In this document: in pieces, positions 1 through 64,000 of the stretch | Layout of the letters: each line of letters opens with the position of its first letter | Numbering within the stretch: position 1 is the first letter of the stretch | NCBI RefSeq assembly: GCF_030433855.1 | Contig: NZ_JARUXC010000005.1 | Location: 1-64,000 of the forward strand | Length of the DNA stretch: 64,000 nucleotides | From: Agreia sp. PsM10 | Lineage (GTDB): Bacteria > Actinomycetota > Actinomycetes > Actinomycetales > Microbacteriaceae | Direction of reading: 5' to 3' | Translations under genes and position numbers: made by a program | Notes under the pieces: model-generated | The model's input: the letters and a program-made list of their open reading frames with translations, nothing else | Database searches by the model: none | What the model was told of the DNA's origin: nothing

Positions 1-129
1 GCCCGGTGCAATACCGGACCCAGGCCCTCGCGGCCTAGACTTTCAATTGGCCAGTCCAGCAATCCGGGACCAGTCCATGATCGGCGGGGCCCTTGTCGAG
101 AGAGAAGCACACCTCGTGAGTTCTGCGAG

Positions 130-1671
130 TCAGCGGGCGACCGCGAACTCCTCGAGAGCCTGCTCGTACTCCGGGTTGACGAGCGCGCGCACCCGCGTTC
201 CGCCTTCTTCGTAGTCGGTGCTCAGCACGGTGTTGTGGTCGTGCAGCAGCGCGACCAGGTCGCCACGCTCGTACGGGAGCAGCACGTCGACGGTGATGGT
301 CGGTCGCGGCAGGGCCTGCTCGACCATCTCGAGCAGCTCGGAGATGCCCTCGCCCGTTCGTGCAGACACGAACACGCTGCGGGGTTCGAGGCCGCGCAGC
401 ACGATGCGATCGCTGTCTGAGATCAGGTCGCTCTTGTTGAAGGCCACGATCTCGGGGATGCCCCGCGCCCCGACTTCGCCGATCACGTCGCGCACGGTGG
501 CGAGCTGGCTCGCGGGGTCTGGATGCGCGCCGTCGACGACGTGGATGATGACGTCGGCGTCGGCGACCTCCTCGAGGGTCGACCGGAAGGCCTCGACGAG
601 CTGATGGGGCAGATTGCGCACGAAGCCCACGGTGTCGGCGAAGGTGTACTGCCGCCCGTCCTTCGCCGTGGTCTTGCGCACGGTCGAATCGAGCGTCGCG
701 AACAGGGCGTTCTCGACCAGGACACCGGCGCGGGTCACCCTGTTGAGCAACGACGACTTGCCGGCGTTGGTGTACCCCGCGATCGCCACGGACGGCACAG
801 CGTTGCGCTTGCGATTCGCGCGTTTCGCGTCGCGCGCCGGCTTCATCTCGACGATCTGCTTGCGCAGCCTCGACATGCGCGTGTGGATGCGGCGACGATC
901 GAGCTCGATCTTCGTCTCACCGGGTCCACGCGATCCCATTCCGGCGCCCGCGCCTCCCACCTGGCCACCGGCCTGACGGGACATGGAGTCACCCCAGCCC
1001 CGGAGTCTCGGGAGCAGGTACTCGAGCTGCGCGAGTTCGACCTGCGCCTTGCCCTCACGGCTCTTCGCGTGCTGACTGAAGATGTCGAGGATCACGGCCG
1101 TACGGTCGATGACCTTGACCTTGACCACGTCCTCGAGCGCACGCCGCTGGCTGGGAGCGAGCTCGCTGTCGGCGATCACGGTGTCGGCGCCGAGGGACTG
1201 CACGAGGTCACGGAGCTCCTGTGCCTTGCCCTTGCCGAAGTAGGTGCTGGGGTCGGGTGTCGGCCGGCGCTGCAGGAGACCCTCGAGCACGACGGCTCCG
1301 GCGGTCTCGGCCAGTGCGGCCAGTTCGTGCATGGAATTCTCGGCGTCGGTCAGGCTGCCCTGGGTGTAGACGCCGATGAGAATGACGTTCTCGATGCGGA
1401 GCTGTCTGTACTCGACCTCCGTGACGTCTTCGAGCTCTGTCGACAGACCTACGACACGGCGAAGCGCCTGGCGGTCCTCGCGCTCACTCTGGTCGCCGTC
1501 GAATCCGGACTCCCGGCCCGTGGTATCACGCTGCAGCGCCTGCGCGGCGGAGTTGGTGAACAGCGAATAGCCGGCCGCCCGCGTATCCGCTCTGGCGAGC
1601 ACCCTCGCGACCACGTCATCGGTGTCGCGAGCCTCTGTTGTTGCTTCAGTGTTTTCGGTCATCTGACTCAA
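130..1671 (-). CDS. hflX: GTPase HflX (ribosome-splitting/rescue GTPase)
   Basis: 513 aa, within the family's usual range. The N-terminal HflX domain (about residues 95-285) is followed by a G domain with G1 GYTNAGKSS (299-307), G3 DTVGF (346-350) and G4 NKSD (412-415). Family members bind the 50S subunit and split stalled 70S ribosomes under heat or antibiotic stress. I chose the TTG at 1671 because GGAGGG lies six bases before it; the ATG at 1662 would be too far from that site. The gene is divergent from the methyltransferase at 1704. The first 60 or so residues are polar and not conserved-looking. Confidence 0.96.
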   Translation of the reverse strand: MSQMTENTEATTEARDTDDVVARVLARADTRAAGYSLFTNSAAQALQRDTTGRESGFDGDQSEREDRQALRRVVGLSTELEDVTEVEYRQLRIENVILIGVYTQGSLTDAENSMHELAALAETAGAVVLEGLLQRRPTPDPSTYFGKGKAQELRDLVQSLGADTVIADSELAPSQRRALEDVVKVKVIDRTAVILDIFSQHAKSREGKAQVELAQLEYLLPRLRGWGDSMSRQAGGQVGGAGAGMGSRGPGETKIELDRRRIHTRMSRLRKQIVEMKPARDAKRANRKRNAVPSVAIAGYTNAGKSSLLNRVTRAGVLVENALFATLDSTVRKTTAKDGRQYTFADTVGFVRNLPHQLVEAFRSTLEEVADADVIIHVVDGAHPDPASQLATVRDVIGEVGARGIPEIVAFNKSDLISDSDRIVLRGLEPRSVFVSARTGEGISELLEMVEQALPRPTITVDVLLPYERGDLVALLHDHNTVLSTDYEEGGTRVRALVNPEYEQALEEFAVAR

Positions 1672-1703
1672 GGATATCCCTCCCGGTTTGCTACTGTCCC
1701 TCT

Positions 1704-2315
1704 ATGACGAATGAGCACTATTTCTCGGCCACCCCGGGGAGTCCGCTCATCCCGCGAGAGATCTCGGTGCGCCTCGCCGATACGGATTACTCACTCGTCA
1801 CCGCCGGTGGCGTCTTCAGCCCCGACCGCATCGATACAGGCACCCAGGTGCTGCTCGCCAACACCCCTGCTCCCCCGCCCGGTGGCAATCTGCTCGATCT
1901 CGGGTGCGGCTGGGGCCCCATCGCCTTGACCCTCGCCCTGCTGTCGCCCCGAGCGCAGGTCTGGGCTGTCGACGTGAACGAGCGGGCTCTCGATCTGGTG
2001 CGCACGAATGCCGAGCGCCTCGGCCTCACCAATATCAACGCCGTGCTTGCGTCGGATGTTCCCGTGGACGTGCAGTTCATGACGATCTGGTCGAACCCGC
2101 CGATCCGCGTCGGCAAGGCCGAGCTGCACACCATCATGAAGACGTGGCTTCCCCGTCTCGAGGCCGGCTCGGATGCCTGGCTCGTCGTGCAGCGCAACCT
2201 CGGCTCCGATTCCCTGCAGCGCTGGCTTCAGGCGGAGTTCCCCGACGAGCTCCAGGTGACTCGAGCCGCCACGAACAAGGGCTACCGGGTTCTGCGGGCT
2301 CGCGCGTCGTCCTGA
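1704..2315 (+). CDS. RsmC-like class I SAM-dependent methyltransferase
   Basis: 203 aa. The SAM-binding motif I LLDLGCGWGP (about 63-72), the acidic VDVNE end of strand 2 and the NPPIRVGK motif (131-138) are those of the MTS family (RsmC/RlmG C-terminal domain), which methylates exocyclic amines of guanine in rRNA. The N-terminal domain of E. coli RsmC is absent, as in short actinobacterial members, so the target base cannot be assigned. The ATG at 1704 sits six bases after TACTGT (1692-1697), which suggests a leaderless transcript. It converges on dapF with 7 bp between stops. Confidence 0.9.
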   Translation: MTNEHYFSATPGSPLIPREISVRLADTDYSLVTAGGVFSPDRIDTGTQVLLANTPAPPPGGNLLDLGCGWGPIALTLALLSPRAQVWAVDVNERALDLVRTNAERLGLTNINAVLASDVPVDVQFMTIWSNPPIRVGKAELHTIMKTWLPRLEAGSDAWLVVQRNLGSDSLQRWLQAEFPDELQVTRAATNKGYRVLRARASS

Positions 2316-2322
2316 CCGCGCA

Positions 2323-3207
2323 TCACGCCAGTGACAGGTCGCCCTCGAACACGAGTTCCGCCGGTCCTGACAGCGACACGTGTTCGCCGTCTTCCGCCGC
2401 GAACATACGAACACCCACCGTTCCACCCGGCACATCGACTCGCCAGATGCTCGGCGCCCCGCGGCCGGCCCAGTGCCTCGTGGCGAGTGCGGCAGCCGCG
2501 ATCCCCGTGCCGCAGGACAGCGTCTCTCCACTGCCGCGTTCGTGAACACGCATGGTGATGCGACCGACTCCGTCGGCGACCAGAGGCTCGTGGGGAACGA
2601 CGAATTCGATGTTCGCTCCGTCAGCAGGCTCCGGATCGACCTGCGGGATGTAGGTCAGGTCGGCCGACGCGAGTTCGTCGCCGTCGGCGAGGGCGACGAC
2701 GATGTGCGGATTGCCCACGTTGATTCCCTGCCCCGGCCGGGCCACCGCCAGGTTGCGGGCGCGCACGAGAGGTTCGCCCGACTCGAGTCGCCACCGCCCC
2801 AGGTCGACCTGGAAACCGGTGGTGCTGCGCTGCACATCACGGACTCCCGCCCGCGTGCCGATTGCGAGCGTGTCTCCGGTGTTCAGCTCGACGAGCCCGT
2901 TGTCGATGAGGTAACGGGCGTAGACCCTGATGCCGTTGCCGCACATCTCGGCGATCGAGCCATCGGCGTTGCGGTAGTCCATGAACCATTCGGCCGCGGG
3001 CTCTTCGGCGAGTGCGGCCTCGCCGTCGACGATGCTGCGTGATCGAACCGCTCGGATCACCCCGTCGGCGCCGACGCCGAAGTGTCGATCGCAGATGGCC
3101 GCAACCTGGGCGGGCGTCAGGTCGTTGGTGCCGTCGGCGTCGGTATAGAGCACGAAGTCGTTGCCGGTGCCGTGCCCTTTGGTGAAATGGAGTTCAGTCG
3201 CCATCAT
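2323..3207 (-). CDS. dapF: Diaminopimelate epimerase
   Basis: Converts LL-diaminopimelate to meso-diaminopimelate for lysine and peptidoglycan synthesis. The two catalytic cysteines lie in EMCGNGIR (middle) and [13 protein letters not shown] (C-terminal half), one per pseudo-symmetric DapF domain. At 294 aa the length is normal. Two tandem ATG codons (3207 and 3204) are possible starts; both overlap the end of miaA by 11-14 bp, so the gene is probably translationally coupled to miaA. It is the last gene of the recA-recX-miaB-miaA-dapF series. Confidence 0.96.
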
Positions 3208-4159
3208 GCAAGCCTAGGGTCTCGTCGAGCGCACGGGCCGACGCGGCCGGGTCGCGGGCATCCAGTGTCAACGCGGAATCGTACCGCCGGAACCAGCCCA
3301 CCTGACGGCGCGCGTATCTCCGCGTGAGCGCCTGAGTCGATTCGATGGCCTCCGCGGCCGTGAGGTCGCCGGCCAGCTGTGCAAGGGCCTGGGCGTATCC
3401 GATCGCCTTTCCCGCCGTGGTCCGAGGGTCGAGGCCTGCCGAGCGCAGCTGGTGCGCCTCCTCGACTATTCCGTCTCGCCACATGCCCTGCACCCGCTCG
3501 TCGAGGCGCACGACCAGCTCGGGTCGCGGCATCTCGAGCGCGATGATGGTCGAGCGGCGCCAGGCAACGGGAGCATCGGGAAGCGTTCCCGTCAGCGTGC
3601 TTCCCGTCATCTCGAGCACCTCGAGGGCTCGGACCAGGCGGCGACCGTTCTGCGAGCCGATGGCCTCGGCGGCAGCCCGATCACGGTTCGCGAGCCGCCT
3701 GTAGAGCGTTCCCGGCCCGTCGGAGACGAGCTCGGCCTCGAGACGCGCTCGGATCACAGCGTCCGTGCCCGGGAAGGTGAAGTCGAAGATGACGCTCGAG
3801 ACGTACAGGCCCGAACCGCCGACCAGGATCGGAACGTGGCTCCTCATCAGGATCGCATCGATCGTGCTGCGAGCGGCCGCCTGATAATCGGCCACCGAGT
3901 TCTCGGCGGAGACATCGAGCACATCGAGCATGTGGTGCGGAATGCCTCTGCGCTCGCCGACTGGCAGCTTCGCTGTTCCGATATCCATGCCTCGGTACAA
4001 CTGCATCGCATCGGCGTTGACGATCTCGGCCGTCAGCCCACGACGCGCGAGACCGTCTGCGAGGTCGAGCGCGAGCGCGGATTTTCCCGTGCCCGTCGCC
4101 CCGACGACCGCGATCACGTCTGCTATGGTCGCGTCACCGCTCGGACGGTTACCGCTCAC
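3194..4159 (-). CDS. miaA: tRNA dimethylallyltransferase MiaA
   Basis: Adds a dimethylallyl group to A37 of tRNAs reading UNN codons, producing the substrate for MiaB. The P-loop GATGTGKS is near the N terminus, followed by [18 protein letters not shown], the family's prenyl-substrate region. The reading frame is open further upstream, but that part is arginine-rich and lies inside miaB; I chose the GTG at 4159, giving 321 aa and an 11-bp overlap with the miaB stop. An in-frame GTG about 14 codons later is an alternative. Confidence 0.95.
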
Positions 4160-5693
4160 CGTCGGCGAGGTCGTAGATGGGGACGGTGCCCACACGGAGA
4201 GTCGGGAGACCGAGCGACACAGGCCGCGGCCCGGCTGAGGCCGATCCGATCGGCTGCGCCGGGACTCCGCAGGAATCCGCCGCCGCGCGATCCCACGCGT
4301 CACCCGACCTCGTGCGGCGCACGCGGAGCGGTCGCCCATCGGAGTCGGCGATGAGGTGGAACGGCGCCGCCTCCGTCACGACGACGGTCACGACGTCTCC
4401 GGGCCGGGGAACCGCCGATTCGGCCGTGACTTCGAAGTGCACCAGACGGGAGTCCTCGGCCCTGCCGCTGAGACGATGGGTGTCGGAGTCCTTGCGACCC
4501 TCGCCGTTCGCGACGAGCACCTCGACCTCTCGGCCGATGACTCGCTGGTTCTCCTCCCAGGAGATGCGATCCTGCAGGGCCGCCAGCCTCTCGTAGCGCT
4601 CCTGCACCACCGCCTTCGGAACCTGGTCGGGCATGGTCGCCGCAGGCGTACCGGCACGCACCGAGTACTGGAACGTGAAGGCCGTGGCGAATCGCGCCTC
4701 TTCGACGACCCTCAGGGTCTCTGCGAAGTCCTCCTCTGTCTCACCGGGGAACCCGACGATGATGTCGGTGCTGATCGCGGCGTGCGGGATCTGCTGCCTC
4801 ACCCGGTCGAGGATGCCCAGGAACTTGGCCGAGCGATACGAACGCCTCATCGCTTTGAGGATGCGATCCGAGCCGGACTGCAGGGGCATATGGAGCTGGG
4901 GCATGACCGACGGAGTCTCGGCCATCGCGTCGATCACGTCGTCGGTGAACGCCGCGGGGTGCGGGCTGGTGAAGCGGATGCGCTCGAGGCCGGGAATGGC
5001 CCCTGCCGCCCGCAGGAGCTTGGAGAAGGCGAACCTGTCGCCGAACTCGACACCGTAGGAATTGACGTTCTGCCCGAGCAGGGTCACCTCGACGGCGCCG
5101 TCGTCGACGAGGGCTTGGATCTCGGCCAGCACGTCTCCTGGACGCCTGTCTTTCTCCTTGCCTCGCAGCGCGGGCACGATGCAGAACGTGCAGGTGTTGT
5201 TGCAGCCGACCGAGATCGACACCCAGCCGCTGTAGGTCGACTCCCGTTTCGTGGGCAGGGTCGAGGGGAAGGTCTCGAGCGAATCGAGGATCTCGATCTG
5301 CGCCTCACCGTTGTGGCGGGCGCGTTCGAGCAGGCTGGGGAGAGATCCCATGTTGTGCGTGCCGAAGACGACGTCGACCCAGGGGGCCTTGGTGAGGATG
5401 GTGTTCTTGTCTTTCTGGGCGAGGCACCCCCCGACGGCGATCTGCATTCCGTCGTGTCGGCGCTTCACACTCGCCAGGTAGCCGAGATTGCCGTACAGCT
5501 TGTTGTCGGCGTTCTCGCGCACGGCGCAGGTGTTGATCACGACGGTGTCGGCCTCGGTTCCGGGGTCGGCCTTCACGTAACCCGCCGCCTCGAGCGACCC
5601 GGACAGCCTCTCGGAGTCGTGGACGTTCATCTGACACCCGAAGGTTCGAACCTCGTACGTTCGTGTGCGGGGCGGTGCGGTGACGCTGCTCAT
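4149..5693 (-). CDS. miaB: tRNA-2-methylthio-N6-dimethylallyladenosine synthase MiaB
   Basis: Radical-SAM methylthiotransferase acting after MiaA on A37. The UPF0004 domain at the N terminus carries the cysteines of [15 protein letters not shown] and GGCLAQ that bind the second 4Fe-4S cluster. The radical-SAM motif CNNTCTFC follows, and a TRAM RNA-binding domain sits near residues 375-445. The 514-aa protein has a short extra C-terminal tail. It starts with ATG at 5693, 46 bp from the recX stop, in the same orientation. Confidence 0.97.
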
Positions 5694-5739
5694 GGTGTCA
5701 GTTTACGTTCGACGCGGCGCGCGGCAGGCCCGGCCCTCG

Positions 5740-6423
5740 TCAGCGGAAGCGAACCGTGCTCGTGCCGGCCACCAGCGTCTTGGAGACGGCATCACGAACG
5801 ACGCTGGACGGATATCCCTTGCGCTGCAAGAAGCTGCTGAGACGGCGCTCCGCCGTCGCCCGGTCGAGACGCAGGAGACTGGGAGCCTTCTTCTCTGCGA
5901 GCTCGAGAGCGCGGGCCAGTTCGTCGTCGTCGTCGAGGGCGGTCAGCAGATCGGAGACGATCTCCTGGCTGATTCGCTTCGCGCCGAGTTCACGCTGGAT
6001 CTGGCTACGGCCGAACCCCTTGCGCCGGTGAAGTCGCTCGATCTCGCGTTCTGCGAACGCGTAGTCGTCGACATACCCCTTCGACCGGTAGATCGTGAGG
6101 AATCCCTCGAATGCAGAGGAGTGCACCCCGTTCGCGGCGAGGATCTCGGTGACCTGCCATTCGGACAGGTCTTTTCTTGCCAGGGCTCGCACCACCAGGT
6201 TCTCGAGATCGGCGAGCTGCAGTTCTTGTTCCTCCGCCTGCTCCGGGGTAAGCCCGGCAGTGTCGAGAACAGGAACGGCGACCGGACCGGAAGGGTGACG
6301 ACCGGTCTGGCTCTGTTCGTCGGGCGAACCGAACAGAAAGGCGACCGGAGCCATCGTCTTCTCAGGGACGTCGCCCTCGGGACCATCGACTGTCTCGTCG
6401 GGGGATGGGGTGAATCTGACCAC
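5740..6423 (-). CDS. recX: Recombination regulatory protein RecX
   Basis: Modulates RecA filament growth. The three-helix RecX repeats are visible, including ALARKDLSEWQV, GYVDDYAFAE and RKGFGRSQIQREL. The open frame extends into recA, but GTG at 6423 has GAAAGG eight to nine bases upstream and leaves a 40-bp gap after recA; this gives 227 aa. The N-terminal 80 or so residues are acidic and poorly conserved. It lies directly after recA, so it should be induced with it through the LexA-type box at 7741. Confidence 0.93.
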   Translation of the reverse strand: MVRFTPSPDETVDGPEGDVPEKTMAPVAFLFGSPDEQSQTGRHPSGPVAVPVLDTAGLTPEQAEEQELQLADLENLVVRALARKDLSEWQVTEILAANGVHSSAFEGFLTIYRSKGYVDDYAFAEREIERLHRRKGFGRSQIQRELGAKRISQEIVSDLLTALDDDDELARALELAEKKAPSLLRLDRATAERRLSSFLQRKGYPSSVVRDAVSKTLVAGTSTVRFR

Positions 6424-6463
6424 GGTCGCGGCCTTTCTGTTCGGTTCGATGAACGACGAAGGG

Positions 6464-7531
6464 TCAGGCGCCCTTGCGCGCCGGCGTCTTCGAGGCCAGG
6501 GCCACGGGCGCAGCCGGAGCGGCAGCAGTCTTCTCGGCGCCGATTCCGAGCTTGGTGAGGATCTTCGTCTCGATCTCTGCGGCGACCTCGGGATTCTCGG
6601 TGAGGAATCGACGGGAGTTCTCTTTGCCCTGGCCCAGCTGCTCGCCCTCGTAGGTGTACCAGGCACCGGATTTGCGAACGATCTCGTGCTCGACACCGAA
6701 GTCGATGAGGCTGCCCTCGCGGGAGATGCCGATGCCGTAGAGGATGTCGAATTCCGCCTGCTTGAAGGGCGGCGCCATCTTGTTCTTGACGACTTTCACC
6801 CGGGTGCGGTTGCCGACCGCGTCTGTTCCCTCTTTCAGGGTCTCGATACGCCGGATGTCGAGGCGGACCGACGCGTAGAACTTGAGCGCCTTGCCACCCG
6901 CGGTCGTCTCGGGACTGCCGAAGAAAACACCGATCTTCTCACGCAGCTGGTTGATGAAGATCATGGTGGTGTTCGTGGTGCTGAGGCCACCCGTGAGCTT
7001 GCGGAGAGCCTGGGACATCAGTCGTGCCTGCAGACCGACGTGGGAGTCACCCATCTCTCCCTCGATCTCTGCACGCGGAACGAGGGCTGCGACGGAGTCG
7101 ATGACGATGAGATCGATGGAGCCGCTTCGCACGAGCATGTCGGCGATCTCGAGTGCCTGCTCACCGGTGTCGGGCTGAGACACGAGAAGAGCGTCGATGT
7201 CGACACCGAGCTTCTGTGCGTAGGCCGGGTCGAGCGCGTGCTCCGCGTCGATGAATGCGGCGATTCCGCCGGCCTTCTGGGCGTTGGCGATCGCGTGGAG
7301 CGTGAGCGTGGTCTTTCCCGAGGATTCCGGGCCGTAGATCTCGACGATACGACCCCTGGGAAGTCCTCCGACTCCCAGTGCGACGTCGAGTGCGATGGAC
7401 CCCGTGGGGATGACCTCGACCGGCGCACGATCGTCGCTGCCGAGGCGCATGACGGACCCCTTGCCGAACTGTCGGTCGATCTGTGCAAGTGCGGTTTCGA
7501 GTGCCTTTTCTCGTGTGGCATCTGATGGCAT
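6464..7531 (-). CDS. recA: Recombinase RecA
   Basis: 355 aa with Walker [10 protein letters not shown] (67-75), the [10 protein letters not shown] Walker B strand, loop L2 region and [20 protein letters not shown]. It forms the DNA strand-exchange filament and triggers LexA self-cleavage. No intein is present. The ATG at 7531 is preceded by AAGGAGA at good spacing. A LexA-type box lies about 210 bp upstream. The C-terminal tail is Ala/Pro/Lys-rich rather than acidic. Confidence 0.99.
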
Positions 7532-7740
7532 TGCTGTCTCCTTCTGTCGTGCGCGGAATCCGTCGCGTGAGTTTTTCGCCTATAGGCTGTCGCGCCGGCG
7601 GACCGGGTGTCGACAAGGCGTTCGCATCGTGGTGTGCGTGTGATCCGACTGTAGACACGACCACCGACACGGGGTCGGGACGGGGCCTGACAGTGGACAA
7701 CACAGCCAACACTTCTGCTGTGAAGGAGACTACACAGGTC

Positions 7741-7756
7741 TAGAACATATATTCGA
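7741..7756 (-). promoter_or_regulatory. LexA (SOS) box upstream of recA
   Basis: On the minus strand the site reads TCGAATATATGTTCTA, matching the actinobacterial LexA box TCGAAC-N4-GTTCGA except at one position in each half. It lies between the DUF3046 gene and recA, about 210 bp before the recA start. The same 16-mer with one change occurs before the DUF6504-dnaE2 pair (55675-55690), which supports both as real sites. lexA itself is not in the window. Confidence 0.8.
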
Positions 7757-7792
7757 GCGGCACGGGGCGTGTCGCCGCGAATCGATGAGGAA

Positions 7793-8017
7793 TCAGGAGC
7801 GCGGGGCGGGCAGGCCGACACCGTGCCGGCGCGATTCGGGCACCCCGCTTGCGCGGCAGAGAGCCAGCCAGACCTGTCGCACCGGTACACCCTGCTTCAG
7901 CGCGTCGTCGGCTGTTCTGTCCGAGAGCTCGGCGATCACGAGGTCGCCCGTGACCACCCGGCCGTATGCCACACCGAACTCGTCGGCGACAGCCTGTCGG
8001 AATTCGCTCAGTCTCAT
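7793..8017 (-). CDS. DUF3046 family protein
   Basis: 74 aa. The sequence MRLSEFRQAVADEFGVAYG with the later tryptophan segment VRQVWLALC is the actinobacterial DUF3046 family, which is nearly always found just upstream of recA, as here. No enzymatic motif is visible and the function is unknown. The small size and conserved position suggest a role linked to recA or its neighbours, but that is inference from context. Confidence 0.85.
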   Translation of the reverse strand: MRLSEFRQAVADEFGVAYGRVVTGDLVIAELSDRTADDALKQGVPVRQVWLALCRASGVPESRRHGVGLPAPRS

Positions 8018-8056
8018 GATGCCTCACTGCCCGGCTGCACCTACGGGCATAGCGAA

Positions 8057-8087
8057 GGGCCTCGTCACTTCAGTCGTGACGAGGCCC
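8057..8087 (-). terminator. Hairpin terminator after clgR
   Basis: A perfect 12-bp stem (GGGCCTCGTCAC / GTGACGAGGCCC) with a 7-nt loop lies 31 bp downstream of the clgR stop on the minus strand. There is only a weak T-rich tail, which is common in high-GC actinobacteria. It separates clgR from the DUF3046-recA unit. Confidence 0.7.
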
Positions 8088-8117
8088 TCGCATGGTCGAT
8101 CTCGTGCCGGAGTCGGA

Positions 8118-8426
8118 CTACCGGGCGAGAAGTTTTGAATCGTAGCCCGCGACGAATTCGTCGGGGACGGTGTCGGGAATCGTGTCGATTCCCTCGATCA
8201 CGGCGAGTCGGTCTCCGACCTCGCGCATGATGACGGAGATCGGCGTGTCGAGGGCCTCGGCCACCGACGCGAGGATCTCACTCGACGCCTCTTTCTGTCC
8301 ACGCTCGACTTCGCTGAGGTACCCCAGGGCGACACTCGCCTTGCTGGCCACCTGCCGAAGGGTGCGACCCTTCTGGAGACGAAAGTCTCGCAGCACGTCG
8401 CCGATTTCTTGGCGAACTAAAATCAC
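8118..8426 (-). CDS. clgR: ClgR-like XRE-family transcriptional regulator
   Basis: 102 aa with a Cro/XRE helix-turn-helix (LRDFRLQKGRTLRQVASKAS, then LGYLSEVERGQKEAS). Position after cinA-pgsA-ftsK and before recA matches the clgR locus of mycobacteria and corynebacteria, where ClgR activates clpP, clpC and other stress genes. The open frame is longer, but GTG at 8426 has AAGGAGG seven bases upstream and fixes the start. A 120-nt leader and an ECF-sigma-like promoter lie upstream. The family name comes from sequence plus synteny. Confidence 0.85.
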   Translation of the reverse strand: MILVRQEIGDVLRDFRLQKGRTLRQVASKASVALGYLSEVERGQKEASSEILASVAEALDTPISVIMREVGDRLAVIEGIDTIPDTVPDEFVAGYDSKLLAR

Positions 8427-8547
8427 TGGACCCCTCCTTGCTGTTTGTCTTGCGTCAATACGATGCGACCGATCGGACAAAGCCCGACCGGTACTGTCTG
8501 AAACTCTAAACGACACTGAACCGTCTTTTCTGTGAATGACATCAGTT

Positions 8548-8576
8548 GTAACGAGATGGAAATGCCGTTCATTCCC
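8548..8576 (-). promoter_or_regulatory. Candidate ECF-sigma (SigE/SigH-type) promoter of clgR
   Basis: On the minus strand GGGAAT (8571-8576) is followed after exactly 17 bases by CGTTAC (8548-8553), matching the GGAAC/T - N16-18 - CGTT pattern of SigE/SigH-class factors. It lies about 120 bp before the clgR start. In Mycobacterium clgR is transcribed from stress sigma-factor promoters, so the match fits known biology, but a single short match is not proof. Confidence 0.5.
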
Positions 8577-8658
8577 GACTCCGACGAATGCCGCTTCCGG
8601 ATAGTTGTCATCGGGTATTCGAGGCGGTCGGGCAGACGGATTGGACGAACGCCTCCGA

Positions 8659-9174
8659 TCATGCTTCATCGGAGGACGTCGCGCGCACCGCATCGAGCAG
8701 CAGACGGACGGCCGCGGTCACCGTCTGCTGTCGGACGGCGTCGCGGTCGCCACGAAGCTGCAGCCCATGTGAGGACTCCGCACCGCGAGCGGCCAGACCG
8801 ATGAACACCGTGCCCGCCTCATGGCCGTCCTGGGCGCCGGGGCCCGCCACGCCCGTGGTCGACAGTCCCCAGTCGGCGGGCCGCCCTTCTCCGAGGCGAT
8901 CCCGCACTCCGGATGCCATCTGCACGGCCACGTCGGCATCGACCGGTCCGCGGGCTGCGAGGAGACGGGCGTCGACACCGAGCAGCGCGCTCTTGAGGTC
9001 TGTGGCGTACGCGACCACTCCCCCGCGCACCACATGCGACGCGCCCGGGATACGGATGAGCTCGGCCACCAGGAGGCCGCCGGTCAGCGATTCGGCCACC
9101 GCCACCGTGAGTCGCCGCGCGCGGAGCTCCTCGATCAGTGTGCGGGTCTCGTCAGGCCCGGCGAGGTCGGTCAC
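8659..9174 (-). CDS. CinA-family nicotinamide-nucleotide amidohydrolase (PncC-type)
   Basis: 171 aa corresponding to the stand-alone C-terminal CinA domain: TVAVAESLTGGLLVAELIRIPGAS at the N terminus and GLSTTGVAGPGAQ further on. Such proteins deamidate NMN to nicotinate mononucleotide in pyridine nucleotide salvage; older names call them competence/damage-inducible. The N-terminal MoCF-like domain is absent. GTG start at 9174 overlaps the pgsA stop by 4 bp (GTGA), indicating coupling. It precedes clgR by 232 bp. Confidence 0.93.
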   Translation of the reverse strand: MTDLAGPDETRTLIEELRARRLTVAVAESLTGGLLVAELIRIPGASHVVRGGVVAYATDLKSALLGVDARLLAARGPVDADVAVQMASGVRDRLGEGRPADWGLSTTGVAGPGAQDGHEAGTVFIGLAARGAESSHGLQLRGDRDAVRQQTVTAAVRLLLDAVRATSSDEA

Positions 9175-9761
9175 GACGCCGCTCTGGCCGATCTGCTGAG
9201 GCGACGCGCCTGCACGAGGTAGTCGATTCCCGTGATGACCGTGAGCACGAACGCGATCGACATCGTGACGATGTTCACCCAGTCGAACCAGCTGCCGAGC
9301 AGCGAGGGGAACGGCACCAGGGCGAGCGAGATGGCGATGGACTGCGCCAGGGTCTTCAGCTTTCCCCCACGCGACGCAGGGATCACCCGATCGCTGAGGA
9401 CGGCGAAGCGGAACACGGTGATGCCCACCTCACGCACGAGGATGATCGCCGTGACCCACCAGGGAAGCTCGGCCAGGATGGACAGTCCGACCAGAGCGGC
9501 ACCCGTGAGGACCTTGTCGGCAATGGGGTCGAGCAGTTTGCCCAGGTCGGTGACCTGGTTGCGGGAACGGGCGATGTGTCCGTCGATGCCGTCGGTCGCG
9601 ATCGCCACGATGAACAGGGCGGCCGCGGCGTAGCGCAGCGGTGTGTCGGCGCCGCCGTCGGCGAGCAGCATCCAGAAGAACACCGGCGCCAGCAGGATGC
9701 GGACGACCGTGATGATGTTCGGGAGATTCCAGTTGCTCACCCGCGGAGCGGCCTCGGTCAC
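9171..9761 (-). CDS. pgsA: CDP-diacylglycerol--glycerol-3-phosphate 3-phosphatidyltransferase
   Basis: 196-aa integral membrane enzyme that makes phosphatidylglycerophosphate, the first step to phosphatidylglycerol and cardiolipin. The CDP-alcohol phosphotransferase signature DGX2ARX8GX3DX3D is intact in DGHIARSRNQVTDLGKLLDP. About five hydrophobic segments are visible. It begins 6 bp after the ftsK stop and overlaps cinA by 4 bp. Confidence 0.95.
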   Translation of the reverse strand: MTEAAPRVSNWNLPNIITVVRILLAPVFFWMLLADGGADTPLRYAAAALFIVAIATDGIDGHIARSRNQVTDLGKLLDPIADKVLTGAALVGLSILAELPWWVTAIILVREVGITVFRFAVLSDRVIPASRGGKLKTLAQSIAISLALVPFPSLLGSWFDWVNIVTMSIAFVLTVITGIDYLVQARRLSRSARAAS

Positions 9762-9767
9762 GTTCGT

Positions 9768-12635
<2,868 letters not shown>

Positions 12636-12712
12636 GGTGTCACGCTACCCGGGGGTGCCGACGATCGCCGGTTGCGCGGGCCGGGTGTCTGATTTCGGCG
12701 TAGCCTCGAGCC

Positions 12713-13357
12713 ATGTCGCCTCGCCTCCGTCTCGTGCTGCTCGTCTCGGTTCCGGCCATGGCGTGCGCGCTCATCGGTCTGCTGCATCCGCACCATCTGA
12801 CGGCCGACACGGCGGCGCGCTGGCAGCTGATGCACCTCGTGCTCATCCCCGTCTTTCCGTTGATCGGCTTCGCCCCGTGGCTGATCGCGCGTCGCACGAG
12901 CAGGGTGCTCGCCATCGTCGCCGCCGTGGCGGGATACGGGTTCGCCACGTTCTACACGTCGCTCGATCTCCTGGCCGGCGTCGCGGCCGGCACGCTCCAG
13001 CTGGCCGGCGTGACGGAAGGCAAGGCCCCGGTGTACGAGATCGCCCGTGAGGTCGGGCTCGTCGGCGTCGTCTCGCTCGTGCTCGCCTGCCTCGCTGCGA
13101 CCGCCGCGGTCTTCGTGGCGCGACGGCTGCGCGCGCTCCCCGGTGGCGCTCTCGCCGTCGCGGGCGCCGTGCTCGTGCAGCCCGGCCACATCTACCCGGG
13201 TCTCGGAACCCTGGCCATGCTCCTCCTCGCCGCGGGCTTCATCGCACTCGCGGTCGAGATCGCACCCACGAGACGCGCCGCCCCCACGCCGGGAACGACC
13301 GAGGGCCCGGCGACGATCGCCGGGCCCAAAGTGAAGCGGAGCGCTACGCCTCGATGA
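12713..13357 (+). CDS. Uncharacterised multi-pass membrane protein
   Basis: 214 aa with about five hydrophobic segments (roughly 5-25, 43-58, 65-95, 110-130, 143-182) and a polar Pro/Arg/Lys-rich tail. I recognise no named family. TAGCCT (12701-12706) lies six bases before the ATG, so the message may be leaderless. The 3' end overlaps rnj by 14 bp in convergent orientation, and its last 17 codons contain a strong hairpin that probably serves rnj. Confidence 0.75.
   Translation: MSPRLRLVLLVSVPAMACALIGLLHPHHLTADTAARWQLMHLVLIPVFPLIGFAPWLIARRTSRVLAIVAAVAGYGFATFYTSLDLLAGVAAGTLQLAGVTEGKAPVYEIAREVGLVGVVSLVLACLAATAAVFVARRLRALPGGALAVAGAVLVQPGHIYPGLGTLAMLLLAAGFIALAVEIAPTRRAAPTPGTTEGPATIAGPKVKRSATPR
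13303..13327 (-). terminator. Convergent hairpin, probable rnj terminator inside the neighbouring ORF
   Basis: A perfect 10-bp GC-only stem (GGGCCCGGCG / CGCCGGGCCC) with a 5-nt loop, 17 bp beyond the rnj stop. It lies within the coding sequence for the C-terminal tail of the convergent membrane protein, where it encodes a GPATIAGP segment. There is no clear T-run on either strand, so termination strength is uncertain. Confidence 0.55.
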
Positions 13358-15020
13358 CGAGCGGCACGATCATCGGGCGGCGGCGGTACGACGTGTTGAC
13401 CCAGCGACCGACCGTGCGACGCACGACCTGCTGCATCGCGTGCTGGTCGTGCATGCCGTTCTTGGATGCCTCGGCCAGGGCCGCGACGATCTTCGGCTTC
13501 ACGTCGTCGAAGACGGACTCGTCTTCGGCGAAGCCCTTCGCGTGGATCTCGGGGCCGACCACGACGCGGCCGGTCTGCGCCTCGATCACCACGATGATGG
13601 AGATGAAGCCCTCCTCACCGAGGATGCGGCGATCCTTGAGATCGGCATCCGTGATCTCGCCGACGCTGGATCCGTCGACGTAGACGAAGCCCAGGTCGTA
13701 CTGGCCGACGACGGAGGCGACGCCGTCTTTGAGGTCGATGACCGTACCGTCTTCGGCGATGATCGTGTTCTCTTCGGGGATACCGGTCTGCTGCGCCAGC
13801 TTCGCGTTCGCCACGAGGTGACGCTGCTCGCCGTGCACGGGCAGCACGTTCTTGGGCTTCAGGATGTTGTAGCAGTAGAGCAGCTCGCCGGCGGCCGCGT
13901 GACCGGAGACGTGCACCTTCGCGTTGCCCTTGTGCACCACGTTGGCGCCGAGCTTCATGAGTCCGTTGATGATGCGGTAGACCGCGTTCTCGTTGCCGGG
14001 GATCAGGCTCGAGGCGAGGATGACGGTGTCGTTCTCGCCGATCTCGACCTGGTGCTCGCCGTTGGCCATGCGGCTGAGCACGGCCATCGGCTCACCCTGC
14101 GAGCCGGTGGACATGTAGACGATCTTGTTGTCGGGGATGTCCCCCGCCTTCTTGAAGTCGATGAGCACGTTCTCGGGCACCCGCAGGTATCCGAGTTCTG
14201 CCGCGATCTGCATGTTGCGCACCATCGACCGACCCAGGAGGGCGACCCGACGGCCGTTGTTGTGCGCGGCATCCAGAACCTGCTGCACGCGGTGAACGTG
14301 GCTCGAGAAGCTGGCCACGACGACGCGGCGGGGAGCACGGCGGATGACGTCGTCGAGGACGGGACCGATGGAGCGCTCGAGCGCCGTGAATCCCGGGACG
14401 TCGGCGTTCGTCGAGTCGACCAGGAACAGGTCGACCCCCTCTTCGCCGAGGCGGGCGAACGCACGCAGGTCGGTGAGCCGATTGTCGAGCGGAAGCTGGT
14501 CCATCTTGAAGTCGCCCGTGTGCAGCACCGTGCCGGCGACCGTCTTGATCGCGACCGCGAGGGCGTCGGGGATGGAGTGGTTGACGGCGACGAACTCGAG
14601 TTCGAACGGCCCGAACTGCTCGATCTGGCCCTCGGCCACGGTCAGCGTGTAGGGCTTGATGCGGTGCTCTTTGAGCTTCGCCTCGATGAGCGCGAGCGTG
14701 AGGCCCGAGCCGATGAGGGGGATGTCGCGCTTCAGGCGCAGCAGGTAGGGCACGGCGCCGATGTGGTCTTCGTGACCGTGCGTCAGCACGATGCCGAGAA
14801 CGTCGTCGAGGCGATCGCGCACGATCGAGAAGTCGGGGAGGATCAGGTCGACCCCTGGCTGGTGCTCTTCGGGGAAGAGCACTCCGCAGTCGACGATCAG
14901 CAGCTTGCCGTTGATCTCGAAGACGGTCATGTTGCGGCCGATCTCGCCGAGGCCACCGACCGGAATGATCCGGAGGGTGTCAGGGGCGAGGGCGCGCGGT
15001 TCGTATGCGGTGTTGGGCAT
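13344..15020 (-). CDS. rnj: Ribonuclease J
   Basis: 558 aa metallo-beta-lactamase/beta-CASP nuclease with endo- and 5'-exoribonuclease activity in mRNA decay and rRNA maturation. The metal motif HGHEDH is at 81-86; further metal and beta-CASP motifs include VNHSIPDA, HTGDFK and SGHAAAGEL. The open frame extends upstream, but ATG at 15020 has AGGAGG four bases before it and the protein then starts like other actinobacterial RNase J. It lies 35 bp after dapA. Confidence 0.97.
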   Translation of the reverse strand: MPNTAYEPRALAPDTLRIIPVGGLGEIGRNMTVFEINGKLLIVDCGVLFPEEHQPGVDLILPDFSIVRDRLDDVLGIVLTHGHEDHIGAVPYLLRLKRDIPLIGSGLTLALIEAKLKEHRIKPYTLTVAEGQIEQFGPFELEFVAVNHSIPDALAVAIKTVAGTVLHTGDFKMDQLPLDNRLTDLRAFARLGEEGVDLFLVDSTNADVPGFTALERSIGPVLDDVIRRAPRRVVVASFSSHVHRVQQVLDAAHNNGRRVALLGRSMVRNMQIAAELGYLRVPENVLIDFKKAGDIPDNKIVYMSTGSQGEPMAVLSRMANGEHQVEIGENDTVILASSLIPGNENAVYRIINGLMKLGANVVHKGNAKVHVSGHAAAGELLYCYNILKPKNVLPVHGEQRHLVANAKLAQQTGIPEENTIIAEDGTVIDLKDGVASVVGQYDLGFVYVDGSSVGEITDADLKDRRILGEEGFISIIVVIEAQTGRVVVGPEIHAKGFAEDESVFDDVKPKIVAALAEASKNGMHDQHAMQQVVRRTVGRWVNTSYRRRPMIVPLVIEA

Positions 15021-15055
15021 GTGCCCTCCTAGCTCGTGGTGCCGACCCCGAAGGG

Positions 15056-16033
15056 TCAGCGTGTTGTGCCCGCGACCTTCGGCAGTGCGCCGCCGGCGGC
15101 GGCGTTGCGGTCGGGGCGGAAGTTGGTGAAGTCGATCGAGGGGATTCCCTTGACCAGGTCGATCTCGTTCTCGATCTGCGCGGCTTCCCACTCCTCGGGG
15201 CCGACGAGCGGCAGGCGCACCCGTGGGCTCGAGATGCGGCCGAGGCCATGCAGGATGTACTTGGCCGCGACGGTGCCGGGAACGTGGGTCATCACGGCGC
15301 GCACGAGCGGCTCGAGAGCCTGGTGCGCCGCTGTCGCCGTGGCGAGGTCGCCCGCGTTGACCGCGTCGACCATGACCCGGTACGGACCCGAGGCGATGTT
15401 GTTCGTGACACCGATGAGCCCGGTCGCGCCGATGGAGAGGTGCGGCAGCACGTTGGCGTCGTCGCCCGAGAAGTACATGAGGTCGGTCTGGTTGATGACC
15501 CGGCTCACCTCGCTGAAGTCGCCCTTGGCGTCTTTGATGGCGAGGATGTTCGGATGCTTGGCGAGGCGGAGGATCGTCTCGTACTTAATCGGCACGCCGG
15601 TGCGGCCCGGAATGTCGTAGAGGATGACAGGGAGGTCGGTCGAGTCCGCGATCATGCGGAAGTGCGTGAGGAGCCCGGCCTGGGTGGGCTTGTTGTAGTA
15701 GGGGGTGACCACGAGGTTGCCGTCGGCGCCGGCCTTCTCGCTCTGGCGGGCGAGCTGCATGGCGTGGGCCGTCTCGTTCGAACCGCCTCCGGTGAGCACC
15801 TTGGCGCGACCGGCCGAGACCGACTTGGCGACCTGAACGAGCTGCAGCTTCTCGGCGTCGGTGAGGGTCGAGGTCTCCCCCGTCGTTCCCGACACCACGA
15901 TGCCGTCGGCTCCATGGCTGATGACGTTGTCGATGTGCTTCTCGACGCTGGGCCAGTCGACCTCGCCCTCGGCGGTGAACGGGGTGACGAGGGCCACGAG
16001 CACCTGGCCGAACGGATTCTCTTTCGTTATCAC
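15056..16033 (-). CDS. dapA: 4-hydroxy-tetrahydrodipicolinate synthase
   Basis: 325 aa TIM-barrel lyase condensing pyruvate with aspartate semialdehyde, the first committed step to diaminopimelate and lysine. Family motifs GTTGETSTL (substrate carboxylate loop), YYNKPTQAG, YDIPGRTG and the Schiff-base lysine in LAIKDAKGD are all present. GTG start at 16033. It sits between era and rnj, an arrangement common in actinobacteria. The other pathway gene in the window is dapF. Confidence 0.96.
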   Translation of the reverse strand: MITKENPFGQVLVALVTPFTAEGEVDWPSVEKHIDNVISHGADGIVVSGTTGETSTLTDAEKLQLVQVAKSVSAGRAKVLTGGGSNETAHAMQLARQSEKAGADGNLVVTPYYNKPTQAGLLTHFRMIADSTDLPVILYDIPGRTGVPIKYETILRLAKHPNILAIKDAKGDFSEVSRVINQTDLMYFSGDDANVLPHLSIGATGLIGVTNNIASGPYRVMVDAVNAGDLATATAAHQALEPLVRAVMTHVPGTVAAKYILHGLGRISSPRVRLPLVGPEEWEAAQIENEIDLVKGIPSIDFTNFRPDRNAAAGGALPKVAGTTR

Positions 16034-16081
16034 GGGTTACAGGCTACCGGTCGCGTTGGCATGCGCGCCGACAGAGGGTGC

Positions 16082-16999
16082 TCAGAATCCGAGTCGTCCG
16101 AGCTGCTTCGGATCGCGCTGCCAGTCTTTGGCGACCTTGACGCGCAGGCTGAGGAAGACCTGCTTGCCGATCAACGGCTCGATCTGCTCGCGGGCGGTGG
16201 CGCCCACCGCGCCGAGCCGCGACCCGCCTTTGCCGATGATGATGGCCTTCTGGCTGTCGCGTTCGACGAACACGTTGGCGTAGATCTCGACCAGCTCGCG
16301 GTCGTCGCGCTCGATGATGTCGTCGATGGTGACGGCGAGCGAGTGCGGCAGTTCGTCGTGCACGCCCTCGAGTGCGGCCTCGCGGATGAGTTCGGAGATG
16401 CGCGCTTCGAGCCCTTCGTCTGTGGTCTGCTCGGCCGGATACAGCCGGGGAGAGACGGGAAGGAGGCGGATGAGCTCGGTCGAGAGGGTGTCGAGCTGGA
16501 TGCGACTCTGGGCAGACAGGGGAACCACGGCCTCCCAGTCGCGCAGCTCCGAAACGGCGAGGAGCTGTTCGGCGACCGCGGGCCGCGAGGCCGCGTCGAT
16601 CTTCGTCACTATCGCGACCTTCTTGGCTTTGGGAAAGCTCTCGAGCTGCTCGTTGATGAAGCGGTCGCCCGGGCCGAGCTTCTCGTTCGCCGGAATGCAG
16701 AAGCCGATGACGTCGACATCGCCCAGGGTGGTCTGCACGATCGCATTGAGTCGCTCGCCCAGAAGGGTGCGCGGCCGGTGCATGCCCGGGGTGTCGACCA
16801 GGATCAGCTGCCCGTCCGCGCGGTGCACGATGCCGCGGATGGCGCGGCGTGTCGTCTGCGGTTTGGAGGAGGTGATCGCAACCTTCTCGCCCACGAGGGC
16901 GTTCGTCAGGGTCGACTTTCCCACGTTGGGACGACCGACGAACGAGACGAATCCCGCCCGGAAGTCGCGTGTCGGGCTGTCGGTGCCGGGGTCGGTCAC
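16082..16999 (-). CDS. era: GTPase Era
   Basis: 305 aa. G1 GRPNVGKST (22-30), G3 DTPGMHRP, G4 TKID, then a C-terminal KH domain with the IIIGKGGSRLGAVG loop. Era binds 16S rRNA near the anti-Shine-Dalgarno and aids 30S maturation. GTG start at 16999 overlaps the CBS-domain gene stop by 4 bp. ybeY two genes upstream also acts in 16S maturation, so this is a ribosome-assembly cluster. Confidence 0.97.
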   Translation of the reverse strand: MTDPGTDSPTRDFRAGFVSFVGRPNVGKSTLTNALVGEKVAITSSKPQTTRRAIRGIVHRADGQLILVDTPGMHRPRTLLGERLNAIVQTTLGDVDVIGFCIPANEKLGPGDRFINEQLESFPKAKKVAIVTKIDAASRPAVAEQLLAVSELRDWEAVVPLSAQSRIQLDTLSTELIRLLPVSPRLYPAEQTTDEGLEARISELIREAALEGVHDELPHSLAVTIDDIIERDDRELVEIYANVFVERDSQKAIIIGKGGSRLGAVGATAREQIEPLIGKQVFLSLRVKVAKDWQRDPKQLGRLGF

Positions 17000-18285
17000 T
17001 CGGGTCCTCTCTCTGAGACGAGCGGCTGCGCCGACTGGTCTCGTTGCACCAGGACGGTGCTGATTCGTTTGCGGCGGCCTTCGGTGCGTTCGGCTGTGAG
17101 CACGAGGCCCGATGTCGTGACCCGGGAACCGCTCGAGGGCAGACGTCCGAGCTCCTTGGACAGGAGACCTCCCACGGAGTCGACGTCGTCGTCGTCGAGC
17201 TCGAGGTCGAAGAGTTCGCCCAGTTCGTCGACGGGAAGACGCGCGCTGACGCGATAGACGCCTTCCGACACGTTCTCCACCTCCACGATCTCTCGGTCGT
17301 ACTCGTCGGAGATGTCTCCGACCAATTCCTCGATCAGATCCTCGAGGGTCACGAGACCGGCGATTCCGCCGTACTCATCCACAACCATGGCGAGGTGATT
17401 GGAGTCGAGCTGCATCTGTCGCAGCGTGTCGTCAACTTTTTTCGACTCGGGAACGAAGAGCGCGGGGCGTGCGAGCTTGCCCACGGTGCGCTTGTCGAGC
17501 GCGGCCGGCTTCTCGTAGGCGAGACGGGCCACATCGCGCAGATACAGGATGCCGACGATCTCGTCGACGTCATCGGCGACGACGGGCATACGGGAGACGC
17601 CGGTGCTGAGGAAGAGTCCCATGCCCTGACCCACGGTGGCCGTGGAGTCGACAGTCACCATGTCGGTGCGCGGAATCATGACCTCGCGCACGACGGTATC
17701 GCTGAAATCGATGATCGAATGGATGAGCTCTCGGTCCTCCTCCTCGAGCACATCGAGCTCGGTCGCCTCGTCGACCATGCTGAGAAGCTGCTGCTCCGAG
17801 GTGAACGCGGCGGAACGCGGACGCCCGGGAGTGACGCGATTGCCGAACGCCACGAGCGCGCCCGCGATGGGCCCGAGCACGACCCGCAGGCTGTGCACGA
17901 GCAGCGCAGTGAGTCCCACGACCGCCTGCGGGTGTGCCCGGCCCACGCTGCGCGGGCTCGACCCCACGAGAACGAACGACACGACGGTCATGATCAGCGC
18001 GGCGAACAGCAGAACGAGCCACGGGCCCTCGATCCACACCGACAGCACGATGGTCACCAGCACCGCGGCGGTCGTCTCCGAGACGACGCGGGCGAAGTTG
18101 ACCACGTTCATGTGGGGACTGGGGTCTGATGCGATCGCGCGGAGCGACCTCTTCGCCCGGTACTTCTCGGCCAGTTCGGCGATGTCGGCGCGCGACAGCA
18201 CCACGAGGGCCGCGTCCGTCGCGGCGAAGAGCCCGCCCAGGGCCACGAGCACGAATGCCGCGACCAGGAAGAGTGCTGTGATCAT
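16996..18285 (-). CDS. CNNM/CorC-HlyC family membrane transporter protein
   Basis: 429 aa. An N-terminal DUF21/CNNM membrane domain (about three or four segments up to residue 160) is followed by two CBS domains ([11 protein letters not shown] and the [18 protein letters not shown] region) and a C-terminal CorC/HlyC domain (about 345-425). Related proteins export Mg2+ or Co2+ or bind AMP/Mg; the old hemolysin name is historical. It overlaps both ybeY and era by 4 bp, so the three genes are translationally coupled. Confidence 0.93.
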
Positions 18286-18749
18286 GTACGGCGGCGGCGC
18301 TCAGTGGCCGCGAAACCGGTGAGGATGTCTCGTTGCAGACCGAACATCTCCTTCTCCTCGTCGGGTTCGGCATGGTCGAAGCCGAGGAGGTGGAGAACGC
18401 CGTGGGCTGTCAGGAGCTGCAGCTCGTCGAGGGTGGAGTGCCCAGCGCCGACCGCCTGCGCCTCGGCCACTTGAGGACACAGCACGATGTCGCCGAGCAG
18501 TCCGGGAGGGGTGGGGGCGTCTTCGGTTCCCGGACGCAGCTCGTCCATGGGGAAGCTCAGGACGTCGGTCGGACCCGGCTCGTCCATCCACTGAACGTGG
18601 AGCTGCTCCATGGCGGCCTCGTCGACGAGCACGATCGCCAGCTCGGCATCGGGGTGCACGTGCAGCTGGTCGAGGGCATAGGTCGCGAGCCTCAGGATCG
18701 CCGTCTCGTCGACTTCGATCGCGGACTCGTTGTTGATCTCGATGGTCAT
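18282..18749 (-). CDS. ybeY: Endoribonuclease YbeY
   Basis: 155 aa zinc metallo-RNase for 16S rRNA 3'-end maturation and 70S quality control. The zinc motif [11 protein letters not shown] is intact (H116, H120, H126). ATG at 18749 overlaps the phoH stop by 4 bp and the gene overlaps the CBS-domain gene by 4 bp, the usual phoH-ybeY-corC-era order. Confidence 0.96.
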
Positions 18750-19789
18750 CGCTGCTTCTTATACCTTTGGTCTCGCTCGGAGGCGCCGACCTTCTCGCCG
18801 GCCTTCCGCGCCATCTGGATCTGGTCGTACTTCGTGTACGCGTCGACGATCTGACCCACGAGTGTGTGTCGGACGACGTCGGCGCTCGTCATGGTGGCGA
18901 AATGGATGTCGTCGATGCCCGAGAGCACACGCGTGACGAGCTGGAGCCCGCTCGTTCCGACCGGCAGGTCGACCTGGGTGATGTCACCCGTGATCACCAT
19001 GCGCGATCCGAATCCGAGTCGCGTGAGGAACATCTTCATCTGCTCCGGGCTCGTGTTCTGCGCCTCGTCGAGCACGATGAACGAGTCGTTCAGTGTTCGA
19101 CCGCGCATGTAGGCGAGAGGGGCGACCTCGATCGTGCCGGCGGCAAGGAGCTTGGGAACGACCTCGGGATCGAGCATCTCGTTCAGGGCGTCGTAGAGCG
19201 GTCGCAGGTAGGGATCGATCTTGTCGGTCAGCGTTCCGGGCAGGTAGCCGAGGCGCTCCCCCGCCTCGACGGCCGGTCGCGTGAGGATGATGCGGTTGAC
19301 CTCTTTGCGCTGCAGGGCCTGGACGGCCTTGGCCATGGCCAGGTACGTCTTGCCCGTGCCGGCCGGGCCGATGCCGAAGACGATGGTGTTGAGGTCGATC
19401 GCGTCGACGTAGGCCTTCTGACCGGCGGTCTTGGGCCGGATGCTCTTGCCCCGCGTCGACAGGATGGCCTGGCCGAGCAGGTCGACAGGGCTCGCGGTCT
19501 TGTCGGCGTCGAGGATGGCTGCGCTCGACGTGACTTCGGTGGAGGTCAAATCTTGTCCGTTCTTGATCATCACGAGGAGTTCGTCGACGAGACGTCGAGC
19601 CGACTCGACCTCGTCTGCGTCGTCGCCGGTGAGGGTGACCTCGTTGCCGCGCACGTGCACGTCGACGCCCGGATACTGCTTCTCGATCGTCGACAGGAGC
19701 CTGTCCTGGGGGCCGAGCAGGCGCACCATGGCGATGCCGTCGATGAAGAGTCTGGCTTCGCCCGGTGTGGAATTCTCAGCCGTCGGCAA
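18746..19789 (-). CDS. PhoH-like ATPase
   Basis: 347 aa. A small N-terminal KH-like region (about 10-75) and the PhoH P-loop ATPase core with Walker [10 protein letters not shown] (141-149) and [19 protein letters not shown] (Walker B region). The biochemical role is unsettled; it is a predicted RNA-related ATPase. The open frame extends 24 codons upstream, but TTG at 19789 preceded by GGAGAGGA gives the natural N terminus; it overlaps the HIT gene by 14 bp. Confidence 0.94.
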
Positions 19790-20138
19790 GGGAATCCTCT
19801 CCGAGTCCTCCGGCGAGAATGTGCGCGTGCACGTGGAATACGGTCTGGCCCGCGGCCTCACCGGTGTTGAAGACCAGTCTGAATTCTCCGCCCGCGCGCT
19901 CGTCGGCGATGCGGGATGCGAGCGCCACGACCTCGGCCAGCAGGGCAGGGTCGCCCTCGGCCAGTTCGACGACGTTGCGGTACGCCTCGGTCTTCGGAAC
20001 CACGAGAACGTGCACGGGCGCCTTGGGGGCGATGTCTTCGAACGCGATCACGGTGTCGGTCTCGGCCACGATGGTGGCGGGGATCTCGCGCGCGACGATG
20101 CGCGAGAAGATCGAGGGCGAGTCGTCTGTGGGTGACAT
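19776..20138 (-). CDS. HIT-family nucleotide-binding protein (HinT-like)
   Basis: 120 aa with the histidine triad HVHAHIL (H102, H104, H106) and the FEDIAPKAPVHVLVVPK region. HinT-type enzymes hydrolyse adenosine phosphoramidates and acyl-adenylates. It is 83 bp downstream of rsmE and overlaps phoH by 14 bp. ATG at 20138. Confidence 0.94.
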   Translation of the reverse strand: MSPTDDSPSIFSRIVAREIPATIVAETDTVIAFEDIAPKAPVHVLVVPKTEAYRNVVELAEGDPALLAEVVALASRIADERAGGEFRLVFNTGEAAGQTVFHVHAHILAGGLGEDSLADG

Positions 20139-20221
20139 GCGTCTATCTTAAGAGCGCGGAGGCCGCCGTCGCGGATGCCGACGGATACGTTCGCTCTCGG
20201 CACAGTTCACCCGCAGGCCGG

Positions 20222-20962
20222 TCACCAGCGCTTCAGTCTCACGTTGAGCACGGCGAGCGCGGATGGGCCGGCCGTCGAGGTGCGCAGGATCTCGTCGCCG
20301 AGGCGCACCCGCACGGCGCCCTGGCGCTCGAAGAGGTCGAGCTCGTGGGGGGCGATGCCGCCCTCGGGACCGACCACGAGAACGAGGATGCGCGCATCCG
20401 GCGGCAGCACGACGTCGGACAGGCGGGCCTCGGCCGTGGGGTCGAGCACGAGCACGGTGGCGTCGTCGGCCAGCCGGGCGAGCTGCTTCGTTGTCATGTG
20501 CTGCTCGACGGCCGGCACCCACGACCGGATCGACTGCTTCGCCGCCTCGCGCACGATCGCGCCCCAGCGCTCCATGCCCTTGGCGATCTTCGCGCCCGAC
20601 CACTTCGAGATGGAGCGCTCCGCGGCCCAGGGTATGACGCCCGAGACGCCGAGCTCCGTCGCCGCCTGAACGGCGAGTTCGTCGCGATCGCCCTTGGCGA
20701 GGGCCTGGGCGAGCCAGACCTCGGGAACCGGCGCCTCATCGAGGGTCGACGACTCGACCCGGATCTCGAGCGCTGCCGCCTCGACGACGGTGATGGGGCC
20801 CCGAACCACGAGCCCGGCGCCGTCGCCGATCGAAATGACCTCGCCCACACGGAGCCGATTCACGGTCACCGCGTGCCGCGCCTCGGGACCCGCCAGCGCC
20901 ACGCCGTCGCCGACCGCGTGCGGCACGGCTGCCAGGTCGGAGCGCAGGAAGAGCGAACTCAT
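20222..20962 (-). CDS. rsmE: 16S rRNA m3U1498 methyltransferase RsmE
   Basis: 246 aa SPOUT methyltransferase. The N-terminal PUA-like region (1-75) is followed by the knotted SAM site with VGPEGGIAPHEL and LGDEILRTSTAGPSAL, the RsmE signatures. The open frame continues upstream inside dnaJ in a different frame; ATG at 20962, two bases after the dnaJ stop, is the sensible start. The dnaJ-rsmE-HIT order is common in actinobacteria. Confidence 0.96.
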   Translation of the reverse strand: MSSLFLRSDLAAVPHAVGDGVALAGPEARHAVTVNRLRVGEVISIGDGAGLVVRGPITVVEAAALEIRVESSTLDEAPVPEVWLAQALAKGDRDELAVQAATELGVSGVIPWAAERSISKWSGAKIAKGMERWGAIVREAAKQSIRSWVPAVEQHMTTKQLARLADDATVLVLDPTAEARLSDVVLPPDARILVLVVGPEGGIAPHELDLFERQGAVRVRLGDEILRTSTAGPSALAVLNVRLKRW

Positions 20963-20964
20963 GC

Positions 20965-22071
20965 TCAGACGTTGAGGAAGCGGTCGCGCAGTTTGGCGAA
21001 CAGGCCCTGCTGGAAGTGACCGAGGTTGGGAGCCGGGTACTTGTGGGCCTGGGCGAGCTGCTTCATGAGCTCCTTCTGCTTGTGATCGAGTTTGGTCGGC
21101 GTCGTGACCTGCACGCCGATCTTCAGGTCTCCCCGACCCTGCCCGCGCAGGTGGGTGATGCCCCGGCCCTTGACCGTGATGATCTCGGCGCTCTGGATGC
21201 CGGGCTTGATCTCCACCTCGATGTCGCCGTCGAGAGCCGTGACCGTCGACGTGGTGCCGAGCACCGCGTCCCACATGAAGACCTCGAGCGTGCACAGGAT
21301 GTCGTCGCCGTTGCGGCTGAAGACGTCGTGGTGGCGCACCTTCATCTCGAGGTACAGGTCGCCGTTGGGTCCGCCCGCGGGGCCGACCTCGCCCTGTCCG
21401 ATGAGCTGCAGGCGCAGGCCCGTGTCTACGCCGGCGGGGATGTCGACGGGGATCGACCGACGGGCGCGCACGCGGCCCTGGCCCTGGCAGGTGACGCAGG
21501 GCGCGGGGATGACGGTGCCGTAGCCGCGGCAGGTACCGCAGGGTGCGCTCGTCATGACGTTGCCGAGCAGCGAGCGCACGGCACGCTGGATCTGGCCGCT
21601 GCCGCCGCAGATGTCGCAGGTGACCGGAGAGGTGCCGGGCTGGCAGCACGACCCGTTGCAGGTCTCGCAGACCACGGCCGTGTCGACCTCGAGGTCGCGG
21701 TGGGTTCCGAAGATGACCTCGCCGAGGTCGATCTCGACCCGGAGCAGCGCGTCCTGGCCGCGTTCCTCGCGGGACTTCGGACCCCGCGAGCCGCCCTGGG
21801 CACCGAAGAAGGTCTCGAAGATGTCGCCGAAGCCGCCGAAACCGCCGGCCCCGCCCGGGAAGCCCTGCTGCGGACCGCGATCGTAGTCGCGCCGCTGGCC
21901 GGGGTCGCTCAGCACGTCGTAGGCGTGGGTGACCGCCTTGAACTTCTCCTCGGCATCCGGCGCCGAGTTGACGTCGGGGTGCAGCTCTCGAGCGAGCCGT
22001 CGGTAGGCCTTCTTGATCTCTTCGGGCGTGGCACTCTTGTCCACACCCAGCACGTCGTAATGGTCAGCCAC
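20965..22071 (-). CDS. dnaJ: Molecular chaperone DnaJ (DnaJ2 type)
   Basis: 368 aa. J domain with HPD in LARELHPDVN, Gly/Phe-rich linker (about 70-95), zinc-finger domain with four cysteine repeats (CETCNGSC, CDICGGSG, CGTCRGYG, CVTCQGQG) and C-terminal substrate-binding domains. The first repeat ends in Cys rather than the usual Gly. GTG at 22071 has AAGGAGA seven bases upstream. Location directly after hrcA marks it as DnaJ2, distinct from the dnaK-linked DnaJ. Confidence 0.96.
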   Translation of the reverse strand: MADHYDVLGVDKSATPEEIKKAYRRLARELHPDVNSAPDAEEKFKAVTHAYDVLSDPGQRRDYDRGPQQGFPGGAGGFGGFGDIFETFFGAQGGSRGPKSREERGQDALLRVEIDLGEVIFGTHRDLEVDTAVVCETCNGSCCQPGTSPVTCDICGGSGQIQRAVRSLLGNVMTSAPCGTCRGYGTVIPAPCVTCQGQGRVRARRSIPVDIPAGVDTGLRLQLIGQGEVGPAGGPNGDLYLEMKVRHHDVFSRNGDDILCTLEVFMWDAVLGTTSTVTALDGDIEVEIKPGIQSAEIITVKGRGITHLRGQGRGDLKIGVQVTTPTKLDHKQKELMKQLAQAHKYPAPNLGHFQQGLFAKLRDRFLNV

Positions 22072-22167
22072 GCGGGCGTCTCCTTATGATTCGGGATTCG
22101 CTGGCCGTGGGACGGCAGCGTTCTGTCGGATCGGGTCGTCGCCGGATCGGCGCGAGAAAGTACAGGA

Positions 22168-23190
22168 TCAACTCTCCCCGAGTGCTCGGGAGAGATATCG
22201 GGCCACCGCGCGCACCGCGGCGATGTTGCTCGAATAGTCCATTCGTGTCGGGCCGAGCACACCGAGGTGGGCGAGCGATCCGCCCTGCGCGCTGTACCCG
22301 CTCGCCAGGATGGACGTCTCGCCCAGCCCGAATGGAGCGTTCTCGCGGCCGATGCTCACGGAGACGCCGCGCTGGTCGGCCTCGAGCTCGCTGAACAGCC
22401 GAAGCAGCACGACCTGCTCCTCGACCGCTTCGAGCACGGGCAGGATGCTTCCGTGGAAGTCGTTTTCGGTGCGCACCAGGTTGGATGCCCCGGCGATCAC
22501 GAGCTTGTCGTGTCGCGTGGCCGCCACGTGCTCGGCGATGGCCGCAACGATGGCCCGCACCACGGGCGTGCGGGAGGCGGCGAACATGCCGGGAAGATCT
22601 CCGAGCCGGGCCGCGGCCTCGACGACGCCGACGCCCGCGAGCGCGGTGTTGAGCTTTGCCCGGATCTCGCCGATGAAGTCGACATCGACCTCGCCCGGCA
22701 CGTCGACGACCCGCTGGTCGACGTGGCCGGAGTCGGTGATCACGACGAGGAGCAGCTTCTGGGGAGCGAGGGCCACCACCTCGAGGTGGCGGAACCGGGC
22801 CTGCTGCAGCGAGGGGTACTGCACCATGGCGACCTGCCGGGTGAGCTGAGAAAGGAGGCGCACGGTGCGGGCGAGCACGTCGTCGAGGTCTGCGGACTCG
22901 CCGAGGAACGTCTCGATGGCCTGCCGCTGGGCCGGAGTGAGCGGCTTCAGATCGGCGAGATGGTCGACGAAGAGCCGGTATCCCTTGTCGGTGGGTATGC
23001 GGCCCGACGAGGTGTGCGGCGCGGTGATCAGTTCTTCTTCTTCGAGGAGCGCCATGTCGTTGCGGATGGTGGCCGCCGAGACACCGAACGAATGCCGGTC
23101 GACGATCGACTTCGACCCCACCGGCTCGCGCGAGGCCACATAGTCCTGCACGATGACGCGGAGCACTTCGAGGCTGCGGTCCGAGACCAT
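22168..23190 (-). CDS. hrcA: Heat-inducible transcription repressor HrcA
   Basis: 340 aa. N-terminal winged helix (about 1-75, with SREPVGSKSIVDRH and SAATIRNDMALLEEEEL), then the GAF-like HrcA domain. It represses chaperone genes by binding CIRCE; folding of HrcA depends on GroEL. The open frame continues 55 codons upstream, but ATG at 23190 gives the conserved N terminus. A CIRCE element lies 63 bp upstream, so the gene is autoregulated together with dnaJ. Confidence 0.97.
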   Translation of the reverse strand: MVSDRSLEVLRVIVQDYVASREPVGSKSIVDRHSFGVSAATIRNDMALLEEEELITAPHTSSGRIPTDKGYRLFVDHLADLKPLTPAQRQAIETFLGESADLDDVLARTVRLLSQLTRQVAMVQYPSLQQARFRHLEVVALAPQKLLLVVITDSGHVDQRVVDVPGEVDVDFIGEIRAKLNTALAGVGVVEAAARLGDLPGMFAASRTPVVRAIVAAIAEHVAATRHDKLVIAGASNLVRTENDFHGSILPVLEAVEEQVVLLRLFSELEADQRGVSVSIGRENAPFGLGETSILASGYSAQGGSLAHLGVLGPTRMDYSSNIAAVRAVARYLSRALGES

Positions 23191-23252
23191 GTCGTCACCT
23201 CTCTCTCGTCTGCACTCTGTCGCGTGCGTCGTGTGCACAGGCTCGCGAACGA

Positions 23253-23284
23253 TTGGCACTCCGAGATCCTGAGTGCCAATTATA
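23253..23284 (-). promoter_or_regulatory. CIRCE operator with adjoining -10 box before hrcA
   Basis: TTGGCACTC (23253-23261), a 9-bp spacer, and GAGTGCCAA (23271-23279) form a perfect 9-bp inverted repeat with exact CIRCE spacing and one change per arm from TTAGCACTC. On the minus strand TATAAT occupies 23279-23284, touching the operator, so HrcA bound here would cover the transcription start of hrcA-dnaJ. Confidence 0.92.
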
Positions 23285-23378
23285 TCTTGCCCGCGGACCA
23301 TGGGGATCATTGCCCGCCGAACCCGTTCCGCAGTATCTTGTGCTGAAGCCCACATCCAGTGACGAAAGGCCGCGACTC

Positions 23379-23933
23379 ATGTCCGATCCCAACTCGACGC
23401 CGCAGAACAATCCGGGCTCGGGCGAGCCGACACCTCCCCCGTACACCCCACCGGCAGGGCAGGTTCCGCCCGACTTCGGAACACCGGCCGGCGGCTCCGT
23501 TCCGCCGCAGTACGGCTCGCCGCCTGCAGGCCAGACGCCGCCTCCCGGATACACGCCGCAGCCGGCCGCGGCGCCGGGTGCACCACTGAGCCAGTCCGAC
23601 GACAAGCTGTGGGCCTCGCTCGCGCACTTCGGAGGCGTGCTGAGCTTCATCCCTCCCCTCATCATCTGGCTGGTCTTCAAAGACCGCGGCCCCCTGGTCA
23701 ACCAGGAGGGCAAGGAGTCGCTCAACTACCAGATCACGATCGCCATAGCGTGGGTGGCGTATGCCATCCTGAGCGCGATCCTGGCGTTCATCCCCATCCT
23801 CGGTCCGATTCTCGCCCTGATCCTGGTCCTGGCGATCTGGGCGGCCCAGATCGTCTTCCCGATCATCGGCGGCGTGAAGGTGAACGGCGGCGGCACCTAC
23901 CGCTACCCCTTCGCCATCCGCCTCATCAAGTAA
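23379..23933 (+). CDS. DUF4870 membrane protein, long form
   Basis: 184 aa. A Pro/Gly/Gln-rich low-complexity N-terminal third (to about residue 75) is followed by the DUF4870 core: KLWASLAHFGGVLSFIPPLIIWLV, the VNQEGKESLNYQITI segment and two more hydrophobic helices. The function of the family is unknown. ATG at 23379 has GAAAGG about nine bases upstream. It is divergent from hrcA, and its promoter region abuts the CIRCE element. A shorter relative follows. Confidence 0.88.
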   Translation: MSDPNSTPQNNPGSGEPTPPPYTPPAGQVPPDFGTPAGGSVPPQYGSPPAGQTPPPGYTPQPAAAPGAPLSQSDDKLWASLAHFGGVLSFIPPLIIWLVFKDRGPLVNQEGKESLNYQITIAIAWVAYAILSAILAFIPILGPILALILVLAIWAAQIVFPIIGGVKVNGGGTYRYPFAIRLIK

Positions 23934-23962
23934 TCCCCCATCAAGTAGCCCATTCCGCACCG

Positions 23963-23995
23963 AGCGCCGGTCGACACCTCGTGTCGGTCGGCGCT
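23963..23995 (+). terminator. Terminator after first DUF4870 gene
   Basis: An outer stem AGCGCCG / CGGCGCT and an inner stem CGACA / TGTCG enclose a short loop, followed by TGTTGGTTT. It lies 29 bp after the stop codon and separates the two DUF4870 genes, so the second needs its own promoter. Confidence 0.7.
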
Positions 23996-24014
23996 TGTTG
24001 GTTTAATGGGTGAC

Positions 24015-24395
24015 ATGACTGCAGCCCCGCCTCCGTTCGAGACCGCATACCAGCCCCAGCCGCCTATGACGCCGCAAGACCAGCGCCTCTGGGCGACGCT
24101 CATCCACCTCGGAGGAATCCTGTTCGGATTCCTGCCCGCGCTCGTGGGTTACCTCGTCCTGAAGAGCCGCGGCGAGTTCATCCGGCAGCACACCCTCGAG
24201 GAGCTGAACTTCCAGATCTCCCTGGCCATCTACATGGCGGCCCTCGTGCTCATCGGCATACCCACGTTCTTCATCGGCACGATCCTCGCCCTGCCGCTGG
24301 CAGTCGCCGCGATCATCTTCATGATCATCGCCGCCGTGAAGTCGAACGCGGGCGAGTTCTACCGTTACCCGCTGATCTTCCGCTTCGTCAAGTAG
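24015..24395 (+). CDS. DUF4870 membrane protein, short form
   Basis: 126 aa paralogue of the preceding gene with the same plan: short Pro-rich start, RLWATLIHLGGILFGFLPALVGYLV, the FIRQHTLEELNFQISLAIY segment and the YRYPLIFRFVK end, which matches YRYPFAIRLIK of the neighbour. There is an in-frame ATG at 24006, but TTTAAT (24002-24007) ends seven bases before ATG 24015, which favours a leaderless start there. Function unknown. Confidence 0.87.
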   Translation: MTAAPPPFETAYQPQPPMTPQDQRLWATLIHLGGILFGFLPALVGYLVLKSRGEFIRQHTLEELNFQISLAIYMAALVLIGIPTFFIGTILALPLAVAAIIFMIIAAVKSNAGEFYRYPLIFRFVK

Positions 24396-24411
24396 CCGTG
24401 TCGCCGGCTCG

Positions 24412-25635
24412 CTAATCGGTGAGTCGGCGCACGACGGCGTCGGCGAGAAGCCGACCGCGCAGCGTCAGCACCACGGTGCCCGCGATGGCCGAGCGCCCGT
24501 CGATGAGGCCGTCGGCGATCAGGCCTGCGACCTCTCGCCTCGGCTCCGCCGCGAGCGAGTCCACTCGCAGGCCTTCCCGGATGCGCGTGAGGAGCAGAAC
24601 CCGCTCGGTCTCGCGCGTCGCGGCATCCAGTGTCTCTCTGCCGGCGGCCGGCGAATGGCCTGCGGCGATGCGCTCGGCGTACGCGGCCGGATGCTTCACG
24701 TTCCACCACCGGGTGTCGCCGACGTAGCTGTGCGCTCCGGGGCCCACGCCCCACCAGTCGTGACCCTGCCAGTAGGCGAGGTTGTGCCGCGACACGTACC
24801 TCTCGTCGGCGGCCCAGTTGCTGACCTCGTACCAGGAGTATCCGGCTGCGGCGAGCATGGCGTCGGCCAGTTCGTACATGTCGGCCTCGAGGTCGTCGTC
24901 GGGCTCCTCGACCTCTCCCGACTTGATCTGCCGCGCGAGCTTCGTGCCCTGCTCGACGATGAGCGCGTAGGCCGACAGATGATCGGGAGCCGACGCGAGG
25001 GCGCTCTCGAGCGAGGTGCGCCAGTTCTCGAGCGACTCCCCCGGCGTTCCGTAGATGAGGTCGAGGCTCACCTGGAGCCCGGCCTCGCGCGCCCACTGCA
25101 CGACCAGCGGAACCCGCTCAGGGTCGTGGGTGCGGTCGAGTGTGCGCAGCACGTGCGGCACGGCGGACTGCATGCCGAAGCTGACCCTGGTGAATCCGGC
25201 GTCGGCGAGGGTCTTCAGGTAGTCGGCGTCGACGCTGTCGGGGTTCGCCTCGGTGGTGACCTCGGCCCCCGGCTGGAACCCCCAGGCGTCGCGAACCGAG
25301 CCGAGCATGCGCACGAGGTTCTCGGCGGGCAGGAGCGTCGGCGTGCCTCCCCCGAAGAAGACCGTCGACACGGGCCTGGCCGGCACGCCCGACTCGTCGA
25401 GCACGCGACGGGCGAGGTCGACCTCGGCGACGGCCTGCGACGCGTAGTCGGACTGCTTGGCACCCCGCAGCTCGGTGGCCGTGTAGGTGTTGAAGTCGCA
25501 GTAGCCGCAACGCACCCGGCAGAACGGCACGTGCAGGTAGACGCCGAAGTTGCGGGAGGCCGCATCCCGTGCGGAGTCGGCGGGCAGCATGCCGTCGAGG
25601 GGGGCGGGATCGCCGAGGGGAAGCGCGGCACCCAT
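24412..25635 (-). CDS. hemW: Heme chaperone HemW (radical SAM)
   Basis: 407 aa. The N-terminal radical-SAM cluster motif is in HVPFCRVRCGYCDFNTYT, followed by FFGGGTPTLL and the HemW C-terminal domain. HemW was long annotated as oxygen-independent coproporphyrinogen oxidase, but members act in heme handling and lack that activity. It follows DUF1990 by 28 bp in the lepA direction; lepA-hemW linkage is common in actinobacteria. The first 30 residues may be extra, as the start has no good ribosome-binding site. Confidence 0.93.
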   Translation of the reverse strand: MGAALPLGDPAPLDGMLPADSARDAASRNFGVYLHVPFCRVRCGYCDFNTYTATELRGAKQSDYASQAVAEVDLARRVLDESGVPARPVSTVFFGGGTPTLLPAENLVRMLGSVRDAWGFQPGAEVTTEANPDSVDADYLKTLADAGFTRVSFGMQSAVPHVLRTLDRTHDPERVPLVVQWAREAGLQVSLDLIYGTPGESLENWRTSLESALASAPDHLSAYALIVEQGTKLARQIKSGEVEEPDDDLEADMYELADAMLAAAGYSWYEVSNWAADERYVSRHNLAYWQGHDWWGVGPGAHSYVGDTRWWNVKHPAAYAERIAAGHSPAAGRETLDAATRETERVLLLTRIREGLRVDSLAAEPRREVAGLIADGLIDGRSAIAGTVVLTLRGRLLADAVVRRLTD

Positions 25636-25663
25636 CAGAGCGCTGCAGACGCGCGGGAACTGC

Positions 25664-26317
25664 TCACGCCGCGCGTCCGGGAAGAAGAGCCCGCAGATAG
25701 CGTTTCGTCATCAGTCGCTGCTGACGACGGAGCAGCGGAGCCACCGCCCGGTAGAACGGCGTGCTGCCCCTGGAGAAGGCGCGAACAGTGAACCAGACCG
25801 AGTCGTCGGGCTCGTGGGTGACGACGAAGCTCTCCTCGCCCTCCTCCGGATGCCCGGGGAGCGTTCCGTAGGCGAAGCCCGCCTCGTTCGGCTCGTCGAT
25901 CACGAGCACCACGCGCACGGGTGCCGTGACCTCGCGGCCGTAGGCCCGGATGCGCAGGTCGGCCGTGACCCCGGCCGAGATCTGCGGCGTGCCGTCTTCG
26001 GAGTAGGTGAGCTCGGGATTGACGTCGCGCGGGGCCAGGGGCGTGCCGTCGGCGTCGTAGACGAGTCCGGCGTAGTCGGTGTCGCTCGGCGTGGGCAGTT
26101 CGATGTTCGACACCACGATGCCGCTGTTCTTCTGCACGCCCCAGGCGAGCAGGGTCGCCGCGGCGGCCTCGAAGCGGTCGCGACCGGAGCCGATGCGGAT
26201 GCTGTCCTCGGCCGGCCTGTACCCCTTGGGCGGGTAGAACATGAGATCGTCGGCCTGCGAGGCGCCGACGGCCGCGTAGGTGAGGGACTCGCCGGTGTGG
26301 GTGGAGCGCTGTGCCAT
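25664..26317 (-). CDS. DUF1990 domain protein
   Basis: 217 aa. The core (LTYAAVGASQ, PKGYRPAEDSIRIGSGRDRFEAAAATLLAWGVQKNSG, FAYGTLPGHPEEGEESFVV, FSRGSTPFYRAVAPLLRRQQ) is the DUF1990 (YndJ C-terminal-like) family of unknown function; the fold is probably SRPBCC-like. It begins 4 bp after the lepA stop and precedes hemW, so it is co-transcribed with them. Confidence 0.88.
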   Translation of the reverse strand: MAQRSTHTGESLTYAAVGASQADDLMFYPPKGYRPAEDSIRIGSGRDRFEAAAATLLAWGVQKNSGIVVSNIELPTPSDTDYAGLVYDADGTPLAPRDVNPELTYSEDGTPQISAGVTADLRIRAYGREVTAPVRVVLVIDEPNEAGFAYGTLPGHPEEGEESFVVTHEPDDSVWFTVRAFSRGSTPFYRAVAPLLRRQQRLMTKRYLRALLPGRAA

Positions 26318-26321
26318 CGGG

Positions 26322-28175
<1,854 letters not shown>

Positions 28176-28290
28176 ACGTTCCTCTTGTGTCGTACGGCAG
28201 GTAAGCGCCCATTCTCTCACGTTGTTCGAGGCCGACGCTTTTCGTCACGGAGAGGAGGCGGTCGGTTCTCCGGCGCGGTTGAATGTGGTC

Positions 28291-29184
28291 ATGAGTATTC
28301 TCCTTACCGGCGCCTCCGGCTACATCGGGTCCGCAGTCCTCCGCCAGCTCCGACTGCAGGGGCGCGATGTGACCGCCCTCGTGCGTTCGCCCGAGAAGGC
28401 CGCCAAGGTCGAGGCTCTCGGAGCCGCAGCGATGATCGGCGACATCACCGACTCGGAGCTGGTGACGGAACTGGCGATCGCGAGCGACGGCGTCATTCAC
28501 CTCGCCTCTCCCGGCGACGACTCCAGCCGCGACGTCGACGATTCATTCGTGACAGCCGTCTTCGCCGGACTCGAGGGCAGCGACAAGCGCTACGTGCACA
28601 CCGGCGGAATCTGGGTGTGGGGCAGCAACCCCGACATCACCGAGGACTCTCCCCGCGATGCCCCGCCCATCACCGCGTGGCGCTGGGAGATCGAGAAGCG
28701 CGTGCTCGAGGCCCAGGGCGTCTCCACCACCCTGATCGCGCCTGCCATCGTCTTCGGGCACGGTGCAGGCATCCCGAGCATCTTCATCGCCGAACAGGAC
28801 GGCCAGGGAACGGCGCCCGCCGTGCAGCTCGTGGGCGACGGCTCGCAGCACTGGACGACGGTGCACGTCGACGACCTGGCCGAGCTGTACATCCTCGCCT
28901 TCGATCTCGGCGAGTCCGGCTCCACCTACATCGGCGCCAGTGGCGAGAACCCCACCGTGCGCGAAATCGGCGAGGCCGCCGCGTTCGGCCAGAAGCTCGA
29001 CTCCCGCGTCGAGGAGCGCACGATCGAGGAGACCCGGGCCCGTCTCGGAGAGGCGTTCGCCGACGCGCTGTTGCTCGACCAGCAGGCGCGCGGAAGCGCC
29101 GCACGCATCGATCTGGGCTGGGAGCCGAACGGTCCGAGCCTCCTCGACGAGCTGCGCACCGGCTCGTACGCATCGAAGGGCTAG
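28291..29184 (+). CDS. NAD-dependent epimerase/dehydratase family protein
   Basis: 297 aa extended-SDR protein. The N-terminal Rossmann motif TGASGYIGSAVLRQL (TGxxGxxG) and the acidic IGDITD segment bind NAD(P). The usual YxxxK pair is not clear; the matching region reads WRWEIEKRVLE, so it may be an atypical NmrA/epimerase-like reductase. The substrate is unknown. ATG at 28291 was chosen because it starts directly at the first beta strand. The open frame upstream overlaps lepA in antisense and is ignored. Confidence 0.87.
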   Translation: MSILLTGASGYIGSAVLRQLRLQGRDVTALVRSPEKAAKVEALGAAAMIGDITDSELVTELAIASDGVIHLASPGDDSSRDVDDSFVTAVFAGLEGSDKRYVHTGGIWVWGSNPDITEDSPRDAPPITAWRWEIEKRVLEAQGVSTTLIAPAIVFGHGAGIPSIFIAEQDGQGTAPAVQLVGDGSQHWTTVHVDDLAELYILAFDLGESGSTYIGASGENPTVREIGEAAAFGQKLDSRVEERTIEETRARLGEAFADALLLDQQARGSAARIDLGWEPNGPSLLDELRTGSYASKG

Positions 29185-29206
29185 CCGACCTCGCACACGG
29201 GCCTGC

Positions 29207-29233
29207 GGCCTCGACTGCTCAGAGGTCGAGGCC
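29207..29233. terminator. Convergent hairpin between epimerase and aminotransferase genes
   Basis: A perfect 9-bp stem GGCCTCGAC / GTCGAGGCC with a 9-nt loop, 22 bp after the epimerase stop and extending over the last codons of the convergent aminotransferase-GNAT gene. There is no strong T-run. It is placed to act as a terminator for the plus-strand epimerase gene. Confidence 0.5.
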
Positions 29234-30877
29234 GTAGGCGCGCGACGGCTCGATCCCCGGAGGGTTCTCGCGATCCGGCATGCGCGAGAAGCCGCGCCTC
29301 TCGTACAGCCCGTGCGCCGTCGTCATCTCGGTTCCACTGTTCATCACCACGCGCCGGGCGCCGCGCTGCCTCGCGAGCTCGATCACGAAGTCGGTGAGGA
29401 TGCTGCCGATCCGGCGGCCGCGCGCCGCCGGGTCGACCGCGAGCAGCCGGAAGTCGAACTCGCCCGGTCGTCCGAGCGGCGTGAGGAGCTCGCCGGGCCG
29501 CGGCGTCGTGACCGACCCGAGGATGCTGCCGGTCGCGTCGTCGACGGCGACCCAGACCTCGCCGACGGCCGCGTGGTGCGGCACGTCGAGGATCTGCACG
29601 GCGTAGTCGTCTCCGATCGTGAACTCGAGCCGATAGGCGTCGAGACGCTGGCGGCCGATCAGGTCGTGCTCGTCGGGGCGGGCGAGACGCACGGTGACGC
29701 CCTCGCGTTCGGCCGCGTGCGCATCCGGTCGGCGGCGCACGGGCTCGGGCAGGCGCCGGATGCCCTCGAGCAGGTCGTCGAGGCCCGCAGCGACACAGAT
29801 GCGGATCCAGCCCTCTCCCCCGCGTCCGAACGCGCTACCGGGCGCGACGGCGACGCGCTTCTCGAGGAGGAAGCGCTCGGCCCATCCGGCGACGTCGCCT
29901 CCAGTCGCGTAGCCGACGTTGATCCACAGGTAGAACGCTCCCGACGGCTGGAGGTACTCGATGCCGCGCTGCTGGAGAAGAGCGGTGGCCGCGTCGAGGT
30001 TCTGCCGGTAGTGCACGCCGGCGGCTGCCACGTGCGCCTGGTCTCCCTCGACGGCTGCGAGCGCGGCGAGCTGGGCGGGCGTGTTGACGCAGCTGATCAT
30101 CGCCTCCTGCGCCGTGCGCATGGTGGTCGCGAGGCCGGGAGGCGTCACGAGGTACCCGACCCGGGCGCCGGTGAGCGCATAGGTCTTCGACAGGGAGAAG
30201 ACGGAGAACACCCTGTCGTCGGCGTCGAGGCTGGCGACAGAGACATGGGGAGCCTCATAGCTGAAGGCCTCGTACACCTCGTCGCTCAGAATCCAGAGAT
30301 CGTTCTCGCGGGCGAAGTCGACGAGCGCCCGCAGGGTCTCCACCGGGAAGATCGCGCCCAGCGGATTCGACGGCGAGTTGATGACGATCATGCGCGTCTT
30401 CGGCGTGACGAGCCGTCGCAGCTCGTCGAGGTCGGGCAGGAACGCGTTGTCGCGGCGCAGGGGGTACGGAACGGAGACGGCCGAGATCATGGCGGCATTC
30501 ATGGCGAAGGTCGAATACCCGGGATCGGGGATGAGCACCTCGTCGCCGGGCGCGAGCGTGAGGCTCATGGCGAGGTAGAGGGCCTGCATACCGCCGCAGG
30601 TGACCCAGACCTGCTCGGTGTCGACCACGACGTCGTTCTCGCGGGCGAGCTTGCGCACGAGCGCCTCCCGAAGGGGAAGCAGTCCGCCGTTGGGCCCGTA
30701 GTCCGTCTTATCGGCGAGCCACGCATCCGACCCGGCCTTCAGGATCTCGGCGGAGACGTCGACATCGGGCTCCCCCACGGCGAGCATCAGCACGTCGTCG
30801 AGCGACAGGGCCATCTCGAAGATGCGGCGGATTCCCGACGGGGGAACGGAATCGATGTGGGATGCGAGCTGTGGCAT
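29219..30877 (-). CDS. PLP aminotransferase fused to a GNAT acetyltransferase
   Basis: 552 aa two-domain protein. Residues 1-380 are a class I/II aminotransferase with the INSPSNPLG asparagine motif, ILSDEVYEAF and the Schiff-base lysine K231 in FSLSKTYALTGARVGYL. After a charged linker (about 381-392), residues 393-552 form a GNAT domain with the acetyl-CoA loop in VDPAARGRRIGSIL and the YERRGF end. The substrate is unknown; a transamination-plus-acetylation pair is possible. ATG at 30877 was chosen; the upstream open frame is Arg-rich. There is no stop or frameshift between the domains. Confidence 0.92.
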   Translation of the reverse strand: MPQLASHIDSVPPSGIRRIFEMALSLDDVLMLAVGEPDVDVSAEILKAGSDAWLADKTDYGPNGGLLPLREALVRKLARENDVVVDTEQVWVTCGGMQALYLAMSLTLAPGDEVLIPDPGYSTFAMNAAMISAVSVPYPLRRDNAFLPDLDELRRLVTPKTRMIVINSPSNPLGAIFPVETLRALVDFARENDLWILSDEVYEAFSYEAPHVSVASLDADDRVFSVFSLSKTYALTGARVGYLVTPPGLATTMRTAQEAMISCVNTPAQLAALAAVEGDQAHVAAAGVHYRQNLDAATALLQQRGIEYLQPSGAFYLWINVGYATGGDVAGWAERFLLEKRVAVAPGSAFGRGGEGWIRICVAAGLDDLLEGIRRLPEPVRRRPDAHAAEREGVTVRLARPDEHDLIGRQRLDAYRLEFTIGDDYAVQILDVPHHAAVGEVWVAVDDATGSILGSVTTPRPGELLTPLGRPGEFDFRLLAVDPAARGRRIGSILTDFVIELARQRGARRVVMNSGTEMTTAHGLYERRGFSRMPDRENPPGIEPSRAYGLDL

Positions 30878-30962
30878 GAGACCATTAACGCTACGCCTCG
30901 GTCGGGGTACGGTGAAACGCCGCAGTCCGCACACGCAGCACGCCTTTCGGGTCGCCTCGATA

Positions 30963-30991
30963 TTGTCGAGACGGCACCCGTCTGGTAACGT
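30963..30991 (+). promoter_or_regulatory. Candidate sigma-A promoter of rpsT
   Basis: TTGTCG (30963-30968) and TAACGT (30986-30991) are separated by 17 bp, about 100 bp before the rpsT start. The spacer contains a 6-bp inverted repeat AGACGG / CCGTCT with a 3-bp gap, which may be chance. A second AT-rich hexamer, TACTAT at 31017-31022, is an alternative -10. Confidence 0.4.
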
Positions 30992-31090
30992 TGCCTGTTG
31001 GCTTACGCTTCCGTCCTACTATGCGGAGCGAACTCGCGGTCGCCGGTCGATCGCATTGCATTCATCCGAACACATACAAGAGGTTATTTC

Positions 31091-31351
31091 GTGGCAAACA
31101 TCAAGTCGCAGATCAAGCGCATCGGCACCAACAAGAAGGCCCAGGAGCGCAACAAGGCCGTCAAGAGTGGGCTGAAGACCGCCATCCGCGCCACCAAGAC
31201 CGCTGTCGCCACGGGCGACAAAGACAAGGCCCTCGCCGCGCTGACCGCAGCGGGCAAGAAGCTCGACAAGGCCGCCTCGAAGGGCGTCATCCACAAGAAC
31301 CAGGCCGCGAACCGCAAGTCGGCTCTCGCGAAGACGGTCGCCTCCCTCTAG
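31091..31351 (+). CDS. rpsT: 30S ribosomal protein S20
   Basis: 86 aa, very Lys/Ala-rich three-helix bundle protein beginning [20 protein letters not shown] and including the [15 protein letters not shown]-terminal segment. It binds the 5' domain of 16S rRNA. GTG at 31091 has AAGAGG seven bases upstream and defines the start. It is monocistronic between a promoter candidate and a strong terminator, and convergent with holA. Confidence 0.98.
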
Positions 31352-31361
31352 AGAGGCACGC

Positions 31362-31401
31362 GCACGAAAAGAGCCCCGCGATTGCGGGGCTTTTTTCGTG
31401 C
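31362..31401. terminator. Bidirectional intrinsic terminator between rpsT and holA
   Basis: Core stem AGCCCCGC / GCGGGGCT with a GATT loop (31372-31391), followed by a T6 run on the plus strand. The A-rich left flank and T-rich right flank extend the pairing (GCACGAAAA with TTTTTTCGTGC), so it can also end minus-strand transcription from holA. This is the most canonical terminator in the window. Confidence 0.93.
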
Positions 31402-31428
31402 CTGAAGCTCATTCGTGCCTGAAGCTCA
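31395..31428. repeat. Perfect 17-bp tandem duplication at the holA stop codon
   Basis: TTCGTGCCTGAAGCTCA occurs twice head to tail (31395-31411 and 31412-31428). The right copy contains the holA TGA stop (31426-31428) and the left copy runs into the terminator. Each unit carries a TGA in the holA frame position, so the duplication leaves the protein unchanged. Confidence 0.95.
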
Positions 31429-32454
31429 ACGGGGCGATTCGCCGCGTTCGGCGATGACTCCGATCATGCGCTCGAGCGAGTAGACCGGGTCGCGACTGCC
31501 GCCCTTGATGTTCTCGTCGGTCTCGGCGAGCATCTGGATGCTTCGCCCGAGACCCGCGCCCGACCAGCCGGCCAGGTCGCGGCGGGCCCGGTCGATCTGC
31601 CAGGGCGCGAGGCCCAGCTGGCCGGCGAGCTGGCCTGATCCGCCGCGCGTACCGAGCACCTTCGCCATGGTGCGCAGCTTCATGGCGAACGCGGCGACCA
31701 TGGGCACGGGATCGGCCCCGGATGCCAGGGCGTGCCGGGCGAGGGCGAGGGCTTCGCCATGCCGGCCCGCGATCGCCATGTCTGCCACAGCGAATGCGCT
31801 GGCCTCGACGCGGCCGCCGTAGTAGCGGTCGACGGTTGCCTCGGTGATCTCGGCCGACGCATCGGCGACGAGCTGCTGGCAGGCGCTGGAGAGCTCGGCC
31901 AGGTCGTCGGAGAATGCGGCGACGAGGGCCCTGAGCGCACCGGCCGACACGCGACGACCGGCCGCGCGGAACTCGGAGGTGGCGAACTCGTAGCGTTCGG
32001 CGTCTTTCTTGAGCTCGGCGCAGACGATCTCGATGCCGCCGCCGGAGCCCGATCGAATGGCGTCGAGAAGTCTCTTGCCGCGCACGCCACCGCCGTGCCG
32101 CAGAACGAGGTAGGTGTCGTCGGCGGGGTTCTCGAGGTAGGAGATCGTCTCGCTGAGGAAGTCGTCGGTGCACTTCTCGACGGAGGACACACGGATCATG
32201 CGCGGCTCGGCGAACAGCGAGGGACTGGCCATCGTGAGGAGCTCGCCGGGAGCATACGACGACGCGTCGATGTCGGAGACCTCGATGCTGGGGTCTTCGA
32301 GCTTCAGCAGGTCTCGCAGCTGCCGGATGCTTCGCTCGGCGAGGAACGACTCCGTGCCGGACACCAGAACGACCGGCGCAGGGCGCACCTGCTCCCACGA
32401 GAGTTGCGGGATGGCGGCCTTCGCCGATGGTTTTGCGCCGCGTGCAGTCGCCAC
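31426..32454 (-). CDS. holA: DNA polymerase III subunit delta
   Basis: 342 aa clamp-loader subunit that opens the beta clamp. The N-terminal AAA+-like domain (PAPVVLVSGTESFLAERSIRQLRDLLK) and C-terminal collar domain (ALARHALASGADPVPMVAAF, LGLAPWQIDRARRDLAGW) match the actinobacterial delta family. GTG start at 32454 with AGGA close upstream. The comEC frame appears to run 151 bp into this gene. The comEA-comEC-holA order is the standard one. Confidence 0.95.
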   Translation of the reverse strand: MATARGAKPSAKAAIPQLSWEQVRPAPVVLVSGTESFLAERSIRQLRDLLKLEDPSIEVSDIDASSYAPGELLTMASPSLFAEPRMIRVSSVEKCTDDFLSETISYLENPADDTYLVLRHGGGVRGKRLLDAIRSGSGGGIEIVCAELKKDAERYEFATSEFRAAGRRVSAGALRALVAAFSDDLAELSSACQQLVADASAEITEATVDRYYGGRVEASAFAVADMAIAGRHGEALALARHALASGADPVPMVAAFAMKLRTMAKVLGTRGGSGQLAGQLGLAPWQIDRARRDLAGWSGAGLGRSIQMLAETDENIKGGSRDPVYSLERMIGVIAERGESPR

Positions 32455-34922
32455 GTGTCCTCACTCCGTCGATCGTCGTGATCGAGCCTAGTCGCCACTG
32501 CCGACAGCGCGGACGCGCCGACCGCCGACGGTGTTCGCTCGCTCCAGGCCACCAGTTCGTCGCCCTCGACGGAGATGACGATCAGCCCCATCCGGTCTGT
32601 TCTGAAGACCTGCGTCGCCGCGTCGGCGAGGATCGCGAGGATGCGGTCGTTCGGATGCCCGTAGTCGTTGTCGGCGCCCACGGAGATGATGCCGGCGCGG
32701 GCGTGGATGCGATCGTAGAGCTCGGCGCTCTGGTCGCCGGAGCCGTGGTGCGCCACCTTCACGACGTCGACCGGAGCGAGCGGCCCCTCGGACAGGAGCT
32801 GCAGCTGATCGCTCTCGCCGAGGTCGCCCAGGAAGAGGGCGTCGAGATCTCCTGAGAAGCGAAGGGTGACGCTCGCCCCGTTGCCTCGCAGCGTCGTGCG
32901 CTCGAGAGGCCACAGCACGCCCCATGTCAGGGTGCCGAGCGTCCCCTGATCTCCCCGCGCCGCCTCGTGCACGGCCGCGCCGGAATCGATCACCCGTCTC
33001 ACCACGGCCTCATCGGCGGGCCCGTCGGTCGGTCCGACCAGTGCGGTGTCGACCATGCCCGCCACCGCGGCGACACCGCCGATGTGGTCGAGGTCGAAAT
33101 GCGTGAGCACCAGCAGATCGATGCGGTCGATCTGCATCCTGTCGAGGCACGATCGGAGGGCCTCCGGCTCCGGGCCGGTGTCGATGAGGGCGACGGAGTC
33201 GCCGCTCCTCACGAGCACTGCGTCGCCCTGACCGATATCGCAGGCCGCGATGCGCCAGTTCTGCGGCACGGAGAGCCGGAGTGCGATCGTGCCCCCGACG
33301 AGCACGCCACCGTAGACCCCCACGACCGCAGTGACCAGCAGCACTCCCGCCGCACGGCGGAGTCGAGGTGCGCGGGAGGCGAGCACGACCCAGAGCGCCA
33401 GCGCCGTCAGTGCGAGCACGAGAAGGGCGCCGACGACGCCGGGCACCCAGGGCAGCCGGGCACCCGGTGCGTCCGAGAAGAAACGGGCGACGGCCCCGAT
33501 CCAGGCGGCGGGAAGCCAGCACAGCCAGGCCGCCGGAACGGCGAGAGGAGGCACGATTGCACCGAGGAGACAGGCCAGCAGCCCGACGACGGTGGCGACC
33601 GGCGCCGCCGGAGCCGCGAGCAGGTTCGCCGGGATGCTGTACGGCGCGATCGTGGGCGTGAGCAGGGCGAGCACGGGCTGGCAGGCGATCTGGGCCGCTA
33701 AGGGAACGGCGATGACGGCGGCGAGCCATGAAGGCATCCACCGACGCAGCGCCGCGGTGAGCGGTCGGGTGAGCACCAGCAGGCCCGCCGTCGCGAGGGT
33801 CGACAGGGCGAAGCCGAAGCTGTGCGAGAGCCACGGGTCGGTGACGATGAGGCTCACGACAGCAAGGCAGAGCACGGGCATCCCTCGCGCAGATCTCGAT
33901 GCGCCGATCGACAACAGCACGATCGCCGCCATGGCGGCCGCACGCACGACACTCGGCTGCGGAGTCACGAGCACCACGAAGAGCACGAGCACGGCCCCGG
34001 CCGCGCACAGTCGCGCCACCCGACGGAGCCCGGCGAACCCTGCAAGCAGCAGCGCGCCCGCGATGACGATGGCGCAGTTGGCACCGGACACGGCCGTGAG
34101 GTGGCTGAGTCCGCTGTCTTTCATCGCCTGATCGAGCGATGCGTCGACGAGCGAGTCGTCGCCCAGCGCGAGCCCGGGAACCAGGTCGGCACCGTCGCCC
34201 GGGAGACTGCGCGCGGCGTCGGTGAACCCGGCACGAAGTCCCGCCGCCCAGGCGAGGTGCCAGCCCGGCTGCCGGATGAGCTGGGGATGACCCTCGACGA
34301 ACACCAGCCAGGAGGTCTGTGACCCGTCGTCAGTGGCACGGAAACGGCCCTCGACGCGGATAGTCGACCCGATCGCGGGGGCGTCGGCCGTGTCGAGGCC
34401 ATCGACGAAGAGCAGGACCCGCGTCGACGTCACGTCGCTGCGGCCGCGACCGTCGTCGATGCGTTCGAGGGTCGCCTCGAACCGCACCCCCGACACGGCC
34501 TCTCCCCCGAATCCCGAGTGCGTCGTCTCGGACGGCGTACCCGTGACCGAGAGCTGGGCCGTCAACGCACTCTGCGCCGAGTCGACGAGCAGCGGGGGCT
34601 CTCGTGCCGGCTGCATGACCAGCACGCCCGCGGCCACGCACGAGCAGAGCGCGGCGCACACCATCACGGTGGGGAGGGCACGGAGCAGACCGACGCCGAC
34701 TCGGCCTGATGGCGACCGGCGGCGTCTCGCGCTCAGTCCGCGCCAGAGCAGCAGGCTGACGAGCAGCGCGGCGACGGCGCCCACGAGAACGGCTGCGGCG
34801 TCGTGCGGTCGTGCGACGATCACGAATGCCGCAGCCCAGGTGCCACCGGCCGGAACCGTGAGGCGGTGATCGGCGAATCGCGAGCCCGTCGAACGCTGCT
34901 CCCCCGCCGCCGGCCGGGTCAT
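32304..34922 (-). CDS. comEC: ComEC/Rec2 family DNA-uptake channel protein
   Basis: 872 aa as read. An N-terminal DUF4131/OB-like part, the multi-helix competence domain (about 235-530, with LTAVSGANCAI) and a C-terminal metallo-beta-lactamase domain with LTHFDLDHIGG (about 605-615) and VKVAHHGSGDQ. It forms the inner-membrane channel for ssDNA uptake, with ComEA as DNA receptor. ATG at 34922 overlaps comEA by 4 bp. Oddity: the last 50 or so residues lie over holA and look non-native; a one-base frame change would end the protein at 32488. Confidence 0.92.
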   Translation of the reverse strand: MTRPAAGEQRSTGSRFADHRLTVPAGGTWAAAFVIVARPHDAAAVLVGAVAALLVSLLLWRGLSARRRRSPSGRVGVGLLRALPTVMVCAALCSCVAAGVLVMQPAREPPLLVDSAQSALTAQLSVTGTPSETTHSGFGGEAVSGVRFEATLERIDDGRGRSDVTSTRVLLFVDGLDTADAPAIGSTIRVEGRFRATDDGSQTSWLVFVEGHPQLIRQPGWHLAWAAGLRAGFTDAARSLPGDGADLVPGLALGDDSLVDASLDQAMKDSGLSHLTAVSGANCAIVIAGALLLAGFAGLRRVARLCAAGAVLVLFVVLVTPQPSVVRAAAMAAIVLLSIGASRSARGMPVLCLAVVSLIVTDPWLSHSFGFALSTLATAGLLVLTRPLTAALRRWMPSWLAAVIAVPLAAQIACQPVLALLTPTIAPYSIPANLLAAPAAPVATVVGLLACLLGAIVPPLAVPAAWLCWLPAAWIGAVARFFSDAPGARLPWVPGVVGALLVLALTALALWVVLASRAPRLRRAAGVLLVTAVVGVYGGVLVGGTIALRLSVPQNWRIAACDIGQGDAVLVRSGDSVALIDTGPEPEALRSCLDRMQIDRIDLLVLTHFDLDHIGGVAAVAGMVDTALVGPTDGPADEAVVRRVIDSGAAVHEAARGDQGTLGTLTWGVLWPLERTTLRGNGASVTLRFSGDLDALFLGDLGESDQLQLLSEGPLAPVDVVKVAHHGSGDQSAELYDRIHARAGIISVGADNDYGHPNDRILAILADAATQVFRTDRMGLIVISVEGDELVAWSERTPSAVGASALSAVATRLDHDDRRSEDTWRLHAAQNHRRRPPSRNSRGSRCALRRSFWCPARSRSSPSEASGSCETC

Positions 34923-35575
34923 ACGACCGCCGCATCGCGAAGACCGTCGAGCGTCTTCTGCCCGATTCCCGGCACCTCGAGCAGCTGGTCGAGCGAAGTG
35001 AACGGGCCGTGCTCGTCGCGGTAGTCGATGATCTTCTTCGCCGTCTCCGGCCCGATGCGGGGCAGGGTCTCGAGGGCTGACGCGTCGGCGGTATTCAGGT
35101 CGACCGCGGCAGGCGCCGAACCGCTCGCATCGGTCGCCGATCCCTCTGGCGGCTGCGGCGGCACCTCGCCCACAGCCGGGGCGTAGAGCTGCTCGCCGTC
35201 GACGACGATGCGGGCGAGGTTCAGCTGCGCCTGGTCGGCCTCCGCCGTGTATCCCCCGGCGGCGGCGATGGCGTCGACGACGCGGGCGCCCTCGCGCAGC
35301 TCGTACAGCCCCGGCTTCGCCACCGAGCCGAGCACGTGCACGAAGATGACCGACGCGCTCGCCTGGCCACCGGCATCCGGCAACGGATCACCCGTGCCGC
35401 CCGCCGTCGACCCGCTCGTGCCGCCGGGGTTCGTGACGAGGACCTCGCTGCTGCCCCGCGGTGCCAGCGCCGACACGAGCACGGCCACGACGAGCACCGC
35501 GAGCACGATGACGATGCCCGCGCCGACCCCGATGCCGAGCCGAGCCCGCGCCGGGGGCGGCGATTCGGCATCCAT
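34919..35575 (-). CDS. comEA: ComEA-like helix-hairpin-helix DNA-binding protein
   Basis: 218 aa. A single N-terminal membrane anchor (about 14-37), a Gly/Ser/Thr-rich linker, an SLBB domain (about 75-135, FVHVLGSVAKPGLYEL) and a C-terminal pair of HhH motifs (VDLNTADASALETLPRIGPETAKKII and LLEVPGIGQKTLDGL). It binds dsDNA outside the membrane for transformation; in many actinobacteria natural competence has not been shown. It overlaps comEC by 4 bp. Confidence 0.94.
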   Translation of the reverse strand: MDAESPPPARARLGIGVGAGIVIVLAVLVVAVLVSALAPRGSSEVLVTNPGGTSGSTAGGTGDPLPDAGGQASASVIFVHVLGSVAKPGLYELREGARVVDAIAAAGGYTAEADQAQLNLARIVVDGEQLYAPAVGEVPPQPPEGSATDASGSAPAAVDLNTADASALETLPRIGPETAKKIIDYRDEHGPFTSLDQLLEVPGIGQKTLDGLRDAAVV

Positions 35576-35703
35576 GCGACCACGCTAGGTGTGCGACCCA
35601 AGACGACGATCGCCCCGGAACCACGCTGTGAACACCGCTCATGCTGCGGCGATTGGTGAGGAGAGGTCGGTAGACGGTACTTGTGCCGCATCTGCGACAG
35701 ACT

Positions 35704-35752
35704 GTTCAGGAGACACTCTGAACGAATGCGGCGGAGATGAGGCGAGAGCCTC
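35704..35752 (+). other. Structured leader upstream of small membrane gene
   Basis: Two hairpins are visible in the gap before the gene at 35782: GTTCAG - 8 nt - CTGAAC (35704-35723) and GAGGC-GAGA-GCCTC with a GNRA-type tetraloop (35739-35752), the latter 29 bp before the start codon. They match no riboswitch class I know. The 206-bp gap (35576-35781) holds no other recognisable element. Confidence 0.35.
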
Positions 35753-35781
35753 ACCGTCCTCCTCAACCAGTCAGGCGAGAC

Positions 35782-36141
35782 ATGGAACCTATAACGTACG
35801 ACAACTCACGCGGACTGTCATTCCCCCGGCTGCGAACTGCACTCTGGGCCGTGATCGTCGTGTCAGCGATCGCGTCCCCGGCTATCGGCCTATCGCAATC
35901 GCTGAGCCACCCGTACGATCCCTGGTACATGCATGGGTGGCCGATATTCGCGGTCTTCGTGGCGACACTCGTGCTCGTCGGCGCCGCCAATGTGCTCGCC
36001 TGGATCCGTGTCGCCCGCTGGTTGGCACGCCAGGAGATCGTCTACCGCGTGGTCGTGATCATCTGCCTTGCGGTGCTCTTCGCGCTGCTCAGCTTCTTCG
36101 CGATTCTGGGTCTGCTCTGGCTGCAGTTGGCCGTCTACTGA
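35782..36141 (+). CDS. Small membrane protein of unknown function
   Basis: 119 aa with three hydrophobic segments (about 18-38, 52-74 and 88-116) separated by short polar loops. No family is recognised. ATG at 35782 with AGGCGAG just upstream is preferred over the in-frame upstream codon at 35737, whose extra 15 residues are Arg/Pro-rich. It stands alone between divergent comEA and convergent leuS and looks like an accessory gene. Confidence 0.7.
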   Translation: MEPITYDNSRGLSFPRLRTALWAVIVVSAIASPAIGLSQSLSHPYDPWYMHGWPIFAVFVATLVLVGAANVLAWIRVARWLARQEIVYRVVVIICLAVLFALLSFFAILGLLWLQLAVY

Positions 36142-36171
36142 TGCCGGCGCCGTTCGCGCCGTGAGCTGCTA

Positions 36172-38760
36172 CTAGGCAAGCGGCTTCGTCGCGATACTCA
36201 CGACGCGCGGCGCGCGCACTACCACGTTGACGATCTGGCGGTCGCCGATCGCCCGCTGAACGGCGGCGGATGCCCGTGCCAGCGACTCGAGGTCGCTGCC
36301 GGCGATCGTGGGCGCCACCTCGAGGCGGTCACGCACCTTGCCGTCGACCTGCACGACCGCGGTCACCGACTCCTCGGTGAGCAGGGCGGGATCTGCTCCG
36401 CGCCAGCCGTAGGCCGAGACGGAGGCCGGGTAGCCGAGCCGCTCCCACATGTCCTCCGCCGTATAGGGCGCGAACAGGCTGAGGCCGAGGGCGATCGTCT
36501 CGACGGCCTCGCGCACGGCGGGGTCTGCGCCGCCAGGGCCCGAGTCGACGGCCTTGCGGGTCACGTTGACGAGCTCCATGATGCGGGCCACGACCACGTT
36601 GAACTTGAACGCCTCGATGAGCCCGGGAGCCTCGGCCAGGAACCGGTGCGTGACCCGGCGCAGGGCGATGTCACCGTCGCGCCAGTTGACCTCGGGCCGG
36701 CTGGTGACGTCGCCGGCCAGGCGCCATGCGCGAGCCAGGAACTTGGAGGAACCGGCGGGCGAGACGTCTGCCCAGTCGATGTCGTCTTCGGGCGGGCCGG
36801 CGAAGGCCATGGTGAGGCGCACGGCGTCGACGCCGTGCTCGTCGAGCTGGTCGCTCAGCTGCACGATGTTGCCCTTGGACTTCGACATCGCCGAGCCGTC
36901 CATGAGCACCATGCCCTGGTTCAGCAGCGCGCTGAAGGGCTCGGTGAACGAGACGAGGCCGAGGTCGAACAGCACCTTCGTGATGAAACGGGCGTAGAGC
37001 AGGTGCAGGATCGCGTGCGTGACGCCGCCCACGTACTGGTCGACGGGCGCCCACTTGTCGACGTCTTTCGGGTCGAACGCCTTCTCGCTGTCGTGCGGGT
37101 TGAGGAAGCGCAGGAAGTACCACGAGCTGTCGACGAAGGTGTCCATCGTGTCGGCGTCGCGCAGCGCCGGCGTTCCGTCGACGGGGTTGGTCACGTTGAC
37201 CCAGTCCTCCGCTGCGCCGAGCGGCGAGCTGCCGCGCGGCTTCAGGTCGAGACCGTCGCTCGGCGGCAGCAGCACGGGCAGCTGGTCTTCGGGAACGGGG
37301 ATCTCCTCGCCGTTCTCGCCGTGGATGATCGGGATGGGCGTGCCCCAGTAGCGCTGGCGCGAGATCAGCCAGTCGCGGAGCCGGTAGTTCTTGGCCGGCC
37401 GGCCTGAGCCCTGCTGCTGCAGGATCTCGATGGCCTTCTTGATGGCGTTGACCTTGGAGAGACCGTTGAGCGGGCCCGAGTTCATGAGCCTGCCGTCGCC
37501 GGCGAGCGCGATGCCCGTGACGGCGGGGTCGTAGCTGCCGAAGTTCGGGTCGTCGAGCATCTCGTCGGTGATGATCGGGATGGCGCCGGTCGCCGGAGCG
37601 GTGACGTCGACGACCATGCGGATCGGCAGGTCGAAGGCGCGGGCGAAGTCGAGGTCGCGCTGGTCGTGCGCGGGCACGGCCATCACGGCGCCGGTTCCGT
37701 AGTCGGCCAGCACGTAGTCGGCCGCCCAGATGGGCATGCGCTCTCCGTTGACCGGGTTGATCGCGTAACGCTCGAGGAAGACGCCGGTCTTGGGCCGGTC
37801 GGTGGCCTGCCGCTCGGTCTCGGTGCTCTTCTGCACGGCGGTCAGGTACTGCGTGAAAGCGGCCTGCACCTCGGGCGTGGATTCGGCCGCGAGTTCGATG
37901 GCGAGGTCGGAGTCGGGGGCGACGACCATGAAGGTCGCGCCGAAGAGCGTGTCGGGCCGCGTGGTGAACACCGTGACGGGCTCGTCGCGGCCCTCCACGG
38001 CGAAGTCGACGTCGGCGCCGATCGAGCGGCCGATCCAGTTGCGCTGCATGCTCAGCACCTTCGACGGCCATGAGCCCTCGAGCTGGTTCAGGTCGTCGAG
38101 CAGGCGGTCGGCGTAGTCGGTGATCTTGAAGTACCACTGGGTGAGCTTCTTCTTCACGACCACGGCGCCGCTGCGCTCGGAGGTGCCGTCGGGCAGCACC
38201 TGCTCGTTGGCGAGCACGGTCTGGTCTACCGGGTCCCAGTTGACCCAGCTGGCCTTGCGGTACGCGAGGCCCTTCTTGTACATCTGCAGGAACAGCCACT
38301 GGTTCCACTTGTAGTACTCGGGGTCACTGGTGTGCAGCACGCGATCCCAGTCGAACGAGGCGGCGTAGCGACGCATGCTGCGCTTCTGCTGCTCGATGTT
38401 GTCGTAGGTCCACTGGCGCGGGTCGAGGCCGCGCTTGATGGCGGCGTTCTCCGCCGGCAGGCCGAAGGAGTCCCAGCCGATGGGGTGCAGGACGTTGAAT
38501 CCCTGCTGGCGCCAGTAGCGGGCGATGACGTCTCCGAGTGCGTATGCCTCGGCGTGACCCATGTGCAGGTCTCCCGACGGGTAGGGGAACATGTCGAGCA
38601 CGTACTTGCGCGGGCGCTTGTCGCCGTCGAGGTCGGTCTTGAACGGCTGCATCTCGTCCCAGCGAGGGAGCCACTTGTTCTGGATGGCTGCGAAGTCGTA
38701 GTGGAGGGCCGGGTCGTTGCGGGGATCGTACTGCTCGGCGCTCGTCGTTTCGATGGTCAC
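36172..38760 (-). CDS. leuS: Leucyl-tRNA synthetase
   Basis: 862 aa class I synthetase. The HIGH-type motif is in [21 protein letters not shown] appears as AMSKSKGN, and the editing domain insert carries the [12 protein letters not shown] motif. The C-terminal LeuRS domain is present. GTG at 38760 was chosen; the upstream open frame encodes Arg/Pro-rich non-conserved sequence. No T-box leader is visible in the 144 bp before it. Confidence 0.97.
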
Positions 38761-38904
38761 GCGACTCTCAATTCTTGCTTGGGTTCGGCTGCTGGGGCCA
38801 AGATCGCCGCGGTGGACACCGGTGGACGCACGGCTTCTTCCGTGGCACCGGGGCGCGGCAGCAATCCATCGTACTAAACCTGCTCGCCGCGTATCGTTGA
38901 AGGC

Positions 38905-39504
38905 GTGGATGCGACCATCACCGATGCCGACGGAACGACCCGCTGCGGATGGGCCCACTCGGCACCCGAGATGCTGCCGTATCACGACGAGGAGTGGGGC
39001 AGGCCCCTGCACGGCGACCAGCCGCTCTTCGAGAAGCTCTGCCTCGAGACGTTCCAGGCCGGACTGTCGTGGATCACCATCCTGCGCAAGCGGGAGGCCT
39101 TCCGCGCGGCGTTCTCATCGTTCGACATCGACCGTGTGGCAACCTTCGACGACGGTGACGTCGACCGGCTGCTGTCGGATGCGCGGATCGTGCGCAACCG
39201 GGCGAAGATCAGCGCCGCCATCTCGAACGCCGGGGCCACGAAGCGGCTCATAGAGCACGACCCCGGCGCTCTCGACTCCCTTCTCTGGGGCTTCGCTCCC
39301 CCGCGGCGCACGGTCGCCCCCGAGTCCTACGCCTCCATCCCCGCGTCGACGCCGGAGTCCGCATCCGCGAGCGCCGCCCTCAAGAGGCTCGGCTACCGCT
39401 TCGTCGGTCCGACAACGCTCTATGCGCTCATGCAGTACGCGGGTCTCGTGAACGACCATGCGGCGGGATGCCATCTGGCCGTCGGCGAACCCGGCGCGCT
39501 GTAG
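38905..39504 (+). CDS. tag: DNA-3-methyladenine glycosylase I
   Basis: 199 aa HhH-type glycosylase that removes 3-methyladenine from alkylated DNA. Conserved pieces are [38 protein letters not shown] and the C-terminal NDHAAGCH; the terminal Cys and His residues form the zinc site. GTG at 38905 has TATCGT (38892-38897) seven bases upstream, so it may be leaderless. Divergent from leuS. Confidence 0.95.
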
Positions 39505-39516
39505 CCGTACCGCCGC

Positions 39517-40875
39517 CTACAGGCCGAGCGCATCCAGCAGGGGTGCGGCCTTGAGACGCGTCTCCTCGACCTCGTCTTCGGGCACCGACAGGGCCGTGAT
39601 GCCCCCGCCCGTGCCGATGGATGCGCCGTCGGCGGTGAGCACGATGCTGCGGATCACCATGGCCAGGTCGAGCGCCCCGTCGAGACCGAGGTAGCCGAAG
39701 ACTCCGGCGTAGACCCCGCGCGGGCCTTGCTCGAGCCTGTTCAGGATGCGCATGGCGCTGATCTTCGGGGCTCCCGTCATCGAGCCGGCGGGAAAGAGCG
39801 CGGCGACGGCATCGAGGGAGTCGGCGTCCGGCGCCAGCTGCGCGGTGACCGTGCTGACGAGCTGATGCACCGAGCTGTAGCTCTCGATGGCGAGCAGACG
39901 GGTGACCTCGACCGAGCCGAGCAGCGCCACTCGCGAGAGGTCGTTGCGCATCAGGTCGACGATCATGAGGTTCTCGGCGCGTTCCTTGTCGCTGGAGAGG
40001 AGCTCGGCGCGCAGGCGGGCGTCGTCGTGGTCGGTCTCGCCTCGCGGACGGGTGCCCTTGATCGGCTTCGTCTCGACCGAGCCGCCCGCGTCGACCCGCA
40101 GAAACCGCTCGGGGCTCGCGCTGACGAGCGCCACCCCGTCGATGCGCAGGTAGCCGCCGTGGTGACTCGGGTTCGAGGCGCGCACCGCGAGGTAGGTCGA
40201 GAGGGGGTCGGGATGCACGGCCGCGGTGATCTGATTGGTGAGGCAGAGCTGGTAGGCGTCGCCCTGCCTGATCGACTCCTGGCAGTCGCGCACGAGACGC
40301 TCGTAGTCGTCGGCGCTGCGCCGCCACTGCGCCCGGGGCGCCCGCTCGAGAGCCCGGATGCCGCGGGGTCCCGGGAGCGGGAACGGCGCGGCAGCGGCGG
40401 CGCGGCCCAGCCGGGCCGTGTCGATCAGCCGGGCCGTGCGATCGAGCCAGCCCGCGGCATCCGGTTCGCCGTCGAGCGCGAGGAGCGTGATCGTGCGGGC
40501 ATCGTGATCGAACGCGATCGCGCGGGTGACCCAGAGCAGGGCGGCACCCGGCAGCCCCGTCGGCTCGGTGTCGACGCCGTGCTGGGCCGCGCCGAGCTCG
40601 TAGGAGAGCCACCCCACCCAGCCGAGGGCGAATCCGTCGGCCGGACGGTCGGCGAGGTCGATCTCCTTCCGGCGGCCTCGGAGCTGCTCGACGAGCCCGT
40701 GGATGTCGTGCGGCGACGCGATCGGTTCGCCCGCCCCGAGATAGCTCGTGCCCGTGGTGGCATCGATGCCGGAATCGAGCCAGAAGGAGTTCGGCTCCCG
40801 ACCGTAGACCTCGACGAACACCCGCTCGGGATCGACCCAGTGCTGCAGTGCTCTGGTGAGGAGGCGGCGGGACAC
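39517..40875 (-). CDS. pabB: Aminodeoxychorismate synthase component I
   Basis: 452 aa chorismate-binding enzyme making 4-amino-4-deoxychorismate for folate. The motif PIKGTRPRG with K273 distinguishes PabB from anthranilate synthase TrpE (PIAGT); YQLCLTNQI, SASPERFLRV and FPAGSMTGAPK are also present. No glutaminase (PabA) domain is fused. GTG at 40875 follows TACGCT by six bases, so it is probably leaderless. Divergent from pabC with 18 bp between the start codons. Confidence 0.95.
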   Translation of the reverse strand: MSRRLLTRALQHWVDPERVFVEVYGREPNSFWLDSGIDATTGTSYLGAGEPIASPHDIHGLVEQLRGRRKEIDLADRPADGFALGWVGWLSYELGAAQHGVDTEPTGLPGAALLWVTRAIAFDHDARTITLLALDGEPDAAGWLDRTARLIDTARLGRAAAAAPFPLPGPRGIRALERAPRAQWRRSADDYERLVRDCQESIRQGDAYQLCLTNQITAAVHPDPLSTYLAVRASNPSHHGGYLRIDGVALVSASPERFLRVDAGGSVETKPIKGTRPRGETDHDDARLRAELLSSDKERAENLMIVDLMRNDLSRVALLGSVEVTRLLAIESYSSVHQLVSTVTAQLAPDADSLDAVAALFPAGSMTGAPKISAMRILNRLEQGPRGVYAGVFGYLGLDGALDLAMVIRSIVLTADGASIGTGGGITALSVPEDEVEETRLKAAPLLDALGL

Positions 40876-40880
40876 TGTAA

Positions 40881-40887
40881 TAGCGTA
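40881..40887. promoter_or_regulatory. Overlapping opposed -10 elements of pabB and pabC
   Basis: The 7-bp sequence TAGCGTA reads TAGCGT on the plus strand (40881-40886), seven bases before the pabC GTG, and TACGCT on the minus strand (40887-40882), six bases before the pabB GTG. Both fit TANNNT at leaderless spacing, so the two promoters appear to share one melted segment. Confidence 0.6.
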
Positions 40888-40893
40888 GGCCGT

Positions 40894-41679
40894 GTGATCA
40901 CGCCCCGCCTTCTCGTCTGGACCGGGGCGGATCTGGTCGAGACCGAGTCGGAGCCTGCTCATCAGGGCGTGCAGGTCGCCGACAGCTGGCTCGTCGCGAG
41001 CGGCGGCGTGCGTGCCCTGCAGCTGCACCACGACAGGTTCCTGGCCGGGCTCGCGTCGGAGACCCGCATCGACCCCTCCGCGGCCGAGCGGTTCTGGAAC
41101 GCGGCGGTCGCCGAGCTTCCCCGCACAGGCGACTGGTTCCCCCGGGTCGACGCGATGCGAACGGGCGACGGGACGACCCTCGCCCTGCGCGTCCGCCCCG
41201 CTCCACCGCTCGGCGCCTCCGTGCGCGTCGCCTCGCTCGACGGGGGCGACCCGAGGACGGAGGCCGCGGTGAAGGGCCCCGACATCGAACGCCTCGGTGC
41301 GCTGAAGCGCGATGCCGCCCTCGACGACATCGACGAGCCCGTGATCGTGTCGGCCACGGGTCACGTCGTCGACGGCGCGACGAGCGCCCTGCTGTGGTGG
41401 AGGGGCGACAGACTGTTCGCGCCGTCGGCCTCCCTTCGCCGGGTCGACAGCGTGACGGCGAAGTCCATACGGCTGCTGGCATCGGCCACCGCGACGGAGT
41501 CGGGCGAGGAGTTCGCGACGGCGGCGCAGCTCGCCGGATGCGAGGTCTGGGTCGTGAACGCGCTCCACGGAATCCGTGTCGTCACCTCGTGGAGGAACGG
41601 CCCGAGGCTCACTCGCAACCCGCGCCGCGCCGCACTCTGGCAGCGGCGCCTCGACGCGCTCGTGCGCCCCTTGCCCTAG
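40894..41679 (+). CDS. pabC: Aminotransferase class IV, aminodeoxychorismate lyase-like
   Basis: 261 aa fold-type IV PLP enzyme that probably releases pyruvate from aminodeoxychorismate to give p-aminobenzoate. The likely Schiff-base lysine is K127 in AVKGPD, and VVDGATSALLWWRGDRL is the family's E/D-G-x-T/S phosphate-binding region, with Asp-Gly-Ala in place of the usual Glu-Gly. The start GTG at 40894 is in line with the leaderless -10. Assignment rests on family resemblance plus the divergent pabB. Confidence 0.85.
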   Translation: MITPRLLVWTGADLVETESEPAHQGVQVADSWLVASGGVRALQLHHDRFLAGLASETRIDPSAAERFWNAAVAELPRTGDWFPRVDAMRTGDGTTLALRVRPAPPLGASVRVASLDGGDPRTEAAVKGPDIERLGALKRDAALDDIDEPVIVSATGHVVDGATSALLWWRGDRLFAPSASLRRVDSVTAKSIRLLASATATESGEEFATAAQLAGCEVWVVNALHGIRVVTSWRNGPRLTRNPRRAALWQRRLDALVRPLP

Positions 41680-41686
41680 CGGGGAC

Positions 41687-43342
41687 TCAGCCCAGTCGCA
41701 GGTGCGAGGTGATGAGGTGGCCGGGCACCGGCAGGTGGCTGATGATCACGACGGCCCGGCGACCGTCGGGGTCGGTGGATGCCGCCAGCAGGTCGGCGAT
41801 GAGCGCGTCGGCCCGGTCGGGGTCGACGTTGGCCGTGGGCTCGTCGAGCACGAGCACGGGGAAGTCGGCGAGGAGGGCTCGTGCCAGGGCGATGCGCTGG
41901 GCCTGGCCCCCCGAGACGAGCGAGCCGCGCTCGCCGACCCGGGCATCCAGACCACCTCGACCCTCGACCCATTCCGACAGCCCGACCCTCTGGAGAACCG
42001 CGAGCAGCTCGGTGTCGCTCGCATCGTCGCGGGCGAAGAGCAGGTTCTGCCGGATCGACTCGTCGAACAGGTACGGGATCTGCTCGGACAGCCCGACGAC
42101 CCGGCGCACGTCGACGAGCGGCAGGCTGCGCACGTCGACGCCGCCCAGGCTGTAGGAGCCCTCGAACTCGAGGAACCGCACGAGCACGTGCGCGAGCGTG
42201 GTCTTTCCCGAGCCGCTCGCCCCCGTGACCAGGATGCGGTCGCCCGGCGAGATGGTGAGGTCGACTCCCCGGATCGCCGGCGATGCCGCCTGCGGCCACG
42301 TGGCCGAGACGCCCCGGAGTTCGATGACCGTGCCCGTCGGCTCGGCGGTGCGGGTGTCGACGGCAGGCCCGTCGACGGGAATCTCTGGGGGCACGGTGTC
42401 GGGAACGACGGAGGCGACCCGCTCGGCGCTCGAACGCACCTGACGCAGGGCAGCGAGGGCGAGGGGCACACTCGACACGACCTCGAAGACCGCGATGGGC
42501 ACGAGGGCGATGATCGCCAGCACCGGTCCGTTGAAACCGGGCGTTGCCAGCGCGGGGATGCCGACCAGGAGGGCCGCGACGCTCGCGGCACCGGCGAGAA
42601 GCGACAGAATGCCCGTGGCGACCCCCGAGCCGGCGGCGCTCGAGAGCACGGCGCGGGTCAATCGACGGTCGGCGGTCTCGACGGCGGCCAGGCGGGAGCC
42701 GGTCGCGTCGAACGCGGTGAGCACGTCGAGGTTGACGACGGTGTCGAGCACCTCGTCTGCGAAGGCGCCCCGGAGCGGCGCGATCGACCGCTCCGACCGT
42801 GCCGCGATGACGCTGTTGACCACCGTGCCGACGAGGGCGGCCAGCAGGAGGGCGACGAGGAGGGCGATGCCGGCCGCCGGCAGGAGTATCCAGACCGTGA
42901 CCACGCTGGTGGCGGCGACCGCGCCCGAGATGAGCAGGGGCTGCACGACGCGCAGGGGCAGGTTCTGCAGCTCGTCGACGTCGGCCGTGAGGCGGGTCAG
43001 CAGGTCTCCGCGCCGGGTGCCCGACAGGCCGTCGGGCGCCAGCGGAACGAGGCGTTCGTAGATGCCGACGCGGAGCGTGGCCAGGGTGCGGAACGCCGCG
43101 TCGTGGCTGGCGAGACGCTCCGCGTAGCGGAAGCCCGCCCTGCCCAGCGCGAAGGCCCGCACCCCGACGATCGCCATGTTGAGGTAGAGGATCGGCGGCA
43201 TCTCGGCCGCCCGGGTGATCAGGTAGGCCGAGGTGGCGATCAGTCCGACGGCGCAGAGGGCGCTGAGCAGGCCGAGCAGCGCACCCGGGGCGAATCGGCG
43301 CGCCCGCGGCTGTGCGAGGCGCAGCACCTCTGTCGTGCGCAT
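41687..43342 (-). CDS. cydC: Thiol reductant ABC exporter subunit CydC
   Basis: 551 aa half-transporter with six membrane helices (about 15-300) and an ATPase domain with Walker A GASGSGKTT, signature VSGGQAQRIALARALL and Walker B VLVLDEPTANVD. CydDC exports cysteine or glutathione (in actinobacteria probably other thiols) and is needed to assemble cytochrome bd. The open frame continues far upstream inside cydD in another frame; ATG at 43342 overlaps the cydD TGA by one base. Last gene of cydABDC. Confidence 0.94.
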   Translation of the reverse strand: MRTTEVLRLAQPRARRFAPGALLGLLSALCAVGLIATSAYLITRAAEMPPILYLNMAIVGVRAFALGRAGFRYAERLASHDAAFRTLATLRVGIYERLVPLAPDGLSGTRRGDLLTRLTADVDELQNLPLRVVQPLLISGAVAATSVVTVWILLPAAGIALLVALLLAALVGTVVNSVIAARSERSIAPLRGAFADEVLDTVVNLDVLTAFDATGSRLAAVETADRRLTRAVLSSAAGSGVATGILSLLAGAASVAALLVGIPALATPGFNGPVLAIIALVPIAVFEVVSSVPLALAALRQVRSSAERVASVVPDTVPPEIPVDGPAVDTRTAEPTGTVIELRGVSATWPQAASPAIRGVDLTISPGDRILVTGASGSGKTTLAHVLVRFLEFEGSYSLGGVDVRSLPLVDVRRVVGLSEQIPYLFDESIRQNLLFARDDASDTELLAVLQRVGLSEWVEGRGGLDARVGERGSLVSGGQAQRIALARALLADFPVLVLDEPTANVDPDRADALIADLLAASTDPDGRRAVVIISHLPVPGHLITSHLRLG

Positions 43343-45030
43343 CAGGCCACCATCGTTGCGGGCTCGAGCGCGAGGATGCCGTCCGCGGCGCGGGCGATCG
43401 CCTCGCGGTGCGTCACGACGATCAGGGCCAGACCCGTGCTCTCGACGAGGCCTTCGAGCCCCCGCACCAGCCGCGCCTCGGTCTGGTCGTCGAGGGCCGA
43501 GCTCGGCTCGTCGAGCACGAGCACGGACGACCGCCGCTCGAGGGCCCGGTAGACGGCCCGCGCTATCGCGACGCGCTGCGCCTGCCCGCCCGACAGTCCG
43601 GCACCGGCCACGCCGAGCGGTCGATCGAGGTCGATCTCGTCTGCGGCGGCGATCTCGAGGGCGCGCGCCGCTCGGGCCCGATCGGGGGCGGCGCTGCCCA
43701 GGGTCACGTTCTCGAGCACCGAGCCCGCCATGAGCCCCGGGCGCTGGCCGCACCACGAGACCCAGTCGAGACCCGTGTCCCCCGGTGCGATCTCGTCGCC
43801 GCCCAGCGTCGCGCGACCGGTGTGCGGAACGAATCCCAGCAGGGCGGCGACGAGGGTGGACTTGCCCACGCCGGAGGGGCCCATGACGGCCGTCAGCCTT
43901 CCGGGGGCGAACTCCGCATCGATGGGACCGATCACCGCACGGCCGTCGTAGCCCGCACCGAAGCCGGAGAGCACGAGCGACCGGGACGACCGGGGCTCCT
44001 GAAGATGGCCCGGGTGCGGGCCGACGGTGCCGTCGAGCTCGTCCTCCGGATCGACGACACCTTTGTTCGCTGCCGCTGCCGCTGCATCGAGGATGTCGAA
44101 CACGTCGTCGGCGGCCGCGACCCCGTCGGCCGCGGCGTGGAACTGGATGCCCACCTGCCTGAGCGGAAGGAACGCCTCGGGCGCGAGGAGCAGCACGAAC
44201 AGTCCGACGGAGAGGCCGAGCGACCCGTCGATCAGCCGGAGGCCCACCGACACCGCGACGACGGCCACCGCGAGGCTCGAAACGAGCTCGAGCACGAATC
44301 CGCTGAGGAACGACACGCGCAGCACCTTCATGGTCTGAACGCGATACTGCTCGGTGACATCCCGGATGCGCCCGGCCTGGCGTTCGGCCCGTCCGAAGAG
44401 CGTCAGCGTCGAGAGACCACCCACGATGTCGAGGAATCCCGTGGACAGCCTTGTGAGCAACTGCCACTGCGTCTTCTGCACGGTCTGGGTCGCCCAGCCG
44501 ATCAGGATCATGAAGACGGGGATGATCGGCAGGGTCAGAACGACCCCGAGGGCGCTGGGCCAGTCCTGCAGGAAGATGACCAGCACGACGACCGGCGTGG
44601 CGATGGCCGTGAGGATGAGCTGGGGAAGGTAGCGGGAGAAGTAGGTGTCGAGGGCGTCGAGGCCTGGTCCGGTGACGGTGGCGACCGACGTGGCGTTGCG
44701 CCCGGCCATCCACCCCGGTCCGAGGTCGACGACGGCTCGGAGGACGCGAGCGCGCAGCTGGCTCTTGACCCGCGCGGCCCCGCGGGTGCTGGTGACCTCG
44801 GCGAGCCAGAGCAGCGCGGCCCGTGCGACCACGACGCCCGCGAGCGCGACGATCGTCGGCGTCAGCGCGGCCAGACTCTCGCCGGCGATGGCGCGCACGA
44901 TCGTCTGGCTCAGGAGCCAGGCGAACGCGACGATGCAGGCCGTCTGGGCCAGGCCGATCACCGCGCCCGCCGCCAGGAATGCCCGGGCCGCCCGGGCGTA
45001 GGCGAGCAGCCGGGGGTCGAGAGGTTTCAC
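43342..45030 (-). CDS. cydD: Thiol reductant ABC exporter subunit CydD
   Basis: 562 aa partner of CydC. Six membrane segments and an ATPase domain with GPSGVGKST, LSGGQAQRVAIARAVY and VLVLDEPSSALDD. The open frame starts upstream, but GTG at 45030, four bases after the cydB stop, gives the normal N terminus VKPLDPRLLAYARAAR. The nucleotide-binding order and the presence of separate C and D genes are as in other actinobacteria that do not fuse cydDC. Confidence 0.94.
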   Translation of the reverse strand: MKPLDPRLLAYARAARAFLAAGAVIGLAQTACIVAFAWLLSQTIVRAIAGESLAALTPTIVALAGVVVARAALLWLAEVTSTRGAARVKSQLRARVLRAVVDLGPGWMAGRNATSVATVTGPGLDALDTYFSRYLPQLILTAIATPVVVLVIFLQDWPSALGVVLTLPIIPVFMILIGWATQTVQKTQWQLLTRLSTGFLDIVGGLSTLTLFGRAERQAGRIRDVTEQYRVQTMKVLRVSFLSGFVLELVSSLAVAVVAVSVGLRLIDGSLGLSVGLFVLLLAPEAFLPLRQVGIQFHAAADGVAAADDVFDILDAAAAAANKGVVDPEDELDGTVGPHPGHLQEPRSSRSLVLSGFGAGYDGRAVIGPIDAEFAPGRLTAVMGPSGVGKSTLVAALLGFVPHTGRATLGGDEIAPGDTGLDWVSWCGQRPGLMAGSVLENVTLGSAAPDRARAARALEIAAADEIDLDRPLGVAGAGLSGGQAQRVAIARAVYRALERRSSVLVLDEPSSALDDQTEARLVRGLEGLVESTGLALIVVTHREAIARAADGILALEPATMVA

Positions 45031-45034
45031 TCGT

Positions 45035-46045
45035 CTAGTGTGCCGCCTGTGCACCCTCGATGTGCGCACGGGTCACCCGCTTGCGGAACACCCAGTAGGT
45101 CCAGCCCTGGTAGGCGAGGATCAGGGGAAGCGCGATGAGGGAGATCCAGCTCATCACCTGGAGGGTGTACGGCGTCGATGAGGCGTTCACGATATTCAGG
45201 CTGTTGGCGGGATCGTTCGACGCCGGCATCACATCGGGGAACAGCGACAGGAAGAGGCTCAGCACGGCGAACGCGACGGTCGCGGCCATCGAGGCGAAGG
45301 CTGCGCCCTCCCTGCCGCGGGAATTCGCGAGCACGGCTGCGATGAGGGTGACCGCGGCGACCGCCGACAGCACCGCGGAGAAGAAGCTGCCGTATGCCAG
45401 GGTCGTCCAGAGCAGGAAGGATGCCGCGACGACGATGGTCAGGATGCCGGATCGTGTCGCCAGTCTGCGCGCTCTCTGCCGCAGGGCGCCGTCCGTCTTG
45501 AGCGAGACGAAGATCGTTCCGTGGGTGAAGAACAGCAGCAGCGTGGTGAGGCCTGCGAGCAGCGCATACGGGTTCAGCAGGTCGAAGAAGGTACCTGTGT
45601 AGTTGAAACCGTCATCGAGGGGCACCCCGCGAATGATGTTGCCGAAGGCCACCCCCCACAGGAATGCGGGAACAGCCGAACCGATCACGATCATGGCGTC
45701 GAAGCGACGCTTCCACGAGGCCTCGGGCCGCTGGTGCCGGTACTCGAACGAGACGCCGCGCAGGATCAGCGACAGCAGGATCACCAGCAGGGCGAGGTAG
45801 AAGCCGGAGAACAGCGTGGCGTACCACTCGGGGAACGCCGCGAACATCGCGGCTCCGGCGACGATCAGCCACGTCTCGTTGAGATCCCAGATCGGCCCGA
45901 TCGTGTTGATGATCACGCGGCGGTCGACATCGTCCTTGCCGAGGAAGGGGATGGACATGCCGACGCCGAAGTCGAAGCCGTCGAGAACGAAGTAGCCGAT
46001 GAAGAGGAATGCGATGATTCCGAACCAGAGGGTGGGAAGGTCCAT
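45035..46045 (-). CDS. cydB: Cytochrome bd ubiquinol/menaquinol oxidase subunit II
   Basis: 336 aa multi-helix membrane subunit with the GYFVLDGFDFGVGM, GPIWDLNETWLI and GNIIRGVPLD segments typical of CydB. It partners CydA and gives structural support to the quinol oxidase. The longer open frame upstream lies inside cydA; ATG at 46045 is two bases after the cydA stop. Confidence 0.96.
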   Translation of the reverse strand: MDLPTLWFGIIAFLFIGYFVLDGFDFGVGMSIPFLGKDDVDRRVIINTIGPIWDLNETWLIVAGAAMFAAFPEWYATLFSGFYLALLVILLSLILRGVSFEYRHQRPEASWKRRFDAMIVIGSAVPAFLWGVAFGNIIRGVPLDDGFNYTGTFFDLLNPYALLAGLTTLLLFFTHGTIFVSLKTDGALRQRARRLATRSGILTIVVAASFLLWTTLAYGSFFSAVLSAVAAVTLIAAVLANSRGREGAAFASMAATVAFAVLSLFLSLFPDVMPASNDPANSLNIVNASSTPYTLQVMSWISLIALPLILAYQGWTYWVFRKRVTRAHIEGAQAAH

Positions 46046-46047
46046 GG

Positions 46048-47484
46048 TCAGTACACCGTCGTTTCTACTCGGCGGACGCCGGTCTCCGGGTCGGGCTGCG
46101 GCAGATCGTCCGGACCCTTCTGGGCGGCCTTCTTGATGAGCTTGAACTCGACCACGGCGAGCGTGCCGTAGATCAGGGTGAAGGCGATCAGCGAGATCAG
46201 CACCTCGAGTCCTGAGACATTCGGCGACACTCCGTCGGCCGTCTTGAGCAGGCCGAAGACGAGCCAGGGCTGGCGGCCCATCTCGGTGAAGATCCAGCCC
46301 ATGATCATGGCGCCGAGCGAGAGCGGGAACGCCCAGATCGCAGCCTTCCACACCCACTTCGACCAGCGGCCGGACAGGGTCTTGGCGCCGAAGACGCTCT
46401 TCTTGCGGGTCAGGACCAGTCCGACGAACGCGGTGAAGACGTGCAGCACGCCGAGGGCGATCATCCAGCGGAACGCCCAGTAGGTGACCCAGATGGTCGG
46501 CGTGTAGTCGCCGGGGCCGTATAGCTGCACATACTGGGCCTGCAGGTCGTTGATGCCCTCGACCGTGCCGTCGAACGTGTGCGTCGACAGGAATGAGAGC
46601 AGGTACGGGATGCGGATCGAGAACAGTTCGCTCGATCCGTCCGGCGTTCCGAGCGTGAAGATGCTGAACGAGGCGTCGGCTCCCGTCGACGTCGTGTACA
46701 TCGCCTCGGCCGCCGCCATCTTCATGGGCTGGGTCTGCACCATGGCGAGGCCCAGCGAGTCGCCGGTGAAGACGGTGAGCGCTCCGGCGATCATCATCAT
46801 CCACAGGCCGAACTTGAGGGCCGGTCGCATCGTGTCGAGGTGCTGGTTGCGTGAGAGGTGCCAGGCGGCCACCGTGACGATGAGGCCCGCAGCCACCATG
46901 AAACAGGCGAAGATCGTGTGCGGGAACGCCGCGAGCGCCACCTTGTTCGTGAGCAGGGCCCAGATGTCGGTCAGCTCTGCGCGCCCTTTCTCCTCGTTCA
47001 TCTGGAAGCCGACCGGGTTCTGCATGAATGCGTTGGCCGCGATGATGAAGTAGGCCGAGAGAATGCTGCCGATGGTCGTCGCCCAGATCGTGGCGAGGTG
47101 CAGGCCCCGGGGAAGCTTGTCCCAGCCGAAGATCCACAGTCCGATGAACGTCGCCTCGAAGAAGAAGGCCAGCAGCCCCTCCATCGCCAGTGGCGCACCG
47201 AAGACGTCTCCGACGAATCTCGAATAGTCGGACCAGTTCATGCCGAACTGGAACTCCTGCACGATGCCCGTGACGACGCCCATGGCGAAGTTGATGAGGA
47301 AGAGCTTGCCGAAGAACTTCGTCAGTTGGAGGTACTTCTCCTTGTCGGTGCGAACCCACGCCGTCTGAAAGAGCGCGACGGTGAGCGCAAGGCCGATCGT
47401 GAGCGGCACGAACAAGAAGTGATACACCGTCGTGAGACCGAACTGCCAGCGCGACAGGAGAAGTGGATCGAGCCACTCGTTCAT
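46048..47484 (-). CDS. cydA: Cytochrome bd oxidase subunit I
   Basis: 478 aa subunit carrying the three hemes of the high-affinity terminal oxidase. RWQFGLTTVYHFLFVPLTIG contains heme ligand H22; the quinol region and the signature EMGRQPWLV are present. It is the first gene of cydABDC, with GAAGGGGA before the ATG at 47484. Two BlaI-type operators lie 26-66 bp upstream between it and the divergent regulator gene. Confidence 0.96.
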   Translation of the reverse strand: MNEWLDPLLLSRWQFGLTTVYHFLFVPLTIGLALTVALFQTAWVRTDKEKYLQLTKFFGKLFLINFAMGVVTGIVQEFQFGMNWSDYSRFVGDVFGAPLAMEGLLAFFFEATFIGLWIFGWDKLPRGLHLATIWATTIGSILSAYFIIAANAFMQNPVGFQMNEEKGRAELTDIWALLTNKVALAAFPHTIFACFMVAAGLIVTVAAWHLSRNQHLDTMRPALKFGLWMMMIAGALTVFTGDSLGLAMVQTQPMKMAAAEAMYTTSTGADASFSIFTLGTPDGSSELFSIRIPYLLSFLSTHTFDGTVEGINDLQAQYVQLYGPGDYTPTIWVTYWAFRWMIALGVLHVFTAFVGLVLTRKKSVFGAKTLSGRWSKWVWKAAIWAFPLSLGAMIMGWIFTEMGRQPWLVFGLLKTADGVSPNVSGLEVLISLIAFTLIYGTLAVVEFKLIKKAAQKGPDDLPQPDPETGVRRVETTVY

Positions 47485-47509
47485 CTGGGATTCCCCTTCG
47501 GAAGTAGAC

Positions 47510-47526
47510 TTCTACACAACGTAGAA
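47510..47526. promoter_or_regulatory. BlaI-type operator 1 in the cydA-blaI region
   Basis: TTCTACACAACGTAGAA: a perfect 6-bp inverted repeat TTCTAC / GTAGAA with a 5-bp spacer. The TAC...GTA half-sites resemble BlaI/MecI operators. It lies 26 bp upstream of cydA, in its predicted 5' leader. Confidence 0.75.
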
Positions 47527-47533
47527 ATCCTTC

Positions 47534-47550
47534 TTCTACAGAGCGTAGAA
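47534..47550. promoter_or_regulatory. BlaI-type operator 2 in the cydA-blaI region
   Basis: TTCTACAGAGCGTAGAA: the same arms and spacer length as operator 1, centred 24 bp from it. It overlaps the predicted -35 of blaI (17 bp before TAGTCT at 47569-47574) and a TATGTT candidate -10 of cydA on the other strand, so a bound repressor would block both promoters. Confidence 0.75.
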
Positions 47551-47580
47551 CATACTCGAACGAAAAGGTAGTCTGGATCC

Positions 47581-47961
47581 ATGATCACTCTCGGCGTCCT
47601 CGAGCGTTCCGTCATGAACGCACTCTGGGAATCGCCCGACGGCCTCTCCGCACCCGAGCTCGGTGAACGACTGGTGGCCGCCGAGGCCCCGGCGAAACGA
47701 CGCGAACTCGCCACCACCACCCTCCTCACCGTGCTTTCACGGCTCGAGAGCAAAGGGTTCGTCTCGCGCACCCGCGCCACGAGGCCGCACCGCTACCACG
47801 CGGTCAACTCGCGATCGGAGCACACGGCCGAGCTCATGCACGAGGTGCTGCAACTGGCACCCGATCGAGACGACGCGCTGGCCCGTTTCGTCGGAAGCGT
47901 CTCGCCGACCGAGGCCGAGACTCTTCGCCGACTGCTCGCATCCCGCGGCACCGGGAACTAG
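47581..47961 (+). CDS. BlaI/MecI/CopY-family transcriptional repressor
   Basis: 126 aa with the penicillinase-repressor winged helix (LERSVMNALWESPDGLSAPELGERL, then TTTLLTVLSRLESKGFVSR) and a C-terminal helical dimer region. Its ATG is six bases after TAGTCT, so the message is probably leaderless. It is followed after 2 bp by an M56 peptidase, the usual regulator-protease pair, and is divergent from cydABDC with two perfect operators between, which suggests control of the oxidase genes as well as itself. Confidence 0.93.
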   Translation: MITLGVLERSVMNALWESPDGLSAPELGERLVAAEAPAKRRELATTTLLTVLSRLESKGFVSRTRATRPHRYHAVNSRSEHTAELMHEVLQLAPDRDDALARFVGSVSPTEAETLRRLLASRGTGN

Positions 47962-47963
47962 CC

Positions 47964-48908
47964 GTGCTCGGAGCCTGGACCGGGCTCGCGATCCTCGCCC
48001 TCGCCTTGGCGTGGCCCGTTCCCATCGCGCTGTCGAGGGCCGCGTGGCCCGCCCGCGCGCCCGGCACGGCACTCGCGCTCTGGCAGGCCATCGCGCTCGC
48101 CGGGGGCCTGTCGATGATCGGCGCCCTGCTCGCGTTCGGACTGACGCCGTTCGAGAACGACGCGGGCGTCGCATCCACCCTGCTGTCGGGCCACCTGCTC
48201 GACGGCCCCCTCCCCTCGCAGACCGGCGCACTGCAGATCGTCTCGCTGGCCGGAGCCGTGGTGCTCGGAGCCCATCTCGTGCTGAGCCTCGCCACGACCG
48301 CGGTCAGCACCGCGCGCGAGCGTCGGCGGCACAGGGCACTGATCGCCCTGCTGAGCTCTCCGGTGCAGGGCAGCCCGGGAACGCGCATGCTCGACTTCCC
48401 CGCCCCCGTGGCCTACTGCCTGCCCGGGGTGCGCTCGATCACCGTGCTCACCGAAGGGCTCGTGCGGGTTCTGGATGCCGCACAACTGCGCGCGGTGCTG
48501 GCCCACGAGCGGGCCCACCTGCGCCAGTACCATCACCTCGTGCTGCTCGCCTTCAAGGCGTGGAACATCGCCCTGCCCTGGTTTCCCATCGCGAATCGGG
48601 CCGAGAAGGCGGTCGCCACGCTCGTCGAGATGCTCGCCGACGACGACGCACGGCGCGAGGTCGACGATGCGTCCCTCGCCACGGCGATCGCGATCGTCGG
48701 GTCGCCCTGGCGCGACGGAGACCCGGCGTCTGCACCCGTCGCATCCGACGAGATCGTGCCCGAGGCCGACCCTGAGACGCTCGGGGCGCGGGTGTCACGC
48801 CTCATCTCCCCGCCGGGACCCCTCTCCCCCGCGGCCCGCGCGCTCGTGCTCGGCATGGGCGTCGCTCTCGTCGCGGCGCCGGTCGCCGTGCTCGTCACCC
48901 TGTTCTAG
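47964..48908 (+). CDS. M56-family (BlaR1-like) membrane metallopeptidase
   Basis: 314 aa. Hydrophobic segments at about 3-25, 38-60, 92-115 and 285-313 surround a cytosolic gluzincin domain with the zinc motif HERAH (181-185) after LRAVLA. There is no C-terminal penicillin-binding sensor domain, unlike BlaR1, so the inducer is not a beta-lactam bound in the classic way. GTG start at 47964. It presumably inactivates the adjacent BlaI-type repressor, by analogy. Confidence 0.9.
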   Translation: MLGAWTGLAILALALAWPVPIALSRAAWPARAPGTALALWQAIALAGGLSMIGALLAFGLTPFENDAGVASTLLSGHLLDGPLPSQTGALQIVSLAGAVVLGAHLVLSLATTAVSTARERRRHRALIALLSSPVQGSPGTRMLDFPAPVAYCLPGVRSITVLTEGLVRVLDAAQLRAVLAHERAHLRQYHHLVLLAFKAWNIALPWFPIANRAEKAVATLVEMLADDDARREVDDASLATAIAIVGSPWRDGDPASAPVASDEIVPEADPETLGARVSRLISPPGPLSPAARALVLGMGVALVAAPVAVLVTLF

Positions 48909-48957
48909 ACCGGCGCATGCCCAGCCGCTATCGACGCCCAGGTCATAGGCTCGAGGC

Positions 48958-49629
48958 GTGAACGAGATTCTCAGCTGGATCCTGGACACGGTGTCGAGTG
49001 TCGACCCCGTCTGGCGCACCCTCATCGCCGGTGTCGCCATGCTTCTCGAGACGAGCATCCTGCTCGGTCTCATCGTGCCCGGAGACACCGTGCTGCTCGT
49101 CACGGCGACCGGTGTGCAGGGTCCCGTGCAGTATTTCGCTCTCGCCCTCGCATCGATTCTCGGCGCCCTCGCGGGCGAGAGCATCGGGTTCATGCTCGGT
49201 CGCTACTTCGGACCGCGCATCCGTCATTCCCGCCTCGGCAGGCGCATCGGCGAACGGCACTGGCAGCGCGCGGAGCGCTACCTCGATCGCCGCGGCGGCA
49301 TCGCCGTGTTCCTGTCGCGCTTCCTGCCCGTGCTTCACTCGCTGATCCCCGTCACCGTGGGCATGAGCACGATGGCCTATCGACGCTTCATCGCGTGGAC
49401 GCTGCCCGCATGCGTCCTCTGGTCGTTCGCCTACGTCACCGCCGGGTCGGCAGCCGCGGGCGGATACAGGGAACTGGCGGACCAACTGCACTTCGCCGGG
49501 TACATCTTCGTCGGGGTCATCGTGGTGTTCGTGATCGTGGTGATCGTGGTGAAGAAGCTCATCGCCCGCGGCGAGGAGCGGCACATGGACGACGCGCCCG
49601 AGAAGGAACCCGCGCCGGAACGGGAATGA
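48958..49629 (+). CDS. DedA-family membrane protein
   Basis: 223 aa. The family core is seen in LLETSILLGLIVPGDTVLL, GESIGFMLGRYFG and FLSRFLPVLHSLIPVTVGMSTM, with five or six hydrophobic segments and a charged C-terminal tail. DedA/SNARE-associated proteins include polyprenyl-phosphate and phospholipid flippases. GTG at 48958 is six bases after TAGGCT (48946-48951), consistent with a leaderless message. Confidence 0.93.
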   Translation: MNEILSWILDTVSSVDPVWRTLIAGVAMLLETSILLGLIVPGDTVLLVTATGVQGPVQYFALALASILGALAGESIGFMLGRYFGPRIRHSRLGRRIGERHWQRAERYLDRRGGIAVFLSRFLPVLHSLIPVTVGMSTMAYRRFIAWTLPACVLWSFAYVTAGSAAAGGYRELADQLHFAGYIFVGVIVVFVIVVIVVKKLIARGEERHMDDAPEKEPAPERE

Positions 49630-49665
49630 GAACGGGCCCGCCGACCGAGGTCGACGGGCCCGTTC
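49630..49665. terminator. Convergent terminator between dedA-type gene and transporter operon
   Basis: An 11-bp GC-rich stem GAACGGGCCCG / CGGGCCCGTTC around a 14-nt loop lies directly after the DedA gene stop and 17 bp beyond the stop of the minus-strand lipoprotein gene, so it can serve both transcripts. No T-run is seen. Confidence 0.75.
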
Positions 49666-49681
49666 ACTCAAAGATCGGCGA

Positions 49682-50608
49682 CTAGAAGAGCTTCTTGTCG
49701 TCGAGCCAGGCCTTCGCGATGACCTCGGCGGACTTCTGGTCGTTGACGCTCTGCGAGTTGAGCTCGACCAGATCGTCTTCCGTCAGAGCCGCGCTGACCT
49801 TATTGATGATGTCGGCCGCCTTGTCGTCGACCTTGGTCGATGCGACGGGAACGACATTGTCGGCCACGAACAGTCCGTCGGGGTCGGTGAGGGCCACGAG
49901 GTTGTTGGACTTGATGTTGGGGTCGGCCGTGTAGATGTTGCCCAGCTGGATCGTGTTGTCGACGAGCGCTTTCACGGTCAGCGGTCCGCCGGAGTCCTCG
50001 ATCGACTGGAACGTCGTATCGATGCCGTACTTCTCCTTCAGCGTGGCGGGACCGTAGGGACGGGTCTCGAGTTCGGCGTTGCCGCCGACGACGATCGGCG
50101 TCGTCACGTTCTTGAGCGACGCGATGTCGGTGAGGTTGTTCTCGGAGGCATAGGCCTCGGTGACCGTGTAGGAGTTCTGGTCGGACGCCTCCGACTTGTC
50201 GAGCACGCGAAGGCCCTCGGGCAGGGCCGACTCGAGCGCGGTGTAGACGTCGTCGCTCGTCGTGGCCGTCGTGTCGGGCTCGAGCGCCTGCAGCAGGCTG
50301 CCGGTGTACTCGGGGAACAGGTCGATCTTGCCGGCCTCGATCTCGGGCAGGTAGACCTCGCGCTGGCCGATGCGGAACTGGCGATCGACGGTGTAGTCGT
50401 TGGCCTCGAGCGCCTGGGCGTAGATCTCGGCGATGATCTCGCTCGAGTAGTAGTCCTGCGAACCGATGACGATGGAGTCGGTGCTGGCCGAGTCACTCGA
50501 TCCGGCGTCCAGCGGATCGCTCGTTGCGCACCCTGCCAGTGCCACCACGGCACCGACCGCGATAACGCCTGCGGCGATCCGGCCCTTCCTAATGTTTGCT
50601 GTGAACAT
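49682..50608 (-). CDS. Osmoprotectant ABC transporter substrate-binding lipoprotein
   Basis: 308 aa. A lipoprotein signal with lipobox LAGC (Cys27) is followed by an OpuAC-type periplasmic fold (IVIGSQDYYSSEIIAEIYAQ, EIEAGKIDLFPEYTGSLL, LGNIYTADPNI). Such proteins bind quaternary ammonium compounds such as glycine betaine, choline or carnitine; the exact ligand is not evident. It is the last gene of the four-gene transporter set, 2 bp after a permease gene. Confidence 0.93.
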   Translation of the reverse strand: MFTANIRKGRIAAGVIAVGAVVALAGCATSDPLDAGSSDSASTDSIVIGSQDYYSSEIIAEIYAQALEANDYTVDRQFRIGQREVYLPEIEAGKIDLFPEYTGSLLQALEPDTTATTSDDVYTALESALPEGLRVLDKSEASDQNSYTVTEAYASENNLTDIASLKNVTTPIVVGGNAELETRPYGPATLKEKYGIDTTFQSIEDSGGPLTVKALVDNTIQLGNIYTADPNIKSNNLVALTDPDGLFVADNVVPVASTKVDDKAADIINKVSAALTEDDLVELNSQSVNDQKSAEVIAKAWLDDKKLF

Positions 50609-50610
50609 CG

Positions 50611-51348
50611 TTATTTCCTCTCTTCGGTGGGAGACCCCACCACCGCGACGCGTCGGGGTGACGACGTGCGGACATCTGTGTTCTGGTTCGCGACGACGCC
50701 GCGTGGTACGACCAACTTCTGGATGATCGCGAAGATTCCCTCGCTGAGCAATGCGAGCGCGATCACGAGAAGGGAACCCGCGAGCATCTGCGGATAGTCA
50801 TTGGACTTCAGGCCCACGAAGATGAACCGTCCCAGCCCGCCGGCACCCACGTAGTCGGCGAGAGTCGCCGTCGCAATGATCTGCAAGGTCGCCGAGCGGA
50901 GGCCGCCGATCAACAACGGAAGGCCCAGCGGCACCTCGACCTTGCGCACGATCTGCCACTCCGTCATTCCGACAGCCCTGGCCGAGTCGATCGTGCGACG
51001 ATCGATCGCCTCGAAACCGGAGTAGGCGCCGGCCAGGATCGGTGGGACCGCCAGCACCACCAGTGCGATAACGGGGGCCTCCACCCCGATTCCGAGCCAG
51101 AGCGCGAGAACGATGAGCAGTCCGAGGGTCGGGAGCGCCCTGAACCCACCGGTCAGGCTCACGGCGAGGCTCCGGCCGCGGCCGGTGTGGCCGATGAGGT
51201 ATCCCAGCGGGATCGCGATCACGCTCGAGATCACCAGCACGACGAGACTGATCGTGAGGTGCTGCACGAGACGGATCGGGATACCGTTCGGTCCTCCGAG
51301 ATGCGCGGGATCGAATATCCAGGCGAATGCCTCGACGAGGAGGTTCAC
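50611..51348 (-). CDS. Osmoprotectant ABC transporter permease (second)
   Basis: 245 aa BPD-type permease with about five membrane helices and the EAA-like loop AIDRRTIDSARAVGMTEWQIVRKVEVPLGLPLLIGG. The longer open frame upstream is in another frame of the neighbours. GTG at 51348 overlaps the first permease stop by 4 bp. The C-terminal tail of about 30 polar residues is unremarkable. Confidence 0.93.
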   Translation of the reverse strand: MNLLVEAFAWIFDPAHLGGPNGIPIRLVQHLTISLVVLVISSVIAIPLGYLIGHTGRGRSLAVSLTGGFRALPTLGLLIVLALWLGIGVEAPVIALVVLAVPPILAGAYSGFEAIDRRTIDSARAVGMTEWQIVRKVEVPLGLPLLIGGLRSATLQIIATATLADYVGAGGLGRFIFVGLKSNDYPQMLAGSLLVIALALLSEGIFAIIQKLVVPRGVVANQNTDVRTSSPRRVAVVGSPTEERK

Positions 51349-52031
51349 GATGCGGCCGCCTCTGCGGTCAGACGTGCGCGGCGTGTCGAAGCGACGCGTG
51401 TCGCCCGCGTCCACGGCATGACCAGTCTGCCGATGAGCACGAGCACGGCGTCGATCAGCAGGGCCAGCGCGATGGTGGCGACCATGCCGGCCAACACCTC
51501 CGCCACGATGTTGCGCTGCAACCCGTCGGTGAAGAGCAGCCCGAGGCTCTTGATGCCGAGGACCGCGCCGACGGTCACCAGGCTGACGGTGCTGACCGCC
51601 ACGACACGGATGCCGGCGAGCAGCACCGGCCCCGCCAACGGGAGATCGACCTTCCAGAAGCGCGTCCAGGGCGAGAATCCCATCGCGGTGGCCGACTGGC
51701 TGATGTCCGACGAGACCGAGCCGAGCGCATCCGACGTGGTGCGCACCATCAGCGCGATGCCGTAGAGGGTGAGCGCGACGACGACGTTGATCGAGTCCCT
51801 CGCGCCGGTTCCGAGGATGATCGGAAGAACGATGAGCAGGGGAAGCGACGGAATCGCGTACAGCAGGCCGAGCACGGTGAGCAGCACGCCGCGGCTCGGG
51901 CGGTAGCGGTTTGCCAGCCAGCCGAGCGGCACCGAGAGCACGAAGCTCAAGACGATGGGCGGGATGCTGAGGGCGAGATGCTCGAGGGTGCGCTGGCCGA
52001 TGAGGGGCAGGTTCTCGATGATCCAGTTCAT
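51345..52031 (-). CDS. Osmoprotectant ABC transporter permease (first)
   Basis: 228 aa BPD-type permease, about five helices, with EAA-like loop GSVSSDISQSATAMGFSPWTRFWKVDLPLAGPVLL. It forms the channel with the second permease. ATG at 52031 overlaps the ATPase stop by 4 bp and its own end overlaps the next permease by 4 bp, so the set is tightly coupled. Confidence 0.93.
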   Translation of the reverse strand: MNWIIENLPLIGQRTLEHLALSIPPIVLSFVLSVPLGWLANRYRPSRGVLLTVLGLLYAIPSLPLLIVLPIILGTGARDSINVVVALTLYGIALMVRTTSDALGSVSSDISQSATAMGFSPWTRFWKVDLPLAGPVLLAGIRVVAVSTVSLVTVGAVLGIKSLGLLFTDGLQRNIVAEVLAGMVATIALALLIDAVLVLIGRLVMPWTRATRVASTRRARLTAEAAAS

Positions 52032-52873
52032 GCGGGTGCGTCTTTGCTGCCGCCGGTCGGGCCGTCCACCAGCACTCCGGCCGCGCGACCCTCGCTGTCG
52101 AGCACGATTTCGCGGCCGTCCCGCCGGTCGATGTGCAGCGCCCGCTTGCCCTTCGTCGCCCCGATGAAGTCGGCCACGAAGTCGTTCGCGGGGGCACTGA
52201 GGATCTCGGTGGGAGACCCCTTCTGCACGATGACGCCGCCCTTCTGCAGGATGACGACCTGGTCGCCCAGGAGGAAGGCCTCGTCGATGTCGTGGGTGAC
52301 GAAGACGACGGTCTTGTCGAGTTCGCGCTGCAGGCGGATGAGCTCCTGCTGCAGTTCGGCGCGCACCAGGGGGTCGACCGCGCCGAAAGGCTCGTCCATG
52401 AGCAGGATGTTCGGGTCGGCCGCGAGCCCGCGCGCGACGCCCACACGCTGCTGCTGCCCGCCCGAGAGCTGGCTCGGGTAGCGGTTCGCGAGCGAACGAT
52501 CGAGGCCGACCGTGTCGAGCAGCTCGAGTGCGCGTTCGTGAGCCTGCTTCTTCGGCACGCCGTTGAGCAGGGGCACGGTCGCCACGTTGTCGATGACCTT
52601 GCGGTGGGGCAGCAGGCCGGAATTCTGCATGACGTAACCGATGCGCCGACGGAGCTTCACCTTGTCGAGTCCGACGATGTCTTCGCCGTCGATCTCGATC
52701 GAGCCCGAAGTGCGGTCGATCATGCGGTTGATCATGCGGAGGATGGTGGTCTTGCCACAGCCCGAGGAGCCCACGAAGACCGTCGTCTTGCGCGAGGGGA
52801 TGACGAGGCTGAAGTCATCGACGGCGAGTGTGCCGTCGGGGAACTGCTTCGACACCTGACGGAACTCGATCAT
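52028..52873 (-). CDS. Osmoprotectant ABC transporter ATP-binding protein
   Basis: 281 aa. Walker A GSSGCGKTT, signature LSGGQQQRVGVARGLA, Walker B ILLMDEPFGAVD and the H-loop VTHDIDEAF. The protein ends with a short tail rather than the paired CBS domains of some OpuA/OpuC ATPases, so it lacks that ionic-strength sensor. The open frame extends 27 codons upstream, but ATG at 52873 begins the canonical IEFRQVSKQFPDG. Confidence 0.94.
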   Translation of the reverse strand: MIEFRQVSKQFPDGTLAVDDFSLVIPSRKTTVFVGSSGCGKTTILRMINRMIDRTSGSIEIDGEDIVGLDKVKLRRRIGYVMQNSGLLPHRKVIDNVATVPLLNGVPKKQAHERALELLDTVGLDRSLANRYPSQLSGGQQQRVGVARGLAADPNILLMDEPFGAVDPLVRAELQQELIRLQRELDKTVVFVTHDIDEAFLLGDQVVILQKGGVIVQKGSPTEILSAPANDFVADFIGATKGKRALHIDRRDGREIVLDSEGRAAGVLVDGPTGGSKDAPA

Positions 52874-53009
52874 GTCTTGGCCCGTTCGTCTGGCGCGCCC
52901 GAGTGCACGCGTGTATGACCAGCCAAACACGGAGCGCCGCGATAGGCAAAGCACACCCGTTGGGCATGACGAATTGTGTCCGGCAGGCTAAGGTGCAGCC
53001 GATCGCACG

Positions 53010-53669
53010 TCAGACGGTCTGAGAGTCGCTCTCGTAATGCCCCGTGAGGTAGTCGCGAACGATCTGCTCGCACTCGCCGATGATCGTCTCGTCGCCGGTG
53101 CCCCCGAGCATGAACGCGCGCACAAGAAGGGCGTCCATGACGGTGACCGCGATCTCGAGACGCGTGAGCAGGGCGGCGTCCTGCGGCATTCCGTAGTTGT
53201 CGACCAGCACGTCGCGCAGGGTCTGGGCGATGCGGTGCGACTTGATGCGCGACACGTCGGTCTCGGGAGAGGAGACGAGGTCGCCGAGACGGATGGAGGT
53301 GAAGCCCACCTCGCCACGGTGCATCGCCACGGAGGTGCCGATCGACACGACGACGGCGTCGACCCACCCGGCGGGCTTCTTCTCGGCCAGGTCTGCCTCG
53401 AACTGGCGGAGGAAGCGCTCGACGCTGCGCGTGCCGAGGGCGGTCAGCACCGCGATGCGGTCGGGGAAGTAGCGGTAGACGGTGCCGATGGATGCTTCGG
53501 CGCGATCGGCGACGAGGGCGGTCGTGAGGCGCTCGATGCCCACCTCGTCGACCACGGCCGCGGCGGCGTCGAGCAGGGCGGCGATGCGGTCGGAGCTGCG
53601 GGCCTGGATCGGCTCGTTGCGCACCTGCACGGCCTCGGCGCGGGTTTCCTCGAAGACGTTGTTAGGCAC
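53010..53669 (-). CDS. TetR/AcrR-family transcriptional regulator
   Basis: 219 aa. The N-terminal helix-turn-helix (IAALLDAAAAVVDEVGIERLT, then ASIGTVYRYFPDRIAVL) is clear; the ligand domain is not specific. GTG at 53669 has AAAGGA eight bases upstream. It lies 136 bp upstream of the transporter operon in the same direction, so it may regulate it or itself, but no operator is evident. Confidence 0.9.
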   Translation of the reverse strand: MPNNVFEETRAEAVQVRNEPIQARSSDRIAALLDAAAAVVDEVGIERLTTALVADRAEASIGTVYRYFPDRIAVLTALGTRSVERFLRQFEADLAEKKPAGWVDAVVVSIGTSVAMHRGEVGFTSIRLGDLVSSPETDVSRIKSHRIAQTLRDVLVDNYGMPQDAALLTRLEIAVTVMDALLVRAFMLGGTGDETIIGECEQIVRDYLTGHYESDSQTV

Positions 53670-53736
53670 GGCGCCGATCCTTTCATAAGGGATGTCGTGA
53701 TCATACTAGTTGGGCGGGGGCGGCAGAATAGAGCAC

Positions 53737-54474
53737 ATGTGTGGTCGTTTCGTCGTGTCTCGTGCAGCCGGTGACCTCGTCGCCCTCTTCGATGTCGATG
53801 TGGAGGGAGCGGACCTGCCGGAGCCGTCATGGAACGTCGCGCCGACCCAACGCGTCCCGGTGATCATCGACGCCGTCAACCGCGCCGCGGCGACCGACGA
53901 GAACGCCCCCGAGGTGCTGAGACGGCTGGAGGCGGCGCGCTGGGGACTGGTGCCGTCGTTCGCGACCGAGCCCACGGCATCCGCACCCCTGTTCAACGCG
54001 CGCATCGAGACGGCCGCCGAGAAACCGGCCTTCCGCGAGGCCGTCGTCTCGCGCCGTGCTGCGATCCCGGCCTCGGGATACTACGAGTGGCTGATCGCGC
54101 CCGACGGCGGCAAGACCCCGCAGTTCGTGTCGTCGAACGACGACGAGCCCATCCTCTTCGCGGGCCTGTACGAATGGTGGCGCAACCCGGCCGCTGCGGC
54201 CGACGACCCCGCGCGCTGGCTGCTGTCGACGACGATCCTCACCCGGGAGGGCGCCGGGCCGCTCGCCTCGCTGCACGAGAGGATGCCGGTGTTTCTCGAG
54301 CCGGGCCTCATGGAGGACTGGCTCGATCCGCGCACCGCCGGAGACGCACGGCTGCTGGCGGAGATCTCGCTCGCGGCCGAGGAACTCGCCGACGACATGG
54401 TGTTCCACACGGTGGGCACGGCCGTCGGCACGGTCGGCAACGACTCTCCCGAGCTCGTCCTTCCGGTGCACTGA
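53737..54474 (+). CDS. SRAP domain protein (HMCES/YedK-like abasic-site shield)
   Basis: 245 aa. After Met removal Cys2 in MCGRF becomes the N-terminal catalytic thiol that forms a thiazolidine with abasic sites in ssDNA. Other family residues are in LFNARIET (Asn for DNA), SGYYEW (Glu) and the C-terminal LHERMPVFL His. The start is fixed by the need for Cys2; upstream TTG at 53710 would bury it. It is divergent from the TetR gene. No LexA-type box is seen immediately upstream. Confidence 0.94.
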   Translation: MCGRFVVSRAAGDLVALFDVDVEGADLPEPSWNVAPTQRVPVIIDAVNRAAATDENAPEVLRRLEAARWGLVPSFATEPTASAPLFNARIETAAEKPAFREAVVSRRAAIPASGYYEWLIAPDGGKTPQFVSSNDDEPILFAGLYEWWRNPAAAADDPARWLLSTTILTREGAGPLASLHERMPVFLEPGLMEDWLDPRTAGDARLLAEISLAAEELADDMVFHTVGTAVGTVGNDSPELVLPVH

Positions 54475-54496
54475 CCCCGACCCCCGAGGGGGATGC

Positions 54497-55579
54497 GTGC
54501 AACACTGGGGTGTGCGGAAAGCAGACAAGACACTCTCGGCCAAGCAGGGTGCCGAGGTCATCATGCACCGCGCGGCACGCATCGAAGACGCCGTGCACGA
54601 GTTCCGGCAGAAGCGTGCGCAGGCCAGCGGCAAGGTCCCCACGATCATCCCCTACGCGGGATACGGCTCGACCACGTGGCTCCGGGTGCTCGCCCGCGTG
54701 CTGCTCACGACGCCCGCTCGCCCGGGCTCGCGAGCGGATCGCAAGGCCCAGAAGCACATCGAGAGCGTCAGGGGATGGCGCAGCTTCACGAGCGTGCCGT
54801 TCGGCAACGTGCCGGTCACGATCCAGGCGGGCGGCCGCTCGCACACCGTCTCGGCCGACCGCGGCGGGGTCGTGGATGTCGTCATCGAGGTCGCGCTCGA
54901 GCCCGGCTGGCAGACGGTCACGATCGGAGCGGAGGGCGGCAAGACCGTCGAGGCCCCCGTGTTCGTGCTCGAGGACTCGACCCGCTTCGGCGTGGTGAGC
55001 GACATCGACGACACGGTGATGGTCACGGCGCTGCCGCGTCCGCTGCTCGCCGCATGGAACACCTTCGTGCTCGACGAGCACGCCCGAGTGCCCACGCCCG
55101 GCATGGCCGTGCTGCTCGAGCGCCTGACCACGGAGAACCCGGGCTCTCCCGTGATCTACCTCTCGACGGGCGCCTGGAACGTCGCCCCCACCCTCACGCG
55201 TTTCCTCTCGCGCAACCTCTACCCCGCGGGCCCGCTGCTGCTCACCGACTGGGGGCCGACCCACGACCGCTGGTTCCGGAGCGGGCGCGAACACAAGCGC
55301 GAGAATCTGCGCCGGCTCGCCCGGGAGTTCCCCGACGTGCGATGGCTGCTGATCGGCGACGACGGCCAGCACGACGAAGAGATCTACGCCGAGTTCACCA
55401 CCGACTTCCCCCAGAACGTCGCCGCCGTCGCTATCCGGCAGCTCTCGAACAGCGAGGCCGTGCTGGCCGGCGGGCGCTCGAAAGACGAGGTGCACACCGA
55501 GCGCACCGGCGCGACCTGGGTCTATGCACCCGACGGCGCCGGCCTCTCGGCACAGCTCCACGACGCCGGCGTGCTCTGA
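54497..55579 (+). CDS. App1-family (DUF2183) phosphatase-like protein
   Basis: 360 aa. The C-terminal half carries the haloacid-type DxDxT motif in VVSDIDDTVMV and later IYLSTGAWN, LLTDWGPT and LLIGDDGQHDEEIY, matching the App1 catalytic domain of yeast phosphatidate phosphatase. A beta-rich N-terminal region precedes it. The start is uncertain: GTG at 54497 follows GAGGGGG, GTG at 54512 follows an AACACT hexamer, and ATG at 54563 follows GAGG. The substrate in bacteria is unknown. Confidence 0.88.
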   Translation: MQHWGVRKADKTLSAKQGAEVIMHRAARIEDAVHEFRQKRAQASGKVPTIIPYAGYGSTTWLRVLARVLLTTPARPGSRADRKAQKHIESVRGWRSFTSVPFGNVPVTIQAGGRSHTVSADRGGVVDVVIEVALEPGWQTVTIGAEGGKTVEAPVFVLEDSTRFGVVSDIDDTVMVTALPRPLLAAWNTFVLDEHARVPTPGMAVLLERLTTENPGSPVIYLSTGAWNVAPTLTRFLSRNLYPAGPLLLTDWGPTHDRWFRSGREHKRENLRRLAREFPDVRWLLIGDDGQHDEEIYAEFTTDFPQNVAAVAIRQLSNSEAVLAGGRSKDEVHTERTGATWVYAPDGAGLSAQLHDAGVL

Positions 55580-55589
55580 CGCTCTGCGA

Positions 55590-55623
55590 CCACTGATCGT
55601 CTGCCGCCACTGACCGTCTGCCG
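55590..55623. repeat. Imperfect 17-bp tandem repeat
   Basis: CCACTGATCGTCTGCCG (55590-55606) and CCACTGACCGTCTGCCG (55607-55623) differ at one base and are followed by a partial third unit, CCAC. It is in the gap between the App1-like gene and the LexA-type box. No function is apparent. Confidence 0.85.
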
Positions 55624-55666
55624 CCACGCCGGTTCGACTGGCGCATGTCGGTGCTGCTTCGTACAC

Positions 55667-55691
55667 TTCGAATATAGAAGATATATTCGAA
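55667..55691 (+). promoter_or_regulatory. LexA (SOS) box upstream of DUF6504-dnaE2
   Basis: The 16-mer TAGAAGATATATTCGA (55675-55690) differs at one base from the recA box (7741-7756, same strand reading). It lies in a larger perfect inverted repeat with 10-bp arms TTCGAATATA and TATATTCGAA separated by 5 bp (55667-55691). The site is 25 bp before the DUF6504 start, so it overlaps the probable promoter. Confidence 0.78.
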
Positions 55692-55715
55692 TGTCTCCCG
55701 AACGGAGAGCGGCCT

Positions 55716-56042
55716 ATGAACATCGACGAACCCGTGAGCGTCGAGCTGTCCGACGACGGCTCCCCCGTGCGCTTCGTGTGGCGCGGTGTCGTCTACGGGG
55801 TCATCAGCGCGCCGGAACGCTGGTTCGCGCGGCGTCCCTGGTGGCAGCTCGACGCCCGGGCGCCGCGCGGCGCGGGTGACACACTGATCGATCGTGAGAT
55901 GTGGAGGGTCGACGCCCTCCCCCTCACCGACGGCGCCTCGCGACTCGACGGCACGTTCGACCTCGGCCTGCACGCCGCCACCGGCGTCTGGAGCCTGAGC
56001 CGCGCATCCGACGACGTGCTCGACGCACAGCTCTTCGTCTGA
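55716..56042 (+). CDS. DUF6504 family protein
   Basis: 108 aa small protein with VRFVWRGVVYGVISAPERWFARRPWWQLD and a C-terminal WSLSRASDDV segment. The family is actinobacterial and usually sits next to dnaE2 or imuB genes; its function is unknown. GGAGAG lies six bases before the ATG. It precedes dnaE2 by 5 bp and both should be under the LexA-type box. Confidence 0.88.
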   Translation: MNIDEPVSVELSDDGSPVRFVWRGVVYGVISAPERWFARRPWWQLDARAPRGAGDTLIDREMWRVDALPLTDGASRLDGTFDLGLHAATGVWSLSRASDDVLDAQLFV

Positions 56043-56047
56043 CGGCC

Positions 56048-59000
56048 ATGGCCCGGTTCACCCATCTGCATGTCGCGTCGGCCTATTCCGCGCACTTCGG
56101 CACATCGCAGCCCGAGGCCCTCGTGGCCGCCGCGGTGCACGACGGCGCCGAGGCCGCGGCCATCACTGATCGAGACGGCCTCTACGGCGCGATCCGCCAC
56201 GTGCGCGCCTGCCTCTCCGCGGGCATCGACGCGATCGTCGGCGTCGATCTCGCGCTGCTGCCCGAACGACGACGCGGTTCAGCCGACGTCGCCACGCCCT
56301 CCGCCGCGTCGCCGGCCCGCATCACCGTGCTCGCCCACGGCCAGAACTCCGGCGAGGGCTGGGCCGCGCTCTGTCGTCTCATCAGCGCCGCCCACAGCCC
56401 GGCCGCCGACGGCATGCCCCGGCAGCCGGGCGATGTCGGCGTGCAGAAGTCCAGGCCGGGCGGGTTCATCCTCGGCGAATCCGGCCCCGTCGCGACCGTG
56501 CTGCTCGGGCCCGACTCCGATGTGGCGCAGGCCGTCGCCGCCGCAGACCTCTCTCTGGCGGCGTCGCTCCTGGCCGAGTGGAAGCGCCTGCTGCCGGGAG
56601 CGCTCGCGGTCGAGATCGTCTGCCACCTCACCGAACCGGGCGACCGGGCGAGCATCCGCCATGCCGCGCGCCTGCTCGAGCTCGCCGACACGGTCGGCGT
56701 GCCCGCCGTGCTCAGCAACGCCGTGCGCTATCTGCAGCCCGACGACGCGGTCACGGGCGACGTGCTCGACGCGGCCGACAGGCTGCGCCCCCTCGGGGCC
56801 TTCCAGCCGCAGGCCAATGCCCAGGCCTGGCTCAAGCCCGCCGAGACCATGAGGCGGATCGCCCTGCTCGTCGTCGACCACTCGGCTCTGCCGCGGTCCG
56901 CCGCCGAACAACTGCTCTCCGCCACCGAGCGCCTCGCAGACGCCTGCCGGCTCGACCCGCACGCAGACCTGGCCTGGCGTCGTCCCAAGATCCCCTCCCC
57001 GGCCGTGCTCGGCATCGAGGGCGACCCGGTCGTCGAACTGCGCCGCCGCAGCGAGTCCGGGCTGCTCGAGCGCTATGCCGATGCGAAACCGAGCGAACTC
57101 GAATCACTGCGAACACGCCTCGACGACGAGCTCTCGACGATCGCGGGGTTCGGATTCGCCAGCTATTTCCTCACCGTGGCCGAGGTGTCGTCGCTGATGC
57201 GCTCCATGAAGGTGCGCAACCAGGCGCGCGGTTCCGGTGCGGGCAGCCTGGTGAACTACCTTCTGCGCATCTCGAATGTCGACCCCGCGCGGCACGATCT
57301 GCTGTTCGAGCGCTTTCTCGGCAACGCGAGGTCGACCCTGCCCGACATCGACATCGACGTCGAGTCCGCGCGGCGGCACGACATCTACCGGGCGATCTTC
57401 GATCGGTTCGGCCCGAACCGGGTCAGCCTCATGTCGATGCAGAACACCTACCGGGCACGGGGCGCGGCGCGCGACGCCGGGCTGGCCCTCGGGCTCGACG
57501 ACGCCCAGATCGACCTCGTCGCCACCAACCTGTGGCGGTTCAACGCCCGCGACTTCCGCCAGGTGCTCACCGAGAAACCCGAGCTGCGCGAGATCGCCGC
57601 GCTCGTGAAGAACGACGCCCAGATCGACATGCTCGTCGACCTCACCGAACGGCTCGACCGTCTTCCCCGACACATCAGCATGCACCCGTGCGGCGTCATC
57701 CTCGGCAACGACGACCTGCTCAGCACGACCCCGGTGCAGCCGAGCGGCATGGGGCTTCCGATGAGCCAGTACGACAAGCACGACATGGATGACGCGGGCC
57801 TTCTGAAGCTCGACGTGCTCGGCGTGCGCATGCAGAGCTCCCTCGCCTATGCGGTATCCGAGATCCAGCGCATCCACGGCCGTCGCGCGGCCCATGCCGG
57901 CGGCCTTCCGGTCGACGCGCGCTACGTCAGCGCCGACGGCATCATCGAACTCGACGAGATCCCGCTCGACGACGAGCAGACGTTCGAGGCGATCCGAACC
58001 ACCCGCACCCTCGGCATGTTCCAGATCGAGAGCCCGGGCCAACGCGAACTCATCGGCAAGATGCAGCCCACCGAGTTCGAAGACCTCATCGCCGACATCT
58101 CGCTGTTCAGACCCGGGCCGATGAAGGGCAACATGGTGGCCCCGTTCCTCGACGTGAAGCACGGCTTCGCCCAGCCGCAGTATCTGCACCCGTCGTTCAG
58201 ACCCTTCCTCGAGAGCACCTACGGGGTCGTCATCTACCACGAGCAGATCCTGCGCATCTTCGCCCTGTGCATGCAGGTCACCCTCGCCGAGGGCGACGAG
58301 CTGCGGCGAACCATCGAGCATCCCGAGGCGCGGGTGGAGGAGCGGTTCCGGCTCGATACCGCCGCGAACGTCGACGCCACGGGTGTCCGCCGCTACGACG
58401 ATGCAGCGATCGAACGCATCTGGGCCGTGCTCAAGGGCTTCGGCTCCTTCGGATTCTGCAAGGCCCACGGAGCCGCCTTCGCGCTGCCGACATTTCAGAG
58501 CGCCTGGCTGAAGACCCACTACCCGGCCGAATTCGTGGCCGCCCTGCTCACCCATGACCCGGGCATGTACCCGCGCCGGCTGCTGCTCGCCGAAGCCCGA
58601 CGCATGGGCGTGCCCATCCTGCCCCTCGACGTCAGCGCCTCGCGCGACGTCTACAGGGTCGAGCGCATCGAGCCGCCCCGATCACACGGCGTGCTCGCCG
58701 ATCCCGACGACGTGATCCTCGGAATCCGGCTGTCGCTCAGTGATGTGCACGGCATCAGCTCCGCAGAGCTCGACCGCATCCTCGCAGGCCAGCCCTACGC
58801 GGGCATCGGCGACTTCTACCAGCGGGCCGCGCCGTCGCGCGCGCTCCTCACCCGACTCGCCCTCGTCGGGGCGCTCGACTCGCTCGCAGCGCACGACGGC
58901 TCGTCGGGCGGTGCGCAGCCCACCCGCGGAGATGTGATGGCCCGGGTGCGCGAGCTGGTCGCCCGCGCCAGACGCCCGGCGACGCGCAACGCCCAGCCCA

Positions 59001-59497
59001 CGCTGCCGATCTTCGTCGACGACCGCGAGCAGCTCACCGAGGCGAACCCCGAACCGAGCATGGTCGAGCGCGTCGCCACCGAACTCGACGTTCTGCAGAT
59101 GGAGGTGAGCGAGCACGTGATCGAGAGCTACCGTCCCCTGCTCGACGAGCTGGGCGTGATCCCGGCGAGCGAGCTGCTCGGATGCTGGAACGGCACGACC
59201 GTGCTGGTGGCCGGCATCCGCGTGGCCACGCAGACACCGCCGATGCGCAGCGGCAAACGCGTCGTCTTCATCAGCCTCGACGACGGCTCCGGATGCTCGG
59301 ACTCGACCTTCTTCGAGGAGGCACAAGACCGTGCGGGTGCGCTGCTGTTCGGCACGAAACTCATGGTGATCCAGGGCAAGACGAGGCGAACGGGTGAGCG
59401 CGGCATCTCCATCGAGGCGAGCAACGCCTGGGACCTCAAGGCACTCTGGGCGCAGTGGCAGCAGACCCAGCGCCATCAGGCGCGCGAAGCGTCGTAG
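56048..59497 (+). CDS. dnaE2: Error-prone DNA polymerase DnaE2
   Basis: 1149 aa C-family polymerase. An N-terminal PHP domain (FTHLHVASAYSAHFGTSQPE to about residue 260) is followed by the polymerase palm with acidic motif LPDIDIDVES and RGSGAGSLVNYL, the fingers (LFRPGPMKGNM, FGSFGFCKAHGAAFALPTFQSAWLK), and a C-terminal OB domain (VLVAGIRVATQT). DnaE2 carries out damage-induced translesion synthesis with ImuA'/ImuB; no imuB is in this window. The ATG at 56048 is chosen; the upstream open frame overlaps DUF6504. Confidence 0.95.
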   Translation: MARFTHLHVASAYSAHFGTSQPEALVAAAVHDGAEAAAITDRDGLYGAIRHVRACLSAGIDAIVGVDLALLPERRRGSADVATPSAASPARITVLAHGQNSGEGWAALCRLISAAHSPAADGMPRQPGDVGVQKSRPGGFILGESGPVATVLLGPDSDVAQAVAAADLSLAASLLAEWKRLLPGALAVEIVCHLTEPGDRASIRHAARLLELADTVGVPAVLSNAVRYLQPDDAVTGDVLDAADRLRPLGAFQPQANAQAWLKPAETMRRIALLVVDHSALPRSAAEQLLSATERLADACRLDPHADLAWRRPKIPSPAVLGIEGDPVVELRRRSESGLLERYADAKPSELESLRTRLDDELSTIAGFGFASYFLTVAEVSSLMRSMKVRNQARGSGAGSLVNYLLRISNVDPARHDLLFERFLGNARSTLPDIDIDVESARRHDIYRAIFDRFGPNRVSLMSMQNTYRARGAARDAGLALGLDDAQIDLVATNLWRFNARDFRQVLTEKPELREIAALVKNDAQIDMLVDLTERLDRLPRHISMHPCGVILGNDDLLSTTPVQPSGMGLPMSQYDKHDMDDAGLLKLDVLGVRMQSSLAYAVSEIQRIHGRRAAHAGGLPVDARYVSADGIIELDEIPLDDEQTFEAIRTTRTLGMFQIESPGQRELIGKMQPTEFEDLIADISLFRPGPMKGNMVAPFLDVKHGFAQPQYLHPSFRPFLESTYGVVIYHEQILRIFALCMQVTLAEGDELRRTIEHPEARVEERFRLDTAANVDATGVRRYDDAAIERIWAVLKGFGSFGFCKAHGAAFALPTFQSAWLKTHYPAEFVAALLTHDPGMYPRRLLLAEARRMGVPILPLDVSASRDVYRVERIEPPRSHGVLADPDDVILGIRLSLSDVHGISSAELDRILAGQPYAGIGDFYQRAAPSRALLTRLALVGALDSLAAHDGSSGGAQPTRGDVMARVRELVARARRPATRNAQPTLPIFVDDREQLTEANPEPSMVERVATELDVLQMEVSEHVIESYRPLLDELGVIPASELLGCWNGTTVLVAGIRVATQTPPMRSGKRVVFISLDDGSGCSDSTFFEEAQDRAGALLFGTKLMVIQGKTRRTGERGISIEASNAWDLKALWAQWQQTQRHQAREAS

Positions 59498-59530
59498 TGC
59501 GGCGGGCGAGCCGAGGCGCACAATAGGCAG

Positions 59531-60628
59531 ATGCGCCGCACAGACCGCACCATGATCGCGAGCCTCCGGCTTGCCGCGCAGCGCCTCTCGGGCAGCACGC
59601 TCGCCGAACCCGCCGACGTGGCCACGGCGATGCTCGCCCTGCAGGCACAAGACCTCTCGAGCGCGCAGTGGGCCCTGGCCGTGCGCAGCCCTTCCTCGAC
59701 ACTCGCCGACGTCGACCGGGCCTTCGATACGGGCACGATCGTGCGCTCGTGGCCCTTTCGGGGAACGCTCCACGTGACCCCGGCGGTCGATCTCGGCTGG
59801 ATGCTCGAGCTCACCCGCGACAGGATCGTGCGGGGTGCCGCCACGAGGCACGCTGGCCTCGGTCTCGACGAGTCGGTCTTCGCCCGCACCACCGACGTCG
59901 TGCGCGGGGCCCTGCGGGGCGGCGCCCGGCTGTCGCGGGCCGACCTCTTCGCCGAGCTCGACGCATCCGGGGTCGCCACCGACCATCAGCGAGGCGGCAA
60001 CCTGCTCTGGTACCTGGCCCACACCGGGCTCATCTGCTTCGGGCCGATGCAGGGCACGGGCCAGGCGGTGGTGCTCACCGACGAGTGGATCCCCGAGCCT
60101 CGTCGCCTCTCGCCCGACGAGGCCCTGACCGAGCTGGCCGTGCGCTACTTCACCTCTCACGGACCCGCGACGCTGCGGGATCTGCTGTGGTGGAGCAAGA
60201 TCCTCGTGCCGGAGGCACGGAGGGCAGTCGAGGGTGCGGGCGACCGACTGCGCCAGATCGTCGTCGACGACACCGTCTACTACCTCGGCGCAGAGCAGAC
60301 CGAGGCCCGTCCCGCTCCCCCCGTGCTGCTGCTGCCCGGCTTCGACGAGTACCTTCTGGGTTACGCCGATCGCGACGCGGTGCTTCCGCCGGAGCACAGC
60401 GAGCGGGTCGTGCCGGGGGCGAACGGCATCTTCCTGCCCATGGTCGTGGCGAACGGGCAGGTCGTGGCCACGTGGCGGCGAACGATCCGTCGCGGCACGG
60501 TCGACACGGTGGCGACCGCGTTCGAGCCGATGGCGCGAACGACCGTGGGGCGCGTCGAGAGAGCTGCCGCCGGCTATGCCCGGTATCTCGGCGTGCAGCC
60601 CGGGTCGACGACGGTCGTCGACGCGTGA
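59531..60628 (+). CDS. HTH_42 winged-helix protein, AlkZ/YcaQ-like DNA glycosylase family
   Basis: 365 aa of the HTH_42 superfamily (tandem winged helices plus a beta domain; FRGTLHVTPAVDLGWML, GGNLLWYLAHTGLICFGP, LLLPGFDEYLLGYADR). The family includes E. coli YcaQ (AlkX) and Streptomyces AlkZ, glycosylases that unhook crosslinks and bulky adducts. Here residues 38-40 in LALQAQDL read Q-A-Q, the AlkZ-like QxQ catalytic motif rather than QxD. CACAAT lies six bases before the ATG, suggesting a leaderless message. It follows dnaE2 by 33 bp. Confidence 0.87.
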   Translation: MRRTDRTMIASLRLAAQRLSGSTLAEPADVATAMLALQAQDLSSAQWALAVRSPSSTLADVDRAFDTGTIVRSWPFRGTLHVTPAVDLGWMLELTRDRIVRGAATRHAGLGLDESVFARTTDVVRGALRGGARLSRADLFAELDASGVATDHQRGGNLLWYLAHTGLICFGPMQGTGQAVVLTDEWIPEPRRLSPDEALTELAVRYFTSHGPATLRDLLWWSKILVPEARRAVEGAGDRLRQIVVDDTVYYLGAEQTEARPAPPVLLLPGFDEYLLGYADRDAVLPPEHSERVVPGANGIFLPMVVANGQVVATWRRTIRRGTVDTVATAFEPMARTTVGRVERAAAGYARYLGVQPGSTTVVDA

Positions 60629-60710
60629 TCAGCGACTGACCGACTCCTGATCGGCGCCCGCCGGCCCAGGCGCAATCCGACGCCCGTGCCGCCTACGAAT
60701 ACGGGGAGAC

Positions 60711-61664
60711 ATGACCGATCCCGACACCGCCGACGCGCTGTACGCCCCGTTCGGCCTCGACGATGACGCGGCATCCCTGCAGTTGGTGCCGATCACGGTC
60801 GACACCCCTCTCGGGCCGGTGCGCGTGCACCGCTCGCCCACGAAGAGCGGATCGACCGCAACCCTCCTGTTGCACGGGGCGGCAGGATCCTGGACGACCT
60901 GGGCGCCCCTCATCGAGACCGCCGTCGCCGCAGGCCATCCGCTCACCGACGTCGTCGCCATCGACCTGCCGGGCTGGGGCGCCTCGCCCGGCCCTCGCAT
61001 CCGGTCGCAGCTCACCCTCGACGCCCTCGCCGACGTCGTGTGGCAGATCGTGCACACGCAGCTCGGCTACGACCGCGCCGACATCACCGGACACTCCCTC
61101 GGCGCCTTCATCGCGCTGCACCTGGCAGCGACACGGCCGGCTGAGGTCGAGGCAGTGCGACTGATCTCGGCCACGACATTCTCGGTTCTGGCCAGCGTGG
61201 AGCACCCGGTGCGATCGTTCCGGGCGGTGCCCGGCTTCACGATGCTGCTCGCCGTGTTCCGGGCGCTCCGGATGGGAGGCGACCGGGGCATCCGGCTCGT
61301 GCAGGCCGTGCGGCGCGCCGGGCTGCTGAGACTCGCCGTGAGCCCCCTGTTCCGTCACCCTCTGCGCGTGCCACGCTCGGTGATCGAGGCGCTGGCCGAC
61401 GAGGTTCGACCCGACAGCTTCGTGCGCGCCGCCGACGCGACGCGCGGCTACGACCCGATGAGGCGATGGCGGGCCATCTGCTGCGCCGTCTGGGCGGTGC
61501 GGGGCGACAAGGACTCGTTCGTGCCGTACCGCGACCTCACGGGCCTGCTCGGAGCGATACCGCAGGCCACGCTCGCCGAGATCGGCGACTGCGGCCATTT
61601 CGCCCATGTCGAGCGCCCGCGCGAGACGCTCGAAGCACTCGGCCTGATGGCCGCACGCCGCTAA
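60711..61664 (+). CDS. Alpha/beta-hydrolase
   Basis: 317 aa. The oxyanion segment LLLHGAAGSWTTW, the nucleophile elbow TGHSLGAF (Ser about 131) and the C-terminal histidine in CGHFAHVERP form a canonical alpha/beta-hydrolase triad. The substrate is unknown. GGGGAG precedes the ATG. Its TAA stop is part of the -10 hexamer of the next gene. Confidence 0.9.
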   Translation: MTDPDTADALYAPFGLDDDAASLQLVPITVDTPLGPVRVHRSPTKSGSTATLLLHGAAGSWTTWAPLIETAVAAGHPLTDVVAIDLPGWGASPGPRIRSQLTLDALADVVWQIVHTQLGYDRADITGHSLGAFIALHLAATRPAEVEAVRLISATTFSVLASVEHPVRSFRAVPGFTMLLAVFRALRMGGDRGIRLVQAVRRAGLLRLAVSPLFRHPLRVPRSVIEALADEVRPDSFVRAADATRGYDPMRRWRAICCAVWAVRGDKDSFVPYRDLTGLLGAIPQATLAEIGDCGHFAHVERPRETLEALGLMAARR

Positions 61665-61673
61665 GGTCGGATT

Positions 61674-62336
61674 ATGGCAGCGGATCTCCCCTCGGACGCA
61701 CGGCAGCCGGTCTCGACGCGACGGGTCGAGGCCTTCACCGACGGCGTCTTCGCGATCGCGGCGACCCTGCTGGTGCTCGACCTGACGATCGACGGGTTCG
61801 ACAGGGCCACGACGAACGACCAGCTCTGGCGCGAGCTGCTCGGGCTGCAGCAGAACCTGCTCTCGTTCGTGATCAGCTTCCTGCTGCTGTGCTTTCTCTG
61901 GTCGGTTCACGTGCGGCAGTTCGAGTACCTCGAACGCGTCGACAGCACCCTGACCCTGCTCAACACGGTGCGGCTGCTCGGGGTGGTGCTGATCCCCTTC
62001 ACCACGAGCCTGAACAGCGAGTACTCGGAACTTCTGGCGGGGCGCCTCGCCCTGCCGATCAACTTCCTGTTCGTCGTCGCGATGGGCGTGGCGCAATGGG
62101 AATACGCGACCGGCTCGAAGCGCGGACTCGTCGCGGGTCTGTCCGACGAGACCCGGCGCAGATACCGCACGAACGGTTTCGTCGCGGTGGGACTGGGTGT
62201 CGTCGTCGTCGTTCTGGCAGTGTTCGTCGGCCCGTGGGCGTTCCTCGCCTACACGCTCAGCGCGATCCTGCAGCGAGTCGTCAACAGGCCGGCACGACGC
62301 GCTCGCCCCGCACACGACGAAGCCGCCGACCGGTGA
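61674..62336 (+). CDS. TMEM175-like potassium channel family (DUF1211) protein
   Basis: 220 aa with six hydrophobic segments. The N-terminal RVEAFTDGVFAIAATLLVLDL is the TMEM175 signature (FSDGVFAI type, with Thr for Ser). Bacterial members form tetrameric, proton-gated or leak K+ channels; a single six-helix repeat is typical. TAAGGT (61662-61667) lies six bases before the ATG at 61674, so a leaderless message is likely. Confidence 0.9.
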   Translation: MAADLPSDARQPVSTRRVEAFTDGVFAIAATLLVLDLTIDGFDRATTNDQLWRELLGLQQNLLSFVISFLLLCFLWSVHVRQFEYLERVDSTLTLLNTVRLLGVVLIPFTTSLNSEYSELLAGRLALPINFLFVVAMGVAQWEYATGSKRGLVAGLSDETRRRYRTNGFVAVGLGVVVVVLAVFVGPWAFLAYTLSAILQRVVNRPARRARPAHDEAADR

Positions 62337-62381
62337 TTCCGGGCGACGGCTTCGACAGGCGGACGACCCGCCGGAGAGTGA

Positions 62382-62936
62382 CTACTTCTGGAGCGAGGCC
62401 TGAAGGTCGATCGTGATGGTGACCTCGTCGCCGACGAGGACTCCGCCGGTCTCGAGCGGCGCGTTCCAGCTGACACCGAAGTCGTTGCGGTTGATCTTGG
62501 TGGTCGCGGTCAGTCCGGCCTTGTAGTTGCCGTACAGGTCGTCCTGGAAGCCGCCGAACTCGAGGTCGAACGTGACCGGCTTGGTGACGCCCTTGATCGT
62601 GAGGTCGCCGTCGACGAGGAAGTCGCCGCCCTCGTAGCGGATGCCCGTGGACACGAAGGTCAGCTCGGGGTGCGTGGGGGCGTCGAAGAAGTCGTTGGTG
62701 CGCAGGTGACCGTCGCGGTTCTCGTCGTTCGTGTTGATCGAGACGACCTCCGCCTTGGCGGAGACGCTCGAGTCGAGGGGGTTCTCGCCGGTGGTGAACG
62801 TGGCGTCGAACTTCTCGAACTTGCCCTTGACCTTGCTGATGAGCAGGTGGCGAACGCTGAACGAGACCTCGGAGTGCGAGGGGTCGATGGTCCAGGTGCC
62901 GGCTTTGTAACCCGGGATGGTGATCGTGTCGGTCAT
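62382..62936 (-). CDS. YceI-family polyisoprenoid-binding-like protein
   Basis: 184 aa lipocalin-like YceI domain: GTWTIDPSHSEVSFSVRHLLISKVKGKF, NRDGHLRTNDFFDAPTHPELTFVST and the C-terminal TINRNDFGVSW type segment. There is no signal peptide, as in other actinobacterial cytosolic YceI proteins. ATG at 62936 is preferred to the upstream codon at 62999. It is divergent from the DsbA-family gene. Confidence 0.93.
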   Translation of the reverse strand: MTDTITIPGYKAGTWTIDPSHSEVSFSVRHLLISKVKGKFEKFDATFTTGENPLDSSVSAKAEVVSINTNDENRDGHLRTNDFFDAPTHPELTFVSTGIRYEGGDFLVDGDLTIKGVTKPVTFDLEFGGFQDDLYGNYKAGLTATTKINRNDFGVSWNAPLETGGVLVGDEVTITIDLQASLQK

Positions 62937-63090
62937 GATTTCTCTTTTCGTCTGAGACAGAAGGGAGTGGGAGCAGAACCCACTTCGATACAAATGCATG
63001 TACCTCCGGGATTATTCCACGCCGAGGAAACGAGATCCTGAATGCGCGATGAATGTCGTCATGCGGCGACACAGTTGAGAGGATTGCACC

Positions 63091-63720
63091 ATGACCAATG
63101 ACAGAACACGCGTGGATTTCTGGTTCGACCCCTCCTGCCCCTGGGCATGGATGGCGAGCCGCTGGGTCGATGAGGTCGCGGGACACCGCGACCTCGATGT
63201 GCACTGGCACATCATGAGCCTGGCGATCCTCAACGAGAACAACGACGTCGACGAGTCCTACCGCGCGTTCTTCCCGCGCGCCCTGCGCTACGCCCGGGTG
63301 GTGGCGACCGCCGAGGCCCTGCACGGCGAGTCCACGCTCAAGCCGCTGTACGACGCACTCGGCACGCGCATCCATCTCGACGAGCGGGCGACCGACGTCG
63401 AGGCCGTGATCGTCGAGTCGCTGGCCGAGGCCGGTCTCGATGCGTCGATCGCCGATCGCGCGCTTCCGGATGCCGATGGCCGGTTCGAATTCGAGGCCGA
63501 GCTCCGCGCGTCGCACCGCAGCGGCATCGACCTCGTCGGCGACGACGTCGGAACGCCGATCATCGCGGTGAACGGCGTGGCGTTCTTCGGCCCCGTCATC
63601 TCGCCGGCACCCCACGGAGACGAGGCGCTCGCCCTCTGGGACGGCGTCGTCGCAGTCGCGTCGTACGACGGATTCTTCGAGCTCAAGCGCAGCCGCACGC
63701 GCGACCCGATCTTCTCGTAG
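63091..63720 (+). CDS. DsbA-family protein, Rv2466c-like (mycothiol-dependent reductase family)
   Basis: 209 aa thioredoxin-fold protein with helical insert: VDFWFDPSCPWAWMASRWV, the HIMSLAILNEN segment, DVGTPIIAVNGVAFFGPV and the end FFELKRSRTR. This closely matches Mycobacterium Rv2466c, a mycothiol-dependent nitroreductase. The active site here is C16-P-W-A19, whereas Rv2466c has CPWC, so only the attacking cysteine is kept. GAGAGGA lies before the ATG. Confidence 0.88.
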   Translation: MTNDRTRVDFWFDPSCPWAWMASRWVDEVAGHRDLDVHWHIMSLAILNENNDVDESYRAFFPRALRYARVVATAEALHGESTLKPLYDALGTRIHLDERATDVEAVIVESLAEAGLDASIADRALPDADGRFEFEAELRASHRSGIDLVGDDVGTPIIAVNGVAFFGPVISPAPHGDEALALWDGVVAVASYDGFFELKRSRTRDPIFS

Positions 63721-63766
63721 TCGCGCTAATCCCGGGATTCCCAGACGGGTCGCCTACCCTTGAATC

Positions 63767-64000
63767 ATGGCCCACCCCGTTCTGCGATTCCTCGGCGTGC
63801 TCGCAACGGTCACCGCGCTCGTCGCGGTGCCGTTGACGGGCGCGGCCGCGGGGCCTCTCCGCACCGCCGACTATCCGTCGTGGGACGACGTGCAGGCGGC
63901 CAAGCAGAACGAGGCCACCGCCCAGGCGGAGGCCGACCGCATCACCGGGCTGCTCGACGAGCTCGAGGCGACCGCAACCACTCTCAGCAACGAGGCCCTG
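63767..64000 (+). CDS. Secreted coiled-coil protein, possible NlpC/P60 hydrolase (partial)
   Basis: The 5' 78 codons of a gene cut by the window end. A Sec-type signal (MAHPVLRFLGVLATVTALVAVP, cleavage near AAAG) is followed by YPSWDDVQAAKQNEATAQAEADRITGLLDELEAT, the start of a coiled coil. In related actinobacteria this plan leads to a C-terminal NlpC/P60 peptidoglycan endopeptidase, but that part is outside the window. TACCCT (63755-63760) lies six bases before the ATG. Confidence 0.7.
   Translation, partial: MAHPVLRFLGVLATVTALVAVPLTGAAAGPLRTADYPSWDDVQAAKQNEATAQAEADRITGLLDELEATATTLSNEAL

Follow-up and report, generated by a model that had tools for sequence, protein, structure and literature searches.

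A BlaI-family repressor with twin operators beside the cytochrome bd genes of Agreia and its relatives: a candidate switch for respiration and haem genes

Introduction

The BlaI family of repressors is best known for switching on penicillin resistance. In the actinomycete Agreia sp. PsM10, a member of this family stands back to back with the genes for cytochrome bd, and two palindromes lie in the gap between them. The question raised by this locus is whether the repressor and the membrane protease encoded beside it govern the oxidase genes, only themselves, or a wider set of genes, and to what kind of signal they would answer. The locus was analysed in a window, the whole stretch of 64,000 nucleotides at positions 1 to 64,000 of contig NZ_JARUXC010000005.1, and was followed through the rest of the genome and through related genomes.

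Layout of the locus

Two sets of genes diverge at the locus, which comprises the following features:

41687 to 43342, minus strand: cydC, ABC exporter subunit (TIGR02868, 522.6 bits)
43342 to 45030, minus strand: cydD, ABC exporter subunit, start codon inferred (TIGR02857, 547.6 bits)
45035 to 46045, minus strand: cydB, cytochrome bd subunit II (PF02322, 373.5 bits; TIGR00203, 332.2 bits)
46048 to 47484, minus strand: cydA, cytochrome bd subunit I (PF01654, 541.6 bits)
47510 to 47526, no strand assigned: operator 1, TTCTACACAACGTAGAA, exact match, kept in relatives, 25 bp upstream of the cydA start codon
47534 to 47550, no strand assigned: operator 2, TTCTACAGAGCGTAGAA, exact match, 30 bp upstream of the blaI start
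47569 to 47574, plus strand: putative blaI -10 element TAGTCT, 6 nt before the ATG
47581 to 47961, plus strand: BlaI-family repressor, 126 aa (PF03965, 67.3 bits)
47964 to 48908, plus strand: membrane metalloprotease, 314 aa (PF01435, 37 bits; HERAH at 181-185, E222, D226)

The cydABDC set is complete, with both oxidase subunits and both subunits of the CydDC exporter matched above cut-off, and the scores against PF01654, TIGR00203, TIGR02857, TIGR02868 and PF03965 all exceed the curated cut-offs. The divergent cydA and blaI genes are separated by 96 bp (47485-47580), and the metalloprotease gene follows immediately 3′ of blaI on the same strand. Profile matches and coordinates agree with the original prediction, in which a cluster in the order cydA-cydB-cydD-cydC was divergent from a BlaI-type repressor.

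Directly 3′ of the protease gene (window 48958-49629) lies a gene of the DedA/VTT family, which has weak similarity to the undecaprenyl-phosphate transporter UptA at a score far below its cut-off; a DedA/VTT gene occupies the same place in the same genus and in loci L025-L027. From the translations, window positions 49682-52954 read as a cluster of a lipoprotein for substrate binding, a pair of permeases and an ATPase, similar to an osmoprotectant ABC transporter.

The repressor and its partner protease

The repressor matches PF03965 (Penicillinase_R) with 67.3 bits against a cut-off of 22.6, over profile positions 1-114 of 115, and is the one PF03965 gene found in its genome. The nearest solved chain is 2g9w (E 2.3e-15), which is the BlaI of Mycobacterium tuberculosis and is 44% identical to the repressor. 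The copper repressors CopY/CopR belong to the same superfamily, as a weak match to the CopY/TcrY equivalog TIGR02698 indicates, yet at 20.3 bits this match is far below the cut-off of 121.95, and the earlier operator core of CopY/CopR, as given in PMC7253601, is TACANNTGTA.

The partner was originally taken for an M56 protease. While the BlaI half of that proposed pair is upheld by PF03965, the M56 half is not, as the only Pfam match of the protease is PF01435 (Peptidase_M48; 37 bits, E 3.9e-9) and none to PF05569 (Peptidase_M56) was obtained at E ≤0.001; even so, its predicted fold is closest to BlaR1. The HExxH motif and downstream Glu of the BlaR1/MecR1-type zinc protease part are present, and H181, E182, H185, E222 and D226 are invariant in 42 aligned protease sequences. 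An AF2 model (pLDDT 90.2) finds its best structural match, among the chains compared, in Staphylococcus aureus BlaR1 (Z 10.7, rmsd 5.2, 211 residues), a Z value below the aligner's safe level, given that helical models with Z below about 13 can share a common arrangement. The BlaR1 entries range from 8.8 to 10.7, M48 proteases from 5.5 to 9.9, and all other rows reach at most 6.0; Foldseek alone gave no better than E 8e-3, and the protease sequence has no match among solved structures at E ≤1. The alignment extends only up to BlaR1 residue 290, and the protein, at 314 aa, has no penicillin-binding sensor domain. By closest fold, the protease would therefore correspond to the transmembrane and zinc-protease part of a BlaR1-like protein, and its length and predicted fold support the earlier claim that the partner lacks a penicillin sensor. 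The conserved cysteine C152 was considered as a candidate redox sensor and rejected: the residue is invariant in the 42 aligned sequences, but of nine homologues further removed, four retain it and five have another residue.

Twin operators and promoter layout

Both operators are perfect 17-bp palindromes of the form TTCTAC-N5-GTAGAA, with identical and fully complementary arms, 5-bp spacers (ACAAC and AGAGC) and centres 24 bp apart, exactly as had been predicted. A scan of the window allowing up to three mismatches gave 14 matches, where shuffled sequences averaged 3.9 (sd 2.0, largest 8); the two operators are the only exact ones, and the other twelve each carry three mismatches. In the whole genome (4,010,356 bp) there are no exact operators beyond these two, and the reversed-pattern control gave none. 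Relaxed searches of the same genome returned no excess over control at up to one mismatch (7 versus 9) or up to two (88 versus 177), so that by number the exact sites alone stand out, and a degenerate regulon in this genome, as judged by site counts, was rejected.

A sigma-70 consensus promoter scan of 47400-47700 gave no match. Among 62 blaI upstream regions, that of the window included, 19 have a TANNNT motif whose end is 4-10 nt from the start codon (6.3% in shuffled sequence), and in 18 of these 19 its distance from the last GTAGAA is 17-20 nt; the other 43 regions are without this layout. A putative promoter of blaI would thus have its -35 position at the right arm of operator 2, and TAGTCT, if it is the -10 element, would give a leaderless mRNA. 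A similar arrangement of promoter and operator is seen by eye upstream of hemE. On the other side of the gap, 35 regions give a distance of 15-94 bp (median 32) from cydA to the nearest operator; they are the usable ones among 36 with a gap below 250 bp, out of 48 loci in which both genes are complete.

The operator accompanies the repressor

A sample of 60 genomes of relatives, that of Agreia sp. PsM10 included, yielded a repressor homologue in 29. The 19 closest repressor loci (L017-L035, again including the locus under study) all have a divergent cydA, and 18 have exact operators, one to four each; L034, a close orthologue locus, has none. Among the next 11 loci (L036-L046), a divergent cydA was found in three and an exact TTCTAC operator in none. 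At two of these three, L038 and L039, where distant BlaI genes are divergent from cyd genes, palindromes of the form TACTAC-N5-GTAGTA replace TTCTAC-N5-GTAGAA in the gap.

An order-wide sample of 297 genomes contained 53 holders of a close orthologue, defined by a chosen threshold of E ≤1e-25. Exact operators are present in 49 of the 53 holders against 7 of the 244 other genomes, a contrast whose significance by the Fisher test is overstated by shared ancestry, as genomes of one clade are not independent; the exact site is absent from four holders. Site totals follow the same division, with 231 in holders (reversed control 14) and 11 in the others (control 22), and a threshold of E 1e-20 gives 50 of 54 against 6 of 243. 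Because cydA was found in 272 of the 297 genomes, the presence of the operator goes with that of the repressor rather than with that of cydA. Genus g53 provides a cleaner, though small, test than the order-wide count: operators occur in three of three holders and in none of nine non-holders, all nine of which have cydA. There are also holders in which no cydA was found, namely G117 (15 sites) and G159 (five).

Linkage of BlaI-type genes to cyd genes extends further. Of the 19 genomes of family f18 that gave a repressor match, 16 have a more distant BlaI gene on the cydA strand, about 4.4-4.8 kb downstream of cydA (by eye; G053, G281 and G323 are examples), so the linkage is wider than the TTCTAC operator type.

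cydA as a probable target

A gene-blind scan for twin sites across contigs of GTDB species returned at least 120 stretches, with 80 loci among the matches listed. In 72 of these 80, cydA lies beside the twin sites, and in 65 of the 72 a divergent blaI is present as well. Five listed loci have a BlaI-family gene and no cydA (three Aurantimicrobium, a Tyzzerella and a planctomycete MAG), and in three neither gene is recognisable within the stretch, namely L057, L075 and L101, from a Clostridia, a Verrucomicrobiales and an Oscillospiraceae MAG. In Aurantimicrobium genomes of the kind without cydA in the stretch, a further exact site (L253 and L254) adjoins a ferric-reductase-like membrane gene (assigned by Pfam for L253 only). 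The original prediction had named the loss of the operators beside cydA in relatives as a result that would count against it; they are conserved in 18 of the 19 close loci, and cydA stands beside the twin sites in 72 of the 80 listed.

Seven listed loci have cydA and no repressor in the stretch. One of them (L111) is merely cut off at the stretch end, and in the other six the blaI orthologue lies elsewhere in the genome (Arthrobacter sp. 260, A. echini, three Nesterenkonia and Pseudonocardia endophytica). In all six, cydA retains its twin sites and the protease gene adjoins the detached blaI, whose own operator is exact in four and one mismatch off in two. Dyad sites are thus found both at the repressor's own gene and at cydA, as twin sites where the two share a gap and as separate sites where blaI is detached, and this is the pattern expected from a trans-acting repressor of both. 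Taken together, these comparisons support the conclusion that the operators go with the repressor and would tie it to cydA.

Further sites in relatives

Five of the detached-blaI genomes carry 11, 13, 12, 7 and 23 exact sites, against 1, 0, 0, 0 and 0 in the control, and the Pseudonocardia genome carries three against none. The neighbours of a part of such sites were surveyed in 20 genomes (five detached-blaI, eight of family f6 and seven of family f7), giving 124 sites at 118 loci. With genes assigned by a crude caller, 99 of the 124 lie within 250 bp of the start of a gene pointing away from the site, compared with 25% of 2,360 points drawn at random from those stretches, and seven lie well inside a called gene, compared with 74% of the random points.

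Of the 124 sites, 33 have no assigned target, and the counts that follow describe recurrence, not functional enrichment, because the seeds used to define targets were drawn from these very stretches. The HemQ/chlorite-dismutase family (Pfam) occurs at sites in 10 of the 20 genomes, a universal stress protein gene in eight, and a flavohaemoglobin gene in seven, in three of which an Rrf2-family gene stands beside it. CtaG and a TlpA/ResA-type thioredoxin were each met in six genomes. Histidine phosphatase together with YceI, a neighbourhood which we take to be a cytochrome c maturation locus, was met in four, as was a pyridoxamine-oxidase-like gene; diheme cytochrome c was met in three and isocitrate lyase in two. 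Cytochrome oxidase subunit II, haem O synthase (UbiA family), SURF1 and SdhC occur in three genomes each, all of them Nesterenkonia, and two neighbour families without a Pfam match recur in five genomes each. Some neighbours are without an obvious link to respiration, among them an aldolase, a class II tRNA synthetase, CarD, adenylosuccinate synthetase and a ManC-like gene. The last of these, a nucleotidyltransferase gene, is divergent from sdhC in the Nesterenkonia loci L208, L221 and L243 (Pfam for L208 only), where the sdhC site lies in their common gap, and it could be envelope-linked.

Genomes with 7-23 exact sites suggest that this operator is found, in some relatives, at many genes of haem, respiration and nitric oxide (NO). 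The predicted link of repressor, operator and cydA is upheld by comparative genomics but was drawn too narrowly. At the level of sequence, comparison shows a partnership of operator and repressor, a position near gene starts and recurrent neighbours.

A candidate haem synthesis site in the Agreia genome

Among the five one-mismatch sites in the genome of Agreia sp. PsM10, one (GTCTACGTCGTGTAGAA, contig C53) falls within the 56 bp that separate the divergent genes hemA (PF05201) and hemE (PF01208); hemE is followed by a hemY-like gene. Because one-mismatch sites are not in excess (7 versus 9), this site has to be judged by its place and its conservation. It is found in seven of seven genomes of the genus (own genome included, G005 left out), where the arms are the same throughout and the spacers are of four kinds; it was not seen in G008 and G009, the two genomes of other genera that were checked, whose GTCTAC sites lie elsewhere. 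This conservation suggests that the regulon in the Agreia genome probably consists of cydABDC, the blaI-protease operon and haem synthesis. Three further one-mismatch sites (L005, L006 and L008) were dropped, as they lie inside open frames of high GC3. The remaining one, TTCTACAGGCTGTAGAT (G000:C13:91224-91240; L004:1501-1517), is upstream of a stretch that by eye resembles tRNA-Ser, and similar ATCTAC-N5-GTAGAA sites are found in G001, G002, G003 and G007.

Proposed mechanism and alternative explanations

The explanation that we regard as likely is that the BlaI-family repressor, on its twin sites, blocks cydABDC and its own promoter, and that the sensor-less protease frees them upon respiratory or haem disturbance. 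A repressor dimer would bind both TTCTAC-N5-GTAGAA sites and so block the divergent cydABDC promoter as well as its own, a form of autoregulation in which repressor on the site at the -35 position would exclude RNA polymerase. A disturbance of the respiratory chain or of the haem supply would lead the BlaR1-like zinc protease without an extracellular sensor to release the repressor, most simply by cleaving it, and cytochrome bd would be made. In the genus of the window the repressor would probably also hold the divergent hemA/hemE promoters through the weaker site, and in some relatives it may control genes for haem synthesis, cytochrome maturation, aa3/bc1, bd and flavohaemoglobin. Binding, repression, proteolysis and signal are steps that we infer: repression is assumed from the BlaI family, cleavage and the nature of the signal are likewise drawn from family analogy, and activation may take the place of repression at these sites.

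It is improbable that the sites only autoregulate blaI and the protease gene beside a passive cydA. BlaI-family operators do typically sit at their own genes, the sites here are common to both genes, and the three Aurantimicrobium loci among the matches listed combine twin sites with a blaI-protease pair and no cydA in the stretch; against this, the six detached-blaI genomes keep the twin sites at cydA and have a single site at blaI elsewhere, and sites recur at hemQ, hmp, ctaG and other genes. It is highly improbable that the palindromes serve a different regulator such as Rex, a Crp-type protein or a sigma factor, since the operator is nearly absent from genomes without the repressor (7 of 244) though most of these have cydA, and since it is found at blaI itself even when that gene is detached. 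What speaks for such a regulator is that SigC, OxyR and HrrA are reported to act on cyd genes in Corynebacterium glutamicum.

An envelope or beta-lactam stress switch, in which the protease would sense cell-wall damage and the oxidase would be induced within an antibiotic response, as proposed for M. tuberculosis, is unlikely, although it has the history of the BlaI/BlaR1 family behind it and a beta-lactam plus clavulanate is reported to induce blaR-blaI and cydAB in M. tuberculosis. The DedA/VTT gene downstream, with its weak similarity to undecaprenyl-phosphate transporters, and the sdhC site facing the ManC-like gene in three Nesterenkonia point the same way. Set against these are the missing sensor domain of the protease (by length and predicted fold), the absence of a beta-lactamase among the Pfam-scanned operator neighbours, which are a part of all neighbours in a set where 33 of 124 sites have no target, and recurrent neighbours that are mostly haem, cytochrome and NO genes. 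The target list would favour a respiratory, haem or NO signal over an envelope signal.

Relation to known systems

The S. aureus pairs BlaI/BlaR1 and MecI/MecR1 resemble the present one in having a PF03965 repressor and a partner with the BlaR1-like transmembrane and zinc-protease fold; they differ in that the pair described here has no penicillin-binding sensor domain and has a putative respiratory target. The operator sequence of S. aureus BlaI/MecI also differs from TTCTAC-N5-GTAGAA.

Closer at hand is the M. tuberculosis pair BlaI (Rv1846c)/Rv1845c, which includes the nearest solved repressor and whose partner protease is said to be without a beta-lactam sensor domain. The statement in the original prediction that mycobacterial BlaI touches respiration genes is in print at second hand: a paper citing Sala et al. 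2009 (eLife 2017, PMC5473688) names the promoters of cytochrome bd and of ATP synthase as bound by M. tuberculosis BlaI, and its binding to the ATP synthase operon promoter by EMSA is given in PMC12565901. The cyd link as such has therefore already been reported for one species. Unlike that system, the present pair is transcribed away from cydABDC across a common gap that contains the twin operators, there is no beta-lactamase among the neighbours scanned, and, as far as the citing papers allow comparison, the sites in relatives span haem, cytochrome c, aa3/bc1 and flavohaemoglobin genes. The HrrSA system of C. glutamicum has similar targets (haem synthesis, ctaE-qcrCAB, ctaB and cydAB; PMC7337898), yet it is a two-component system that activates oxidase genes, and its proteins are unrelated to the repressor-protease pair. 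Cyd-linked BlaI/protease pairs or such a regulon in Micrococcales were not found in a literature search that had most subscription journals outside its reach; within that search, what appears to be new is the conserved unit divergent from cyd, together with its twin operator and with the haem, respiration and NO sites in Micrococcales.

Significance

The comparisons suggest that a BlaI/BlaR1-like switch is employed for respiration and haem. A broader proposal, somewhat easier to doubt than to accept, is that in Micrococcales the pair is a master repressor of a haem and respiratory-chain regulon and not an antibiotic switch, perhaps ancestral in Actinomycetes, with a sensor-less protease that reads the respiratory chain, haem supply or NO, and that in the genus of the window this regulon has been pared down to cydABDC, the repressor's own operon and hemA/hemE. 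Control of cytochrome bd in actinobacteria bears on hypoxia, NO and drug tolerance, and a compact unit of repressor, protease and operator tied to cydA in many environmental genera makes the question testable in strains that are harmless. The sharpness of the operator lets a haem and respiration regulon be read across many genomes, and the findings suggest that BlaI/BlaR1 is a more general switch, of which the response to beta-lactams is one use.
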